This document shows positions 1-64,000 of a stretch of DNA of 64,000 nt, piece after piece; within the stretch, counting starts at the first letter, position 1, and each line of letters starts with the position of its first letter. The stretch lies in the NCBI GenBank assembly GCA_937625935.1, contig OW569376.1, positions 372,001-436,000 of the forward strand, written 5' to 3'. The notes beneath the pieces were generated by a model. It was not told the origin of the DNA and made no database searches. It saw nothing but the letters and a program-made list of their open reading frames with translations. Both the position numbers and the translations under genes were made by a program. This stretch comes from Tetramitus jugosus (taxonomy: Eukaryota; Heterolobosea; Eutetramitea; Acrasida; Vahlkampfiidae).

Positions 1-824
1 GCTACGAACAGAGTGACTCTCAATGTTTCCATATCACTACCATAGTATCTCTGAACGAATTGGAACTCTAGATCCGAGTCGACAAACCACTGACTGAACC
101 AGTATTGATGATCCTTTGTTTGCATTGGTTTCTTTTGCGCTAAAGAACCTGTTTTAAAGGTTCCGGAGGTTGTTGAGGAGGCAGTTGGAGGAGAGACTTC
201 AAAAGACTGGATAATAGCAGGAATTTGAGAGTGTGGTTGAATCAATAGACTTGTTGCATTCCCGCTCCCCCTTCTCTCCATAATAGACTGCTTAGCATCG
301 GGACTGTTAACACGAGTCCCCTGGTGGTGGTGTTGAATCGCCCCATCGGTACTTTGAGCTCGTAATAAAGCACTGCCAAGTCGGTCCTTGACGTCCACAT
401 TCTCCTGCAAAAAACTTGTGAAAATATTGTTCTCTCCTGGCGATGTTTGTCGCGAAAAATGTTGACGCAAAGCGCGCAAGGCTGGTTGACTGACCACTGG
501 CGGAGCAGAGAAAGTTCCTGAACCAAATGTAACTGCCGTGTATGGACTGTGAACAATGGTTGGAGTTGTGGAAGTACTGGAAGCAGTCCTGCTTGATTCA
601 GGTGTGTGAACTGAGATGCTGAGATTGCGAGGCAGTGAAGCACGTCTCTTGATCCACTTGCGATTCGTGGAGAGACCTATTCGCTTTGGAACTTTTAATG
701 AGCCAGAACGTTTCTGCTCTGGTTCTTCCACCTCACCGTTGTTTAATTGTAAATTGTGCTCGCTGCCGTGATTGACGTTCGATGAATCCTCGTCTAATAA
801 CGGTTGATACTTCATTTCCTGCAT
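1..824 (-). CDS. N-terminal part of a large protein, cut by window edge
   Basis: The minus strand stays open from an ATG at 824-822 (a second in-frame ATG is at 815) to base 1, about 274 codons, with an in-frame TAA just upstream of 824. The visible part is hydrophilic and rich in Ser, Thr, Gln and Pro, with basic patches (KRIGLSTNRKWIKRRASLPR), as expected of a cytosolic N-terminal tail. The last 38 residues change character: an aromatic segment (QYWFSQWFVDSDLEFQFVQR) leads into the hydrophobic start TLRVTLFVA at the edge. That looks like the approach to a first membrane helix, as in multi-TM signalling proteins such as nucleotide cyclases, but no diagnostic domain is inside the window, so no function is assigned. 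Confidence 0.7.
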   Translation of the reverse strand, partial: MQEMKYQPLLDEDSSNVNHGSEHNLQLNNGEVEEPEQKRSGSLKVPKRIGLSTNRKWIKRRASLPRNLSISVHTPESSRTASSTSTTPTIVHSPYTAVTFGSGTFSAPPVVSQPALRALRQHFSRQTSPGENNIFTSFLQENVDVKDRLGSALLRAQSTDGAIQHHHQGTRVNSPDAKQSIMERRGSGNATSLLIQPHSQIPAIIQSFEVSPPTASSTTSGTFKTGSLAQKKPMQTKDHQYWFSQWFVDSDLEFQFVQRYYGSDMETLRVTLFV

Positions 825-1177
825 ATTTTGTTAAATCTTCTTGTTCTTCATTTACACTTTTCTGTGAATTTGCTGATATCAAGAGATGGTAATTTGAACA
901 CATTTCCCTTGTACAACACGTTGTGTTTACCATGTTTTTTTATATATAAAATATATAAAAAAACATGCGCCCAAAATACTTTGCTCCAGAGATCACAGAA
1001 TGTCCAAAAACACATCGGATTGTTTGTCGTTCGTTAAGCATCGAAGGAGTTCCTCAGGTATACACTTGCAATATATGGTAGGAGTGATAAATAATTAAAG
1101 TTTACAATATTGTAAATGACAATGTAGAAATTTGTACAAAATAAAACAACACGAAGGGAAACTGGGCAAGGAGCAGA
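825..1177. other. intergenic spacer
   Basis: This lies between the start of the truncated gene and the stop of the TPR gene, both on the minus strand. It holds an AT-rich stretch around 935-965 with a short self-complementary TATATAAAATATATAAA region that could serve as promoter for the truncated gene. I see no gene in it. Confidence 0.5.
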
Positions 1178-2872
1178 TTAATCACCACGAGCCAAAACAC
1201 CTTGTTGAATACTCTTCTGAATACACAAATATCTTGTCAATTGCGTTTGGTATCTCTCATCTCCCAGTTGCAACAGAAGATCAATTTTACAACTAACCAA
1301 CTGTTTGATCCCTTCGTGATCCGAGCCAACTCTCTTCATTCCATGATCGAGCACGCCTAATGCCTCATGAGTTTGATTGTTGTGAAAGAAATGATAGGCA
1401 ATAGCCGTGTAAGGATAGTAGTAATGAGGGAATCGTCTCATTAGATCAATGTAGGACTTGTGAGCCCTGTCATAATATCCCATCGAGTATTCACTGTCTG
1501 CCTGCTCTGTCAATAGAGTCATAATCAAGTCCATGTTCTTCACATGGCGCAACAGACATTCCAAATCCTTTTCGGCCTCCTCATATCTATTCATCACTGA
1601 AAAAACGTCTCTGCGGTGCAAGTACACGACATAGAGCGAAGGAAACAGTGTGATCGCTCGACCATAACTGCTCAAAGCTCTATCCAGCTCATTCAATTTA
1701 TGAAAACATCGACCAATCTTAAACAAACAAAGACTGTCCCAATATTCATGCACTATCTTGATATCCTTTGGATGGTTACACACACTTTTGGCCATCTTAA
1801 ACATGTGAATTGCGTCATAATGTCTGTCGTATTCATACATTGCGACACCCATGTGATAATATGCAACCATTGCATTCAATCGATGATTTTTGCAGTGGTC
1901 AATCGCCTTCTGATAGAAAGACATGGCAGCCTTCAAGTTCTTCTCTAGTTCACACGAGTAACCAAACAATACCAATGACCAATACTCTAATAACCTCAAC
2001 GAAACATGAATGCAATCATTTTTCAGCAACTTGAGATCTGTTGTTTGTTGTTTTCCTTGTTTTTCTCGCTGTTGTTGTTCATTCAAATGATGATCATCAT
2101 TCTCTGACTCTTCTTGTTGTTCAGACAAAATGTGCTTGTCTTTGCTTGACATTGACTGAATATCACCATGCACAGAATCCAAGCAATCACACACTGAACG
2201 AATCGCCAAACGACAAAATTGTTTGCTCTTCATCTCATCGTGATTGGAATGGAGATAGAATAGACTTGCCTTGTACAGTGCCTTGTAGTATTGACCGTGA
2301 GAAGCAATGAGAACTTGGTTGATGAGTAGAGCTGATTCATTGAATTGATTGGAAGCGAGATAAATGTCAGACCAGAGGAGAGTCAGATCCCAGCGGTGAT
2401 CATGTTGATGATCATGCTGCTGATCTCGTTGTTGTTGTTGTTGTTGGGAGTGATGACTCTTTTTTTTCTTCTTTTTGTGGTGGTTGTTGGGTGATGATGA
2501 TTTTTTGGATGTAGCTACGCCATCACTATCGTCACAGTGGTGATCATTAGCTTCAAGTGAAGAAGAACTTGGTTGGAATTGTGGTGGTGCTGCTGCGGCA
2601 GAAGAACCTAAAAACTGCTGTTGTTCTTGTTCTTGATCAATTTCATCAGAGCTTTGGAGTGAAGCTGTCTGCGCAGCAGCTGTAAGTGGGCTTTGATTTT
2701 TGGCGCCAAAAAAATGGCGCGAATCTGAAGTTTGAGGGCTATCACGACTCATGGGTGCAGTGATAGGTGGTTGTGCATTATTAATAATGGCAGGGAAAGT
2801 ATCGTTGTGTATTACATGAAATTGATATGGTATTTGTGTGTTGGTGAATGGTTGATGTTCAATCGTTTTCAT
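1178..2872 (-). CDS. TPR-repeat protein
   Basis: The ATG at 2872 is preferred. An in-frame ATG at 2911 would add 13 residues but would leave almost no room for the promoter shared with the divergent neighbour. The product is about 564 residues. The first ~150 are low complexity (Gln, Ser, Ala runs and a Lys/His cluster). From about residue 155 the protein is helical with TPR-like pairs, for example blocks beginning LKAAMSFYQKAIDHC, AYYHMGVAMYEYDRHYDAIH, LFKIGRCFHKLNELDRALSS and YRRAHK-type helices near the C-terminus. A Gln/Glu/His-rich insert interrupts the array. TPR arrays act as protein-binding scaffolds. The layout recalls anaphase-promoting-complex or ciliary TPR subunits, but no family-specific signature is visible, so the partner is unknown. 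Confidence 0.8.
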   Translation of the reverse strand: MKTIEHQPFTNTQIPYQFHVIHNDTFPAIINNAQPPITAPMSRDSPQTSDSRHFFGAKNQSPLTAAAQTASLQSSDEIDQEQEQQQFLGSSAAAAPPQFQPSSSSLEANDHHCDDSDGVATSKKSSSPNNHHKKKKKKSHHSQQQQQQRDQQHDHQHDHRWDLTLLWSDIYLASNQFNESALLINQVLIASHGQYYKALYKASLFYLHSNHDEMKSKQFCRLAIRSVCDCLDSVHGDIQSMSSKDKHILSEQQEESENDDHHLNEQQQREKQGKQQTTDLKLLKNDCIHVSLRLLEYWSLVLFGYSCELEKNLKAAMSFYQKAIDHCKNHRLNAMVAYYHMGVAMYEYDRHYDAIHMFKMAKSVCNHPKDIKIVHEYWDSLCLFKIGRCFHKLNELDRALSSYGRAITLFPSLYVVYLHRRDVFSVMNRYEEAEKDLECLLRHVKNMDLIMTLLTEQADSEYSMGYYDRAHKSYIDLMRRFPHYYYPYTAIAYHFFHNNQTHEALGVLDHGMKRVGSDHEGIKQLVSCKIDLLLQLGDERYQTQLTRYLCIQKSIQQGVLARGD

Positions 2873-3003
2873 GAGCTGTTTCCGAAACAAAACAACAAAA
2901 AACACATCCAAAACAACAAAAAGCTTTGTTCTTCTCTGGAAATAATTTTATTTCCTCCTCAGTTCAATTTCAATTTTGCCTTCAATCGGAAAAAATCACG
3001 AAC
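2873..3003. promoter_or_regulatory. divergent promoter region
   Basis: About 130 bases separate the preferred starts of two head-to-head genes, so both promoters must lie here. The stretch is AC-rich on one side (5'-leader-like AACAACAAAAA runs) and pyrimidine-rich on the other. I could not pick out a core element. Confidence 0.45.
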
Positions 3004-4881
3004 ATGCGGAGGAATTCTTCAACCTCCTGGATGATACTATCTGATCGGCAGGAGGAGTATGGTTGCTGCTGTGTTTTGGCTCAAATTCTTGCTCTTTATT
3101 TGGTCAAGTTCAAGTCTAGTTGTCGAGTGACTGCTGTTCAATTGTACTGTAGTGGACTCGAATACAGTGAAGCGGAGGATCAGATCGTTTTGCTCAGTGA
3201 GCCCATGATCCGCATGCTACAGGAACTGGGTCAATGGTCCAAATTGGAACCGTGTTGTTTGCATGTGAGTCGAGTGTTCGATTCACGGCGGATTCACTCT
3301 TTACAGGATATATTGCTGTATACGGTGGCAAGATCTGACTTGTATAATGTGTTGTCTGAAGAGTGGAAGACATGTGTGGAAGGTGGCGCCATTGAAGTTG
3401 TGAATCTGGATGTGTTTAGTCTGAGTTCACTCGAGTTGGTTGATCAACAACAACAGAGTGTTGAGTTTAGGTATAACTCTGTGGGAGAACAAGACCAGGA
3501 ACAAAGCGCAGTGATTCACTCTGATTTTGTCGCTTGTTTCTCTGTGCTGATCAGCATTTATAATACGATTGGAAAATGTACGAGTGCGAACCGGTTTGGA
3601 CTAGATCGTTTCTATGAACAATTCTATGTTGAATGGATGCCCTGTTTCACATCTAGTTTTATTGCTTCGAACGAACATGTTTGGAATCCAACGACCCTTA
3701 ATAGGGAAGATCAACGAGATGAACAATTTGAATTATTGGATAACACGAGTGATGATAATCTGGGAACTGTTCACACAAATGCAGTATCTGTCGCATCAAC
3801 TATTGTTGATCCAAATAGAGAGTTCATATCGAACATTATTCTTCAACCATCGAGTGAAATGGAGGATAATTCTCAACAATTAGTACCGCTAACGAATGGA
3901 AGCGCTATTTCGGATCGGCCTGGCTTATTTTCTTCTTTTAAGCCACGGATGTTAAGCGATAATGTAGACTATAGTCATCAAGAAGTGATACACTCAAATA
4001 TTTATATCTCAAGTGGAACAGATAACTCAAATGGTACGTTTATACCTCTAACCAAGCAGAGAAATGGAGCTATTGTCATATCTAAGAATCACGATGATCA
4101 TGTTGCAAATATGTCCTCTTTGTTCTCGTCAGAACTCTCATTGTTCTATCAGGGAACACTAAAAGCGAAATCTATGACCAAACAAATGGCAGATATAAAA
4201 TGCCAGAGAAGATATCAACAGCCAGCTAATGTGTTCTGTCTAACAGAATGCAGATATGGTAGCTCGCTGCATCCAATTATTCGATTTCATTGCTACTCCC
4301 ACGAACTCTACTGTTTCTTAAATGAGATTATCGATCGAATCTCAACAGATGAAAGACAACACGATCTAACACAATATGTGATGCAATTTGAGAAGGATAT
4401 GGAATCCTTTTACTCTTCGGCAAAGCAATTTACAAAAGTCTCAATTGAGACTTCCTGGTCAGATAAGGTCAAGAATAACACTTCTCAACTGTTCAAATCA
4501 TTGATTTCCTGGACTACAAGCAACTACTTGAAGAATGCCAACTCTATAGTTTCCAATGTTTTAAGTAACAGCAATGTAGATTTCGTGTCAATACTGCAAA
4601 CAACAAACGTATGGTATGATCAACACCATCATGAGCAGAAACTTAAGAAGCATATGGAAGTTGCAACTCAACCGACACCTGACCATACGCTACTATATCA
4701 ATACAATCCAGCAACAACTTCAATGACCGACACAAAGGCCTTGCGAGACACTGAAAAACTCCCCAGCATTGTACCCAGTCAGCCAAGGCCCAAAAAACCG
4801 AAATCTACTCATGGTTCCTTGCAAAGAGAACCACAATCCAGACGAATTGAAATCTTCCTCAACCAAATCTTTCCAAAATGA
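3004..4881 (+). CDS. unrecognised protein, about 625 residues
   Basis: The ATG at 3004 (MRRNSSTSW) is chosen because the in-frame ATG at 2926 would start only 15 bases from the neighbour's longer form. The N-terminal ~170 residues look like a folded domain, with hydrophobic helices (YGCCCVLAQILALYLVKFKS) and many cysteines. The middle (about 250-400) is polar, rich in Asn, Ser and Gln and probably disordered. A second helical block follows (about 420-540, including LHPIIRFHCYSHELYCFLNE), then a Pro/Lys-rich tail. There is no signal peptide or membrane segment. I recognise no domain. It is divergently transcribed from the TPR gene, which may mean co-expression but nothing more. Confidence 0.75.
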   Translation: MRRNSSTSWMILSDRQEEYGCCCVLAQILALYLVKFKSSCRVTAVQLYCSGLEYSEAEDQIVLLSEPMIRMLQELGQWSKLEPCCLHVSRVFDSRRIHSLQDILLYTVARSDLYNVLSEEWKTCVEGGAIEVVNLDVFSLSSLELVDQQQQSVEFRYNSVGEQDQEQSAVIHSDFVACFSVLISIYNTIGKCTSANRFGLDRFYEQFYVEWMPCFTSSFIASNEHVWNPTTLNREDQRDEQFELLDNTSDDNLGTVHTNAVSVASTIVDPNREFISNIILQPSSEMEDNSQQLVPLTNGSAISDRPGLFSSFKPRMLSDNVDYSHQEVIHSNIYISSGTDNSNGTFIPLTKQRNGAIVISKNHDDHVANMSSLFSSELSLFYQGTLKAKSMTKQMADIKCQRRYQQPANVFCLTECRYGSSLHPIIRFHCYSHELYCFLNEIIDRISTDERQHDLTQYVMQFEKDMESFYSSAKQFTKVSIETSWSDKVKNNTSQLFKSLISWTTSNYLKNANSIVSNVLSNSNVDFVSILQTTNVWYDQHHHEQKLKKHMEVATQPTPDHTLLYQYNPATTSMTDTKALRDTEKLPSIVPSQPRPKKPKSTHGSLQREPQSRRIEIFLNQIFPK

Positions 4882-5002
4882 TACATGTCTGGCTCAGCAA
4901 CATCCCCTTTCATGTTTCACAAAAATTTAATATTTTATTCTAATAATCTTTACTATTTATCGGTTCGAAACAAATAATCTCACAACAGACAATTGCTTCT
5001 TC

Positions 5003-5650
5003 TTAAGCCAATTTCTTTTGCTTGAAGAATGACTTCAAGTGAGTCACTTGCCATGCACCACAGGCCAACAACACAAAACTCATCAAGAATCCAAAGTAAA
5101 ACACTCTGCGATCAATGCTGTCAGATGTCTCCCTGAATCTCTCTTCTCTCGATTTGAAATAGGACTGATCGGACTGAATATATGAAATCTTGTCCTTCAA
5201 CTTCTCCAACAATCCATTAATGTTCTCCAATCGATCCTTTGACTCCAATTTTTCATAATGCTTTGCATCATCATCAATATCGACTCTAATTTCCATCTTT
5301 GTTTCACTCTCTCTTGCCAAATAGGCTTGGAAACACACTTCATACACTCCATTCACTTGACTCAAGCTCTTGAATGGCACAACAGCGTCCCAATGCTCCA
5401 AATTCTTTTGAAGCATGACATTGCCGAATGGATCAGACACTTCGACCTTTAATTGAACATTTTTTGGGTCTGTTTTCATGAGAGGTAGCTTGTAGCCCAC
5501 AATGACTTGAGTGTTCTCATTGAGGTCTTCCATGAAGCACTGTGCTCGCCCTGAAGACAGTTTGACAAAGAGACATGAACTGTATTGTAGGAGGGTAGCC
5601 AGGATGACGAGAAGAAGGAGTGTTGATTTGATGCTGGAGTTGTTGTACAT
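5003..5650 (-). CDS. p24/emp24 (GOLD-domain) cargo receptor
   Basis: This is a type I membrane protein of the early secretory pathway that helps load cargo into COPII and COPI vesicles. The start is the ATG at 5650, followed directly by a signal peptide (STLLLLVILATLLQYSSC); the longer frame upstream is 5' leader. The 215-residue protein has the p24 order: signal peptide, GOLD beta domain with its two cysteines (AQCFMED and YEVCFQAY), a coiled coil (about 130-185), one membrane helix near the C-terminus, and a short cytosolic tail ending FFKQKKLA. That tail holds both known sorting signals of the family: a di-phenylalanine for COPII and a KKxx motif for COPI retrieval. Length is typical. The gene is head-to-head with the CUE gene. 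Confidence 0.93.
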   Translation of the reverse strand: MYNNSSIKSTLLLLVILATLLQYSSCLFVKLSSGRAQCFMEDLNENTQVIVGYKLPLMKTDPKNVQLKVEVSDPFGNVMLQKNLEHWDAVVPFKSLSQVNGVYEVCFQAYLARESETKMEIRVDIDDDAKHYEKLESKDRLENINGLLEKLKDKISYIQSDQSYFKSREERFRETSDSIDRRVFYFGFLMSFVLLACGAWQVTHLKSFFKQKKLA

Positions 5651-6070
5651 TTTTTTTGCAGTTGTTCTTGTTTTTGTTTTGCTATGATGATTGCAATTTT
5701 TTTTTCGATGAAGGTTTCTCCGCTGTGAACGTGTCAAAGACAATTGGCTTCGAACATGAGGCACAAAAGGTCGAAACTGAGCAAAACTCCATAACTCAAC
5801 TGGAGTTTGTATCCAATGACCAACCAATGAACAAACTTCTCAAGCAACAAAGAACTCTGATGACAACAACTGAACTTCTGCTGAACATTCCCGCACTATG
5901 GCATTTTCGCGGCCAAATTCAAATGTCCTACTGGCCGATTATCCTTTTTTTAGCTCAGAAAACAAACGAAAAAGCAAACACAGGAGCTTTTCCAATCAAG
6001 CAAAGCAAAAAACACATTCGCATCATCAACCTGACGCAACAACAACAACAACCATCACAAAAATACAAAA
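5651..6070. promoter_or_regulatory. divergent promoter of p24 and CUE genes
   Basis: This 420-base divergent spacer carries TTTTCGCGGCC at 5903-5913, an E2F-like box that recurs in other promoters here (23971, 43675, 54182). Both ends carry poly-T or CAACAACAA leaders next to the start codons. An open frame on the plus strand lacks an ATG and is judged non-coding. Confidence 0.5.
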
Positions 6071-6847
6071 ATGAGCAACAACAACAACAATAAACTCTCA
6101 CTCAACAGTGCCATGGAAACCCTTCAATCCATGTTTCCTGACTTTGATCAAGAAACCATTAAAAAAACACTGTACAAGACCAATGGTCACATGGAACGAA
6201 CGATTGAACACTTGTTGAACTTGCAAGAATCAAACATGAATCATCACAATTATGACACTACATCATCACCCATGTCTCCTCACATTCCACCACCTTCTAC
6301 TACTACTACAGCTACTACAGTTCGAACAACAACAACAACAACAACAACAGCTAATAATAAATCAACAAAATTGAGACATAATTTACCATCATCTTTCCTT
6401 CGATACAATGACAGTGATGACGATGATGAAAATGAATCAACTAATAATACTAATAGTAATAACAAGAATAGAGGTGGTAATAAATCTCAATTACAAGAGA
6501 TGAATGATGAGGCGTATGCGAGAGAACTACAGAGAAAAATGATGATGGAAGAAGCTTTTCATCGAACACCAAACACACCATCTTCACGCACTACTACTAC
6601 TACGACTACTACAAGTGCTGCAACAGGTGCACAAAAAGTACAAGGTGCAAAAACAACAAAGGAATCCATGAGAGGATTCGGAGTGAACAATCGACCTGTT
6701 TCTTCCAGTTTCAGTGATCGAATGAGAAGAAAATTGGCAGATTTCAAGGACAAGATAACCAGTAGAGATCAACAACAAGCGCAAAATCGAACAAGGAATC
6801 GGGGTGATGATGATGAGGATCTCTGGGATCAGGAAGATAATTTATAA
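6071..6847 (+). CDS. CUE-domain ubiquitin-binding protein
   Basis: The 258-residue protein starts with five Asn, then a CUE domain at about residues 12-52. The family's MFP motif is present (LQSMFPDFDQETIKKTLYKT), as is the second half with its terminal leucine pair (RTIEHLLNLQ). CUE domains bind mono-ubiquitin and link proteins to endocytic sorting or degradation. The rest is Thr/Ser/Asn/Asp low complexity, except a helix around MNDEAYARELQRKMMMEEAF, a pattern (EEAYARELQ) seen in other ubiquitin-binding adaptor proteins. A basic region near the C-terminus (FSDRMRRKLADFKDK) precedes an acidic end. There is no membrane segment. Confidence 0.85.
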   Translation: MSNNNNNKLSLNSAMETLQSMFPDFDQETIKKTLYKTNGHMERTIEHLLNLQESNMNHHNYDTTSSPMSPHIPPPSTTTTATTVRTTTTTTTTANNKSTKLRHNLPSSFLRYNDSDDDDENESTNNTNSNNKNRGGNKSQLQEMNDEAYARELQRKMMMEEAFHRTPNTPSSRTTTTTTTTSAATGAQKVQGAKTTKESMRGFGVNNRPVSSSFSDRMRRKLADFKDKITSRDQQQAQNRTRNRGDDDEDLWDQEDNL

Positions 6848-7063
6848 GTTGGTTTGTTACCTCTTGTCCTTTGTAAAATAAAAAAGAAGAGTAGAACATT
6901 AAAATGTGAACCTATCCCTAACTTTTATTGAGCAAATACACTTTGTAGTTGTGCTGTTTTATTTGCTATTAGAGATCTACTTCCAATTGGCAGGATGGAT
7001 ATTTGGCAACCCCTTATGGAGATTCCCTGAATTTCTTCGTAAAGGCCTGTTTTTGAATCGTAC

Positions 7064-7528
7064 ATGTTCAACAGCGCTCTCCGCAATCTCTCGACTACGG
7101 TTTTCTCGCTGGCCGTTCAAAGGTCCAAGCTCAAAGAGGTAACAATCTCAAGATCCACTTCCAGAATGAGAAGTGGGTTAAACCAACATTAGAGTTTGAT
7201 ATTCAGAAGAAAGAAAAGTAAAAAGAACTTCGAAGGCTACATGGCTTCATTATTGGATAAACCACTCAGCAAGATCAACCTTATTCAGCACATAGAAGGC
7301 AAAGGTAGAAGTCGGAGGAAAGACCTGGGTCTTTACGAACACAAGAACAACAAGAAGCGTCTATGGAACCGATTGAGGTCCAAGCTACCCTCTTGTTCTC
7401 GAACAGTTATTGTAAAGCAGAGACAAGAACCACAAACTCTTAGTCCTGATGAAGAGGAACTCTTGTTCCTACATAGCAAAATGCCCCCGATTCGGAGAGT
7501 GGAATCCATAAAGATCATGACATCGTGA
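7064..7528 (+). CDS. small basic protein, probable two-exon gene, possibly mitochondrial
   Basis: Model: exon 1 7064-7138, intron 7139-7192 (54 bases, donor GTAACA, acceptor CATTAG), exon 2 7193-7528, phase 0 throughout, about 136 residues. Exon 1 gives MFNSALRNLSTTVFSLAVQR, with no acidic residue, alternating Arg/Ser and hydrophobics, which is typical of a mitochondrial presequence. Exon 2 is strongly basic (FRRKKSKKNFEGY, GKGRSRRKDLG, NNKKRLWNRLRSK), as in organellar ribosomal proteins. The donor is weaker than others in this window. In another frame 7070-7220 reads ...QRGNNLKIHFQNEKWVKPTL, faintly like ribosomal bL28, so the true splice pattern is uncertain. The exon 2 reading frame itself is convincing. 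Confidence 0.4.
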
Positions 7529-7546
7529 TTATAATAAACAGATTAT

Positions 7547-9664
7547 TTACTCAATAATAACGAGAGGGGAGGAGGCAGGCGCATTCAGATTCAAATCATT
7601 ATCGGCCATGGTATCAAGAATGTGGAAGCTCTCTTGAGGAGGAGGTACTGTGTCTGTGTCTGGCGATCCAAGTCTTTCTCTTCTCGCGAGACACGTTCCT
7701 GTGATACCAGTCTTGTATTGACTATTCCTCTGTGTGAAGATGGCCTCTAATATCGGTGGCGTTATGGTTCCTTTCATGTCTACAAACGTACAAACACTGA
7801 ATCGGGTTACATTGGCAAACACCCGCTCTATCAATACACCGCACAACATTGTTGCTCGCTTGCAGGAGCTCTTTGCTGGCACCGACTCCAATTCAACACT
7901 CTTTTTAAGAATGACATACGAGTCCATGTCCTTGACAACCGATGTAGCAAGGACACAGTCCCTTGACTTGAAAGGGAAAGGCAGCATGTAGACATTGTGT
8001 GTCACAGCAGAGACAAGCCGTCTCGTATTATGAATAATTCTCGAGTTGTACTCTATGAATTTCATTTCTTTCAATGTGGAGTCACATTGATGCGCGTACT
8101 GTTGATCTATGAACGAGTGAAATACTTCGTCCATATCGAACGGAATGAGACAAGTCTCCTTGAATTTGGGGAATGATCTTTCCCTCTTTTCATCTTCAGT
8201 ATACTGAAACATGAATTTGCTCTTGTAAATCTCACTGTCCCTCTTTTTTGTTGCCCCGTCCAAGAGCTTCCACAGAGAACTGTCCGTAATTTGTTTCTTC
8301 ATTGACTCAAAATCCTCCTGTTTAAAGTAAGGATCATGCTTGTTGATTACAAGCTTGGTATCATAGTCCTCTGTAGCTGTATCCGAGTGAAGTTCCTGTA
8401 AAATCTCGAACAAGCTCATTGATGCAGTTCGTTGTAAACTTGGAGCGGCATCGTCAGTTCTTTGGTCAATGTTCTTCATGTGAGCTTGTAGCAAAAACGA
8501 TCCACCACCACTGGTCGTAGTAGGACTACCTGTCGTCGTATTGGTGTTCGTGATAGAACTCTCTTCGTCCTCCTCTTCATCATAATCCTCTTCATTTTCA
8601 TCACCATTACCACTTCCACCGTTATTCATCATCATGACAGACATCATCGAGTCCATGGACGTGGACGACGAACTAGAGTCCGCATGCTTGGGTCGTATCT
8701 GATACACTCTCATAAATTCCTCCTGGGACAATAGTCCGCCTTCAGTTGCCCCGCTGTAACTCATCTTTTCTTGGAAAAAGCGCTGAAATGTGGCGTGGTC
8801 CAAAAAACGCGGGAACACACCTTCTTTCAAGCCCAAGAACACGGCAAAGTAAACGCTGTCAAACAGGGAGCTAGAGACGGTGTTAGATGTCTTGCAAGCT
8901 TTCACCTTTCGTAACGTTTCTTCTCTCATGACATTTGCAATATTCAACTCCATGTCACTCTCAGTCTTAATAAATGTGTTGCATATCGATTTGGCGCATT
9001 GATACTTTTCTTCAAACGAATACGGTACATTGCCACCACCGCTACTATTGTTGCTGCTATTCATTCGCTCAAACTCTGTAATCTTCTCCAAAAATAACAT
9101 TGGCTCCAAATTGAATGTCAGTTCGAGATAATTCTTGAACTGTAGTTTCATGGACGTGTCTTGTTGATTGTTCCACATGGATTCGAACGAAAAATCATAA
9201 TTTTTCACCTCGTAGCTCTTGTTGATTGCTGCACTACTACTATTATTCGTACTGTTTCGATTCGTATTATTTCCGTTATTACTATTATTATTATTGTTAT
9301 TCGCAGTAGGTGATAGTGGAACTCTGGGTGTAGCACCATGAGTCGAACGATAGAGCACAAATGATGGAGAAGGAAGCATCATTGATGATGATGACGGAGA
9401 ATCATCACCACTGTTGCTAATACCACTGGAGAAGGGAAGTCTAGGAGATAGGAATGAGAGTCTAGGTAATCGATGAGTCTTTGTCTGTGTTTGTTGAGGA
9501 GGTTGTGTGAGATGAGCTTCGGATTGTGACCTCTTTTTACTGATCCAGTTGGAATCAGTTGTTGTTGAAGGAGACCCATCAGACAAATTATTATTATTAT
9601 TACTATTGTTGTTGTTGTTGTTGTTGTTGGAGGGGTGAGGTGAAGAGGAGCGATTGGATGGCAT
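7547..9664 (-). CDS. RGS-START domain fusion protein
   Basis: This 705-residue protein has three parts. Residues 1-150 are Asn/Ser/Gln-rich. About 155-302 form an RGS (regulator of G-protein signalling) box: it opens FSFESMWNNQQDTSMKLQFK, continues LELTFNLEPMLFLEKITEFE and ends FPRFLDHATFQRFFQEKM. RGS domains speed GTP hydrolysis by G-alpha. After an acidic low-complexity linker (about 355-380), residues ~440-660 form a START-type lipid-binding domain (SLWKLLDGATKKRDSEIYKS ... MLPFPFKSRDCVLATSVVKD ... RFSVCTFVDMKGTITPPI). START domains hold a lipid in a closed cavity. It may therefore couple lipid sensing to G-protein shut-off; that is inference. There is no membrane helix. The stop lies 18 bases from the convergent neighbour's stop. 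Confidence 0.85.
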   Translation of the reverse strand: MPSNRSSSPHPSNNNNNNNNSNNNNNLSDGSPSTTTDSNWISKKRSQSEAHLTQPPQQTQTKTHRLPRLSFLSPRLPFSSGISNSGDDSPSSSSMMLPSPSFVLYRSTHGATPRVPLSPTANNNNNNSNNGNNTNRNSTNNSSSAAINKSYEVKNYDFSFESMWNNQQDTSMKLQFKNYLELTFNLEPMLFLEKITEFERMNSSNNSSGGGNVPYSFEEKYQCAKSICNTFIKTESDMELNIANVMREETLRKVKACKTSNTVSSSLFDSVYFAVFLGLKEGVFPRFLDHATFQRFFQEKMSYSGATEGGLLSQEEFMRVYQIRPKHADSSSSSTSMDSMMSVMMMNNGGSGNGDENEEDYDEEEDEESSITNTNTTTGSPTTTSGGGSFLLQAHMKNIDQRTDDAAPSLQRTASMSLFEILQELHSDTATEDYDTKLVINKHDPYFKQEDFESMKKQITDSSLWKLLDGATKKRDSEIYKSKFMFQYTEDEKRERSFPKFKETCLIPFDMDEVFHSFIDQQYAHQCDSTLKEMKFIEYNSRIIHNTRRLVSAVTHNVYMLPFPFKSRDCVLATSVVKDMDSYVILKKSVELESVPAKSSCKRATMLCGVLIERVFANVTRFSVCTFVDMKGTITPPILEAIFTQRNSQYKTGITGTCLARRERLGSPDTDTVPPPQESFHILDTMADNDLNLNAPASSPLVIIE

Positions 9665-10410
9665 GATGTGTGTGGGGTGTTTTCTCTTGACTCTATGTAT
9701 GTGTCGTTGTTATTTACTTATTCTTGATATTTTTGTTGTTGGTAGTTGTTGAATTGTGTTGGCTCCCTTGTTTCACCCAACTCTCTCTCAATCGTGTGTT
9801 AATTTTTGTGTTTGGGTTTTGTTTGGACAAGTCGTTCGTTACTCGCTGTTGTGTTTTTGGTGCTTGTCGAATGCGCAACTTTCTCACAGAGTGGTTGTGA
9901 CAAGTGGGAAACATCAGTTCGCTCCAGTCAACTGTCAACAGCCAAGTCTATTTTTAAAACGATATCAATTTTGGTAAGAAAAATACAGAGTAAGAAAATC
10001 AGATCTCTGGAAGTAATCCCACATGATCCGCCCCACCATCTCCCTATGCCAAACTTCCTCTTGTGGTTTTGTTCTCTTTCAGGACGTGGTGCCCACTAAT
10101 GTTCTACCATGTCCACAAGTTTCGACAGAACCTTAGAAAATTACTAATACTCTTGCAAGGTTGTGTTGTCAAAGAGGAATGAACAGAAATGATGCAAAAG
10201 TTATCCATGTTTCACGAACCAAAATCTGTACCAGGTAGCGCAGTACCCAACACAGCGAACAGCACAAATGCTCCTCTTCGAATTCAACAAGTCCGTAAAG
10301 AAGATATTTTTGAAGAACGAACATTTCTCTCCGACAGAATCGAAAAAAAAAACTTGTTGGAACAAACAGCAAAGAAAACAGAAACACAACCATAAAACAT
10401 TCCCTTCGCC
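9665..10410. other. divergent intergenic region upstream of VPS45
   Basis: About 750 bases separate the RGS-START start from the VPS45 start. The left half is T/G-rich and probably promoter plus leader of the minus-strand gene. The frames at 9806-10099 (+) and 10169-10480 (-) lack credible starts or composition. The only ORF worth noting is at 10189-10395, listed separately. Confidence 0.4.
10189..10395 (+). CDS. possible upstream ORF or small protein ahead of VPS45
   Basis: An ATG ATG start opens 68 codons that end 15 bases before the VPS45 ATG. The product is hydrophilic (PLRIQQVRKEDIFEERTFLS) and composition looks protein-like, but I see no domain. It may be a long upstream ORF in the VPS45 leader that limits its translation, a separate small gene, or chance. 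Confidence 0.25.
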   Translation: MMQKLSMFHEPKSVPGSAVPNTANSTNAPLRIQQVRKEDIFEERTFLSDRIEKKNLLEQTAKKTETQP

Positions 10411-12634
10411 ATGTCTCATTATAAAAAAGCGAATCAACAAAGACAAGTGGCCAACAAGGCAATTGTCCCCACACTGACAAAAGTGTCAGATCGTCTCAAT
10501 GTTGTTCAATGCATCAGAAACTATATATTAAAGATGATTTCGAATGTAAAGGGAGTCAAAGTGCTCTTGTTGGATGATTATACCGTACGTGTGTGCTCTA
10601 CTACTACATCATCATCATCATCATTTGTCAACATCCTACTTACTTTTTTTTTGTTCATGATTTTGCGACAAAATTTTTTTGTCATTGTGTTGTGCTGCGA
10701 ATTCTAGAAAGAAGTGATTTCGTTGGTCATGAGTCAGACTGAGATTATGAAGCATGAAGTGTTCTTGGTGGGTATGCTACAGGACAAAAAGCGTCAAAAG
10801 CTACCCAATCTTCGATGTATCATTTTTGTGAGACCTTCAGAGGCTATCAATAGAGCGATTCGTGATGAATTGAATGATCCAAAGTATCAAGCTTATAGCT
10901 TATGTATGTGTGCGACCTCACTCTTGTTTATTCTCTATTTCAGCTACGATTTCTTCTGAATCAAATCGCGATTTTCACTGTTTATTGTCCATGTTTGGTT
11001 GAACAGAACACATCTAACACAACACGAATCGATTTTGATTGAAACAAACAGATTTCACCAATGTGCTACCAACAGAGCAATTGGACAAGATTGCCTCACA
11101 AGACAAGCAAGAAATGGTGAAACACGTGTATGAGTACTTTGCTGATTATATTGCACTGGACAGGATTTTGTTTACACTGAACATACCCACCATGGTGCCC
11201 ATGTTGAACTCCTCCTGGGGTGAACCATCGTTCAATCGGTTGAGTGATGCCCTGTTGGCCGTTCTCCTCAGTGTGAAGAAAGCCCGACCATTTATCCGAT
11301 ACCAGAAAAATTCTGATTTGTGTCGGAATATTGCAGAGGCTGTGAATGAGCGAATTGATGAACAAAAGGATCTGTTTAAGATTCCGCAATCTGAGGCACA
11401 TAGATCTTCAACTCCACTGTTGCTCCTCTTGGACAGAAGAGAGGACCCTATTACTCCGCTGTTGACTCAATGGACCTATCAGGCCATGTTGCACGAGTTG
11501 TGTACCATTAAGAATAACCGTATTGTGATTGATTTGTCGGAGAAGAAGGATAATGAAGAGTCATCAGATGAAGATGACGATGTTTTGGACGATGAAGATC
11601 TTGAGGCTGCAACTGCCAAAAAGAAGAAGAGAGATGCAAAGGCAAAGAAGGACGCAGAGAAGAAGAAGGAAGTAGTCGTGAATGCAGAGCTGGACTCGTT
11701 CTATGCTGAGAATTGGTCTTCCAACTGGGGTGATTTGTGTGAATCCGTCAAGGATGTGATTGAAAAGTTTAAGGAGAACAATCAAGTCAAGGACAAAATT
11801 ACCTCCATCAACGATATTCAACAATTTATGAGAGATTATCCTCAGTTTAAGAAATTTGCTGGTGAAGTGGACAAGCATGCCTCATTGGTGCAAGAGTGCA
11901 GAAAACAGATATCAAAGAGACATTTGATGGATGTTTCCGAGTTGGAACAGAGCATTGCATGCAGCAATTCACACAGTGAACACATTCAAAAGTTGAAGCA
12001 ATTGTTGAACGATAGCAGAATTACACCTAATGATGCACTGAGACTCGTTCTCATCTACGCATTCAAATATGATAACACAAAGGGTGAATTGCCTGCATTG
12101 AAGAAGCTGTTGGCTAGTCAAAAGAACTATCATGCCTCAAAGTTGATTGACAATGCTCTAAAGTTCTCTCCACGTGATATCAGAACAGAGGAAACGACCG
12201 CACCTACAAAAACAAGCTTCTCATTCACTGGATTGGCCAAGAAAGCAATGAGCGCGTTCCATGATGACGAAGAAGTGCAGAATGTGTTCACTCAACACAA
12301 GCCTCGACTTCACACAATTCTAGATGCATTGTTTAAGAATGCACTGAATGAAAATGCATATCCATACTTTGGACTTACGTCACGTGACACAGCAAGAGAT
12401 GTGATCGTATTCATTGTTGGAGGTGCCACGTATGAAGAAGCGCTAACAGTGCACAAGTTTAATATCAATGAGGAAGATCTTGCTCCAACTAACACAGGCA
12501 GTTCTTCATCTTCATCGAACAGGAGGGAGAGATCTGTTGTGCTTGGTGGTACAACTATCCTCAATTCCAAGTCATTCCTTAAGGAGCTGCTCAAGTACAG
12601 TGACCATTCTCAGATGCACGCTAATTTGGAGTAG
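10411..12634 (+). CDS. VPS45: Sec1/Munc18-family protein Vps45
   Basis: Vps45 binds SNARE bundles at the TGN and endosome and is needed for membrane fusion there. Three exons: 10411-10584, 10708-10903 and 11052-12634; introns 10585-10707 (GTACGT...CTAG) and 10904-11051 (GTATGT...ACAG). The joined protein is 650 residues. SM-family features run in order: KGVKVLLLDDYT, MSQTEIMKHEVFLVGMLQD, the spliced SLYFTNVLPTEQLDKIAS, YEYFADYIALDRILFTLNIP, the hallmark LLLLLDRREDPITPLLTQWT, and the C-terminal domain ending DVIVFIVGGATYEEALTVHK. It is longer than the usual ~550-570 because of an acidic then Lys-rich insert (about 300-345) after the DRREDP block. It converges on the CDP-diacylglycerol synthase gene. 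Confidence 0.95.
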
Positions 12635-12745
12635 GGGAATGTGAAACAGTAGCGATGGGCTAACTTGTAAACTCTTAGTTGTTTATTCTTGTAATTATTA
12701 ATTAAGTTCATGAAAATAAAGGTGAAAACTTATTCTGCCCAAAGC

Positions 12746-13723
12746 TTAAAAGTATCCCAATTGATTCACAATGTACATGACCGGGAAACTGAACAATAGA
12801 CCATCAATACGATCAAGAACACCACCATGAGCACCGAAAAAGTCACCACTGTCCTTAATCACAGCAACTCGCTTGTAATATGATTCCAACAAGTCACCCA
12901 CAATACCTAACACGCCCAGTAGCACACCATTGTAGAAAAAGGTGGTGTTGGAACCGATTGTTGTTGGTGAGAACAGACCAAATTGCAACGAGATAAATCT
13001 CACTGCCATTGACAACAAAACAGCACCGACAACAGCACCAAATGCTCCCTCCACAGTCTTGTTGGGCGACAGTGATGGACAAAGCTTATGCTTACCAAAT
13101 CTCTTGCCAGCAAACATGGCAAAAGCATCAGCGGCCCAATTTGCAAACAAAATGAGCAAGAGCAAGATTGGAGTTCGTCTCAAGATCAAAATGGCCATTG
13201 CCAAATTGAATCCAGAATACAGAATACCAAAGTAGTCCAATGTCAGAGCTACCATGTCAAACACTGTGCTCTGTTGTGGTGACATGTTAGTCGGGAGCTT
13301 ACAATCACGACTAAGCATACCACTGTTCATCCATCCAAAAATCGTACACACGAACATTATAATATAAATGGAGATGGTCACAGCCAACACATAGAATGGT
13401 TCCTCATGATACCAATACGCTACAATCGGTAAAAAAACCGCCAAAAATGATTTTGCATACACTTGAACTTGATCATTCAAGCAGTCGGGCTTTTTTGGAA
13501 AAGCTTGTTCCTTTACGGGCGCGCTTGGGTTTGCCGCCAAATCCACAAAATTCATCATGACATGACGCCTGAGCAAAATCCATTCAACAGAGCCAACAAA
13601 GCTCAACGTCACAGTAATGAGATTCATGAAAACAGGGTATGCCACACAAAAACAAACAATAGGTATGGCAACACCTGCTACCAGCAGTCTCTTTGCCAAC
13701 TCTTTCAGGTTCATAACAGCCAT
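12746..13723 (-). CDS. phosphatidate cytidylyltransferase (CDP-diacylglycerol synthase)
   Basis: This integral membrane enzyme converts CTP and phosphatidate to CDP-diacylglycerol, the precursor of phosphatidylinositol, phosphatidylglycerol and cardiolipin. The 325-residue protein has about seven or eight hydrophobic helices and the family signature at about residues 281-308: YKRVAVIKDSGDFFGAHGGV followed by LDRID, with the metal-binding aspartates in place. The earlier conserved motif FANWAADAFAMFAGKRFGKH and the CPSLSPNKTVEGAFG block are also intact. Length is closer to the short (bacterial or mitochondrial-type) enzymes than to the ~450-residue animal ER enzyme. There is no clear targeting peptide: MAVMNLKELAKRLLVAGVAI is an amphipathic stretch running into the first helix. 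Confidence 0.93.
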   Translation of the reverse strand: MAVMNLKELAKRLLVAGVAIPIVCFCVAYPVFMNLITVTLSFVGSVEWILLRRHVMMNFVDLAANPSAPVKEQAFPKKPDCLNDQVQVYAKSFLAVFLPIVAYWYHEEPFYVLAVTISIYIIMFVCTIFGWMNSGMLSRDCKLPTNMSPQQSTVFDMVALTLDYFGILYSGFNLAMAILILRRTPILLLLILFANWAADAFAMFAGKRFGKHKLCPSLSPNKTVEGAFGAVVGAVLLSMAVRFISLQFGLFSPTTIGSNTTFFYNGVLLGVLGIVGDLLESYYKRVAVIKDSGDFFGAHGGVLDRIDGLLFSFPVMYIVNQLGYF

Positions 13724-14112
13724 AGTGGTGGAGAATTAGAGAATCTATTTATAGAAAACGGAGTTTGGTATTTTCTTGTGTTGTTGATCGGAGTGAAGAG
13801 TTGTCTCTTTGCTTCTTGATTGATCAAAGGTTCTTAGTGGTTGTTGTTTATGTGTTTGCTTTTTGTTTGTTGCGCAGCCAAGGGAAAAATGGAGAAATTG
13901 TTTTTGTGATTTTATCCTTGTTCCTTTGTCTCTATTTTTTGTTCTTGTTCGGTGGATGAGAACTGTTCATGTGAACAGACAGGACAAGTATCTGAAAACA
14001 GTGACGTCGGTTAGATTCCTAAAGGATGGTATCTCCTCTTTGAGTTTTGCGTAGTCTTTGAATATGCTACAGTGGAGTTGGTTCATTTACAGTATTTTTG
14101 ATAACGTTGAAC
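13724..14112. other. intergenic region
   Basis: This is promoter and leader of the CDP-diacylglycerol synthase gene on the left, and the 3' flank of the first seven-TM gene on the right. It is T-rich and G-rich on the plus strand, with no credible ORF. The last ~30 bases begin the segment shared with the second seven-TM copy. Confidence 0.4.
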
Positions 14113-15693
14113 TTAAACTTCTATCACTTGTTCATCAAGTGCTTCTTGTTCGAACTGTACTTGCATTTGAGGAGTGGTTGCTTCCTCTGTTTCTGTCACT
14201 TGAAATTCTTCCTTCTTTTCTTCTGTCAATTGTACTTCTTGTTGTTGTGTATTATCTTCTGGGGATGAGAAATCTGAAGGTTCAGGAGACATTGGTGTTG
14301 CTCCAATCTGAGTCAAGTCAACCACAACCTTGTTTGTCAACAACTTTGAAGGAGTAATGTCACCACTTTCAATCACCATGCTGGATGATCCATCCATCTC
14401 CTTGAATTCTGCTGCTGTCACTCCAGCATCTTCCAGAATTCCACCTTCCACCAATTCTGTTGCTTCGCTGGTGTCTGTGTTGTATTGACGCATGTTGATG
14501 ATTGGATCCCAAAGTTTTGCAATCTTGAAAGGCCAGTACAAAACAATGACGGCACCAATACCGAAGAGATCAGAGGTTGATCTGGTCAAAATTGTCCAAG
14601 TGTAAACAGGTAAGTTGACAAACACTAGAACCAAACCTACTGTACGAATATTGACTGCAATGAGCAACAAAAACAGAGCACATGCCGATTTGATCATGGC
14701 TGATCGTTGTCTGTTCATAACAGCGTCATCAGAAGCCATTCCTTGTTTCTGATTGAAAACGCTGCTCTTATGGAGCATATATACAACACGAATGCCCAAT
14801 GCCACAGCGACCATGGTCAGGGCAATTGTCGCAGTTGCGAGTCCGAGTGCACCACCTCTGTAGAATGCAAAGAACACTTTCACATTCTTCACAACTGCAA
14901 TACCTACCATCTGAAAGAGGGCAGCAGTGAAAACAACGATCGCAGCGAACAAAGTAATCAGCGAAATAAGGACATAAACCACAATTCTCAACACCTTTTC
15001 AGTTTGGACTGAACCCTTGTACCATAGAAACGAAATTCTCATCCAAACCACAATCAACATGGAGAGGAGAATTTCATAGTGAATGTGGCACGACATGTGA
15101 ATCAGGTTAGCCACACGTACAATGAACCTTCGAGGACCAGTGGGATATGGAGAACCTGCAATAGTCATTATTTGAGCAATGATACGAATTACGATGTAGA
15201 TACAAGCCAAGAACAATGTCCAATTGAGCAGGGCTCTCGTTCTAAACCTTTCCAACGCTTTGTTGTTCTTAGCTTTGGTGTTCTTCTTTCTTGTCTGGTT
15301 ATGGGCTGTACTCTTGTTATTGCTCTTTGGAGCCTTCGTGTTGTTGTCATTCTGAGTGTCAACTTGTTCTGAATCATCTCTGTCACTGTCCAACCACTTG
15401 GAGAACCAAGCACAGCAAGCATAAACAAAATTCATTTTGCTCTTGTTGCCCTTGTTGGGAAGAAAGATGATGAAACTTCGATTGCCAACAAATGCCACGA
15501 CTAACAGAACAAACAAGAAAAGGTCGATGCATGTGCTCACGCCATCGATAATCATGTTGATTGCAACATCTTTCTTGAGATGACCAATCATTGGGACCTT
15601 GGAAGAAGTGGTGTTTGTTGCAACAGCAGCCAACAGTGATTCAAAGTGAGATAGTTCCCCAAAAGAGATTCCTTGAAAGTAGTTCATTTGCAT
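14102..15693 (-). repeat. direct duplication (pair of 19310-20913)
   Basis: The seven-TM coding sequence occurs twice in the same orientation about 5.2 kb apart. Identity begins around the stop codon and ends just inside the start codon, so the shared unit is almost exactly the coding region; promoters and 5' leaders differ. A roughly 230-base block near 14350-14600 matches 19570-19815 with almost no change, as does 15355-15495 against 20575-20715. The middle (14840-14950 against 20050-20160) is clearly diverged. Confidence 0.85.
14113..15693 (-). CDS. seven-transmembrane protein, copy A of tandem pair
   Basis: The 526-residue protein starts MQMNYFQGISFGELSHFESL. Seven hydrophobic helices are visible at roughly residues 47-70, 150-175, 195-222, 232-257, 273-297, 322-350 and 362-382, separated by a polar insert after the first helix (Asp, Asn, Ser, Lys-rich, about 95-145). 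A ~130-residue acidic Ser/Thr/Gln-rich tail follows. The arrangement (short N-terminus, 7 TM, long cytosolic tail with many potential phosphosites) fits a receptor-like or THH1/TOM1-like membrane protein, but no family-diagnostic motif is seen. It shares most of its sequence with the gene at 19321-20913; differences concentrate in the insert and the fourth helix region. Confidence 0.85.
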   Translation of the reverse strand: MQMNYFQGISFGELSHFESLLAAVATNTTSSKVPMIGHLKKDVAINMIIDGVSTCIDLFLFVLLVVAFVGNRSFIIFLPNKGNKSKMNFVYACCAWFSKWLDSDRDDSEQVDTQNDNNTKAPKSNNKSTAHNQTRKKNTKAKNNKALERFRTRALLNWTLFLACIYIVIRIIAQIMTIAGSPYPTGPRRFIVRVANLIHMSCHIHYEILLSMLIVVWMRISFLWYKGSVQTEKVLRIVVYVLISLITLFAAIVVFTAALFQMVGIAVVKNVKVFFAFYRGGALGLATATIALTMVAVALGIRVVYMLHKSSVFNQKQGMASDDAVMNRQRSAMIKSACALFLLLIAVNIRTVGLVLVFVNLPVYTWTILTRSTSDLFGIGAVIVLYWPFKIAKLWDPIINMRQYNTDTSEATELVEGGILEDAGVTAAEFKEMDGSSSMVIESGDITPSKLLTNKVVVDLTQIGATPMSPEPSDFSSPEDNTQQQEVQLTEEKKEEFQVTETEEATTPQMQVQFEQEALDEQVIEV

Positions 15694-16674
15694 TAGTTTG
15701 TTTTGTTTGTTGTTCGTTAAGTGTGTCTGTTTTGTAGCACTCCATCCCTTCTAAAAAGTTCTCAGTTAAAAGCGTGGAAGGGATTCTACCAGAACTGATG
15801 TTGAAGTTTTGAATTTCCCAAGCTAAGGGTCTGTGTGAACTGGACTCTCATTCCAACAGGTGATCAGACAAGTTCACAGTGAGAATTTGGATAAATAGTT
15901 CACAACAGCTGATTTCCCTACCGCGAGTTTGACCCCTTGAGACCAAAAAAGTATTCTTTCACGAATTTGGGATACACCTTTCGGGAATGAAGTGATGCGT
16001 GACGAGTAGAGTTGCACTGGGGTGTCACTTAACATGGTTACTGGATCCAACATGCATTGTCCAGAATTATCTTGTCGGCAACTCACTGTCAGGTGATGTT
16101 GTGTGCACTGATTTATGCGTCAAATGACCAGCAGCGATTCGCGTTCACATGTCGATGCCGGAGCTCTGATGAGTGGTGTGAATGCAAGAGTGAATGGTTG
16201 ATGATGGTTTTTCCACAAATGCGCTTGATGATATGGAATTACACTACGCTATCCAAACAACCATATTTTTTGAAGGACCCTAGAATATTCTAGTTCGAGT
16301 CGGTTCGATGGTCTAGGCCATAGCCATGGTTCCTGCTTCAACAATCTGGAAGATACACCCAAAACTCACAGGCCACCACTGATCAAAAGGGAATTTTCAT
16401 GAGAAGATCGTTCGGTCAAATGAATTATTATTTTCTGGTCTTCAATGAAGTGTTTTGGTTCTTTTCTCTCCCGTCAACAATTTTGGACTGGTGATCTGAT
16501 ACCCTGAATGGTGTTTCGCCCGATGGGATGTTGTCATCACAGATTGTAAAGTTGACTCTGGGGACCCAGGATATTCCGTCACTGCGGTGGACCAACCCTT
16601 AAAAAGCAGAGGTATCCAGGCCAACAAATTCTATTCAACCATCCACAAACCAAATAACTACACATACCACAATC
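15694..16674. other. intergenic region with promoter of the secreted peptide gene
   Basis: About 980 bases. The left part is promoter and leader of seven-TM copy A; an interrupted inverted repeat (CATCCCTTC ... GAAGGGAT) lies near 15747-15792. The right part ends with a TATA-like CTTAAAAAGC at about 16597-16606, some 70 bases before the peptide ATG, followed by a short AC-rich leader. Frames here lack ATG starts or sensible composition. Confidence 0.4.
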
Positions 16675-17022
16675 ATGAGAATCATTTCTGTTCTATTGCT
16701 TATCGCTCTTTTGGCTACTGTTGTTCTGTGCGCCAGACCAACTGACTTGAAGTTGACTAGACCAGTCATCAAGAAGTGGGTTCAACGTCCATTGACCAGA
16801 CCAGCTCAACCAAGACTCCCAATCTCTGACAGAAAGATCAGAAATCTCAAGAAGGCTGTTGCTGCTCAAGAAGAAGCTTTGGCTGACTTGAAGTTCGACC
16901 TCTCCTGCACCTACCTCTGCAACACCTGGTACTTGTGCCATGCTAAGGGAAGCTGGGGTGGAAACACTTCTGGATGCTCCAAGCCTTCTGGCTGTGTCTG
17001 CAACAAGTTCGCCTGGCAATAG
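16675..17022 (+). CDS. small secreted Pro/Arg-rich plus six-cysteine peptide precursor
   Basis: The 115-residue product has a clear signal peptide (MRIISVLLLIALLATVVLCA), then a cationic, proline-spaced segment (about 21-52, with RP/LTRP repeats), a short helical charged spacer (KKAVAAQEEALADLKF), and a C-terminal cysteine domain with six Cys in the order C-x3-C-x5-C-x12-C-x5-C-x-C, rich in Gly, Trp and aromatics. The end CxC and the Gly-Cys before it resemble defensin-like or knottin folds, though spacing differs from the standard insect-defensin pattern. Codon use is strikingly uniform (AAG for Lys, CTC/TTG for Leu, AAC for Asn), suggesting very high expression. Antimicrobial or surface-adhesive roles are plausible; neither is shown. 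It sits alone between the duplicated seven-TM genes. Confidence 0.85.
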   Translation: MRIISVLLLIALLATVVLCARPTDLKLTRPVIKKWVQRPLTRPAQPRLPISDRKIRNLKKAVAAQEEALADLKFDLSCTYLCNTWYLCHAKGSWGGNTSGCSKPSGCVCNKFAWQ

Positions 17023-17281
17023 TAAATTTAGTCAATAAAAGCACCAAATTAACCAACCACTCCTCATGGCTCCATTCTTTTTCTGCTGAACTTGTCACAT
17101 GCGTTTTTTGTGATTTGTCAATTATTAATTCCTAGCCAAAACTAACTAACAATCGTGGTAAGTCCCATTGATGTTGCTAATTGGTTGTCAATAGTCAACC
17201 AGAACTGTTTCACAGGCGAGTTGACATCCTTATGGATATTTCCTGGTCAAACAACAACAAGACATATTACCGAACTGCAAC

Positions 17282-18212
17282 ATGAAATGTGAGAGGTGCA
17301 GATTTGGTTGGTGCCTTCCCACTGGCGATTCTAAACTACTCCGGCGCAGTGGGGTTCTTAAGAACCATCAGCTTTTTGATGAGGATGGAATCATGAAAAT
17401 GCCATCCGAAAAAGCGAAGTAAAAGATGACAGGTATTGGCCAAAAAAAGGACACGAGGATTCGCGCCCACACGGAACTGCTGGTAAATCATGTGATGAAA
17501 AGTGGTTTTCTCAAAGAACCGTGTAACAAAAGGTCTCGGTGTCTGTCAGTGGTAGAGAGCTTGTTGAGGATAGCATCAGGAAGGAATTGACGGACCACTT
17601 CTCAAGCAGTAGTAGTGAAATCATCTCAAAGTCGCGGGATGGTGGTTGGAAGCAGCGCTGCAGCAAGACAAGGAGTGAAACAACCTTCTCAAGTGTCCAT
17701 TTGGTCTGAATAGAAAGGAATTGTGGTTCTATCATCAGGTGAGAAGTGGTACTCTCCCTACAAGGACTGGCGCTCGACATCTGTGTAATCGGGGATCGAT
17801 GTCACTCACACACTGTTGTAAAGCTCCAGAAACCATCGTGCATCTGCGAACTTGAAAGGATGGTAAGATGCAAGTTGGTTGAAGAGCTGAAGGTGAAACT
17901 GGACAAGCTGAGTCTGCCAGATTCTGTCAAGGTCTCTGTACGGTTCGAGGATGTGTTGTACGAAGTGGAAATATACAACCACGAAAAGTGAAGCGAATTC
18001 CTGAAGGAACATTGGAGGGATTGATGGGATAGGAAGGAGACTTCAAGGAGGAATTTCTGGACGAAATGAAGCTCTCAGGTAAGAAGAGAAGTGAAGAAGA
18101 GAAAAAGATAAGGAGAGTCATTGACTCAATCAAGAGGTCGTGCATCAAGACACAATACAAGATGTACATTAACTCTGTCGCGGAGAGGAGTAAAACACTG
18201 CTCGTCACCTAA
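17282..18212 (+). pseudogene. decayed coding region, family not recognised
   Basis: Consecutive plus-strand stretches look coding but are broken. 17282-17422 reads from ATG with a Cys cluster (MKCERCRFGWC) and GVLKNHQLFDEDGIMKMP. A shifted frame continues from 17402 (KSEVKDDRYWPKKGHEDSRP) to a TAA at 17524, then in the same frame to TGAs at about 17708 and 17738. The next open piece ends at 17991 with LVEELKVKLDKLSLPDSVKV and VRFEDVLYEVEIYNHEK. A further shifted piece at 18033-18212 reads EEFLDEMKLSGKKRSEEEKK. Charged, biased composition and hand-over between frames suggest one or more dead genes rather than chance ORFs. Very short introns cannot be excluded, because a nearby gene seems to have them. 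Confidence 0.45.
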
Positions 18213-18250
18213 CAGTGCCGAGCGGAATCATGACTCACAGTGGTGTATAG

Positions 18251-18409
18251 AATAAAGTGGCAACACTAGTTGTATGGAAAAAAATTGGCATTGGTGTATT
18301 GTGCAAATCAAAGTCCCTATCGAGAAGATTCCCTAAAAGAAAAGGAACGAGACAGGGAGTCTCCCTTTCACCCATCATGTACGTTGACAAACAGGTGGAA
18401 GGATATTAG
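18251..18409 (+). mobile_element. reverse-transcriptase-like fragment (retroelement relic)
   Basis: One open frame between in-frame stops (TAG at 18248, TAG at 18407) reads WKKIGIGVLCKSKSLSRRFP then KRKGTRQGVSLSPIMY. The core GTRQG-x2-LSP is the conserved motif in front of the catalytic YADD box of non-LTR retrotransposon and group II-type reverse transcriptases, and the preceding basic FPxKR context also fits. Only about 50 residues remain; the YADD box is absent and the frame runs straight into an unrelated Nudix-like fragment, so this is a truncated relic. Confidence 0.5.
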
Positions 18410-18553
18410 AGGATGTACCAAAGACTGTCTAGGAATGCGGTAAATGTTGACGATCGCATGTATGGATTCCCTGGAGGTTTAATCGATTCGGGTGAGACTG
18501 TGGAGGAAGCTGCACGAAGGGAGCTCTTGGAAGAGACGGTCTGTAGATATTGA
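18410..18553 (+). pseudogene. orphan Nudix-box fragment
   Basis: The same frame after the TAG at 18407 gives about 47 residues containing FPGGLIDSGETVEEAARREL then LEETV. This matches the Nudix box G-x5-E-x7-RE-U-x-EE up to the last glycine, which is Val here. It stops seven residues later at TGA (18551) with no upstream or downstream Nudix fold, so it is a fragment of a former hydrolase gene. It is unrelated in detail to the intact Nudix gene at 41096-41545. Confidence 0.55.
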
Positions 18554-19320
18554 CCGAGCAGCCAAATCAATGTCAGAGTTCTATCGTCCCTTCGCATGTC
18601 TATGCACCCAATTGAGCGATGTTCGGCAATTTGAAGAGGAAGGAACACACGACATAGAGGTAGATGGTACAGTTGTCCAGGCACGAAACAGTGGTCAAGT
18701 GTTCAGAACTCTGGGTCTCTTCGCCAACATGAAGGATCAGTTTGTATTGAAAAAAAACGGCACAAATCAAGAGAGAACAGCAGAGTGGATGAATATTAAC
18801 TCTGGTTATTACAGAGGGCCGCAAGTAACAGCGGATCCGACTTCAGTTTCATCAAGTACCACATGTCGACCGGAAACTGGAGCGGTTCCAAGCACAAATC
18901 CGAAGTGGGAAGTTACACACTTAGGACGTTGTGCATTTTCTTTACAAAACAGCCAGCATGCCGAAGCAGTGTGTCTGGTGTCATATCGAAACGGAGAGTG
19001 TCCTACACTGTCTGAACCGCTGCCCAAGAGCAGTCAAAATGACAGTAGGAATGAGTTAGTAGATAGAGTTAGAAGTAGCACGAGAGGACCACATTGGCAT
19101 CAGAGTAGAATAGGAATCAGTGTAGTGAGGTACAGAGACAACTCTCCAATCAAGGACCACTCGTTCCAGTCTAGCATCTTTCCAAGTAGGACGAAGAATG
19201 TCCTTTTGCCAGTTTGTCAACAACACGAAAAAGTCTGTTGATATCTGGTTTGATAACCGGCAATGCAGGATGAAGTAAATTGTTCGTTTGTTCCTTTACA
19301 GTATGTTGATCACTTTGAAC
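18554..19320. other. spacer between relics and seven-TM copy B
   Basis: A 249-codon plus-strand frame (18492-19241) crosses this stretch but begins at GTG, overlaps the Nudix fragment in another frame and has irregular composition, so I do not call it a gene. Part of it (EEEGTHDIEVDGTVVQAR and following) could be another relic. Copy B's 3' flank begins near 19295. Confidence 0.35.
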
Positions 19321-20913
19321 TTAGACTTCGATCACTTGTTCATCAAGTGCTTCCTGTTCGAACTGTACTTGCATTTGAGGAGTGGTTGCTTCCTCTGTTT
19401 CTGTCACTTGAATTTCTTCCTTCTTTTCTTCTGTCAATTGTACTTCTTGTTGTTGTGTAGTGTCTTCTGGGGATGAGAAATCTGAAGGTTCAGGGGACAT
19501 TGGTGTTGCTCCAATCTGAGTCAAGTCAACCACAACTGCCTTGTTTGTCAACAGTTTTGAAGGAGTAATGTCACCACTTTCAATCACCATGCTGGATGAT
19601 CCATCCATCTCCTTGAATTCTGCTGCTGTCACTCCAGCATCTTCCAGAATTCCACCTTCCACCAATTCTGTTGCTTCGCTGGTGTCTGTGTTGTATTGAC
19701 GCATGTTGATGATTGGATCCCAAAGTTTTGCAATCTTGAAAGGCCAGTACAAAACAATGACGGCACCAATACCGAAGAGATCAGAGGTTGATCTGGTCAA
19801 AATTGTCCAAGTGTAAACTGGCAACTTGGCAAACACAAGAGCCAAACCTACTGTACGAATATTGACTGCAATGAGCAACAAAAACAGAGCACATGCCGAT
19901 TTGATCATGGCTGATCGTTGTCTGCTTATAACAGCGTCGTCAGAAGCCATTCCTTGTTTCTTATTGAAAACGCTGCTCTTATGGAGCATATACACAACAC
20001 GAATGCCCAATGCCACAGCAACCAGTGTCAAAGCAATTGTAGAAGCTGCGAATCCGAGTGCACCACCTCTGTAGAATGCGGTGTACACCTTTGGGTTCTT
20101 CACAACTTCAGGTCCCAACATCTGAACGAGAACTGCACTATATACGCTGCACGCAGCGAACAAAGTAATCAGCGAAATAAGGACATAAACCACAATTCTC
20201 AACACCTTTTCAGTCTGGACTGAACCCTTGTACCATAGAAACGAAATTCTCATCCAAACCACGATCAACATGGAAAGAAGAACTTGATAGTGAACATAGC
20301 AAGACATGTGAATCAGGTTAGCCACACGTACAATGAACCTTCGAGGGCCGATAGGATACGGAGAGCCAGAAATGGTCAAAATTTGAGCAATGATACGGAA
20401 CACAATGTAGACACAAGCCAAGAAAAGAGTCCAATTGAGCAACGCCCTCGTTCGATACTTCTCCAATGCTTTGCTGTTCTTGGTCTTGTTGCTCTTTTTT
20501 GGCCGGTTGTGCCCTGTACTCTTGCTATTGCTCTTGCTCTTGCCCTTAGTACCCTTCGTGTTGTTGTCATTCTGAGTGTCAACTTGTTCTGAATCATCTC
20601 TGTCACTGTCCAACCACTTGGAGAACCAAGCACAGCAAGCATAAACAAAATTCATTTTGCTCTTGTTGCCCTTGTTGGGAAGAAAGATGATGAAACTTCG
20701 ATTGCCAACAAATGACACAACCAACAGAACAAGTAGGATGAGATCGATGCATGTGCTCACGCCATCGATAATCATGTTGATGGCAACATCTTTCTTGAGA
20801 TGACCAATCATTGGGACCTTGGAAGAAGTGGTGTTTGTCGCAACAGCAGCCAACAGTGATTCAAAGTGAGATAGTTCCCCAAAAGAGATTCCTTGAAGGC
20901 AGTTAATAAGCAT
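19321..20913 (-). CDS. seven-transmembrane protein, copy B of tandem pair
   Basis: The 530-residue paralogue of the gene at 14113-15693 has the same start context (LQGISFGELSHFESLLAAVA), seven helices and acidic tail. It differs by a few extra residues in the polar insert after helix 1 (GKSKSNSKSTGHN), a changed segment between helices 4 and 5 (CSVYSAVLVQMLGPEVVKNP against IVVFTAALFQMVGIAVVKNV in copy A) and one added residue in the tail (NKAVVVD). The open frame and mostly conservative changes indicate that both copies are functional. Promoters are unrelated, so the two may be expressed under different conditions. Confidence 0.85.
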   Translation of the reverse strand: MLINCLQGISFGELSHFESLLAAVATNTTSSKVPMIGHLKKDVAINMIIDGVSTCIDLILLVLLVVSFVGNRSFIIFLPNKGNKSKMNFVYACCAWFSKWLDSDRDDSEQVDTQNDNNTKGTKGKSKSNSKSTGHNRPKKSNKTKNSKALEKYRTRALLNWTLFLACVYIVFRIIAQILTISGSPYPIGPRRFIVRVANLIHMSCYVHYQVLLSMLIVVWMRISFLWYKGSVQTEKVLRIVVYVLISLITLFAACSVYSAVLVQMLGPEVVKNPKVYTAFYRGGALGFAASTIALTLVAVALGIRVVYMLHKSSVFNKKQGMASDDAVISRQRSAMIKSACALFLLLIAVNIRTVGLALVFAKLPVYTWTILTRSTSDLFGIGAVIVLYWPFKIAKLWDPIINMRQYNTDTSEATELVEGGILEDAGVTAAEFKEMDGSSSMVIESGDITPSKLLTNKAVVVDLTQIGATPMSPEPSDFSSPEDTTQQQEVQLTEEKKEEIQVTETEEATTPQMQVQFEQEALDEQVIEV

Positions 20914-21213
20914 TCGTTATTCAGTTATGGTTGGTGTTGGTGATATGTTTGTCTACTTGGAAGCTGTGTTTGTGACACACCAAGTCAAGCCTGTCTTAAG
21001 TATTTGGAAGACCCGCGCTCGTGGAATCCAACGTAGTAGAAATGATATTTGAAGTGTTTTATCACGTATTTACCTTTTAAGGTTTGAAATAGCAATGGAA
21101 TCCATCTCCGAATAGCGAGCATACCGAAGTTCATCAGGCATTTGGATAAAAGTTCATGACACATCAATGACGGCCAATTGCACTTTTGGTCGGGGTTCAC
21201 CAAAAAAAGTATT

Positions 21214-23938
21214 TTACACTGGATTTGGATTTTGAGAGAGAATGCCGGTCACCAAATTCTGAGATACGAGTGGGTTACTATAAAGAACGAGACTGGTAAT
21301 TTCAGGCTCGTGCGCCTGAAGGAGATCGACGATTGACGTGACTTGCTCCTCAACATTCTTATCATCGTCATTAATGGATGATGCTTGTTTGGCGATCTGA
21401 CTTATGATGTAAGCACACTTTGTTTGGAGCATGTGAGAGCTCGAAAGCTTTTGGTATTCAGAGATGTTTGTGACCATGGAAACAATCTCCACATCTCCAT
21501 AGTCGTCAAACGCTTCGTCTTGATCGAAATCTTCCTCGTCGTCTTCATCAGTCACAACCTTCTCGGAGCCATTGAGCTGTTCAACATGTCGATGTCTGTG
21601 AGGATGCGACAACATGTTATAAATGTTAGCATCCGCTGATTTCATGCGACTTTGCAGTCCACTCTTCCAAACCATGATTTGGATCAACCGTTGAATAAAG
21701 CAATTTGTGTTTGCCAACCGGACACGAGTCAATGCAGAACCGTAAGTAACCAATCTCATCATCATATTCAGGGCACACGACCTACACAAGAGCTCTGTTT
21801 CATTCAATGTTTCAAATTGTGTAAGATCCAATGCTTGTGGTTGAGGCAGAGTATATATTTCCTTGCGTACCTCTTGCTCCTCGACAATAGGGGCTCCATC
21901 TTGTCTATCTCCTGTTTGTTCTGTATCCAGGAGAAGATGAACTGTACCAGGTGTCGATTCTGATGCTTGGATAGTAGGAACTGTAGCGTCTGACATAGTT
22001 GACGTTGCATTGATGTTTGTGGTTGCATCTGTGTTCGTAGGAGAGATCTTTTCCTGAGCAGAATCAGCAGTTATGCTTTCAGCCACAGGACTTGGTGCAT
22101 TCGCATCATCAAGCGTTGTTCCATTTGCTTGAGTTGATTGCGCGACTTCAGTTTCACCATTTTCATTTTTATCATCGTCCAAGTCATTTGCTTCTTCGTT
22201 CTCATCTTCCTCATCGTCCTCCCCATCTTCTTTTTCATCTCTCTCGTCATCAGATTCATCTAACTCTTTCTCGTTGATGTGATGTATAGGGGTTGGAGTT
22301 TTTAGAGCATCAATAATTGACCACAACATATCCCTGTATTTGTCGCTGCATATCATTTGCTCAAACATTGCAATGTTGGTTGTTCGAAGCTCTTTTGTAC
22401 TGATCAACATGTCCAGGACTTCAACAGCATTAGCCTTCATCTGAATGAACTCATCATTATCTGGATGGCAAATGCATTGCTGAAGCCGATCGAATAATAA
22501 AGTCGTCGAATCATCATTCCCTAACCGTAAAAATCTGCCGCAGTTAACAAAAATGTCAATTGCCTTCATTCTCCAATCAATGTAGTACTGATCTGGATTT
22601 AAACACTCGAGCAACAAGTCCAACAATTTAACTCGCTGATCTTCATCAGGAACTTTTGCTGTTGCATACAGCAACACTCTTTGATTATATGGTACAAATG
22701 AACAATTGCGCAATATGTTCAGTGCAATCATGGCTCGCTCTTCCAATATTCTCTGTTCATGATTGAATTCATTAAACAAGTTTGCCAAAGAATCGTCTCT
22801 ACTATGCTCCTTTCTACTTCGTTTCATTGCAATAAATTGGTGCATGACTCGTATTAAAGTACTGAGAAGCATTCGAATCGAATCAATCCGAAATCCGTTT
22901 TGTCCATCCATTCTTGCAAAAGAATCCAACTGTGGCGTACCGCATGAAATTTGCGCAATTTTCATAAGAGCCCAATCCAAGTGTTTTGGTACCTGACAAT
23001 CCAACGAGCACTCCAACTGCTTCACCAATTCCAAACTCCTCGACTCAGAGGCAAGTCTCGCTCGCTTATTTGAATGTAAACCAGCAGCAGCGAATCCTCC
23101 GCCACTACCGCTCGCAGCACCAGAACCCATTTGACTCCATGATCTCTTTTCACTGTGCGATGACATCATTGATCCACCAGTACTCCTGCTCGATTGTTGA
23201 CCATGCGATTTATGACTGGACATCATGGGCGATGACAGGTCATAATTGGCTCCACCTCCATTGGATCCACTACCCATCATCACCATCATCATACTGTTCA
23301 TATTGGGATACATGGAAGAACTACTTGAACTACCACTCGAACTACCACCACTACTACTGCTTGCGTTCGCTGACATGGAGGAACGAGAACGAGTGCTCGA
23401 CCTCTTCACATTGTCCTTTTCTTCCTGTTGAATAATTCTTTCTTGTTCTTGTCTAATTTCCTCTGGAGTCATTGGATCAGGCTTTCTAAATAAAACAATT
23501 TGTTCATAGGGATAAATCCATCTAGAGTAGTGAAGCTTTAACGTGTGACTGGCACTTGTACATGTTTTTGGAACCTTGTATGCAGCTGTAATCTCCCTCC
23601 AAAGTTTTTTCTCAACAGACTATGGTTGTCAATGTAAAAATCTTGTGTGTCAAGAAGGAGAAAAATGCAAGCAACACAAAAATTTTTTGTTGAATGAGAA
23701 AAATGAACAAGATACTTACGGCGTCATAACCACCACGAACATAAACTTCTTTGAACAGTCTGTAGAGATCCAATGTTCGCTTTCCAAGCTGAGGAAGCTT
23801 TGATGGAATCGGAGTTCCTCTCTTCTCCATAAACTGGTAGAGTTCCTCAACAAATTTTTGTGATGCTGGATCTTGAGATGTCTCTGGATCTTCAAACTCA
23901 TCGTCGTCCATCAGATCGATTTGTGAATGCTTTGTCAT
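21214..23938 (-). CDS. ARID-domain chromatin-remodelling subunit (RSC9/ARID2-like)
   Basis: Exon 1 is 23938-23720, the intron 23719-23620 (100 bases, GTAAGT...ATAG), and exon 2 23619-21214; 874 residues. The splice joins the two halves of an ARID DNA-binding domain: exon 1 ends FKEVYVRGGYDA and exon 2 begins SVEKKLWREITAAYKVPKTC, continuing SASHTLKLHYSRWIYPYEQ. The ATG at 23938 is preferred; the one at 24034 would place the inverted repeat at 23971-24006 inside the coding region. Then come a Ser/Gly-rich region, a helical armadillo-like block (HLDWALMKIAQISCGTPQLD; RAMIALNILRNCSFVPYNQR), a long acidic insert and a second helical block. The order ARID plus repeat helices fits RSC9/ARID2 subunits of SWI/SNF-type complexes; ARID1-type is the alternative. 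Confidence 0.82.
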
Positions 23939-23970
23939 TTTTGCGCTTGGGTCGAACGTTTTTTTGATTG

Positions 23971-24006
23971 TTTTTCGCGGGAGAAAAACTTTTACCCGCG
24001 AAAAAA
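23971..24006. promoter_or_regulatory. inverted repeat of an E2F-like box
   Basis: TTTTTCGCGGG (23971-23981) is followed after 13 bases by its exact inverse CCCGCGAAAAA (23995-24005). It lies 33-68 bases upstream of the preferred ARID-gene ATG. The core resembles the E2F/DP site TTTSSCGC. Single copies of TTTTCGCGG occur in other promoters of this window. Confidence 0.55.
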
Positions 24007-24092
24007 GAGCAGTGTATTCGGCTAAAGGAGCCATTCGCGCTCATGCCAACTGAAAAGAAAGAAACTCTCCAAACTAATAAATAGGAATTTGT

Positions 24093-24311
24093 TTATTGCT
24101 TTCCGCAACTGGTCATCATCGAAGTCGGATGCTTGAGAGTAAATCGTCTCACTCTTTGCTCTAGGGTCCTTAGTCTTTTTTCGATCTTTGAATTCTCTTC
24201 TGCGAGAAAAGATAAGCGATCTCTCAAAACACTTAGGTTTTGGAGTTGATCTCTCAATAGAGAATTGGTATACTTTCTTTCTTGATGGATTGCATGTTCC
24301 AGGGTCTTCAT
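24093..24311 (-). CDS. small coiled-coil protein
   Basis: An ATG-initiated frame of 72 codons is preceded by an in-frame TGA. Most of it is a regular heptad coil: Leu at a/d positions in LLRDQLQNLSVLRDRLSFLA and NSKIEKRLRTLEQRV. This phasing and the high charge are unlikely by chance. It ends in a short polar tail with one Cys. There is no domain beyond the coil; it could be a short oligomerising regulator. It lies upstream of the ARID gene on the same strand, about 155 bases from that gene's preferred start. Confidence 0.5.
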   Translation of the reverse strand: MKTLEHAIHQERKYTNSLLRDQLQNLSVLRDRLSFLAEENSKIEKRLRTLEQRVRRFTLKHPTSMMTSCGKQ

Positions 24312-25671
24312 TCTTCAATTACTAGGATTCAAGTTTGGGTTGTTCTTTGGTACTTAGTTGTTTTCACAATTGTGACCTTAGGGGTGACCTTTTAAATGAA
24401 AGAGTTGACTCCGAATCCTTGTTGATAGCTTGAGAGGTTAGTTCTTGATTTGTGGTGAAACTGGACTTTCAAACGAAAGGGTTCAGAAAGTCATCACTTT
24501 GTGTCCGTCATGCTGAAATAACACAATCACTGGGAGTAATAGCTTTTTTTTCTTGGGTGTCAGACAGGAGCTAAGAACGGATATTGAGCTGCTGGTTCAC
24601 AATAGTTTGACATGAACGCATGCAATCATGATTCCAGTTGAGCCAGTCCACAGGAGGGAATTTGGGGACTGAGCGAACAATAATACCTGGCAGATTCGCA
24701 AAAGTAATGTTTGTTCATAGAGAGAACTAATTATGTTTTTCTCATGGAATCAAACCAGATAACTTTAGTTTTAATCCAGCATCGCTGGTAATGCTTAACC
24801 TATGTATAATTCTTCACTGTTGACAACATAAAATTGCCTTCTCGTTATTAAAAGGACATTCAACAATAAAACAAGAGACCAAACCTAACTCATTTGCCAC
24901 TGAAGTCAAACACCAAAAGAAAAACATAACATGTTGAACATAACAGTCACATAGAAGGAACGGAGAGTCTCCGTTGGTCAAACACCAACCACGCACCAAC
25001 AGACACAATGCATCTCGGAGAAACAACAACCTTCAACTAAAAAGTGATCGTCACGTGCCTGCACATCACTTGCCCAGAAGACCAACCCAACAGAGAAATC
25101 TCAAACCGACCATCGACACAGCGAATGCTTTAAGCTCTTCATCCTCCTCGTTGAGGTCTCAAACTGGATCATTACACATCATATAACGATCGGGGTCTTC
25201 GTTCATGCCCAAAAAGACACTTCACCATTGTTCTCCGCTCGGAGAAACACTAAAAATATTTTATTTGGTCAACTCTTCCACTTACAAAACTTGCGATTCA
25301 ACGAACCGGGGCATGAAAAAGCCGATATTTTTGGCCACTCACCCTCAACCAACCGAACAAAAATAAACTCTGCACAACAGGCGACCACACTGGAGCAGCC
25401 AGACCATAACGGACGACAAACAGAAAAAATAACCCAAGTTAACTTCCATCACACGGTCGAACAAACCTCCAATCCAACCAATCCAACCAATCCTTCCACA
25501 CAAAAAGTCGATTCAACACAACAATACTTGTACATAGCTCTCATACAAAAAACAATAAGCTAATACTACTATAAACTCCATCTTCACAGCAACAACAACA
25601 ACCCGGAAAGTAGTCATCATACATTCAACTAAAAACAACAACAACAACCATCCTTTCAATCATCAACAACA
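24312..25671. other. long intergenic region ahead of the MADS-box gene
   Basis: About 1.36 kb. The last ~700 bases are AC-rich, with CCAACCAATCC and CAACAACAA repeats, which looks like a long 5' leader of the MADS-box gene; frames at 24974-25186 and 25228-25563 follow this composition and are judged non-coding. The first part holds no recognisable gene. The length is unusual for this compact region and suggests extended regulation. Confidence 0.45.
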
Positions 25672-27141
25672 ATGGGTAGAAAAAAGATTACAATAAAGCC
25701 AATTACTGACGAGAGAAACCGTCATGTTACCTTCAATAAGCGTAAGAGTGGTCTGATCAAGAAGGCCATGGAACTGTCCATTTTGTGTAATTGCCAAATT
25801 TCATTGGTGATATTCAATGCGGAGAATCAGCTGTTTGAATACTGTAGCACGGATCCTCGATATATTTTGCAACGATATTGTCAAGTCGCTCACTTGCCTC
25901 ATGAGAGATTGACCAATGCAGATTATGCTAGATTCGATAAGACACAAAAGGGCAAGAACAAGTCCACTGGTGCTTCATCATCCTCTACCATGTCTACATC
26001 GGCTTCTGCCTCTTCAACCAATGGCTCTCCAACATCTGGTGCCTCCAAATCAAAGAAGAAGAAGACTTCGAACGCATCTGGCACTGCTGCCTCTGCCGCT
26101 GCTGCTTCTTCCTCCTCTGGAGCCAACAACAATAACAATTTGTTGCCCAATGGTGCTCCTATCATGACTGGCCTCGCATCTACTGTTGCTACTGCTGGAG
26201 CCATTGTGCCAAAATTGGAAAAGGATGATTTGCAGGGAAGCAATCAAGGACTCACTCAACAGTTGCCACCAGGTCACATGAACATTCCATCCCTGAACAA
26301 CTTGTCTGGTCATTCTCAACATGACAATATGCTCTCTCTTCCAAACACCTTCCCACCTATGGATACTCCAAAGGGACTGTTCCCATCCGATATGCCATTC
26401 ACTCCATTGACTCCAGGCACCAGTGCCATCATTGACAACATTATGAGCTCTGCTAGACACTCTGGTCATGCTCAGAACCAACAAACCAATCTTTCTCAAC
26501 AACCATCAATGATGGGTGGTATGATGGCACCAAATAATGGTGGCGGTAACAATGCTCAAATGTTTGGTGGCCCATCACAATCCGGTTTTCCTCAACAGTC
26601 ATTCAATGGTGGTCCAATGAACCCCATGATGCAAAGCTTCCAATCTCTTCCACCAATGAATGATTTACAGACATCTGCAGCTGTTCAGGCCTATCAGAAC
26701 AGTGGTAAGAGAAGGTCAATCGATGCAGGTCTCAACAGAGATGAGGACTCCCCATCTTCCAAGAAGAGAAAGGCTGGTCCTGTTCTCGGTTTGTCCATCA
26801 GAGTGCCAGACGGCGGCCAGATTCCAATGAGAAGGGTTGAAGACGATTCTCAACAACCAGCCAGTTCACAAATGATTACAGATGAAGATGAAACCCAAAT
26901 CAACACGAATGAACTACAAGTGCCTCATCACATTCAAGGAACCATGTCTGACAACAACAAGAATGATGATAAGCCTGTGGCAGGAAACAGCTCAGAGATG
27001 ACGCCGATGGGCGCTCTCTTCTCCCCTACTCCTAATGACAACTCGACGACTCCACTCCAGTTGGCTACTCCTACTTCTTTCAGCACCATTGATTGGCCAT
27101 CGCCAACGAGTGCTCTCAAGAAGGACATCATCTCGAGTTAG
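25672..27141 (+). CDS. MADS-box transcription factor (MEF2/SRF superfamily)
   Basis: The 489-residue protein begins with a complete MADS box (about 1-60): [40 protein letters not shown] and [17 protein letters not shown]. The DERNRxVTF and ELSxLC features are closer to MEF2 (type II) than SRF boxes. The MADS box binds CArG-like DNA as a dimer. The next ~30 residues ([20 protein letters not shown]) take the place of the MEF2 domain but match it only loosely. The remainder is disordered and rich in Ser, Asn, Gln, Met and Pro, with a basic cluster ([10 protein letters not shown]-like) and many Ser-Pro/Thr-Pro sites near the end, probably a kinase-regulated activation region. Confidence 0.92.
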
Positions 27142-27760
27142 GTCAATGCCCTAGCACATTTGCTGTCAACACTTCCGCTCTCATCCCATCCTCTAACCAA
27201 CAGGAACATCACTGCGACACGTCATGAGTTGCTCAGTTCTTGTTCTGTTGGTGCCATTACGTACACTCTCTGAGAATATTGTCTTGCACAATTCATTCCA
27301 CCGAGATTGAATACACATTCTTGAAGATTCCCAGCGGTCTGTGTGCCTTGAAGTCTCTCCGGCACAATCCACCAATTTTCATTGACCGGATGACGATCTC
27401 CAGAACCCACTCCACGAACAGGGCCACAGAATAGATCCGCTGGTGGTAATCTTTGTGCTTGTCAATCTCATCACAAAGATTAGAGCTGGAAGCGTGTAGT
27501 GACTCCTTTTGAGTGCTTGCTGCTTTCAAATGAACCAAACCATGTACAAACAGAAACGTTATTAAAAATATTAAAACTTTTTATAAAAAAACTGGTTGTG
27601 TTCTGATTCATCAGTGTGATTTGAATATCTGAGCGTAGCCAACAAGAATACAAGAACCTGCTTTGTTGGACTTATCACACGTCACGTGACCAAAAAATCT
27701 CCGAGAGCAACAAACAGAAAACAAATTCCAGCAAACTTCATCACCCAGAGATAAGATACG
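27142..27760. other. intergenic region, 3' flank of MADS gene
   Basis: AT-rich with AATATT/TTTTTATAAAA near 27560-27590, likely a polyadenylation and promoter boundary. Minus-strand frames at 27222-27410 and 27293-27538 start at non-ATG codons. Part of one reads plausibly (CDEIDKHKDYHQRIYSVALF), but I cannot support a gene model. Confidence 0.35.
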
Positions 27761-29026
27761 ATGCAACACCCATTGCTCACAGAAGATATGGGTGATGATC
27801 CATCTGTGAACACAGAGTACAACATTAACAATGGGAACGGTGGTGAACATCCTCTGTATGGGAAGCACAAGCCAACATCATCTTCCTTTTCAACTGTTCT
27901 CTATGTCGTTTCACTTGTAGTCATTGCACTGTTGCTTGTGATTCTCACGGTTCTTGCTGTGAAATATTATCAACTTTCCCGCCATAATGATGTTATTCCG
28001 AAGCCCGTTACCAAGTTTACGCTTCTCAAGCCAAAAAAATTGGGCGGCAAGAATGGCGCCGCCATTACCAACTTGAAAATAGGATTCTTTTCTCCGGCTT
28101 CCTCTCTCGTCGATAGTGTGAGCAACATTACAGCTTACAAGGAACGAGTGGTCTCTGAGTTTCAAGCTCAATTCGGCGCACAAGTCTTCTTTTCGGCCAA
28201 CTCGTTTGACAAGAATGGAATTTTGTCTGGAACGGATGAACAGCGCGTTCAAGACATTCATAGCTTATCTAGTGACTCTTCTGTGCATGCACTGATTGCA
28301 AATAGAGGTGGTTGGGGCTGTAATCGAATCATTGATCAGCTCGATTATGATATAATAGTCAACTCCAATCATCACAAGGTCATCATGGGCTATAGTGACT
28401 TGACTGGTTGTTTGAATGCCATTTTTTTTAGAACTGGCTTAATTACGTTCCATGGCCCCATGGGCGTCAATTCATTTGTCAATACGTGGAACTCGGATGT
28501 CACTTACAATTTGAACACAATGTACATGCAGAAACTGTTGTTCAAGAATGAGAAAGTATTGTTTGAGAATCCTCCTAATGGTGCCACAGTAACTGTACTC
28601 AGAGGAGGAAAGGCCACTGGTCGTCTCGTTGGTGGAAACTTGTCAGTGTTTGCTGGCATGATTGGATCTAATCATTTGCCACCAAAATCAAAGATTAATC
28701 TAGCTTGGGAACAAGTCATCTTGTTCTTTGAGGATATTAATGAGGATGTGATGAGAATGGATCGATTTATGACACAGTTGGAAACGAGTGGTATTCTGAG
28801 TCGTGTCGCTGGATTTATCTTTGGTACATGCAATGATTGTAAGAGTTATGCAGGAACTCAAACATTACAACAAGTGATCAAGGACCATGTAAAGAATCAA
28901 CCTGCAGTCATGGGATTACAAATTGGTCATGATGGTCAACAATTTACGCTTCCTATTGGAGCTCAGGTGGAACTCAACGCAGACCTAGGTACCATTCAAA
29001 TGTTGGAAACTGCACTAGCGGATTGA
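27761..29026 (+). CDS. membrane-anchored LD-carboxypeptidase (peptidase S66)
   Basis: S66 enzymes cut the bond between an L- and a D-amino acid in peptidoglycan stem peptides. The 421-residue protein has a cytosolic N-terminus (1-45), one strong membrane helix (about 46-68, VLYVVSLVVIALLLVILTVL) and a lumenal or outer S66 domain (from ~105). The catalytic serine is in GYSDLTG (Ser212). The expected glutamate is in LFFEDINE (Glu324) and the histidine in GHDGQQFTLPIG (His390), so all three active-site residues are present. The family is mainly bacterial and soluble; a type II anchor is unusual and would place the enzyme in a phagolysosome or at the surface, fitting digestion of bacterial walls. 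Codon use looks like that of its neighbours, so any transfer was not recent. Confidence 0.88.
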   Translation: MQHPLLTEDMGDDPSVNTEYNINNGNGGEHPLYGKHKPTSSSFSTVLYVVSLVVIALLLVILTVLAVKYYQLSRHNDVIPKPVTKFTLLKPKKLGGKNGAAITNLKIGFFSPASSLVDSVSNITAYKERVVSEFQAQFGAQVFFSANSFDKNGILSGTDEQRVQDIHSLSSDSSVHALIANRGGWGCNRIIDQLDYDIIVNSNHHKVIMGYSDLTGCLNAIFFRTGLITFHGPMGVNSFVNTWNSDVTYNLNTMYMQKLLFKNEKVLFENPPNGATVTVLRGGKATGRLVGGNLSVFAGMIGSNHLPPKSKINLAWEQVILFFEDINEDVMRMDRFMTQLETSGILSRVAGFIFGTCNDCKSYAGTQTLQQVIKDHVKNQPAVMGLQIGHDGQQFTLPIGAQVELNADLGTIQMLETALAD

Positions 29027-29454
29027 ATTTGTAATACAACAGAATACACAATTTTGCACACGCATAAACAGATAAGAAAGGACTGCACACCGTGTAAGAA
29101 AGAAGACGCGGTCAGAGAGAACGCACAAATTCAAGATACTCAGCCAGTACAAGAAGTTAGTACACTGAAAAGTGCATCTTAATCCTTTAAAAAAAACACG
29201 AATTCCCTCCACATTTATCATTCAACGTACGCGAACAATGCACATTGCTCGTGATCACACATATATAAAGATTTTTCTCGCCACATCTTCCTCTCTCAAA
29301 AAGAACAAGACACAGCTCTTTCCATCAATAGGTCTACCTCTCGCAATATCAACATTCGCATTCGCATCACAATTTTTGGGCAAAAAAGGTATTACAGTGC
29401 AGGGACTGAAAGCAGCAACTCATGTTGTTGTTGTTTGTACATGCATTTTCCAAT
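29027..29454. other. intergenic, convergent 3' flanks
   Basis: This lies between two convergent stops. ORFs on either strand have poor composition. I see nothing further. Confidence 0.4.
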
Positions 29455-30182
29455 TTACTCTTCTTCTTCTTCGGCAACAGCCTTCTTTGGTGCGAATTCC
29501 TCGTACAAGGATGGATCTTGATAGTACTTGACATCTTGTTGGAATCTTGGTGCAATTTCTGGTGCAGCTTCAGCGAGAGCCTTAAATCTGGCATCATACC
29601 ACTTTCTGTGCTTGTTCAAGCAAGTTGTGAATTTGTAAAAATGTCTGTTGCATTGAGATCTTTGAGCCATAGTCTTGTTGGTTTGTCCCAAGTCTGTTTT
29701 TAAGAGTTCATACAGTATAACAAAACAAGCAAAGAAAACGAGTCAGAAGAGCACGCTCTCAACAAAAAGCTTTTTTTTCTGTAGACGAAAAAAACGGCGC
29801 CAAATTCAACAACAAAAAAAAACATACCTGGTGTAGCACAAGCATCAAGAGCCATGTTGTAAATGTGAGCGTTACATGGTGCATGCTTGCCCAACAAAAC
29901 CAATGATCTAAACTTTCTCTCCTTTTGCAATGCATCAAGATCAGAGTCTTGAATCTTGCTCAAATGTTCCTTGTCAGAATCAGTTGGGAGGTAGTCCTTG
30001 GAGTCCAAAGGCTTTGCCCAAATGTCCAACACTTCCTCATCGGAGTAGTAGTGGTTGTACTTTTGGTGAGCTGCGTTTGGAACGTTGGTAGCATCATCAG
30101 GGATGTCAACATCCTTGAGCTTTGGTGATTTGTAGAATTGTGGCTCAACGTGGTAGTCGTTTCTTGGTTTCCATTCAGACAT
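29455..30182 (-). CDS. paired-cysteine small protein, probable mitochondrial (respiratory) subunit
   Basis: Exon 1 is 30182-29828, the intron 29827-29694 (134 bases, GTATGT...ACAG), and exon 2 29693-29455; 197 residues. The start at 30182 (MSEWKPRNDYHVEPQFY) follows a short leader; the upstream in-frame codons are not supported. The splice restores a continuous domain carrying four cysteines: C-x11-C (CNAHIYNMALDAC) before the junction and C-x9-C (CNRHFYKFTTC) after it, followed by NKHRKWYD. Such pairs recall CHCH proteins of the intermembrane space, for example complex I and IV accessory subunits, but the spacing of the first pair is irregular. The C-terminus is acidic. The gene is expressed away from a promoter facing 30.2-30.5 kb. 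The exact complex is not identifiable by eye. Confidence 0.72.
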
Positions 30183-30537
30183 GATTAATTCTCCAATTGA
30201 TTTTTTTTGTGTGTTTGCTGGCAGAGGTGACGATTTGTTTGTGTGGAGCGTGTGCGCAATCAATCTTGCTTTTTTTCCAGCGTCGGGAAACTCTCAATAC
30301 CGACACTGCAAACGCAAGCTGGGGACAACACAAAGCCCAAAATTGATGCTAGAGTCGGGTGTTCGGTTAATTTGTATTTCCGACAAATGCAGTCAACTGC
30401 GTGTTACAATGAAATCGCCCGACCCAAGCGAAAACTGACGGAGGGATTTCCCTACAAGACTCGTTGTTGTAATCTCCATCACCATCTCAAAACACCTTTT
30501 GAGAAAAATTGAAAAAGTAGAAATATCACTAAAATTC
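30183..30537. other. divergent spacer
   Basis: This spacer holds the promoters of the paired-cysteine gene (minus) and the inferred five-exon gene (plus). Plus-strand frames here look random. No element is recognised. Confidence 0.35.
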
Positions 30538-31641
30538 ATGAATTTGAAGGCCTACTTTCTCGTCCCTTTTCTCTTGTTTTGTTGTTACAAGTGAACGCTG
30601 TACCTTATCTTTGTCCAAGAGGGCTGTTTATAGAGGAGAAACCATCAACGTTACAGTTTCTGGGGACAGTTCCACCTCTGCTCAGCTCAAGATTATCGCC
30701 AAGTATCAGTAGGATCTGATGTAGTAGTCGTTCAATGACAGTGGATCCTCGAAGTGAATTCTCATTGTCATTAGAATGCCAAGCGTGTACTACATCGTGT
30801 GAGTACTGCTTATGTTTTAATGCGGGTACATTCAGCTGCGGTGATGAGTTAAGAAAGTTCTGTTTGATGAGTAAAATCCTCGATCCCGCAGAGGGAAGCA
30901 CTGTTGGATCAAATACTTCTATTATTACAATGGATTATGATGTCTCAGGGGTGAGTAGATATGATATTGGAGAAAGTTGGACGATAATGAATCCTTCTCT
31001 TTCCTCATCAGATCGAAAGATGGTTTTGAGCGGTGGTTCTAAACCCATAAACTCTATGCGCAGCAAGATCCTTCTTTGGGCAGACACAGATTGCTTGTCT
31101 GTGCTGGCTAGTTCAGGTACATTATGATTTCCTTCTGCCGGTTCTTCAAGTTGCCCTCCACCACAAACTCCATCCATCACTGCCCCATCAGCTGGAGCAA
31201 AGTTCACTGTTGGTCAGCAGAATAGAAGTTCTTGGTCTGGATTGACTGAATATCCTGTTGTTTATGTGAACATCTTTGGAGGAGGAGGATTGGCAATTAG
31301 CGAACCCCTATTCTCTGTGAACATTCCAGACACAACAACATTCTATGATTGGACTCCCCCTGCTGACGAGTATGTCAACTCTGGAACTTACATTCTATTC
31401 TTTCGCAGCAGTTCCAACTGGAATGGAGAGTGTTCATTGGGTGATCAAGTTATGAGGAGTGATACCTTCTCTATTGCAGTACCTCCTTCTGCGTCGCAAG
31501 TTGTTCAACCATCCGAATCTAGTCTGGGAAGCAACCCTACTCAAGTTATGATCGTAAGTCTGGCTGATTGGCCTCATACTGGTTTAGCCTTTTTTCCAGG
31601 CATGCACTAGAAGTAAGAACACGGTTACTTATCAAAAATAA
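30538..31641 (+). CDS. inferred secreted cysteine-rich protein, five exons with very short introns
   Basis: No single frame is open, but one splice model removes every stop with consistent phases: exons 30538-30590, 30634-30702, 30755-31116, 31192-31553, 31600-31641; introns of 43, 52, 75 and 46 bases. The last is textbook (GTAAGT...TTTTCCAG); the third (GTACAT...CCCCATCAG) removes an in-frame TGA at 31125. The ~295-residue product starts with a signal peptide (MNLKAYFLVPFLLFCCY), then a beta-rich segment (GETINVTVSGDSSTSAQLKI), a cysteine cluster (ECQACTTSCEYCLCFN), Ser-rich regions and a Gly-rich block. The first two introns have weak signals, so the N-terminal exons are tentative; a decaying gene is the alternative. 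An AATAAA follows closely. Confidence 0.5.
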
Positions 31642-31882
31642 AACTTTCATGAGAAGACCTTGAGAACATCCTTGTTGTCCATATATGTCCTTGAAAGCTC
31701 GTGTTTCCTAATCACATTGATGGCTGATTCTCATTCACATTGAACATTGTCCAGTTTCATTGAACTATCGTTGGGTTGAAGGACAGTTTACAAAGGATAC
31801 GGATGGACGTTGATTCGCATCACTGGGAATCGCCAACTCGGATTGACAGTAACATAACCAAAACAATACTAATCCCAAGAGA

Positions 31883-32794
31883 ATGATGTCCCAAGTATTG
31901 TTATTTGTCTGTTGTTTGCTATTCCTTCTTCATTGTCTCCATGGTTTGACTGAAACTACTTCTCTGATGACAATGCCAGATCTGACAAATACTACTGAAC
32001 CAAGGTCTGTAAAATCATGCAGTTGTGTGGCTTGCATGTGCCCAGGAAGTACTTCTGACTGTCCCATTACCATTTCAGACTACGCGTCAACTTCACAACG
32101 CTGTGGTGAGGGATCTAGGGTGAGAATAGACACCTTAGGATCTGAATCAACAGATGGGAGTGCCTATCGAGTATTCACAGTAGATCAGGAGAATTTCAAT
32201 TTGTTCCAGAGAGGTCAAAGCTTTAGTTACTTCACTTCTCTATCTACTCCTTCAAGTGTTTCTTGCTTTATTGCTTCGTCGTTTATTGTTGTAGATCCAG
32301 CCTCTGTTTATGTCATTTTTCAGTGCATGAATTCAATTTACAATTGTCCAGTGAAGTATGATCTTTCAGGATCATGTGTCGCAGGAAAGGCCACAACTGC
32401 CGAGGTTCTAACTTCTTCTGCTTCCGTACAGAAGAATCAATTGTTTTCTGTCAGTGTGGTACTAAAGGACTCAAGCGGTAGAGAAGATATTTATTCTGAG
32501 GGAGTTGTGACTCTGAGCAAGAAAATTGGCCCTGGCTCTCTATTCGGAAGTACCACCGCAACAGTTAATAGTGGAGTAGCACAATTCTCTGGAATGTCCT
32601 TCGACATGGAAGGTACCTATTCATTGGTGGCTACATTTGGTTCCCAAGTTTCAGGCGACAGCTCAGCCATCAATGTCCAAAAGAAACCCGTGCCACCGCC
32701 ATCACCACCATTTCCACCAGTGGTGAACACAGGTATCATCTTTGCTCCGGCAATCTGGGTCATGCTCTTGTGTTTCATTCTCCATTTCTTGTGA
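31883..32794 (+). CDS. secreted or GPI-anchored cysteine-rich surface protein
   Basis: The 303-residue protein has a signal peptide (VLLFVCCLLFLLHCLHGLTE), a cysteine-dense N-terminal part (CSCVACMCPGSTSDC), then a Ser/Val-rich beta-type domain with scattered cysteines, an Ig-like stretch (about 185-265, including SVSVVLKDSSGREDIYSEGV), a proline hinge (KKPVPPPSPPFPPV) and a hydrophobic C-terminal end after a small-residue site, which fits a GPI-attachment signal. No known adhesin family is recognised. It lies directly downstream of another secreted cysteine-rich gene in the same direction, so the two may form a small cluster of surface proteins. Confidence 0.75.
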   Translation: MMSQVLLFVCCLLFLLHCLHGLTETTSLMTMPDLTNTTEPRSVKSCSCVACMCPGSTSDCPITISDYASTSQRCGEGSRVRIDTLGSESTDGSAYRVFTVDQENFNLFQRGQSFSYFTSLSTPSSVSCFIASSFIVVDPASVYVIFQCMNSIYNCPVKYDLSGSCVAGKATTAEVLTSSASVQKNQLFSVSVVLKDSSGREDIYSEGVVTLSKKIGPGSLFGSTTATVNSGVAQFSGMSFDMEGTYSLVATFGSQVSGDSSAINVQKKPVPPPSPPFPPVVNTGIIFAPAIWVMLLCFILHFL

Positions 32795-33021
32795 GCACAT
32801 TCTCTCCACTATTCACAGAATAAATGACCATGTAGCCAAGTAGCACCATCAATTTACCAATGCCCCACTTCTGAGATTCAACATTTTGCATGAACTCTTT
32901 TCTCCGAATCCTTCCAATTTTTCACACCAACTCACACAGCGCTCTTTGAACTCGCATGTTTTTTGGCACCACCAAAGTCAAAAAAAAAAACAACACATAA
33001 AGCACAAAGAAGAAACTTGCA

Positions 33022-36000
33022 ATGAGCGATAGCACAAAACAGACGCACAAGTCCTACAAGGGACCACGTGCGGGTGTGAAAGCCGACAAGAAAGATGTCA
33101 AAGAAAAGAAAAAGCTTGGATTGTCAACTGATCGTTTCAACTCGAAAGCTTTTGCCTTTTCCAATGGTGTTGCTCAATCAGGAAAGTTGCGCAAATCATT
33201 GGACGTGATGCAAAAGAAACTTCATGTCAAGATTGAGAATAGAGTGTACGGTGAACCACCTCCAAAGCTCGTTGCTGTGGTTGGTCCACCACAATCCGGA
33301 AAGAGCACGCTCATCAAGTCATTGGTGAAGCATTATACGAAGAACAAGTTGTCTGAGGTGACAGGTCCCATTACGGTGAAGACTGGTAAGACGAGACAAA
33401 CGTTTTTTGAGTGTCCAAATGATTTGAATGCCATGATTGATATTTCAAAGGTTGCTGATTTGGTGATTCTTGTGATTGATGCGAGCTATGGTTTTGAAAT
33501 GGTATGAAGATATTTCTTTTTTATGTTGTTAGTTGATTTGATGATTTTTTGGTGTGCTCACACACAAGACTTTTTTTTCACAGGAATCATTTGAATTTTT
33601 GAACGTTTTGCAAACACATGGTTTTACAAGAGTACTCGGTGTGATGACACATTTGGACAAGGTGAAAAAGACGAGACAAGTGAGACAGTTGAAGAAGCGA
33701 ATGAAGCAAAGATTTTGGACCGAAGTTTGTGACGGTGCCAAATTGTTTTACATTTCTGGTACGAGAGGTCAATTGTACACTCCTAGAGAAACACTCAATC
33801 TTTCCAGATACATTACCATTATTAAGCCTAGACCATTGACATGGAGAGCGTCTCATCCAGGTGTGTTGGTTGATCGATTTGAAGACATCACTGATCCTGA
33901 AGAGATTAGACAAAATCAGTACGTCAATAGACATGTGTGTCTGTATGGCTTTGTTCGTGGTACATTCTTGAGAAATGGTATGCCTGTCCATATTCCTGGC
34001 TGTGGTGATTTCCAAATGAAGGAAATTACGAGCTTGGATGATCCGTTGCCAATGGAGGACAAGCAGAAGGGAAAGCTGAAGAGTGATAAAAAGAGAGGCA
34101 TCTATGGTCCAATGAGTAATATGGGAGATTTGTTCTATGATAAAGACAGTGTCTACATTGAGATGGATGATGCTGAGGAAGAGGAGTTTGACAATGGAAA
34201 GCATTTGAGTCAAGAACAGGCAGTTCAAAGAATGCAACAAAAGAAGCTCGTTCAATCAATCATGAGGAAGTCTGACAGTGCCCTCGATGAAAAACTTCAG
34301 AGCCAATCTGTCAAATTGTTCGCAAAGGCAAGCAAGCCAATCGAACTGAAAGAAGAAGACAGTGACGATGAAGAAAATTTCAAAGAAGAAGATTTTGAAA
34401 ATGAGGACAGTGATGCAGAGGACGATGGTAGTGACGGTGATGATGACGATGTCAAGGTCGAAGAAGATCCAAACAGAGTCAGAAGAAGGGCAACATTTGC
34501 TGATGACAGCGAAGCCAAGGAAACCAAATCTGAAAAGGTTGAATATGATGAGGAAGATGACGATGAAAATGCAGATGATGAAGACGTGTTCGATCCAAGC
34601 AAGGGTTCTCTGCGCGTTGGTAAATCTGGAATGTTCGAAGAAGACGAAGATGAAAAAGAAGAATTGAGTGATTTAGAGGATGCTGACGGATTGGGTGATG
34701 CTGCTCAAAAATGGAAGGAGAAGATGATTGAGCATGCTTCTAGCGCCTTTTACTCGACAGATGTGAGTATTCAGAACCTTGTCTATGGCGATTCACTTGA
34801 AATGAGAAAAAAGAAGAAACCTGCCAGCAGCGAAATTTTTGATAGAGACCTCGAAGAGGAAGGAAATTTGTTTGACTTGGCAAAGAGAATCTCCCACAAT
34901 AGAAGCAAGCAGACCCAAGACACTGAAGAAGTTGAAGACATCAATGAGGAGGATCGAACTATCACTCAAGCTGAACCTGAAGATTTGGATTATGATTGGA
35001 ATGACGCTGATTTCCGTGAGACTATCCGAAACAAGTTTGTGACGGGAGATTGGTCTTCAAGAAGAGATGCTGCCTCTCACGGCGCAGCAAAGCCAAAGGC
35101 AGATGCTGACAGTGCCATGAGTGATGACGAGAATGATGAGGGTGAGAACAATGGTGTTGAGGTAGATTATGGTGACAACGACGAGGAGTCTCTCGAAAGA
35201 AAGAGAGAAGAAAAGAAGAAACAGTTCGATCAAACCTTTGATAAGATTAAATCAAAGGATGGTGATGATGAGGATGATGAAGAAGATAATGATCCTAATG
35301 GTCTAACTGTTGAGAAGTGGAGACGGAAGCAACTTGAAGATGATCCACAGACAGTTCTTAACAAAACCGAGTTCGACGGAATGAACAAACAACTGAGAGA
35401 GCAGATTGAAGGTTTTGCTCCTGGAACTTATGTTCGTATTGAAATCACTGATTTTCCACCAGAGTTTGTTCAAAATGTTGACTTCAAGAATCCTATTCTT
35501 GTTGGTGGCATGCATCAAGAGGAGTGTCGTATGGGTTTTATCAAGTTGAGAATGAAGAGACATCGTTGGTTCCCAAAGACCTTGAAGAACAAGGATCCAT
35601 TGATCTTCAGTATTGGATGGCGGCGGTTCCAATCCATTCCAACATATTGTGTTCAAGATGTGAACGGTAGACATAGATCTGTTAAGTACACACCTGATCA
35701 TATGCATTGTATTGCTGCTATCTATGGTCCATATATGCCACAAAACACTGGTATGATTGCCTTCCAGAACCTCTCGAACAAGGTTGACACATTCAGAGTT
35801 GCAGCAACTGGTTATGTCATGGAAATTGATCAAAACTTCCAGATTGTTAAGAAGCTCAAATTGATTGGTTATCCAAAGAAGGTGCACAAGAATACTGCTT
35901 TCATCTCAAAGATGTTCAACAGTTCTCTCGAAATTGCAAAGTATGAGGGAGCATCTTTACGTACCGTGAGTGGTATTCGTGGTCAGGTAAAGAAGGCACT

Positions 36001-36640
36001 CAAGCATGGCGACGACGGAGATTTCCGTGCTACTTTCGAAGACAAGATTCTAATGAGTGATATCGTATTCTTGAGAACTTGGTACCAGTTGGAATTAGAC
36101 AAGTTCTACAATCCAGTCTTGAACCACCTGACAAAGAAGTGGTATGCAATGAGAACAGTGTATCAGTTGAGAAAACTGAGAGGTGAGAGTATTCCAGTTA
36201 ACAAGGATTCCCAGTACCGACCTATCGAGGCTCGTTCAACTGTCGGTCATGACCAAACTTTCATTCCAAAGGCAAACCTTCTCAAGAAGCTTCCTTTCGC
36301 TGCTCAACACAAGAAGGTAGTCGAAAGTACAGGTCTGACAGATGACTTAAAGAAGCATCTGGGAACAAAGGCACCTATCCATGGTTTGACAACCGCATTG
36401 ATGAGCGACAAGGAAGTGGCCCGGGCAAATATGCTCAGAAAGATGCAAGCCATTGATGCAGACAGAAGAAAGAAGCAACAGAAACTTGATGCTAAGCATC
36501 AATTGAAGTTGAAGCAGCAAGAAGTCAAGGAAGAGAGGTTGAGAAACCAGAAGAAGAATATGACGAAGAAGCGTAAATACATTGAACAGGAGATGAGAAG
36601 AGTTAAGAAGGCCAAGTACATCGTGGATGACTCGAAATAA
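33022..36640 (+). CDS. BMS1: ribosome biogenesis GTPase Bms1
   Basis: Bms1 is the GTPase of the small-subunit processome that works with Rcl1 in early 18S rRNA processing in the nucleolus. Exon 1 is 33022-33501, the intron 33502-33583 (82 bases, GTATGA...TTCACAG), and exon 2 33584-36640; 1178 residues, close to yeast Bms1. The P-loop is VVGPPQSGKSTLIKSL (about residue 87-102), with the DLVILVIDASYGFEM switch region ending at the splice and THLDKVKK (THxD guanine-specificity motif) just after it. An acidic central region (about 440-700) precedes the C-terminal AARP2/Tsr1-like domain (FKNPILVGGMHQEECRMGFI; GWRRFQSIPTYCVQDVNGRH). The end is highly basic and coiled. All family parts are present. 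Confidence 0.96.
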
Positions 36641-36775
36641 ACAGCCACAATTCCTGTCAATGATTTTATTTTGTCAGCTGTCAACTGTAAATCGGACCAG
36701 CCACTTAGTCCGTTTTTACGAAGAGTGCTCAACGGTTTTTGCAGCTCGAAAAGTTTGTTCACAAACGAAAGGTAA

Positions 36776-39700
36776 ATGATGGATCGAATGTCCAACTATA
36801 TGAGTCGTTCTCTTCAACATCCATCGTACATACGAATGAATGGACTGTACTCCCAGCAGGATGCAAAACTGAGTCCTGTTTCTTCGGGGACCAAGCACAA
36901 GGAACTCCCATTTCAGAGCATTATTCCGAAGAATGGTAGTATGGATAGTTTGGATTATGAAGAAGATCAACAACCATTAACCAGTAGAAGAGACTTTAGT
37001 CAACCTAGATTATCGAGCAATGAAACTATGGTGGGAGCCAATTTCCAAACTGTGGTTCGAATTCGTCCTTCTGCGAAAGGCAGTGGTGTTCCCGACGAGA
37101 ATGCATCTTCTTTGAAGATTATTAATATGGACGAGGATATGAAAACTCTAATAGTTAATCGAAATTTAGGCACTGCTGTATCTGACAGATATCCAACCTA
37201 TCAATTCACTTTCGATCGAGTATTCGACGAGTATACGAATCAACAAATATTCTATCAATCTACATGTCGTCCGTTGGTTCGAGGGTTATTCAGTGGAAAT
37301 AATTCCACAATATTTGCTTATGGTCAAACACGATCTGGTAAGAAACACACACTTGAAGGTGTTCTCGACAGCGACCGAAGAGGTATTATTCCTCGTGTTG
37401 TTGAGGATATATTTGCCACTCTTCGCACGTTGGATCAATCAATGAATGCCCCGAAATTTAATGTCAAAGTGTGCTATATTCAAGTCTACAATGATGTAGT
37501 GTCTGATCTTTTGAACCCCAATACTCACAATTTGAAAATTATTGATGACAAGTCGAAAACTGCTTCTCATATTTCTGGGGCGAAGTACAGAATTTTGAAA
37601 GATCCATCTGATATCTACAACATATTAAAATCAGGAAGGAACAATAGAGGGGTAGCAAGTGGTGTGAAACCACCTGATCTCTACGCTAGAAGCCACTCAG
37701 TTCTATCAATTATGTTGGAACAAGTGGGCATGAACTCTACTAACTTGCTAAAGAGTAAGATTCACTTCGTCACTTTAGCTGGAGCCGAAAGAGCCCGAGA
37801 TTTCGCAGGCATATCGAGTAATTCCTCTAAGAGTGATGACGGCGCTAAAATTGCTATGACATTTAATGCTTTAGCCACTATCATTGCTTTCTTAAGTAGG
37901 AGCGGAAGTAGGCACATTCCCTATCGAGACTCGAAGCTGACACATATACTGAAGGATAGCTTAAGCAACAATGCTCTTTGTTTATTTATTGCAACTATCT
38001 ATCCTATACAAGAGAATTACAATGAAACCCTTGCTTCTTTGAAGTATGCTTCGAGGATTAGACAGAGTTCAACTCTGATAACAACAATATCACCAAGTAG
38101 CGCTGATGGTGAAATCAATACTTTTATGGGGAGTAATGATTCAACAAATTCCTCCTACGACAACCATAGAGCAAGAATGAGCGAAAGGTCTCAAAGTGTT
38201 CCCAATCTAGGGATAGTGCGGAAACCAGAAAGACAGTCTTCTCACCCATCATTGATAATTGACCGCCCGTTACAAGTTCAACGACAAGATCAGAAGCTTA
38301 GTCAGATAGTCGATTCACCTGTTGTCCAGCAATCCCCTCGGTCAACCCACTTTCAACCAAAGAGTCCATCCTCAGAGCTGATCAGCATACGATCGCCCAT
38401 CAGACCTCAACAACTTCAGTTTTCCCCTGCTCGAAGCGATGTTGTATTTGATGAATACACAAGATCACCGAGTGGTCAAGACGAGGAACTGAAAAGGGAA
38501 TTGTTACTATCTCCAAGTAAGATTGCAACCGAGTTACGCGATGAGAACGAAAGTTTGAAAGAAGCAATCTGTAACATGAAGATCGAGATAGAAGAATTGA
38601 ACAATCAAAAAGAGGAATACAAATCCCAGAGTGAGAAATTGAATCAGATTGTAAAAAAATTAGCTCAGGAGAGATTGACTTTCAAACAAAGCTATGAAGA
38701 ATTCGAGGAGGAAAACAATAGATTGAAGAAAGAAATAAGCAACATGGCGGAGAGACTAGACACTCAACAACCTGATTCCCCTTCACCTATGAAAGTTGGG
38801 GAGATTTATACTGAAAATTTACGTCTGGACAAGGAAGTTAGTGAGCTGAAAGGTATGATGCTGAAAGTATCGAATAACTTGGCATCAGCAGAAATTGAAA
38901 ATCTCAAGTTGAAGACAAATATAGAAGAACTTACTATTTCAAACGAGGAATTGAGTGAGAAGAAACAACATCTGGAAAAGATCGTCACAGTTAAGGGAGG
39001 AGAATTGATTGAACTACAGAAAACATTAGATCAATTAAGATTTAATACTCCTGTAAGAAGCAAATCGCCGTTGAAGATATTAGCAAGAAGTGCCTCTTCA
39101 CCTTCTGTATCTGTCGCCTTTAGCCCTTCCTCTGATGCCTCTGTCAATACAGATATCTCTTCTGTTGATGCAGCTATAGTTGTCAGTGAAGTGGAAGATA
39201 TTGTCCAACGTTCCAAAGAATTAGAAGAGACTATCGATCGCCTTGAATTGAGAGTTGCTGGATTAATGGAGGAGAAGGAAAGAAGCAACCTTAATCTAGC
39301 CAAACGAGAGGAAGAATTAAGTGAAATCCATGTTGAGATTGAAAAATTGACTACACTGCTTCCTGGTAACAATATAGTAGGTGGACAACTGTCTCTCTTA
39401 TCTTCAATATCGGAACTAAGTTCCAATATGAACCGATTGAGAGAAGAGCGAAATGAACTTAAATCCAAATTAATCGTTGCAGAAGCAAGGATGACTGCAA
39501 GTAGTGACAAGTTTGAAAAGAAAAGGCAAGATTATGAATCAGATGTTAGAGTATTGACCGAAAATGTTCAGAAGTTGATCAATGAGTTGAGGATAGCCAA
39601 TGTGGAAAGTGAGAAATTGAGAGATTTAATGCCAGATAAAAAAGTGGAGGATGATCGTTTCTCTCTCTTATCTTCACTGTCCGAACTGAGTGTCAGTATG

Positions 39701-41059
39701 AATAGATTGAAAGAGGAAAATATTGAGCTTAAATCCAAACTTGCAACCGCGGAGATCAATCTTGCTGATCAAATCGAAGATTATGAGAAGAAAACCCAGT
39801 ATTATCAAACGCACATTAGTGAGTTAACAACAAGACTAGATAATAGAATAGAAGAAAGTAAGAAAAATAATATCGAGATTGGAAGATTAAAAGTCTCTGC
39901 ATCTGCACCTGATAGAAGGATAGAAGATGATCGCGTTTCTCTGATATCCTCTATCTCTGAATTAAATGCAAAGGTAAACGGGTTGAGAGATGAGAGAGAC
40001 GATCTGAAAGTAAAGATATCTATGATGGAGACCAATATTGCTCTTAGGATTGATGAATATGAAAAGAAGATTGAGATGTATGAAGGAGACATTAGGGTGT
40101 TGGCAATCAATTTAGAGAGCGCTATGGAAGCAATCTCCAAGCTCAAACAACACATTTTGACAATAGACAACGAACTCAATGTCGCGAACCAATCCTGTAA
40201 TTCTCAGTCAGAATTGATCGCTCAGTTTGAAACAGAAACAAAAGAGCTGGAGGCTGAAATAGAGACTCTCAGAAACGAATGTAGAATTAAGGATACAACT
40301 TTGTTAGAACAAAGCACCGAAATAGAGAACTTGAAACTGGATCTGAAATCAATGGACAATAGAGCGAAACAAATGGAGTCTGAACAGCTGATACTGAAGA
40401 ACCAAGTTGGCAACCTCAATGTCCACGTAGATTGTATTCAGAGTGAAAAGGACAATAATGGGGCGGAGTTAAATCGCCTTAAGATTGAAGTAGAAGAATT
40501 CTACGTCCAAGTAGGGGAGTTAGAAAAAGCAAAAGTAGTGTTGAATACTGAGAGGAATGACCTCCATAGCCAACTCAAATCGCTGCATCTTCAGATATCT
40601 GAGGAACAGAATGAAAGAAGGAAACTTCAACTTCAATTTGCAGATGCGAAATCCGAACTAGAATCCTTATCCTCAGAAAACACAGAAGCAAAGAACAAGA
40701 TGGTTCAGTATGAGCTAATTCTAATGGAGAAGAATTGTGAAATCGATAGACTCATGGTTTCGCTGTCCAAAGCAGAGGATTCGTACATGGCTATCGCTGA
40801 TAAATTGAATGTTGTTCAAGACACAAATTCTGAGGAGAAGAGCAGGTTAGAGCTCGAGATACTCAGATTGTATGATGAACTGTCTGACCGAAGTAAGCAA
40901 ATGCAATTGAAGGACGCTAGTTTGTTTGTGGCTAGCTCCGAGATGGAGAAGCTCAAAATGATCGTGGAAGACACAGAAAATGAATTAGAAAAGGTGAAAC
41001 AGGTCAACACAATAACAAGTAATGAAGTGAAGAGTATCATTCATTCATTTGGTCTGTAA
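36776..41059 (+). CDS. kinesin-like protein with degenerate motor and long coiled coil
   Basis: The 1427-residue protein has a kinesin fold from about residue 88 to 430: NFQTVVRIRPSAKG, TFDRVFDEYTNQQIFYQS, NNSTIFAYGQTRSGKKHT, IPYRDSKLTHILKDSLSNNA and NYNETLASLKYASRIR. The three nucleotide motifs are altered. The P-loop GQTGSGKT is GQTRSGKK (Lys190 replaces the Mg-binding Thr). Switch I NxxSSRSH is DLYARSH. Switch II DLAGSE is TLAGAE, losing the catalytic-loop Asp and Ser. ATP turnover is therefore doubtful. A Ser/Pro-rich linker follows (about 440-580), then coiled coil to the end, including three ~90-residue repeats (from about 870 to 1110). The head may bind microtubules passively while the coil scaffolds; this is inference. 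Confidence 0.88.
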   Translation: MMDRMSNYMSRSLQHPSYIRMNGLYSQQDAKLSPVSSGTKHKELPFQSIIPKNGSMDSLDYEEDQQPLTSRRDFSQPRLSSNETMVGANFQTVVRIRPSAKGSGVPDENASSLKIINMDEDMKTLIVNRNLGTAVSDRYPTYQFTFDRVFDEYTNQQIFYQSTCRPLVRGLFSGNNSTIFAYGQTRSGKKHTLEGVLDSDRRGIIPRVVEDIFATLRTLDQSMNAPKFNVKVCYIQVYNDVVSDLLNPNTHNLKIIDDKSKTASHISGAKYRILKDPSDIYNILKSGRNNRGVASGVKPPDLYARSHSVLSIMLEQVGMNSTNLLKSKIHFVTLAGAERARDFAGISSNSSKSDDGAKIAMTFNALATIIAFLSRSGSRHIPYRDSKLTHILKDSLSNNALCLFIATIYPIQENYNETLASLKYASRIRQSSTLITTISPSSADGEINTFMGSNDSTNSSYDNHRARMSERSQSVPNLGIVRKPERQSSHPSLIIDRPLQVQRQDQKLSQIVDSPVVQQSPRSTHFQPKSPSSELISIRSPIRPQQLQFSPARSDVVFDEYTRSPSGQDEELKRELLLSPSKIATELRDENESLKEAICNMKIEIEELNNQKEEYKSQSEKLNQIVKKLAQERLTFKQSYEEFEEENNRLKKEISNMAERLDTQQPDSPSPMKVGEIYTENLRLDKEVSELKGMMLKVSNNLASAEIENLKLKTNIEELTISNEELSEKKQHLEKIVTVKGGELIELQKTLDQLRFNTPVRSKSPLKILARSASSPSVSVAFSPSSDASVNTDISSVDAAIVVSEVEDIVQRSKELEETIDRLELRVAGLMEEKERSNLNLAKREEELSEIHVEIEKLTTLLPGNNIVGGQLSLLSSISELSSNMNRLREERNELKSKLIVAEARMTASSDKFEKKRQDYESDVRVLTENVQKLINELRIANVESEKLRDLMPDKKVEDDRFSLLSSLSELSVSMNRLKEENIELKSKLATAEINLADQIEDYEKKTQYYQTHISELTTRLDNRIEESKKNNIEIGRLKVSASAPDRRIEDDRVSLISSISELNAKVNGLRDERDDLKVKISMMETNIALRIDEYEKKIEMYEGDIRVLAINLESAMEAISKLKQHILTIDNELNVANQSCNSQSELIAQFETETKELEAEIETLRNECRIKDTTLLEQSTEIENLKLDLKSMDNRAKQMESEQLILKNQVGNLNVHVDCIQSEKDNNGAELNRLKIEVEEFYVQVGELEKAKVVLNTERNDLHSQLKSLHLQISEEQNERRKLQLQFADAKSELESLSSENTEAKNKMVQYELILMEKNCEIDRLMVSLSKAEDSYMAIADKLNVVQDTNSEEKSRLELEILRLYDELSDRSKQMQLKDASLFVASSEMEKLKMIVEDTENELEKVKQVNTITSNEVKSIIHSFGL
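39385..40130 (+). repeat. three tandem ~90-codon coiled-coil repeats
   Basis: Within the kinesin-like gene the unit beginning SLLSSISELSSNMNRLREER recurs as SLLSSLSELSVSMNRLKEEN and SLISSISELNAKVNGLRDER. Starts are about 39391, 39661 and 39937, a period of 270 then 276 bases. Each unit continues ELKSKL...YEKK...V/ISELT/VLT and ends with a (D)RR/K-x-EDD(R)-type link. Confidence 0.85.
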
Positions 41060-41095
41060 GCAGAGCTTCTCTCAAAGTAAATAAAATAGTTTAAT

Positions 41096-41545
41096 TTAAT
41101 TCAAATTAGTGAATGGACTTGGCTGATCCACACGATTCACAAGATTATGCAACGGCAAGAACAAATTGTCCTTGTACTGCTCATTGCTTCTCAGTTCATC
41201 CCACTCGATCCATCTCCAGAACTCATTCTTGTGAGGCTCCAGATTCTGAGGCTCCTGTTCTGGATCCTTCAACTCTGCCAGCATGAAGATGGTAATATAG
41301 TGCTTTCCATCTTGTTCCATGTAATCATTTGTACAGGCAAAGAATGACGAGTGGCTCACCTCTAATCCAGTCTCCTCCTTTACTTCTCTTGCACAACATT
41401 GTTCCCATTGTTCTCCAAACTCCAGATGACCGCCTGGTAACTGGATCTTAGAAACTCCGTGAGATCCCTTTCTTTGACCAATTAGAATCAAATTGGGTTG
41501 CTTTTTGATGATGCATGCCACACCTACTCTCACAACGTTTGTCAT
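41096..41545 (-). CDS. NUDT15: Nudix hydrolase, NUDT15-like
   Basis: The 149-residue protein carries a perfect Nudix box at about 38-60 (GGHLEFGEQWEQCCAREVKE followed by ETGL). The surroundings match NUDT15 rather than MTH1: RVGVACIIKK, GQRKGSHGVSKIQLPGGHLE, YMEQDGKHYITIFMLAEL, and NLEPHKNEFWRWIEWDEL. NUDT15 enzymes hydrolyse (modified) dGTP and related nucleotides to monophosphates, cleaning the nucleotide pool. Length is typical. There is no targeting sequence, so it is probably cytosolic. The stop lies close to the convergent kinesin-like gene, and a small same-strand gene ends 48 bases before its ATG. Confidence 0.92.
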   Translation of the reverse strand: MTNVVRVGVACIIKKQPNLILIGQRKGSHGVSKIQLPGGHLEFGEQWEQCCAREVKEETGLEVSHSSFFACTNDYMEQDGKHYITIFMLAELKDPEQEPQNLEPHKNEFWRWIEWDELRSNEQYKDNLFLPLHNLVNRVDQPSPFTNLN

Positions 41546-41593
41546 TGTTTGTTGTTGCTATCGGGAAAATACACGGGATTTTTCAAATAGATG

Positions 41594-41842
41594 TCAGACT
41601 AATACCAAACCATTCTTCGAAGCATCCCGGATTATGTCGCCAGCCTTTCCTCTTGATGACTTGGACTCTGGTGAACCATTCACCAAAATCCGAACCAATC
41701 TTCTTTGCCAAGAGTCATCACACTTTCCAGTGATGATGACCTCCTTGCTGCTTGGCGCAGTTCCTCTTGGTGCTGTGGTCCACACAGCATAGCGTGGATT
41801 CTCATACTCACGAACAACAGGGGTGTGTGTTCGTTTTTTCAT
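41594..41842 (-). CDS. small basic protein of unknown function
   Basis: The ATG at 41842 (MKKRTHTPVVREYENPRYAV) opens 82 codons. The ORF can be extended upstream only through a TTG. Composition is protein-like throughout (APRGTAPSSKEVIITGKCDD, SWQRRLVRILVNGSPESKSS, GKAGDIIRDASKNGLVLV), basic at the start, with one cysteine and no membrane segment or signal peptide. I do not recognise it. It lies between tRNA-Ser and the NUDT15-like gene, on the latter's strand and only 48 bases upstream of it, so the two could share a transcript. Confidence 0.55.
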   Translation of the reverse strand: MKKRTHTPVVREYENPRYAVWTTAPRGTAPSSKEVIITGKCDDSWQRRLVRILVNGSPESKSSRGKAGDIIRDASKNGLVLV

Positions 41843-41907
41843 CGGCGTTTTTATCAACGTTTTGCCCCCTTAGGCCCTAAAATTGTGAAAACTACGATCA
41901 AATATCA

Positions 41908-41990
41908 GCACTCTTGTCCGAGCGGTCAAGGAGCCTGACTAGAAATCAGGTACGGGAAACCGTGCGTAGGTTCAAATCCTACAGAGTGCG
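41908..41990 (+). tRNA. tRNA-Ser (anticodon AGA)
   Basis: Acceptor strands GCACTCT (41908-41914) and AGAGTGC (41983-41989) pair fully, with G as discriminator. The D-arm region contains the box A-like TGTCCGAGCGGTC. The anticodon stem CCTGA/TCAGG closes the loop CTAGAAA, giving AGA. A long variable arm (ACGGGAAACCGTG), typical of serine tRNA, follows, then the T arm GTAGG-TTCAAAT-CCTAC (box B). There is no intron, and no CCA is encoded. A TTTT run about 6 bases downstream would end RNA polymerase III transcription. Confidence 0.95.
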
Positions 41991-42130
41991 AATACCTTTT
42001 AGTATTTTGGGAACTTGTCAAATACAACAAGTAAGATTGTTCAGTTAGGTGTTTATAAGTTTCTTTCTGGCATCTTTGCAGGTTTGTTGTGGCAAATAAT
42101 GATTTATCTTGTGAGCAGGTAAGTATAGAA

Positions 42131-43540
42131 CTACTGCTCCTCATTTATAAAATCATGATCTGTGTGATCATCGTCAGCTGCCTGATTATGATGATGAGTT
42201 GATGCAGTTGCTTCATCCTCCATCATCTCTTCAATCTCCTCCTCCGAGCACGGTGTTCCATCTGCATTGTACCTGAATGCTCTAGGGCGCTTCCTATGTG
42301 CAGTCAAACTCGTCGACACAGAATTCATGAGCAGCAAAGGTATCATTGCTGCAATAGCAATGATTGACGAAGCCATAATGAACCCAAATCCATTCTTCAC
42401 TCTTGTACATGTGCGCGAAGAGACCTTGCACAGTCCAGTCACCTTATCACTCTTTTCAAAGCTGCGCTTGGAGTCAATGGAGCTCACAAGGCACACCAAG
42501 CTATAAAAAATGAACAAAACAACAAACACGTGAGCAATAAACAGTGGAATGAGCTTTGCCAACGGGAATGCATTCGTTCTCGTGTGCCTCCACTTTTTTA
42601 GAGTCACTGGTGAACCACTGTTCCAAGAGGCAACAGTATTCTCGTGCTTGAGTGCTGCTCCACTCAACAACCATGACAAATAGCTTACAATCACACAAAT
42701 GAACAGTAAGCTAGGCAACAGTAGATACATGGGATGAAAACGGAATGATTCATACAGGAAATCACTTCCATTGAATTGAATAACACCGTCTCTGTATGGT
42801 GTGAGCAAAACGAGTCCAGGCACCGATAAGCCCAACGCAATCGTAGCCAATACACCGCTCAAAATCGGAGAAAATCGTCGGACAATCTCAAATGGCCGCT
42901 GAGAAAAAAGTGAGCCTCGATAATCAAAGAAGCCATAGGTTCCCTTGGAGTCTGATGCGTCCTGTTGTTGTTGCTGATGTTGCTGTTGCATATTCACATG
43001 TTTTTGATGCTTATGATGGTGATGATTGTCATCATCCACTGGTGAAAGTGCAATGGTTGAATAATGTTTTTGTTGTTGTTGTGGTGACAATGGTTTTTTC
43101 ATCATTTTTAGACTACCACTACCATTTTGATGATGATGATGATGATAATCCGATTCTTCCAATGTGACTTCATCCAAAGCAGCCATGTTTTGCATGTGAA
43201 TCGCAGCCACTTGTTCATGAATTCTAGAGATTTTGGGTGATACAGTCGTAGGAGTCGATGGACTCATTGACCCAAACAAATCATTTTCTTCATTATTATT
43301 ATTGTTATTATTGTTATAATTATTATTATTATAGTTGTTATTGTTGTTACTATCAGTTCGTACGTGATAATCTGCTCTGTGCACGTGATGATGATGATGT
43401 TGAGTCATGTGAGAGGGTGATGAAGGTTGTGGAGAGTTGGGAGCGTTCATGGGTGATAAATGATACGCTGGTTCAATTTGCATCCGTTCAGCTGTTACTT
43501 CATCAAATGGATTGTCATGTTTTTCTTGTACGAAGGCCAT
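42131..43540 (-). CDS. four-transmembrane protein with low-complexity N-terminus
   Basis: The 469-residue protein has an N-terminal ~205 residues of His, Asn and Gln runs, probably cytosolic and disordered. From FGFFDYRGSLFSQRPFEIVR onward it has four hydrophobic helices (about 228-252, 272-297, 327-352, 385-410) with a cysteine pair in the loop between helices 3 and 4 (GLCKVSSRTC). A basic patch (TAHRKRPRAFRYNADG) and a Glu/Asp/His-rich tail follow. The tetraspan layout with cysteines in an outer loop recalls claudin- or SUR7-like proteins, but no signature is found. The gene at 54256-55317 has similar topology. Confidence 0.75.
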   Translation of the reverse strand: MAFVQEKHDNPFDEVTAERMQIEPAYHLSPMNAPNSPQPSSPSHMTQHHHHHVHRADYHVRTDSNNNNNYNNNNYNNNNNNNNEENDLFGSMSPSTPTTVSPKISRIHEQVAAIHMQNMAALDEVTLEESDYHHHHHQNGSGSLKMMKKPLSPQQQQKHYSTIALSPVDDDNHHHHKHQKHVNMQQQHQQQQQDASDSKGTYGFFDYRGSLFSQRPFEIVRRFSPILSGVLATIALGLSVPGLVLLTPYRDGVIQFNGSDFLYESFRFHPMYLLLPSLLFICVIVSYLSWLLSGAALKHENTVASWNSGSPVTLKKWRHTRTNAFPLAKLIPLFIAHVFVVLFIFYSLVCLVSSIDSKRSFEKSDKVTGLCKVSSRTCTRVKNGFGFIMASSIIAIAAMIPLLLMNSVSTSLTAHRKRPRAFRYNADGTPCSEEEIEEMMEDEATASTHHHNQAADDDHTDHDFINEEQ

Positions 43541-44066
43541 TGTTTGAGAATCAATAGTGTTGTTGGTGGTTTTTGTGATTTGTGCGTGTTTTTTAAAATA
43601 TTATTATTGGTGTACTTGTTGTTCGTCGTTCGTTGCTCAATGACTTTTTGTTGTTTGATTGGCTTTTTTTGAGATTTCGCGGCTTTTCAAGTCGGCGGGA
43701 AGACCAAAAAATCTTCTTGGGGGAAGAATCTTGTTCCACTGTCTGTGTCGAATCGATGTCCGTTGAGTTGAATACGGTCCGTACACTGGTTTGTGACACA
43801 TGCAAGAAGAATAATGGAATGAAAAATAACTTTCAATAAGTTATAGAGGATTTGTATTACAATTGTGTTTCTGTTTGTGGGGGTGTTGAACAATGACAAT
43901 CTTTTGTCACAATGTGACCCACCACAGTGTTAAAAAGAGGATGTGAGGTTTTGGCCTACTAGAAAAACCTACAAAAAATGATACATGGGGATACATGCTA
44001 TGTGTATCTGCTGCAGCTGAGGATTGTCCCTCATTCCCAAATAACATCACTCTCTGTGTTGTTTGT
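43541..44066. promoter_or_regulatory. promoter region of the four-TM gene
   Basis: About 525 bases between two minus-strand genes. It holds TTTCGCGGC (43675-43683) and GGCGGGAA (43694-43701), both E2F-like, spaced closely about 135 bases upstream of the four-TM gene's ATG. No gene is seen. Confidence 0.4.
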
Positions 44067-45653
44067 TTACCATCCGTCAAAGTTGGCATTTTCACCATCC
44101 TTGACTACTTCTGCAAAGGAGTCAATGGCACGTTCAGATGTGAATTCCTCATCAAAGTATCGTGTGTCATCCTCCTTGATATTTGGAATGAATGGAGGTG
44201 GCAATTGCTTGTTGTACATCTTTTCCCAGTCAATGTTACTGAAGAATGGATGTGCTCTAATTTCGGCACCATCCGTTTGACCAGCTCCCAATCTCTTGTG
44301 TTCCTCACGTTCCAACAGCATTCTCAACAGACTCTGAGCCTCCATTGGCACAAAGTTGGGGAACTTTAATGGTGCCTTCAGGATCAACTCGTACATTTCG
44401 TTCAAATTCTCAGAGTAGAATGGTGGGAGACCAACCAACATCTCATACAGCAGAATACCCAAACTCCACCAATCGACAGCCTTTGCGTGACCTTGTCCCT
44501 TCAAGATTTCAGGTGCCAAATATTCTGGTGTTCCACAGAAGGTGTATGTTGGAGTAGCATTGCTAATCGATGTCTTTGCAAGACCAAAATCAGTCAAAAC
44601 GACGTGACCTTCATTGTTGAGCACAACGTTCTCAGGCTTCAAATCTCTGTAAATGATATCATGCTTGTGCAAGTGCTCAATGGCCATCACAATTTCAGCG
44701 CAGTAAAATTTGGCGCGCTCCACACCAAATTTGGTCTCTTCCTTCAAGTGGAAAAACAGTTCACCACCAGACAAAAAGTCCAACACTAGATACAGTTTCT
44801 CTTCAGTTTGGAAGGCATACTTGAGTCCAACGATGAACGGATGTCTCATGTCTTGCAAAATTTGCTTCTCAGACTTGGTGTGAGACACCATGTTCTCCTT
44901 AATAATCATATCCTTTCTCAGAACCTTCATAGCAAAGACCTCTCGTGTTCCCTTGTGTCTCACCTTCATGACCTTACCAAAGCTTCCTCTACCAACGACG
45001 CACAATAGCTCAAAGTCATCCAGAGTGACTCTTGGCGCATTGTCAGACTCATTTCCGAAAATTTGTTTGCTTTCTTGCTTGGCACTGTTGATTTCATTTC
45101 TTGCTTGAATCAATCCTTCCTTGTCATTCTCTGGCTTGTATTCAATCGCCTTTTGAATCTCTCGGATCCAAATTGTGCATTCTTCTTCTGTCTCTGCAGT
45201 CAATTCGTAGACACGGCTCAAATTGGCGCCACGAATTTTGAATGAAAATTTTTTGCCGCCATCTTCTTCAATGGACGCATTGGTCAACACAATGACACCT
45301 GTTGGTCTCTTGTTTGATTGTGCCTTGAAATAATACAAGTGTTTACCTCTCAGTTCAAAGTATCTCTCTAAAATGATCATGTTGTTGATGTCAAATTGAA
45401 AAAAAAAGTTCATGATGGATGATGAATTATCATTTGTGAGAGAGAATGAGAGATGATAATGAAACACAGTTGCAGGAGAGACAAAAAACAACAACAGTTT
45501 GTGAGTCAAATATATTCTACACAAAAAAGTTTGTTCATGCAGATGATGAGATTGTTAATATTGACACATACTTCTATAAGCTTTAACGTGACCTCCCTTC
45601 TTTTTCAGGTATCCTGAATGATCTGGTTTCTCAAAAGGATCTGACATGGTCAT
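44067..45653 (-). CDS. PH-domain AGC protein kinase (Akt/PKB- or SGK-like)
   Basis: Exon 1 is 45653-45572, the intron 45571-45368 (204 bases, GTATGT...TTTTAG), and exon 2 45367-44067; 460 residues. The splice completes a PH domain: HSGYLKKKGGHVKAYR joins KRYFELRGKHLYYFK. The kinase domain (about 128-390) is complete: GRGSFGKV, AMKVL lysine, RDLKPEN, DFG, and the activation loop TYTFCGTPEYLAPE with the PDK1-site threonine. The AGC tail carries LPPPFIPNI and YFDEEFT. It ends GENANFDGW at the stop, so the hydrophobic motif is present as F-x-x-W but the phosphorylatable residue after it is missing, as in PKA, which ends FxxF. It is expected to be recruited by phosphoinositides and activated by PDK1. 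Confidence 0.92.
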
Positions 45654-46141
45654 TTTTATGATATATTATGTATTTACTTGTTGTTTTTGTTGGTTGTTGT
45701 TGGTTGTTTTGGGGGAGAGAAGAGTTGTTGTTGCGTATGACGTAGTCAAAGAGAGAAAGTGGGGTGTATCACAAAGGAGGTGTTTCGTTTGGGCTGTCGA
45801 AATTTTTTTCGTGTGAGGTAGTTGATGGACCTGCTGTTCGTCCGCTTTCTTTTTCTTGTGCAAAACGTCAACTTTACAAATAAACCGAGTGATAAAGTGA
45901 CATGTGACATATTGGACGTCGCATCCTCATCAACACGGGTTTCGATACAGCAGAGGAAACAGCGACTGGGCATCAAAGCAAGCACGAAAATTGGACAAGG
46001 AATTAAAGGAATATCCTATGATCGTCATCAATCAAAATTGAGTTGAAGGATTGCTCGGGATTCAAAAGATTTTTTTAATGACATAAGAATTGAACAGACT
46101 CAGACATTGGAGATGGAAACTCTTTCCAGATTTGTAGCTCT
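45654..46141. other. intergenic region
   Basis: This holds the promoter and leader of the kinase gene and the 3' flank of the bL27m gene. A 73-codon plus-strand frame from ATG 45825 is open, but its composition is ambiguous and I leave it uncalled. No other signal is seen. Confidence 0.35.
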
Positions 46142-47138
46142 TTAGAGTGCCAGACCTGATGGAGAAGAGGCAGTTGAGGCAGCAGCCGCAGCAAGTTGCT
46201 TCAATTCAAGTGCTGGACGTGGAGGCTCAACACATGGTGGAATACGGTGAGTTCTGAGGGCGCTCTTGCATCTAATGTTGTGTCTGTTGACAACATACTT
46301 AACTGTATGTGATGGTACAAGTAAGAATTTGGTGAGAAAATTAGAAAAGCGGAGGTGTGAGCAGGGACCAATTGTGAGAATTGCAAGACATTAAAAAAAC
46401 GAGTGCAAAGAACAAAGAGATGGATCAAGATAACACTCAGCACGTCGTAGAATCAAACTTACTTTGAGAGTTCACAATCTTTGGTTCCTTGTGCACATGA
46501 GATCCATAGATACGCTTAGTTGGCAAAATGGTCTGATTCAACAAGACGCGGGCTCTGTGGGCTTCCTTTGCCTCCTCATCGACCCATTCATTGTTGACAA
46601 TATTCTTTCTGTGCTTCATCTTCTTGTTTGGTTCCTTGACGAATTGATCATCTTCTGCAAACTTGATTGCCAAACGTTGTTGTTCAGCATGATTGGTCAA
46701 TGGTTGAGCAACCATGATATATGTTCTATCGTAGACCTCATCCTTGACAAATCGCACCCATCCATCACACAATGCATGCAGTGTAAAGTCCTTTCCTTGA
46801 CCGACATTGTACCCTGGCCAGAATTTGTTTCCTCGTTGACGAACGAGAATGTTGCCTGCTTTGACTCTTTGATTGTCAGCCTTCTTGACACCGAGACGCT
46901 TTGAATGAGAGTCCTTGGTCTTGTTTGTGGAACCTCCAGATTTCTTGGTTGCATGACGCACTTGTGAGTCACCCAATAGTTGAGACCCATTCAGAGATAG
47001 TGAGGCATGATTGACGACAAATGCATTATTGGTTGGGTGAAAAATGGAAGCAGCAGGTGATGCACCAATAAAGGATGCTGAAGCTCTTGGTTGTTTGACT
47101 GCAGCAGTGGTCGTTGCGAATGCGAAGCGTCTCAACAT
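46142..47138 (-). CDS. MRPL27: mitochondrial ribosomal protein bL27m
   Basis: bL27 sits near the peptidyl-transferase centre of the large ribosomal subunit. Exon 1 is 47138-46463, the intron 46462-46303 (160 bases, GTAAGT...ATACAG), and exon 2 46302-46142; 278 residues. The first ~60 residues are a basic, Ala/Ser-rich mitochondrial presequence ([20 protein letters not shown]). The family core starts at [16 protein letters not shown], with the signature [20 protein letters not shown] and [16 protein letters not shown]. The C-terminal ~140 residues, including all of exon 2 ([20 protein letters not shown]), are an extension beyond the bacterial protein, as is common in mitoribosomes. Without splicing the frame would stop after SKFDSTTC. 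Confidence 0.9.
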
Positions 47139-47467
47139 TGTTTTTTTCTAATCGAGTTGCGTGCGGTTTTTTATTGTCGGTGAAATTTTCTTCACATTTA
47201 CAATTGTGGAGAACTTGTGTATTTAGTTTCTCCATAATGAGCTTCTCATTTCTGCCGTTTGTCGATCAGGTTCCAAGAATTTGTCTTCCCTCCACTAACG
47301 TTAGGCTCTTATCATCTGAGATGAGTGGTTACTCTTAGCTGCCTGTGATACTCCGTGCTTCATTCATTTTTTGCACAGTTCAACCAACATTTTTCACACA
47401 AATAGTTTTCGGTCGAAATTTTTCATTGAAACAAACAACAACAACAACCTACGAAGAGCAGCCCACC
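47139..47467. promoter_or_regulatory. divergent promoter of bL27m and Zuotin
   Basis: About 330 bases lie between head-to-head genes, both in translation-related functions, which would allow co-regulation. CAACAACAACAAC leader sequence precedes the Zuotin ATG. No specific element is identified. Confidence 0.4.
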
Positions 47468-49276
47468 ATGTCCAAAATTTTATTACCAGGTGTTCCACCT
47501 TCACTATTGGCCCTCATTCAACAAAAAGCTCAAGAAGATGAAGATGATTCCATCAGAGAGATCTACACACCATCCGTTTCATTTGTTCCTCTTCCATTGG
47601 AACCTGTCGGATACGGTTATTTCAATTATACTCGATTGAAGCATGAAAGAGAGCATGGATCAACCAATGATGATGATGAAGCTGAGTTGAGCAAGGAGAC
47701 TACAGGTGCTGATTCTACTGGATTTTCTCATCATGGCTCAAACAGTGCCTCTGCAGTTGCTTTGGCACTCGGAGAAAATTTTTATCAAATTTTGGGTTTC
47801 CCCGCCAATACCAACCCTCACGCCATTACGCATTTACAGATCAAGAAGGCTTATAAGAAGGCTGCATTGAGATGGCATCCTGACAAGTTACCAAACAAGG
47901 ATGATACCATGTTTAAGAAGGTGAATCGTGCTTGGGAAGTGTTGGGATTGAGTAAAACATCAAAAACTCAATATGATTCAAGTTTACCATTCGATGATTC
48001 ATTGCCTGATTACAATGAAAACATGGACAAGTCTGATGAGAAATATACAGTGTTCTTTAAGAAGTTCCAGGAAGCTTTCGATCGTTGGAGTATTCTTGCA
48101 ACGTGTCCAAAGGGAATGATTATGAAATTGGGTGATATTGATTCGAGTAAGAAGCACATGGATGCGTTTTATCATTTTTGGAACATTGTCTTCAAGAGTT
48201 GGAGAGATTTTGGTTATTTGAGCGAGTATGATGAAGCAAATGCCGATAGTCGTGAAGAACGTCGTTGGATGCAGCGTCAAAACGAGAAGATGAACACCAC
48301 AAAGAAGAAGGAAGAACGTGAAAAGATTAAGGCTCTCATTGCTGCCTGTAAGAAGTTTGATCCAAGAGTTAAGAAGTTTGCAAAGGAAGAAGCTGAACAA
48401 CGTGAAAAGTTGAGAATTCAAAAGGAACAAGAAGCATTAGAAAAGGAAAGACTCCGTAGATTGAAGGAAGAGGAAGAGCAATTGGAGAAGGAGAGAGTCG
48501 AAAGAGAGCGAGTGGAAGAAGAGAAGAGAATTCAACGTGAGAAGCAAAAGATTCGTTCAGAATTTGTTGCACTGCAGAAGCAATTTAGACAATTGTGTCA
48601 ACCGTTTGTGTCCTTGGGTATGGGAAAGAAGAAGGAGGGCACCATTCCTGCTGAAGATGTCGAGTTTGTCGTTGCCAGATTAAAGACTGCTGAAGAAGTC
48701 ACGAACGTTCTTGGAAAGTTGAACGATTTACCACAGGACAAGTTTGTGTCAAACTTTGAAAAGTGTTTGAAGGCACTCAAGAAAAGAGAGGAAGATGAGT
48801 CAAAGGAACGACAACAACAGTTGGACACTTTGAGCAACAAGCAACAACAACAACAAGAGGAGAAGGAATGGGGTCAAGAGGAATTGGTTCTATTGACAAA
48901 GGCTATTGTGAAGTTCCCAGGTGGTACTCTCGAAAGATGGAAGCGTGTTGCTGAATTCGTCGGCACCCGTACTCCAGATGAAGTACAAAAGATGACTGGT
49001 GATATTAAGAAGGGAAAGATCAATGCTGGAAGATTAATCGGACAAAAGAAGAAGGAAATTACCATCACAGACAATAAGGAAGTTCCTTTGAGAGAATGGA
49101 CCAAGGAAGAGCAGAAAGCATTCGAGGATGCCCTAAGAAAGCACAAGGCACTCAAGGGAGATGACAAGTGGCAAGCAATTGCTGACGAACTCAAGGACAG
49201 ATCATTGCAAGAATGCAAGGATCGTTTCGAATGGTGCAAGGAGATGGCAAAGAAGAAGGTTGCTGCCAAGAAATAA
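47468..49276 (+). CDS. DNAJC2: Zuotin/DNAJC2, ribosome-associated J-protein
   Basis: Zuotin partners an Hsp70 in the ribosome-associated complex at the nascent-chain exit. The ATG at 47468 (MSKILLPGVPPSLLALIQQK) is chosen because the frame upstream is leader. The 602-residue protein has a J domain at about 103-170 with HPD intact (RWHPDKLPNK), the Zuotin-homology region (RWSILATCPKGM; KSWRDFGYLSEYDEANADSR; EERRWMQRQNEKMN), a charged Lys/Glu coil that binds the ribosome (about 290-380), and two C-terminal SANT/Myb-like repeats (WGQEELVLLTKAIVKFPGGT and REWTKEEQKAFEDALRKHKA), as in animal and plant DNAJC2/MPP11; yeast Zuo1 lacks the SANT repeats. Confidence 0.95.
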   Translation: MSKILLPGVPPSLLALIQQKAQEDEDDSIREIYTPSVSFVPLPLEPVGYGYFNYTRLKHEREHGSTNDDDEAELSKETTGADSTGFSHHGSNSASAVALALGENFYQILGFPANTNPHAITHLQIKKAYKKAALRWHPDKLPNKDDTMFKKVNRAWEVLGLSKTSKTQYDSSLPFDDSLPDYNENMDKSDEKYTVFFKKFQEAFDRWSILATCPKGMIMKLGDIDSSKKHMDAFYHFWNIVFKSWRDFGYLSEYDEANADSREERRWMQRQNEKMNTTKKKEEREKIKALIAACKKFDPRVKKFAKEEAEQREKLRIQKEQEALEKERLRRLKEEEEQLEKERVERERVEEEKRIQREKQKIRSEFVALQKQFRQLCQPFVSLGMGKKKEGTIPAEDVEFVVARLKTAEEVTNVLGKLNDLPQDKFVSNFEKCLKALKKREEDESKERQQQLDTLSNKQQQQQEEKEWGQEELVLLTKAIVKFPGGTLERWKRVAEFVGTRTPDEVQKMTGDIKKGKINAGRLIGQKKKEITITDNKEVPLREWTKEEQKAFEDALRKHKALKGDDKWQAIADELKDRSLQECKDRFEWCKEMAKKKVAAKK

Positions 49277-49427
49277 ACTCGCAGATGGACTGATCAGTTT
49301 TGTTATCGTAGTTTTTACAAATCTCCGACGTGACAGGAGACACAAAGAATCGTTACATTATTTTTATTCGCCCAGAGTCGACTCTGATTTGAACTGAAAT
49401 TCCATCTCTCCTACAACTAAACAAAAC

Positions 49428-52400
49428 ATGTTCAGTCGACTCTTATACCGGTTCCCACTCTCGGACCTATTCAATAACCTCTCGGGTCATGCTTTATTCA
49501 GCCCGAGTATCGATCTGGAACACTCGAGTGAAGATTTTCTCTATGTTGCCTCACAACACGATCACGATGATGAGGAGTGTTGCATACAATCCATCACGAC
49601 TGAAATTTATGATCGAAAACCATCCGAGCACTCTTTTGACGATTCTCATCATTATCATGACCAAACCGCCTCAATGCACATGAGTTCAGTTGATTTCGAT
49701 AGTATTCAGATTGGTGATCCCGTTTTTCGGTCAACCTCGATGTTCATTTCTGATAATGGCGAAACAACAATGTATTCTGATCTGAACCATGAGAAACAAA
49801 CGACAACGACGAATATTGATGAATACATGGAACAAAGAGACATTGATAACGAACACAAAATTCATCAATTGTTTAATGAAATTGTGTCACAAAGAAGAAC
49901 GAACAAGGGAGACAATGTTGATTGCTTGTTGAACGAAAATAGAGAATGTTTGAGTATTAGAGAAAAACAATTAACCATTTATTTAAACGAGGTTGCTAAG
50001 AAGCATTCTACGAGTGGTTATCACTTCCGCAGCCGAATGAACTGCGCTCTTCATTTTTATCAATTTTTGCAGAGTGTGACAGGTGATGCGCGGAATCTCC
50101 TTCACGGTCTGGAAAATCACAGAGAAAAAGAATGTTCAAAGAAGGTTCTTTTGTGTGAACTGAAGAGTTTATCTGTATTTCTAAGGTCCAGCGAATTGGA
50201 TGATGTGGAGCAATTCATAAACGGTGACGATACCGTTGTCATGCTCTCTAGTTTGCTCGTGCGGTCACGACATCAATATCTCATGTCCAAATCATTGGTC
50301 GACTTGGAGATTGTACTGCAAGTGATCATGTGCTTTGAAGCTTTGATGGATATTAAAAAGGGAGTGGACAGAGTGTTAGAAACACAAGGCGTTATTGAGT
50401 TTATGGTGTTGATGTTAGACTTTACAAGAATTGGTTATTCAAGTGATTGTGAGACAACGACTAGGAACGTAGGATTCATGACAGTGCTCGATAGCGCGCA
50501 TTCATTATGTAATAAGCCTTCTCTTTTGTCTGAGACAGGCATGACAAGAGCTAGAGAGATCTATCGTTTGTCTTGTTTGCGCATCTTGTTCATTGCTCGT
50601 ATCATTTGTTCTCACTCGAAATTCGGATTCACAACGGTGGTAGAAGCAATGAACCAGTACAAGTTGTTCAATAGAGAGAAGCACAGATTTGAACAGATGG
50701 TTGAATCGATTGAATACGCTCTTGATTTAGAGTATCAAACATCCTGTATAGCATTAGTCAACGCATTGATCTATTCCACTGATGACTATACCAACAGAAG
50801 TGTCATGTACCACGAGTTCTCCAATCTAGGGCTGAGCCAAATTTGTCAAGCCAAGTGCACTCAATCGCTTAGTGATGTCCAATTACACCAATTCCAAAGA
50901 TACTTACGCTTCGAGAACAAGGAATCGAACTCTCTTAGTTTATCCTCGGATAATGAAGAAAGTAATGATGAGAAAAAGAGTGACTACGAGAGCGAAGTAT
51001 TCTCTCAATGGACCGCTTTAAATGATCCATCAGATATCATCTCGTTCTTGCAGCTGCGGTTAAACAAGCATACAGAGGCGCACACTAGCTTTACGAACAT
51101 CTTAAAGTTCTTAGTGCTTGTGACACTTAAAGATCTGAACAAAAATCTGGACAGAGACTGGAGAGTGATAGAATTAACTCTGTCGCATATGCTACACATT
51201 CATCAAAGAGAAATGGGCACAAGTGGTGTGACTGCCAAAGAAATTCATTTGGAGAACGTATTACAAGAGAAGGAACACTTTATTTTCGCTTGTTCAAGAG
51301 CTTTAAGAAAGATTTTAGATGGCAAGTTTCACAACATGTCGTTAGAGTCAAGTGAGTATGGTAACAACCCATCCAACAGGAAGCTCATTCAGTTGTTAGT
51401 CGAATTGAGCGAGAAAATGAAAGGATATCGGACTGGATCATTCAGGCCAATCGGTAGTTCATCCTGTAGCCAAGGGGGTGTCAAGAGAGCCGAAATTTCT
51501 CCAGCAGTCGAGGGGACAATGCGGCCTCAATCTGTTCCTGAAGAACCAAAAACTCCAGTGAGTCCTCAGTCTGTTTCACCAAGTGAACCTACTCAGTGCA
51601 CTCCCAAGAAAGTAGTTGTACCACCCATCATTGGAATATCTTCGATGGGACCACCTCCTCCACCTCCTCCAAGCTTTGGTCTTGGTAACAGGAACAAACT
51701 ACCCACACTACCCGAACTCAAGACAAAAATTGAAACGAAGAGGGTATATGTAGGAAGTGACTCGATGACGAATAGTATGGTCACGAAAACAGAGTGGATA
51801 TCAATGATTAAGGAATACGCTTCTGAACTTGCTGAGACAATCAATGTGACACATATTGAAACATTGTTTGCAAAGAAGCAGTATGTGACTCCGAGACTGA
51901 GACAGAGCGATCAACCAATTCAAGTTTCCTTCCTGGAAGAATCAGCATCATATCGGATCAATCTGATGATGGGTTATCTTCGCTTATCAAGAGACAAAAT
52001 TAAGAGCCTCATTGTTCGAATGGATGATGTGACACTAGGGAAACAATCCATTGAAACTCTGAGAGACATTTACCCAGATGAAGCCAAAATGGTTGAGTTC
52101 ATGTCGTTTGTTGAGCAAAACAGGAACAATATGACTGATGCTGATTCGCTGCTTTGGTCGCTGAGCTCCATACCAAGAATCAAGCATCGTTTGTACTGCT
52201 GGACTACTTGCTTGGAGTTTGAGCACAAGATTGAAACCATTGCTCCTGGATTGAATCATTTGATTACAGCATGTCAACAGATTTCCTCCAGTGTACACTT
52301 GAAAAAGTTGCTTGTACTCGTCCTGGACCTAGTGAATCTTATCAACAATGGTTCAAAACCAATATATGGCTTCAAACTTAATTTCCTTTCAAAACTGGAG

Positions 52401-52964
52401 GATATCAAGAGCTCAGATAACACAACAAACTTTTTGAGCTGCATCGCTCAAATTTGTACAAATGAGATGCCAGACCTTATTCAAGAACTTGTCTCTGGAT
52501 TGTCAAGCATGGAACCAGCCTCAAAAATAGAGCTTTCTGAATTAAAGAAAGAGTATAAGAAGCTGGATAGTGACTTGCAGTTTGTGAATTCGGAGCTCGA
52601 ATTACATGAACACAAGTACCAAAACTATGGGGATGTTGTATTCCTACAAACAATGAGAAATTTCCAGATGAACGCGGAGAGCAAGCTTGCTGAATGCAAA
52701 TCTCTCATTGAAAAGTTTGAGAGTGATGCTCTCGTGTTGAAAGACATGTACGGAGAGGCCCAAAAGGAAGTACTCGAGCAACCACATTTAATCTTCTCTG
52801 CCATGAGCGAATTCTTAACAAAGTTGACCACAAGGGCAAAGAACAATCAGACTCTTGCTGCATTGGTCAGTGCGATCAAGGATGGCAACATTGTTGACAA
52901 GATTAAACTGCAACGAAGCACTCATAGCTCATCGCTAGATGGCATTGCATTAGAGGGTAAATAA
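49428..52964 (+). CDS. formin (FH2-domain actin nucleator)
   Basis: Formins nucleate and elongate unbranched actin filaments. The 1178-residue protein has a polar N-terminus, a GBD/FH3-type armadillo region (about 130-480, including LHGLENHREKECSKKVLLCE and VIMCFEALMDIKKGVDRVLE), a linker, a very short FH1 segment with a single proline run (MGPPPPPPPSFG, about 739-751) and an FH2 domain (about 790-1130). FH2 features include IETLFAKKQ, INLMMGYLRLSR and, in the lasso/post region, KLLVLVLDLVNLINNGSKPI then YGFKLNFLSKLEDIKSSDNT. The C-terminus has basic residues but no clear DAD motif. With only one proline run, profilin-actin delivery would be limited. Confidence 0.93.
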   Translation: MFSRLLYRFPLSDLFNNLSGHALFSPSIDLEHSSEDFLYVASQHDHDDEECCIQSITTEIYDRKPSEHSFDDSHHYHDQTASMHMSSVDFDSIQIGDPVFRSTSMFISDNGETTMYSDLNHEKQTTTTNIDEYMEQRDIDNEHKIHQLFNEIVSQRRTNKGDNVDCLLNENRECLSIREKQLTIYLNEVAKKHSTSGYHFRSRMNCALHFYQFLQSVTGDARNLLHGLENHREKECSKKVLLCELKSLSVFLRSSELDDVEQFINGDDTVVMLSSLLVRSRHQYLMSKSLVDLEIVLQVIMCFEALMDIKKGVDRVLETQGVIEFMVLMLDFTRIGYSSDCETTTRNVGFMTVLDSAHSLCNKPSLLSETGMTRAREIYRLSCLRILFIARIICSHSKFGFTTVVEAMNQYKLFNREKHRFEQMVESIEYALDLEYQTSCIALVNALIYSTDDYTNRSVMYHEFSNLGLSQICQAKCTQSLSDVQLHQFQRYLRFENKESNSLSLSSDNEESNDEKKSDYESEVFSQWTALNDPSDIISFLQLRLNKHTEAHTSFTNILKFLVLVTLKDLNKNLDRDWRVIELTLSHMLHIHQREMGTSGVTAKEIHLENVLQEKEHFIFACSRALRKILDGKFHNMSLESSEYGNNPSNRKLIQLLVELSEKMKGYRTGSFRPIGSSSCSQGGVKRAEISPAVEGTMRPQSVPEEPKTPVSPQSVSPSEPTQCTPKKVVVPPIIGISSMGPPPPPPPSFGLGNRNKLPTLPELKTKIETKRVYVGSDSMTNSMVTKTEWISMIKEYASELAETINVTHIETLFAKKQYVTPRLRQSDQPIQVSFLEESASYRINLMMGYLRLSRDKIKSLIVRMDDVTLGKQSIETLRDIYPDEAKMVEFMSFVEQNRNNMTDADSLLWSLSSIPRIKHRLYCWTTCLEFEHKIETIAPGLNHLITACQQISSSVHLKKLLVLVLDLVNLINNGSKPIYGFKLNFLSKLEDIKSSDNTTNFLSCIAQICTNEMPDLIQELVSGLSSMEPASKIELSELKKEYKKLDSDLQFVNSELELHEHKYQNYGDVVFLQTMRNFQMNAESKLAECKSLIEKFESDALVLKDMYGEAQKEVLEQPHLIFSAMSEFLTKLTTRAKNNQTLAALVSAIKDGNIVDKIKLQRSTHSSSLDGIALEGK

Positions 52965-53100
52965 GGAATTTATTCTTCAATGCTAATAAAACTTCGAGCT
53001 GTTTTATCATCTTTCATTGATGTCAAGTATTGTACAAGCTCTTCATGATAAACTCATCTGCACAGTATGATAGTATCTCTGGTTTTTGGTGAACACATCT

Positions 53101-53922
53101 TCAATTCACTTTAGTGTTTTCCGAGGTAATGGACATCAAGTACTTGGTGCCGTTGAACAAGGAGAAGAAGAGAAGAACAGCCGAAGCTCCCACTAAACTC
53201 TCCACATTGAACCACTTCGAGATGAGAATTGTAACGACGTATCCCTCAGCAATTGCGGCCAACATCAAGTAGAGACCTAGACACAACCTCGACTGAAGTA
53301 ATTGACCAGCAAACGCCAAGAATATACCAATCATAGCCATCACAACAATCATCAATGGAGGATGCTTGTTACTAGGAACAAACAAGAGATAAAACAACAA
53401 AACACCGAGAATACCAATCACACTCACCGAGAACTGATTCAATAGTTTTTGAAGGGACCGAAAGACAACATCACCCGAGTCATCATATGTAATATTGTTG
53501 TTGTTTGGACCACTTGATTGGTGAACAGGGGACATTGATGGATGAGCTTCGGGACCAGTACTACTATTGGATGGCACTTGATTCATGAACCATATGTTAC
53601 TGGCCATTTCATAGTTTTGTTGAGTTGGGATATACTGTGCATGTTGCAATTCACACTCCGAGTCACTGCCCCTGTCATCCTTGGTGCTTATAGGGTTGGC
53701 ATGGTTGTTTAACTGGTCACTCATTAAAACACTGTACTTGTATTCGTGGTAATGATTATTCTTCTTCATCGATGTATGGGTGGTGGGCTGGAGCTCTTGG
53801 TTCATAGAACTAGACCTACTTCTGCTGTTGGTTTCAATTTCAATGAGGTTGCTTGACGTCGAGCTCGCAACTTCGTGTTGTGGTGGAGAAAGCTCCGAGG
53901 AAGACGTGTGATAGTAGGACAT
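53101..53922 (-). CDS. multi-pass membrane protein, unrecognised
   Basis: The ATG at 53922 (MSYYHTSSSELSPPQHEV) is used; the longer frame begins at GTG. The ~273-residue protein has a Ser/Asn/His-rich soluble N-terminus (about 1-160) and four closely spaced helices in the last 120 residues (VIGILGVLLFYLLFV; IVVMAMIGIFLAFAGQLL; CLGLYLMLAAIAEGYVVTIL; LVGASAVLLFFSLFNG). Loops are short. I do not recognise the family. It is head-to-head with another multi-TM gene at 54256. Confidence 0.7.
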   Translation of the reverse strand: MSYYHTSSSELSPPQHEVASSTSSNLIEIETNSRSRSSSMNQELQPTTHTSMKKNNHYHEYKYSVLMSDQLNNHANPISTKDDRGSDSECELQHAQYIPTQQNYEMASNIWFMNQVPSNSSTGPEAHPSMSPVHQSSGPNNNNITYDDSGDVVFRSLQKLLNQFSVSVIGILGVLLFYLLFVPSNKHPPLMIVVMAMIGIFLAFAGQLLQSRLCLGLYLMLAAIAEGYVVTILISKWFNVESLVGASAVLLFFSLFNGTKYLMSITSENTKVN

Positions 53923-54255
53923 TTTCTGGTCAATCGTTGTGTGTGGCACGTTTGTTGTTTGGATCTGCGCCTAACTGTAGCTGCTGTTATGGTTTGTCAG
54001 AAAGGCACGTAATGTACCTGTCCCCAGATCCCTTGAAATAAGATAGATGGAACCCTCGACACGTGCCTCAGGTATTCTCCGAAACTTCAGTCACGTGTTC
54101 TTTGCGCTGACCTAGTTATTCCGAGCAATTACGGACTGTAAAATTTTTGGGTCAGTCGGGATCGAATGGGCCTTTTTTAGATTTTCGCGGGTTTCGAGTT
54201 GAGGAGAAAATGAAAAGGCACTCAGATCGTGAATACAAACAGAAGAAATAATCAC
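53923..54255. promoter_or_regulatory. divergent promoter with E2F-like box
   Basis: This 333-base spacer between two head-to-head membrane-protein genes holds ATTTTCGCGGG at 54181-54191, the same box found as an inverted pair at 23971-24006. CACGTG-like cores (CACGTG at about 54060 and 54093) are also present. No gene. Confidence 0.45.
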
Positions 54256-55317
54256 ATGAGGTTCGTTTTCATGAATAATGATCAAGGGAATGAAGTTTCG
54301 TCAAAGAGTGGAGGCGAAGGCACTATGGAAGAGGAAGGAATGACCAGGAGACACACAGCGACTTTACTCAAGTCCACTGAACCCCCTATCAATAATGACA
54401 AACCGAAATTGAAATATTTCCGATTGGGTCCATTGTATCGCAATTCTTTTCATACGAGGATGCGCAAGTGTTCACTGTGGATTGTTGCAATGGGATCCAT
54501 GCTTGCTATGACACTCTGCTTTTCGGCTCTCCTCGTGCTCTCTAAGATAGTTGGTTCCTTGGCGTCTGATCACAGCTATACTTTTCCTGAGGAACACTAC
54601 CATGTGACACTCTATATTGTCAATACTTTGTCCTTTGTGATGTTGATGTTAGTGAGTTTACCTCTCTCGCACTTCATGTCGAATCAGGCCATCAAGTATG
54701 AGGATGATACTCATAAAAGAGTAATTGAGATGACAACCCAACCCAAGCGAGAAACTTCAACAAGCACAGAATTGGATGATGAAGATGAACTGAGGTACAA
54801 AGGCACTGAAGCACCAATAGGTCAATATTGCAGTACGGTAGAGCCAGGCCAACAAGAAATGGAAGATCATTTTGGGCTACTTCATGATCAACCCGGAAAG
54901 AATCAAGCTTCGTTCTTTGGCGGTATGAGAAATACAACAAAAAATCTGATGAATTATTTGCAGAGGAACACTCTTTGGATATGGATGGACATGTATCTCA
55001 TTTTTCTCTGGCTTGTTTCGGGCTGGTACACGATTTCCATGTTCTATGTCTGGAGAGATTTAGACTATTGGGACTTTGTGGTCAGTGGCACGTGCTCCAC
55101 TCTCATGTCCCACGTATCTCAATGTTCCTACGTTCGGTATGCATTCATAGTCATGGTCTCCTCCAGTGTATGTGGGTTGCTTCTCTCATTTCTGTTGATT
55201 GCCCTGCAAGTGTCAGCAATGAGTCACATTGGATCCGTGAAGCTGGCCTCCAAATTACAATCATTTCAGTCACTGAAAATTCACACGTGCAGAAGAAGGA
55301 CGTCCGTCACATCTTAA
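54256..55317 (+). CDS. four-transmembrane protein, unrecognised
   Basis: The ATG at 54256 (MRFVFMNNDQGNEVSSKSGG) is used since the longer frame begins at GTG. The ~353-residue protein has four long hydrophobic helices: WIVAMGSMLAMTLCFSALLV; VTLYIVNTLSFVMLMLVSLP; WIWMDMYLIFLWLVSGWYTI; and IVMVSSSVCGLLLSFLLIAL. A ~100-residue polar, acidic cytosolic loop lies between helices 2 and 3. The loop between helices 3 and 4 carries two cysteines (GTCSTLMSHVSQC), a feature shared with the four-TM protein at 42131-43540. The C-terminus is short and basic. No family name can be supported. Confidence 0.7.
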   Translation: MRFVFMNNDQGNEVSSKSGGEGTMEEEGMTRRHTATLLKSTEPPINNDKPKLKYFRLGPLYRNSFHTRMRKCSLWIVAMGSMLAMTLCFSALLVLSKIVGSLASDHSYTFPEEHYHVTLYIVNTLSFVMLMLVSLPLSHFMSNQAIKYEDDTHKRVIEMTTQPKRETSTSTELDDEDELRYKGTEAPIGQYCSTVEPGQQEMEDHFGLLHDQPGKNQASFFGGMRNTTKNLMNYLQRNTLWIWMDMYLIFLWLVSGWYTISMFYVWRDLDYWDFVVSGTCSTLMSHVSQCSYVRYAFIVMVSSSVCGLLLSFLLIALQVSAMSHIGSVKLASKLQSFQSLKIHTCRRRTSVTS

Positions 55318-55434
55318 ATTATTGTCCGGCGGAGGATCAACAATGAGTATTCCTGGTTTGTGAGCAGCAGGGTCGTTCCATCGAATTTGAAAAATCAGAA
55401 AAAAGCGAAACAGAACATCCAATCAACTAGATTA

Positions 55435-56967
55435 ATGAAAAACATACTCTCAATCCAACTGTTCATTGCACTTTTTGCAATCCTATCCTTGTGCTCTGTC
55501 ATGTGCAAGGATGCTCCTTTGCCAAACCGATCGAATCTTCCTTTTCCTTCTGATTTTCGCTTTGGTGCAGCCACTGCAGCCTACCAGATTGAAGGTGCGT
55601 ACTTGGAAGATGGAAAAGGCTTGAATATATGGGACGTGTTCTCTCATTTGCCAAACACAACAGAGAAACATGAGAATGGTGATGTTGCCGACGATCACTA
55701 CCACAAGGTGCCTGAAGATATTGCAATGATGAAGGCCATGGGCTTAAAACATTATAGAATGAGTATCTCTTGGGCAAGAGTGCTTCCTGATGGTACATTG
55801 AACAATGTTAATCTCAAGGGATTAGAATACTATAGCAGAGAGATTGATCTGTTGAACCGTGCTGGGATCGAGGTCTATGCTACGTTGTATCACTGGGATT
55901 TACCTCAAGCAATTGAACAAAAGTATGGTGGATGGTTGAACGTGACTCATATGCCAAGATTGTTTGCTGATTATTCAGAATTGTGTTTCAAGTATTTTGG
56001 AAATCGTGTGAAGCATTGGATCACCTTTAACGAACCGTTGATTACAGCTACGTTGGGCTATGGAGCAGGTGTGAATGCTCCAGGTAGATGTACTGGTTGC
56101 AGATTCGGTGGAGATAGTGCCACAGAGCCATATATCGTTGCTCACGCACAGTTGTTGTCTCATGCAGCGGCAGTGCAAGTCTATCGCCAAAGGTATCAAT
56201 CCACACAAAAGGGTAAGATTGGTATCACTCTGAACTCGGATTGGAATGAACCATTGACTGATAGTCAGGAGGATAGAGAAGCTGCCCAAAGATATCAAGA
56301 ATTCATGCTGGGATGGTTTGCTGATCCTGTTATGAGAGGTGATTATCCAGATTCCATGAAGTCACATATTGGAAAGAGACTCCCTACTTTCACTGAGGAA
56401 GAGAAGCGCGCATTGAAGGGAAGTAGTGAGTTCTTTGGATTGAACCACTATACGAGCAGATATATTAAACCAAACAAGAAGTACAATCCTAATGATACTC
56501 CTATTGATTGGTATCATGACACAGGTTGCATCGCCACTGCTGAAGACATCAATGGACAACCAATTGGTGAGATCGCAGACTCTGACTGGCTGTATGTTGT
56601 TCCTTGGGGTATGAGACGCCTCTTAAATTGGATTAACAAGCGATATGACAATCCTCCACTCTATATTACTGAAAACGGAGTCGATGCTCCAGGTGAGAGC
56701 ACAATGCCACTTCAAAAAGCACTGGATGATACATTCAGAGTGAATTATTTGGCTTCATACCTGTCCGAGGTTTCAAAGGCAATCAACGACGACAAGTGCA
56801 ATGTTCAGGCCTATTTTGTGTGGTCTTTGATGGATAACTTTGAATGGGCTGCTGGCTACAGTAAGAGATTTGGTATTCACTATGTTGATTATAACTCCCA
56901 AAGCAAAACAAGATATGCCAAGAAATCAGCACAATGGTACAGCCAACTCATCAAAGATTATAACTAA
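55435..56967 (+). CDS. secreted or lysosomal beta-glucosidase, glycoside hydrolase family 1
   Basis: GH1 enzymes release terminal beta-glucose or beta-galactose by a retaining mechanism. The start at 55435 (MKNILSIQLFIALFAILSLC) gives a signal peptide; the upstream in-frame ATG would bury it. The 510-residue protein is full length for the family, with FRFGAATAAYQIEGAY, the GLNIWDVFSH block, YRMSISWARVLPDG, acid/base glutamate in WITFNEP (about Glu199), nucleophile in YITENGVDAPG (about Glu413) and the aglycone-site end VWSLMDNFEWAAGYSKRFGI. NxT/S sites support passage through the ER. It probably digests plant or bacterial glucosides in the phagolysosome. Confidence 0.95.
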   Translation: MKNILSIQLFIALFAILSLCSVMCKDAPLPNRSNLPFPSDFRFGAATAAYQIEGAYLEDGKGLNIWDVFSHLPNTTEKHENGDVADDHYHKVPEDIAMMKAMGLKHYRMSISWARVLPDGTLNNVNLKGLEYYSREIDLLNRAGIEVYATLYHWDLPQAIEQKYGGWLNVTHMPRLFADYSELCFKYFGNRVKHWITFNEPLITATLGYGAGVNAPGRCTGCRFGGDSATEPYIVAHAQLLSHAAAVQVYRQRYQSTQKGKIGITLNSDWNEPLTDSQEDREAAQRYQEFMLGWFADPVMRGDYPDSMKSHIGKRLPTFTEEEKRALKGSSEFFGLNHYTSRYIKPNKKYNPNDTPIDWYHDTGCIATAEDINGQPIGEIADSDWLYVVPWGMRRLLNWINKRYDNPPLYITENGVDAPGESTMPLQKALDDTFRVNYLASYLSEVSKAINDDKCNVQAYFVWSLMDNFEWAAGYSKRFGIHYVDYNSQSKTRYAKKSAQWYSQLIKDYN

Positions 56968-57152
56968 TACCAAGGGAACTTCCCGAGAGCTCCACACCAA
57001 ATAAATCATTCTCTCATTATCGCAAATTGGCAACTCGCACCGGACTTGAAATTCATTCCTGAGGTGCTCCTAGCGGCAAAACACCTCCGTGCGACAAAAA
57101 TCGCACCATGGTCCGGCAACAAGGCATGACATAAAACACACAGAATATCAAC

Positions 57153-58595
57153 ATGTTGCCACTTCCCTTATTGCTCCTGCTGACATCCCTGTCAGCAACT
57201 CTCGAAGTGCTGATCATGGTTGGTGTTGGAATGTTGCTCCTATATAAGAAAGTGATTCAAGAGAGTCATGTGAGAGTGCTCAGTGTGTTAGTTTTTCAAC
57301 TGTTCACGCCTTGTATGCTCTCGTACAAGTTTGCCTCAAGTGTCGATCTCAATTTGCTCAAAACTTCCTACTTGGCCATTGTGTTTGCATTTTTATACAT
57401 TTTAGCGGCAAACATTTTGGCGCGTATTTTGTTTACAGAAAGATTTTGGGGTACGAGGTTGGCTGGTGTGAGAAAAATTGTTGTTCTTGTTGCTGTGACG
57501 TTCAACAATGCTGGATCTTTGCCCTATGTGTTTGTCTCTGCACTTGTGAGCACTGGAAATCTGTTTACTCAAAAACAGCTTGCAAGTGACCAAGCCATCG
57601 CATTTATATCATTGTACCTGCTGCCCGTTCAAATTTTGTTCTGGAGCGTAGGAATGGTCACTATGAGAAAGAAAAAGGGAGACAATGATCACAGTGAAGA
57701 TGAAGATGCTGATGATATCGAGTCTTCATTGAACAACACAAATAATGACGAAGCTTTGGAAGAAACTGCTGGTGATTCAACATTGGGATTGCGTGACGAC
57801 ATCTCACAAAAGCAACAACTTGAAGGAGAACAATTAGTTGAAGTAGAGCTCGAGGAAACGATTGGGAAAGAAGAGGCATTGAGTGATCACATGAGCACAG
57901 ACAATCTGAATCAACAATCGCGCATGAATCGACTCAAAGCATACCTGAAAAGACGATGGAACACTTTTTATCAAGATTTGCCTCCACTTAAGCAGGTATT
58001 GACACCTCCTATTTATGGATCTATTGCTGGTATTGTTGTGTCATTGGTGCCTCACGCAAAGGAGTACTTGATCGAAAGTCCTCCTGTGATTGTTGCCTCA
58101 ATCTCTCACATTTGTGAAATTTTTGGAGATGCAGTGTTTCCGCTCTCCATGATCCTGTTGGGTGCTAATCTGGCAACTACGATGCAATCAACCAAGGAGG
58201 AAGAATCAAATGACGAAAGCACTGAACCTAAATCACGTATTGCTCGCTTGCTCAAAAAAGTGATCAAACACAATGATCCATGGGTAGTGCTGACAGCTGT
58301 AGTAGCTCGGTTGATTGTGATGCCTCTCATTGGAATCGGTTTGACTCTGTTGTTTGTCTACCTGGGATTCCTGCCCAAAAACCCGGTGCTGATGTTAGTA
58401 CTCATGATTGAAGCGTCAACTCCCACTGGTATCAATACGAGCATTCTGTGTACTCTGAATGGCAACAATGGAATCTACCACATGTGTGAACTTCTACTGT
58501 TCATGTATCTGAGCTCACCTATCACTCTCAGTATTCTCTCGACTGCATATCTCTATCTGTCATGCTACTTCTCACCTGGTATGTGTAATCTGTAG
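57153..58595 (+). CDS. auxin-efflux-carrier family (PIN/PILS-like) transporter
   Basis: The 480-residue protein has two hydrophobic halves of about five helices each, split by a charged loop (about 170-275, Asp/Glu/Asn-rich): the AEC/BART architecture. Characteristic segments are VLSVLVFQLFTPCMLSYKFA, VAVTFNNAGSLPYVFVSALV (the NxG crossover of the first half), FGDAVFPLSMILLGANLATT and ARLIVMPLIGIGLTLLFVYL, then MIEASTPTGINTSILCTLNG in the second half. The long loop and end motifs are nearest PILS proteins of the ER, though the substrate outside plants is unknown. The first ~14 residues are very hydrophobic and may be the first helix rather than a cleaved signal. Confidence 0.88.
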   Translation: MLPLPLLLLLTSLSATLEVLIMVGVGMLLLYKKVIQESHVRVLSVLVFQLFTPCMLSYKFASSVDLNLLKTSYLAIVFAFLYILAANILARILFTERFWGTRLAGVRKIVVLVAVTFNNAGSLPYVFVSALVSTGNLFTQKQLASDQAIAFISLYLLPVQILFWSVGMVTMRKKKGDNDHSEDEDADDIESSLNNTNNDEALEETAGDSTLGLRDDISQKQQLEGEQLVEVELEETIGKEEALSDHMSTDNLNQQSRMNRLKAYLKRRWNTFYQDLPPLKQVLTPPIYGSIAGIVVSLVPHAKEYLIESPPVIVASISHICEIFGDAVFPLSMILLGANLATTMQSTKEEESNDESTEPKSRIARLLKKVIKHNDPWVVLTAVVARLIVMPLIGIGLTLLFVYLGFLPKNPVLMLVLMIEASTPTGINTSILCTLNGNNGIYHMCELLLFMYLSSPITLSILSTAYLYLSCYFSPGMCNL

Positions 58596-58950
58596 TGTGG
58601 TCAATAAACGATGGTCTCGGCGAAAAGATAACTGGAATCAGATCGTTATCTTCCACTTCAGATTCTGTGATATCGATTTTCCTCTTCCGAGTCTAATAAT
58701 GACAAGCTACGTCTAACCTGAGGACACGTGCAACCTGCAGACGTCACAAGTGCAAATTCAACGGGTTTGAGTTGACCAAAAATATCAAAACTCCGAAAAA
58801 TGGGTTCCTTCCTTCGCACCGACTGTTGCTTCAAAAAACCGTCCCACACATTGTGTTCAGTTATTCTGTGTGTCGTACCTTACCACAACAACATCTTGTA
58901 CTCTTCAAACAACATCCAACAAGAGCAGACCTCGAGTCATTCCAAATATA
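58596..58950. other. intergenic region, promoter and leader of bZIP gene
   Basis: About 355 bases. It contains an upstream ATG at 58800 whose frame runs through the leader (62 codons) and overlaps the bZIP start in another frame, so it could act as an upstream ORF. CACGTG (about 58725-58730) and GACGTC (about 58740-58745), the latter a CRE-type palindrome, lie in the promoter. Confidence 0.45.
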
Positions 58951-61112
58951 ATGACCTCCTTTGTACCAACAAGCAACTCAACAGGTAAGCTTGACTCACA
59001 TGCTTCTTTTCCTTCCCATCACCTCACACACTGACGCCTTGTTTTTTCCTGTTTTTCGTTCTCTTCAAAAAAAACACAACAACAACCGCAACAGTAGAAT
59101 CGAGTAACATCACAGACATGAATCAGTTCTTTTTCCAACAGGATCCTGAATTCATGAATCCACTCACTCACTCTCTCGTTCCAAACAATGCCACATTTGG
59201 TTTCGATTCTGACACAAGTGCTCATGATTCACCATCGTCCTACGTTTCCAACTCTTCTGAAGATGGAGTCTATCATCACTCTGAAGCTGTGACCGCAATT
59301 GAAGACTATGACGGGTACGATATGGATCACTATGGAGGTTACCTTGCCCCAACATCCATGGACTTGTTGTTGAATGGTAATCATCATCATCATCACCACC
59401 ACGCACCTCACGTCACCAACAATAATAGCACAGATGGCAACACTGCTTCCATGCTATCCTCTGATAAGGCCCTTTTACAACAACAACACTATGCAGCAAT
59501 GAAGTCTGCTTTTGTCGCAGCAGCCATGAAACAACAACAACAACATCAGCACGCAATTGTACCTCCTGCATCCTACTCTACAACAATGACACCTCAACAA
59601 TTGCAAGAACAGTACATGTTGGTGCATCAACAGAGAGCTCAAATGGCTGCACAACAATATGCTGCTACCTATGGTGCTCCATTCACAAATCCATTTGCAA
59701 TGACCTATCAAACATCACCTCCCATGGCACACTTTATTCATCCTCACCCATCACCTACTCAATCAATGATTAGTTCATCAGCAGCTACAAACGGAGGTGT
59801 CAACAGCAGTGTCACTGCCACTATGAAAGCCTCTCCACCAGCTTCTCCATCTGTCACTTCACCAAACAGCACCTCTATCATGTCTTCCAACACTTCTGCA
59901 AGCAGCATTGAAGATCCTTCTTCTCCAAAGACCGATAGACAAGCACCTTCACCTACACAGTCATCTGCTTCCAAGTCAAAGAAGAAGTCTGTCAACAGCA
60001 GTGCTCCAAAGAGACCAAGAGAGTCCAGTGATTCTTCACCAACTGATGAAGCATTGGCAGAGCTTGACTTGAAGAAACCAGCCAATGTCGAAGAAGACAA
60101 GGAAGTTAAGAGACAGAGAAGACTGGTCAAGAACAGAGAATCTGCTCAAGCATCCAGAGAACGTAAAAAGTTGTACGTCAAAGGATTGGAGGCACGAGTC
60201 GAAGAATTGGCAACCAAGAATAGTGATTTGAATGCCAAGCTACAAGCTATGGAAGAAGAGAATAAGAGATTGAGGGAGAGATTAACAATGATTGATCCAT
60301 CAGGATTGCAACTTCATGATGCATTGGAACCTGATGCAAAGAAGCGCAAGCTCAACAAGATGATGCCAAATAAGCCAACCTACAATCCATTTGATGTCAA
60401 CTTTTGGGCTGCCTTCATGGGTGGATATCCAAATCATCCAGCACCACCACAACAACAAGTCCCACCACAGCCACAGATGCACCCAGGTCACAGCATGTCC
60501 ACCATGGCTCCTCATGAGCAATCTGCACTTGCTGCATGGGCAAATCCAGCTACCTTAGGCTCAAAGAGAGTCGTCATGTTTATTATGCTATTCTGTGTTG
60601 CTGTTATGGTCATGCTTCCAAAGGACATGGCACCCGCCTCACTCTCTAGTAGTGAAACACCTGTTTCACTATCTGATGGTGCACCTATCAAGAGAAGTCA
60701 CTCTCGGTTGTTAAAGTTCTTCCAGAGCGAAGAAGCAACAAGTGGTACAACAGTTCAGAGCTCAGATTTTCAAACAAAGATCAAGGTTGTTTATGACAAG
60801 TTTGCCTCATTGATGCAAAACAGTTCCGAGTCAAACATTGTGGATTCTGTTGTTCAAATTAAGCCTGATTTTGCATTCGATGTCCAATTGGACAATGAAA
60901 AGCAATCTTTGCAAATTTCATTCCCTCTGAACAAGGTTGTGAAGCAAGAAGAAGAGGAAGATGTCGAAATGGAAAAGAAGGACACTTCTGTTGATCAGCA
61001 AGACCTTGCTGAAGATGTCAAGAAGGAACAGGAAACTGATTCAAAGGAAGACACTGTAGAATCATTGTCTGTGGAACTTTTGCGTGAAGTCTGCCGAAAA
61101 ATGGTCAACTAA
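58951..61112 (+). CDS. membrane-tethered bZIP transcription factor (ATF6/CREB3/bZIP28-like)
   Basis: Exon 1 is 58951-58984, the intron 58985-59094 (110 bases, GTAAGC...GCAACAG), and exon 2 59095-61112. The splice joins MTSFVPTSNST to VESSNITDMNQFF in frame, giving 683 residues; without it the protein would begin at 59118. The basic region and zipper (about 345-405) read RRLVKNRESAQASRERKKLY then LEARVEELATKNSDLNAKLQ, with the invariant N-x7-R. One membrane helix follows (about 503-520, RVVMFIMLFCVAVMVMLP), then a ~160-residue C-terminal part. This layout matches ER-anchored factors freed by regulated cleavage under stress. The N-terminus is rich in His, Gln, Ser and Pro, an activation-type region. 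A GACGTC palindrome in its own promoter may allow autoregulation (inference). Confidence 0.88.
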
Positions 61113-61383
61113 TGTGTTTCTCCCATTATTTTTTTGCATACCAAATGCCCTACACTGTAAATAAACTTAGGCCTTTTCACATGATAGTGTATTGTTCTTG
61201 TCCATATGTCCAAGAGGTAGTTAGTGTATTCTGATATAATTTCGGAGAAATGTGTTTTGGCGGTTAATTCACTTGCATCAGAAAGAAAAAAGAAGATCAC
61301 CAACGCGACAAAATCGATCATCTTTATCACAACAACAATCACCATTGTTCGAACACAACAACCAACCAACCACCATATAGGCA

Positions 61384-63382
61384 ATGTCTCTCCAAAAATC
61401 CATGATTCACACCATTGCCAATGCAATTGGTATACCAAGTGATCAAATCTCGGATGAAATTGCTCAATCATTAGCAAGTGATGCCGAATACAGAATGCGT
61501 GAGATTATTCAAGACGCTGCAAAGTTTATGAAACATGGAAAAAGAAATGTTCTCAAGTGTGAAGACGTCAACTATGCATTGGCCATGAAGAATGTTCAAG
61601 TATGTGTTTTGTCTGTTTACGTTTTATCTGTTTGATCGGTGTCAACAAAAATTAAACCATGTGTTTTTTGTTGTTGTTGTTGTTGTTGTTGTTTGTGTAA
61701 ACCAACTTTCATATAGCCACTGTATGGTTACAAGACATCGAGTCAGACTGTGCCTCGATTTCACTTGGTCAACAAGACACAGGACCTCTATTTTTTGGAA
61801 GATGCCGAAATTGAACTCAAAAAGGATCACTTGCAAGTAGAGTTGCCCAGAATTCCACTGGGAGCAGTTGTCAATGCTCATTGGTTGGCCATACAGGGTG
61901 TTCAGCCAAAAATACCTCAGAATCCTACCATTGTACCATCTCAGCAGCAGCAGCAACAACAACAAACGTCATCTTCTGCTCTATCATCTGATCAACAACA
62001 ACAGGCATTGTTGGGTGGTGATCAACTACAACAACAACATGATCGAATCAGTGGTGGAAATGCACTAGAGACAAACATTGTTGTGTCTTCTCTCACATCG
62101 GACAATAGTTCCATTCAAGTCAAGAAACAAGTCAAGCACGTGTTGAGCAGTGAACTTGTCTTGTATTATGAGAAGGCAACAGAGGCAATCAAGAGCACAG
62201 AAAAGAATTCAAAGTTGTTGTTGGATGCAACGTACAAGTCATTGAGTGAGGACCCTGGATTGGGTAATTTAGTTCCGTATTTGATTCGATTTGTGAGTGA
62301 AGAGTGCACACAGAATTTGAATCATTTGTTGTTGTTGGAGAGATTGATGAGAACGATACAGTGCTTGCTCATTAATCCAAATTTGCACATTGAATTATAT
62401 GTATGTGTCTGTCATATTGTGTCCTATTGATGCCTTTTCTTTTGGATATGCGAGAGAGAAAGCGTTTATTGACTCTAATGTGTGTGTGAATATTCATTTT
62501 TTTGTTATTGTTTGATTGTGACATGCAACAATGCAGCTTCATCAAATTATGCCCATTGTTTTGACGTGTCTCGTAGGAAAGAGACTGTGTAAGAATCCAA
62601 CGGAGGATCATTGGAGATTGAGAGACTATTCTGCTTATATTATCGCCTATATCTGTAACAAATTTGGAGCCAATTATCATACGCTACAACCGAGAGTAAC
62701 GAAGGCTCTTCTTCACGCATTTTTGGATCCTACTCGACCTAGAACAACGCACTATGGAGCAATCGTGGGAATAGGGGCACTTGGACCAGCTGTTACACAA
62801 CTATTATTGATGGAACCTGTTCAGAATAGCAATGTAGCTGCATTTTGTCGATTGTTGGAACCAGAGTTGAGATCAACGAATCACATTGTTCGATTTGAGG
62901 CACAAATGTGTTATGGAGCCCTGCTTGAGGCTTGCAGTTCATTTTTCGTTCGATTATCTCGTTTCTTTACTCCTGTTCACGATGATGCAATGAAGTCTCT
63001 GTACGATACGGCTTCTACTTCCAGGCGAGCGGAAGCAAGCGAAGAAGACATGGAGAACAGAATGCAAGATGACGAACAAGATATGATATCACTTGAAAAG
63101 TATAAAACTGCTGAACTCACTAGGGATTTGCGAGAGAGGATGAACGCTGCTAACATACCAGCAGACATCAATTTGCGTTATCAAGAGCTGTATATGATCT
63201 TTGGAGAGTCAATCCTGCCCTATATTTCTTATGATATCATGAGTATTTTGAAGGAAGCAACCTCTGTGGCACAGCTGCCTACAACATCCGAAGATTATGC
63301 TCTCGCTTCGACATTGAGTGGTAATGGCGCTGCTTTTTCAAACGAATACCAAAGCATGTCCGTAAAGGACATATTTTTGTAA
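61384..63382 (+). CDS. TAF6: TFIID subunit TAF6
   Basis: TAF6 pairs with TAF9 through a histone fold in TFIID (and SAGA-type complexes). Exons are 61384-61599, 61717-62400 and 62537-63382; introns of 117 and 136 bases, both GTATGT...AG, phase 0; 581 residues. The histone fold is residues 1-68 (IANAIGIPSDQISDEIAQSL; YRMREIIQDAAKFMKHGKRN). Then come the TAF6 linker motif PLYGYKTSSQ, VPRFHLVNKTQDLYFLEDAE, a Gln run (about 142-180), and the C-terminal HEAT domain (LVPYLIRFVSEECTQNLNHL; WRLRDYSAYIIAYICNKFGA; RPRTTHYGAIVGIGALGPAV). All family parts are present. Its stop is only 7 bases from the convergent neighbour's stop. Confidence 0.96.
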
Positions 63383-63389
63383 ATGAGTA

Positions 63390-64000
63390 CTATTTATGAA
63401 CATTGTTTGTGTCTTGCTTGTTTTCCTCTGAATCCTGGGCAGGTTCATCACTCAAGCGCTGTCCACCCACCAGCGCCAATACTTTTGATATTTCTCTTTC
63501 TTGTCGTTGCCGAATGACAGGATTTATGATCCGTTCTCTCGCATTCCAGAAGATGTTCAACATTCTAGTAATCGACATGGCTTCCGTAGTCGTCGCTGCC
63601 ATGGCATACTTTTGAACAGGAATTTGAAAAGTTCGTGGATAGACGACATTGTCCAACACAAACTCATCATGAACAACATCTGTCAGCTCAAACTCCACCA
63701 ACAGAAACGAATTCTCAATCCGGCAATTAATTTGCGTACTGAGTACGATTCCATCTTTTGTCACAAGAAACCCGTGTCGAGCAACATTGTGTGCCGTAGC
63801 TGCCCACACATTGTTCACAAAATCCTTCCACAATGACTGTGAGATACGTGTGGACAGAATGGATGGTGACTCTCCTTGCAACTCTCCTTTCGAATACCGA
63901 AACATGTCTCTAAACACTTGATTACAACCAAAAATTTCCCACGAAGAACGATCCCACATTAAAACAGCCTTTCGTGTATTGAGTGGCGGATTCCACATGT
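63390..64000 (-). CDS. C-terminal part of a PAS-like sensor protein, cut by window edge
   Basis: The minus frame is open to base 64000, so the start is not in view. The first ~110 visible residues form a PAS-type fold: KAVLMWDRSSWEIFGCNQVF, RDMFRYSKGELQGESPSILS (the F-G-Y/xS-xxEL-G pattern around helix F) and the closing strands ENSFLLVEFELTDVVHDEFV. PAS domains bind ligands or mediate dimer contacts in signalling proteins. The remaining ~80 residues are basic and polar, with no output domain after the PAS, so any catalytic part lies upstream, outside the window. The stop at 63390 is 7 bases from that of TAF6. Confidence 0.65.
   Translation of the reverse strand, partial: MWNPPLNTRKAVLMWDRSSWEIFGCNQVFRDMFRYSKGELQGESPSILSTRISQSLWKDFVNNVWAATAHNVARHGFLVTKDGIVLSTQINCRIENSFLLVEFELTDVVHDEFVLDNVVYPRTFQIPVQKYAMAATTTEAMSITRMLNIFWNARERIINPVIRQRQEREISKVLALVGGQRLSDEPAQDSEENKQDTNNVHK

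What the first reader, a model, noticed from the sequence alone, without database searches (positions are those of the whole stretch)
16675..17022. Secreted precursor joining a Pro/Arg-rich segment to a six-cysteine domain
Sequence shows a signal peptide, a cationic RP-spaced region, a helical spacer and a compact C-terminal domain with spacing C-x3-C-x5-C-x12-C-x5-C-x-C. Pro/Arg plus Cys-rich layouts are known from penaeidin-type and defensin-like antimicrobial peptides in animals, but the cysteine spacing here fits no standard family I know. The uniform, preferred-codon usage suggests very strong expression. For an amoeba that feeds on bacteria this could be a new effector or a cyst/surface protein.
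Basis: partly seen in the sequence, partly recalled or inferred. Interest (0 to 1): 0.78.

Follow-up and report, generated by a model that had tools for sequence, protein, structure and literature searches.

The report
Amoeba secreted Pro/Arg plus six-cysteine protein
A soil amoeba (probably Tetramitus jugosus) carries two near-identical genes for a small, strongly codon-optimised, positively charged protein, predicted to be secreted, that joins an arginine/proline stretch to a six-cysteine domain matching no family we searched; it would likely bind or damage the bacteria the amoeba eats, but no activity has been tested.

Summary
Window 16675-17022 (+) encodes a 115-residue protein with a predicted signal peptide, a Pro/Arg segment with four RP dipeptides, a predicted helix and a six-cysteine end, C-x3-C-x5-C-x12-C-x5-C-x-C. 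It is a real gene: a second intact copy on another contig is 95% identical, with 16 silent and 6 residue-changing codons, and its codon index (0.67) exceeds all 28 other long ORFs of the window (at most 0.45), inside the range of EF-1alpha, actin and histone genes. The assembly matches Tetramitus jugosus.

No relative outside this genome was found in Pfam, NCBIfam, PDB sequences or 5.8 billion proteins. CS-alpha-beta defensin membership (no cysteine before CxxxC, no GxC) and penaeidin membership (no CC pairs) are not met. Two low-confidence AlphaFold models suggest only a helix.

I favour a cationic, likely helix-oligomerised antibacterial effector of feeding cells (0.4). The main rival is a lineage-specific cyst-wall or surface protein (0.3). 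It is an orphan of a broadly known kind, of moderate interest until secretion and activity are tested.

The parts
16531..17059 (+). Compact unit shared with the second copy on contig C43 (about 145 bp upstream, CDS, about 37 bp after the stop)
   Evidence: blastn of window 14001-20000 against 9.9 kb around the second copy gives one match, 16531-17059, 88.2% over 542 columns
16599..16605 (+). TATA-like TTAAAAA about 70 bases before the ATG; similar sequence in copy 2 (function inferred)
   Evidence: Sequence
16675..16731 (+). Predicted signal peptide, residues 1-19
   Evidence: Hydropathy; no residue change between copies in codons 1-24 despite 8 silent changes
16732..16827 (+). Pro/Arg segment, residues 20-51: four RP, 6 Pro of 32, net charge +6.8 at pH 7
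16828..16902 (+). Predicted helix, residues 52-76, with one heptad register 6 of 8 hydrophobic over residues 52-79
   Evidence: AlphaFold helix 52-93, block pLDDT 82-88 over residues 51-90; heptads
16903..17019 (+). Six-cysteine domain, residues 77-115, C-x3-C-x5-C-x12-C-x5-C-x-C, with 6 aromatic residues
   Evidence: all six cysteines and W85, W94, W114 kept in copy 2
17020..17022 (+). Stop codon TAG
17034..17039 (+). AATAAA, possible polyadenylation signal (ATTAAA at the place in copy 2)
   Evidence: Sequence

Best explanation
The gene encodes a short, strongly codon-optimised cationic protein that is predicted to be secreted and would likely act on the bacteria the amoeba feeds on, in the phagosome or outside the cell. 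Shown: an intact two-copy gene with a clear excess of silent changes, high codon adaptation, a hydrophobic leader, a calculated charge of about +11 on the 96-residue predicted mature form, a Pro/Arg segment and six conserved cysteines. Inferred: signal cleavage gives a mature protein beginning ARPTD or RPTD; residues 52-76 form a helix that may pair as a coiled coil, so that arginine-rich arms are displayed in multiples; the six cysteines form three disulfides that clamp the helix end to a C-terminal hairpin (CxxxC on the helix to CxC at the end, as in CS-alpha-beta folds, with C88-C101 in place of the missing N-terminal bridge); the charged arms bind anionic bacterial surfaces and the disulfide domain resists digestive proteases.
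For: Hydrophobic leader and pI 9.8, charge +10.8 at pH 7 and +12.8 at pH 5. Four RP dipeptides in 30 residues; Pro content 19% of residues 20-51, inside the 14-49% quoted for Pro-rich antimicrobial peptides (PMC11678341, passages). Codon index 0.67-0.70, like saposin-domain (pore-former type) precursors (0.72 and 0.64, but 0.37 for a third) and 12 cathepsin genes (0.45-0.74; 12 of 32 matches fetched), the secretory genes of feeding amoebae. The organism eats bacteria (PMC11106597). Penaeidins show that a Pro-rich arm plus a six-cysteine helical domain is a workable antibacterial design.
Against: No match to any antimicrobial family or fold (from a low-confidence model). No PRP motif. Only two copies and no wider family, whereas antimicrobial genes often diversify (recalled). 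Cysteine domain itself is only weakly cationic (+2.5 and +1.5 in the two copies). No expression or activity data. CxxxC...CxC order has a 5% chance background.
Confidence: 0.4

Rival explanations
1. A lineage-specific cyst-wall or cell-surface structural protein or lectin: a coiled-coil-assembled, disulfide-rich, aromatic-rich domain that would bind wall glycopolymers, with the basic arm holding it to acidic material.
For: [quoted passage not shown] The cysteine domain here has 6 aromatic residues in 39, three Trp kept in both copies. T. jugosus forms cysts. Orphan status fits.
Against: Leo proteins carry two 8-Cys domains; here there is one six-Cys domain. Leo messages are encystment-specific, whereas extreme codon bias is expected of genes used in fast growth (inference). 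No carbohydrate-binding family matched.
Confidence: 0.3
2. A processed secreted signal or a protease inhibitor: the Pro/Arg and helical parts are a pro-region and the 39-residue cysteine domain is the active piece.
For: Prepro-like layout; the dibasic pairs at residues 33-34 and 59-60 could be cut (sequence); 5 of the 6 residue changes between copies lie in the last 17 residues.
Against: The Pro/Arg and helix parts are as conserved as the leader between copies, though probable gene conversion makes this weak evidence. No inhibitor family matched.
Confidence: 0.2
3. A chance open frame or a dying gene.
For: No homologue outside this genome.
Against: Second intact copy, silent-change excess (P = 2e-6), codon index reached by 0 of 10,000 random back-translations.
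Confidence: 0.01

Closest known systems
Penaeidins (shrimp)
   Same: Signal peptide (recalled), N-terminal Pro-rich domain and C-terminal six-cysteine domain with a disulfide-held helix (PMC11678341, passages)
   Different: Penaeidin-1 as listed there has CxC then two CC pairs; here no CC pair, and a 25-residue charged helix lies between the arm and the cysteine domain; no Pfam match
CS-alpha-beta (cis-) defensins of invertebrates, plants, fungi and bacteria
   Same: CxxxC and a terminal CxC, the two motifs called key determinants of the fold (PMC5234102, parts 1 and 2 of 4 read); small, cationic
   Different: No cysteine before CxxxC; an extra one (C88) between CxxxC and the fourth; residue at -2 of C101 is Ser or Ala, not Gly; 58 extra residues before the domain; no fold match
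Leo cyst-wall lectins of Acanthamoeba
   Same: Lineage-specific cysteine domain behind a signal peptide, abundant, some with a basic spacer (PMC6541295, passages)
   Different: Two domains of eight cysteines each and larger; here one of six
Naegleriapores / saposin-like pore formers (name recalled)
   Same: Secretory cysteine-containing effectors of heteroloboseans (recalled); this genome has saposin-domain genes, two of three with a similarly high codon index
   Different: No saposin match in this protein and other spacing

Membership tests
CS-alpha-beta (cis-) defensins | Framework Cys1...Cys2-x3-Cys3...Cys4...Cys5-x-Cys6 (PMC5234102) | tested here: not met
   CxxxC and CxC are present, but no mature cysteine precedes CxxxC; C88 lies after it. 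C19 belongs to the predicted leader.
CS-alpha-beta (cis-) defensins | GxC at the fourth cysteine (PMC5234102 Figure 1 legend; PMC11561630 passages) | tested here: not met
   Residue 99 is Ser in one copy and Ala in the other
CS-alpha-beta (cis-) defensins | Helix plus two-stranded sheet, bridges 1-4, 2-5, 3-6 | tested here: inconclusive
   Model of residues 71-115: helix only, pLDDT 63, Foldseek 0 matches in the PDB; bridges not testable
CS-alpha-beta (cis-) defensins | Sequence profile match | tested here: not met
   No defensin family in Pfam scans of either copy up to E 10; a genome search with Defensin_2 gave two sub-threshold matches elsewhere (E 0.375, 0.771), not these genes
Penaeidins | Pro-rich N-terminal domain plus six-cysteine C-terminal domain | tested here: met
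   Layout only: 6 Pro of 32 residues, then six cysteines
Penaeidins | Paired CC doublets in the cysteine domain, as in the listed penaeidin-1 | tested here: not met
   No adjacent cysteines; sequence listed in PMC11678341
Proline-rich antimicrobial peptides | 14-49% proline with arginine; some have PRP motifs (PMC11678341) | tested here: inconclusive
   Residues 20-51 are 19% Pro with four RP, but no PRP
Leo lectins | Two 8-Cys domains | tested here: not met
   One domain of six cysteines
Saposin-like pore formers | Saposin profile match | tested here: not met
   No saposin family in the scans of either copy
Secreted proteins | Cleavable signal peptide, no other membrane span | tested here: inconclusive
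   Hydropathy peak only at the N-terminus; a prediction, export not shown
Antibacterial effectors | Kills or binds bacteria | not testable with these tools
   Needs expression and assay

The most novel reading that the evidence does not exclude
A new class of protist antibacterial effector: a two-headed protein that joins a Pro/Arg arm, through a coiled coil, to a defensin-like disulfide domain whose third bridge has moved from before to after the helix start (C88-C101 in place of C1-C4), made at actin-like levels by feeding heterolobosean amoebae.
Probability: 0.15. Interest if true: 0.7.

Novelty: new variant of a known kind. Interest (0 to 1): 0.42.

Why it matters
Bacteria-eating amoebae must kill and digest bacteria, yet few of their antibacterial proteins are known beyond saposin-like pore formers and lysozymes (recalled). 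An orphan, cationic, disulfide-rich and strongly codon-optimised protein in a culturable amoeba is a clear test case: it is either a new bactericidal scaffold or an unknown wall or surface component of Heterolobosea.

Tried and rejected
Chance ORF: rejected. Defensin, penaeidin, saposin and Leo-lectin membership: each fails a tested feature (membership test). Structure: two AlphaFold jobs with only two near-identical sequences gave mean pLDDT 68.8 (whole) and 63.3 (residues 71-115), helix but no strands; for the second model Foldseek found 0 PDB chains and the VIA second look therefore had nothing to align. PDB sequence matches (five, best E 0.01 to a NADH dehydrogenase subunit over residues 3-51) are taken as chance matches of leader and low-complexity parts. 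The only Pfam match, Sas10_Utp3 (E 0.21 and 0.22 for the two copies, 12.6 and 12.5 bits against a cut-off of 30), is rejected. Relatives elsewhere: viral contigs 52 pattern matches, none confirmed; prokaryote genomes 20 pattern matches, none confirmed, but only two peptide patterns from the leader/arm region were used; protein collection 32 and 36 candidates, none at E <= 10. That collection holds some Naegleria, Willaertia and Acrasis proteins and unnamed metagenome relatives, but it needs shared 5-residue words, so fast-diverging orthologues could be missed. Wider family in the genome: only the two copies with the cysteine part and with the leader/arm part; one search gave two more matches at E 0.29 and 0.51, whose matched frames do not look like relatives (one search had shown the wrong strand of the first). 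One search's first codon reference held one wrong ORF (L020) and divergent EF-1alpha-like genes; it was replaced by 13 checked genes. One search chose reference ORFs slightly differently and gives 0.695 instead of 0.672. Paper searches: heterolobosean defensin (one vaccine-design paper), Naegleria cysteine-rich antimicrobial peptides (4 papers, 12 of 50 listed), heterolobosean genomes (25 of 29 listed), Tetramitus jugosus (6 papers); by titles and abstract starts none is about this protein; apart from PMC11106597 (part 1 of 3 read) these were seen as listings only.

Full report
What is there. Window 16675-17022 (+) is a complete uninterrupted ORF of 115 codons. It reads as a hydrophobic leader (residues 1-19), a Pro/Arg segment (20-51), a charged stretch predicted helical (52-76) and a compact end with six cysteines at 78, 82, 88, 101, 107 and 109. 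The predicted mature protein has 96 residues, 10.8 kDa, pI 9.8 and charge +10.8 at pH 7. The Pro/Arg stretch has four RP dipeptides, reached by 0.27% of shuffles.

Is it a gene. A second intact copy lies on contig C43, 95% identical and one residue longer, among other neighbour genes. The shared unit is compact: window 16531-17059 matches at 88.2% over 542 columns, and nothing else in window 14001-20000 matches the 9.9 kb fetched around the second copy. Over 345 aligned CDS bases 22 codons differ, 16 silently and 6 not (P = 2e-6 against a simple neutral expectation). In codons 1-24 all 8 changes are silent, so the leader is kept as a protein. The differences are clustered: 1 of 70 codons in 25-94 against 21 of 45 elsewhere (Fisher P = 1e-9), with 149 identical bases in a row. 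The simplest reading is gene conversion of the middle part (inference). The last 17 residues carry 5 of the 6 residue changes, but all six cysteines and W85, W94 and W114 are kept.

Codon use. With 13 reference ORFs (EF-1alpha, actin, histones) the codon adaptation index is 0.672 for the gene and 0.669 for its copy; 28 window ORFs range from 0.206 to 0.446; the reference genes, each left out in turn, from 0.435 to 0.827. Random back-translations reach at most 0.472 in 10,000. For comparison, three saposin-domain loci scored 0.72, 0.37 and 0.64, and 12 fetched cathepsin loci (of 32 matches) 0.45-0.74. The gene is coded like highly expressed genes; that this means expression in growing, feeding cells is inference, and no RNA data were available.

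Organism. The assembly has 26,348,746 bases in 56 contigs. The Tetramitus jugosus assembly paTetJugo1.1 has 26,350,207 bp in 55 scaffolds, chromosomes of 40.5-41.5% G+C, and chromosomes 29, 33, 43 and 49 of 0.48, 0.47, 0.42 and 0.33 Mb (PMC11106597, part 1 of 3 read) against 478,753, 465,303, 419,931 and 329,988 here. I take the window to be from T. [quoted passage not shown] A neighbouring phosphatidate cytidylyltransferase is 44% identical to Acrasis kona, 34% to Willaertia magna, 36% to Naegleria gruberi and 99% to an unnamed metagenome protein.

Relatives. None found outside this genome: Pfam (one match, E 0.21, far under its cut-off), NCBIfam, PDB sequences (best E 0.01, taken as chance), 5.8 billion proteins with one copy and with both, viral contigs, and prokaryote genomes with two peptide patterns. 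The protein collection does hold heterolobosean proteins, so the family is either confined to this lineage or too divergent for a word-based search; it is not known how complete those proteomes are there.

Structure. AlphaFold with two near-identical sequences gives a helix over residues 52-93 (block pLDDT 82-88 over residues 51-90) and an end without strands. One heptad register of residues 52-79 is 6 of 8 hydrophobic, which fits a short coiled coil (inference). CxxxC on a helix and a terminal CxC recall the two key motifs of CS-alpha-beta folds (PMC5234102), with C88 in the place of the missing N-terminal cysteine. This is a hypothesis: the order CxxxC...CxC arises in 5% of random placements of six cysteines, the GxC of defensins is absent, and no fold match was found, from a low-confidence model.

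Mechanism. My preferred reading is a cationic antibacterial effector, helix-oligomerised and disulfide-stabilised, made by feeding cells (0.4). For it: charge, RP arm, leader, and codon use like that of digestive and most pore-former-type secretory genes sampled. Against it: no family match, no PRP motif, a cysteine domain that is itself only weakly cationic (+2.5 and +1.5), only two copies, no functional data. The main rival is a cyst-wall or surface protein (0.3): Acanthamoeba shows that abundant cyst-wall proteins can be lineage-specific cysteine-rich lectins such as Leo (PMC6541295, passages), and the aromatic-rich cysteine domain would suit glycan binding. A processed signal or inhibitor (0.2) remains open.

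Verdict. The finding is real and its description accurate. It is an orphan, predicted-secretory protein of a broadly known kind (small cationic cysteine-rich protein) with a cysteine spacing found in no family searched. It fails tested membership criteria of defensins and penaeidins, though it may work like them. Interest is moderate until expression, localisation and activity are known.

Noticed in passing
14113-15693 (-) and 19321-20913 (-): Tandem pair of 526- and 530-aa genes that look like multi-span membrane proteins, about 5.2 kb apart with 95-97% identical DNA blocks and no Pfam match; the peptide gene lies between them.
   Followed up: partly
   Followed up: partly
27761-29026 (+): LD-carboxypeptidase (Pfam Peptidase_S66, both domains) with a predicted N-terminal membrane anchor, an enzyme family known from bacterial peptidoglycan metabolism (recalled); possibly a horizontally acquired bacteria-digesting enzyme.
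   Followed up: partly
31883-32794 (+): 303-aa predicted secreted protein with a CSCVACMC cysteine cluster near the N-terminus and a hydrophobic C-terminus; no Pfam match.
   Followed up: partly
L042 and L047 (G000:C4 about 639-640 kb; G000:C48 about 21-22 kb): Multi-domain saposin-like precursors with codon index 0.72 and 0.64, candidates for this amoeba's pore-forming effectors.
   Followed up: partly
G000 contigs C12, C20, C23: Five actin loci score identically (486 bits), four of them with the same 375-aa length and the same first 50 residues printed: a multi-copy actin family.
   Followed up: no
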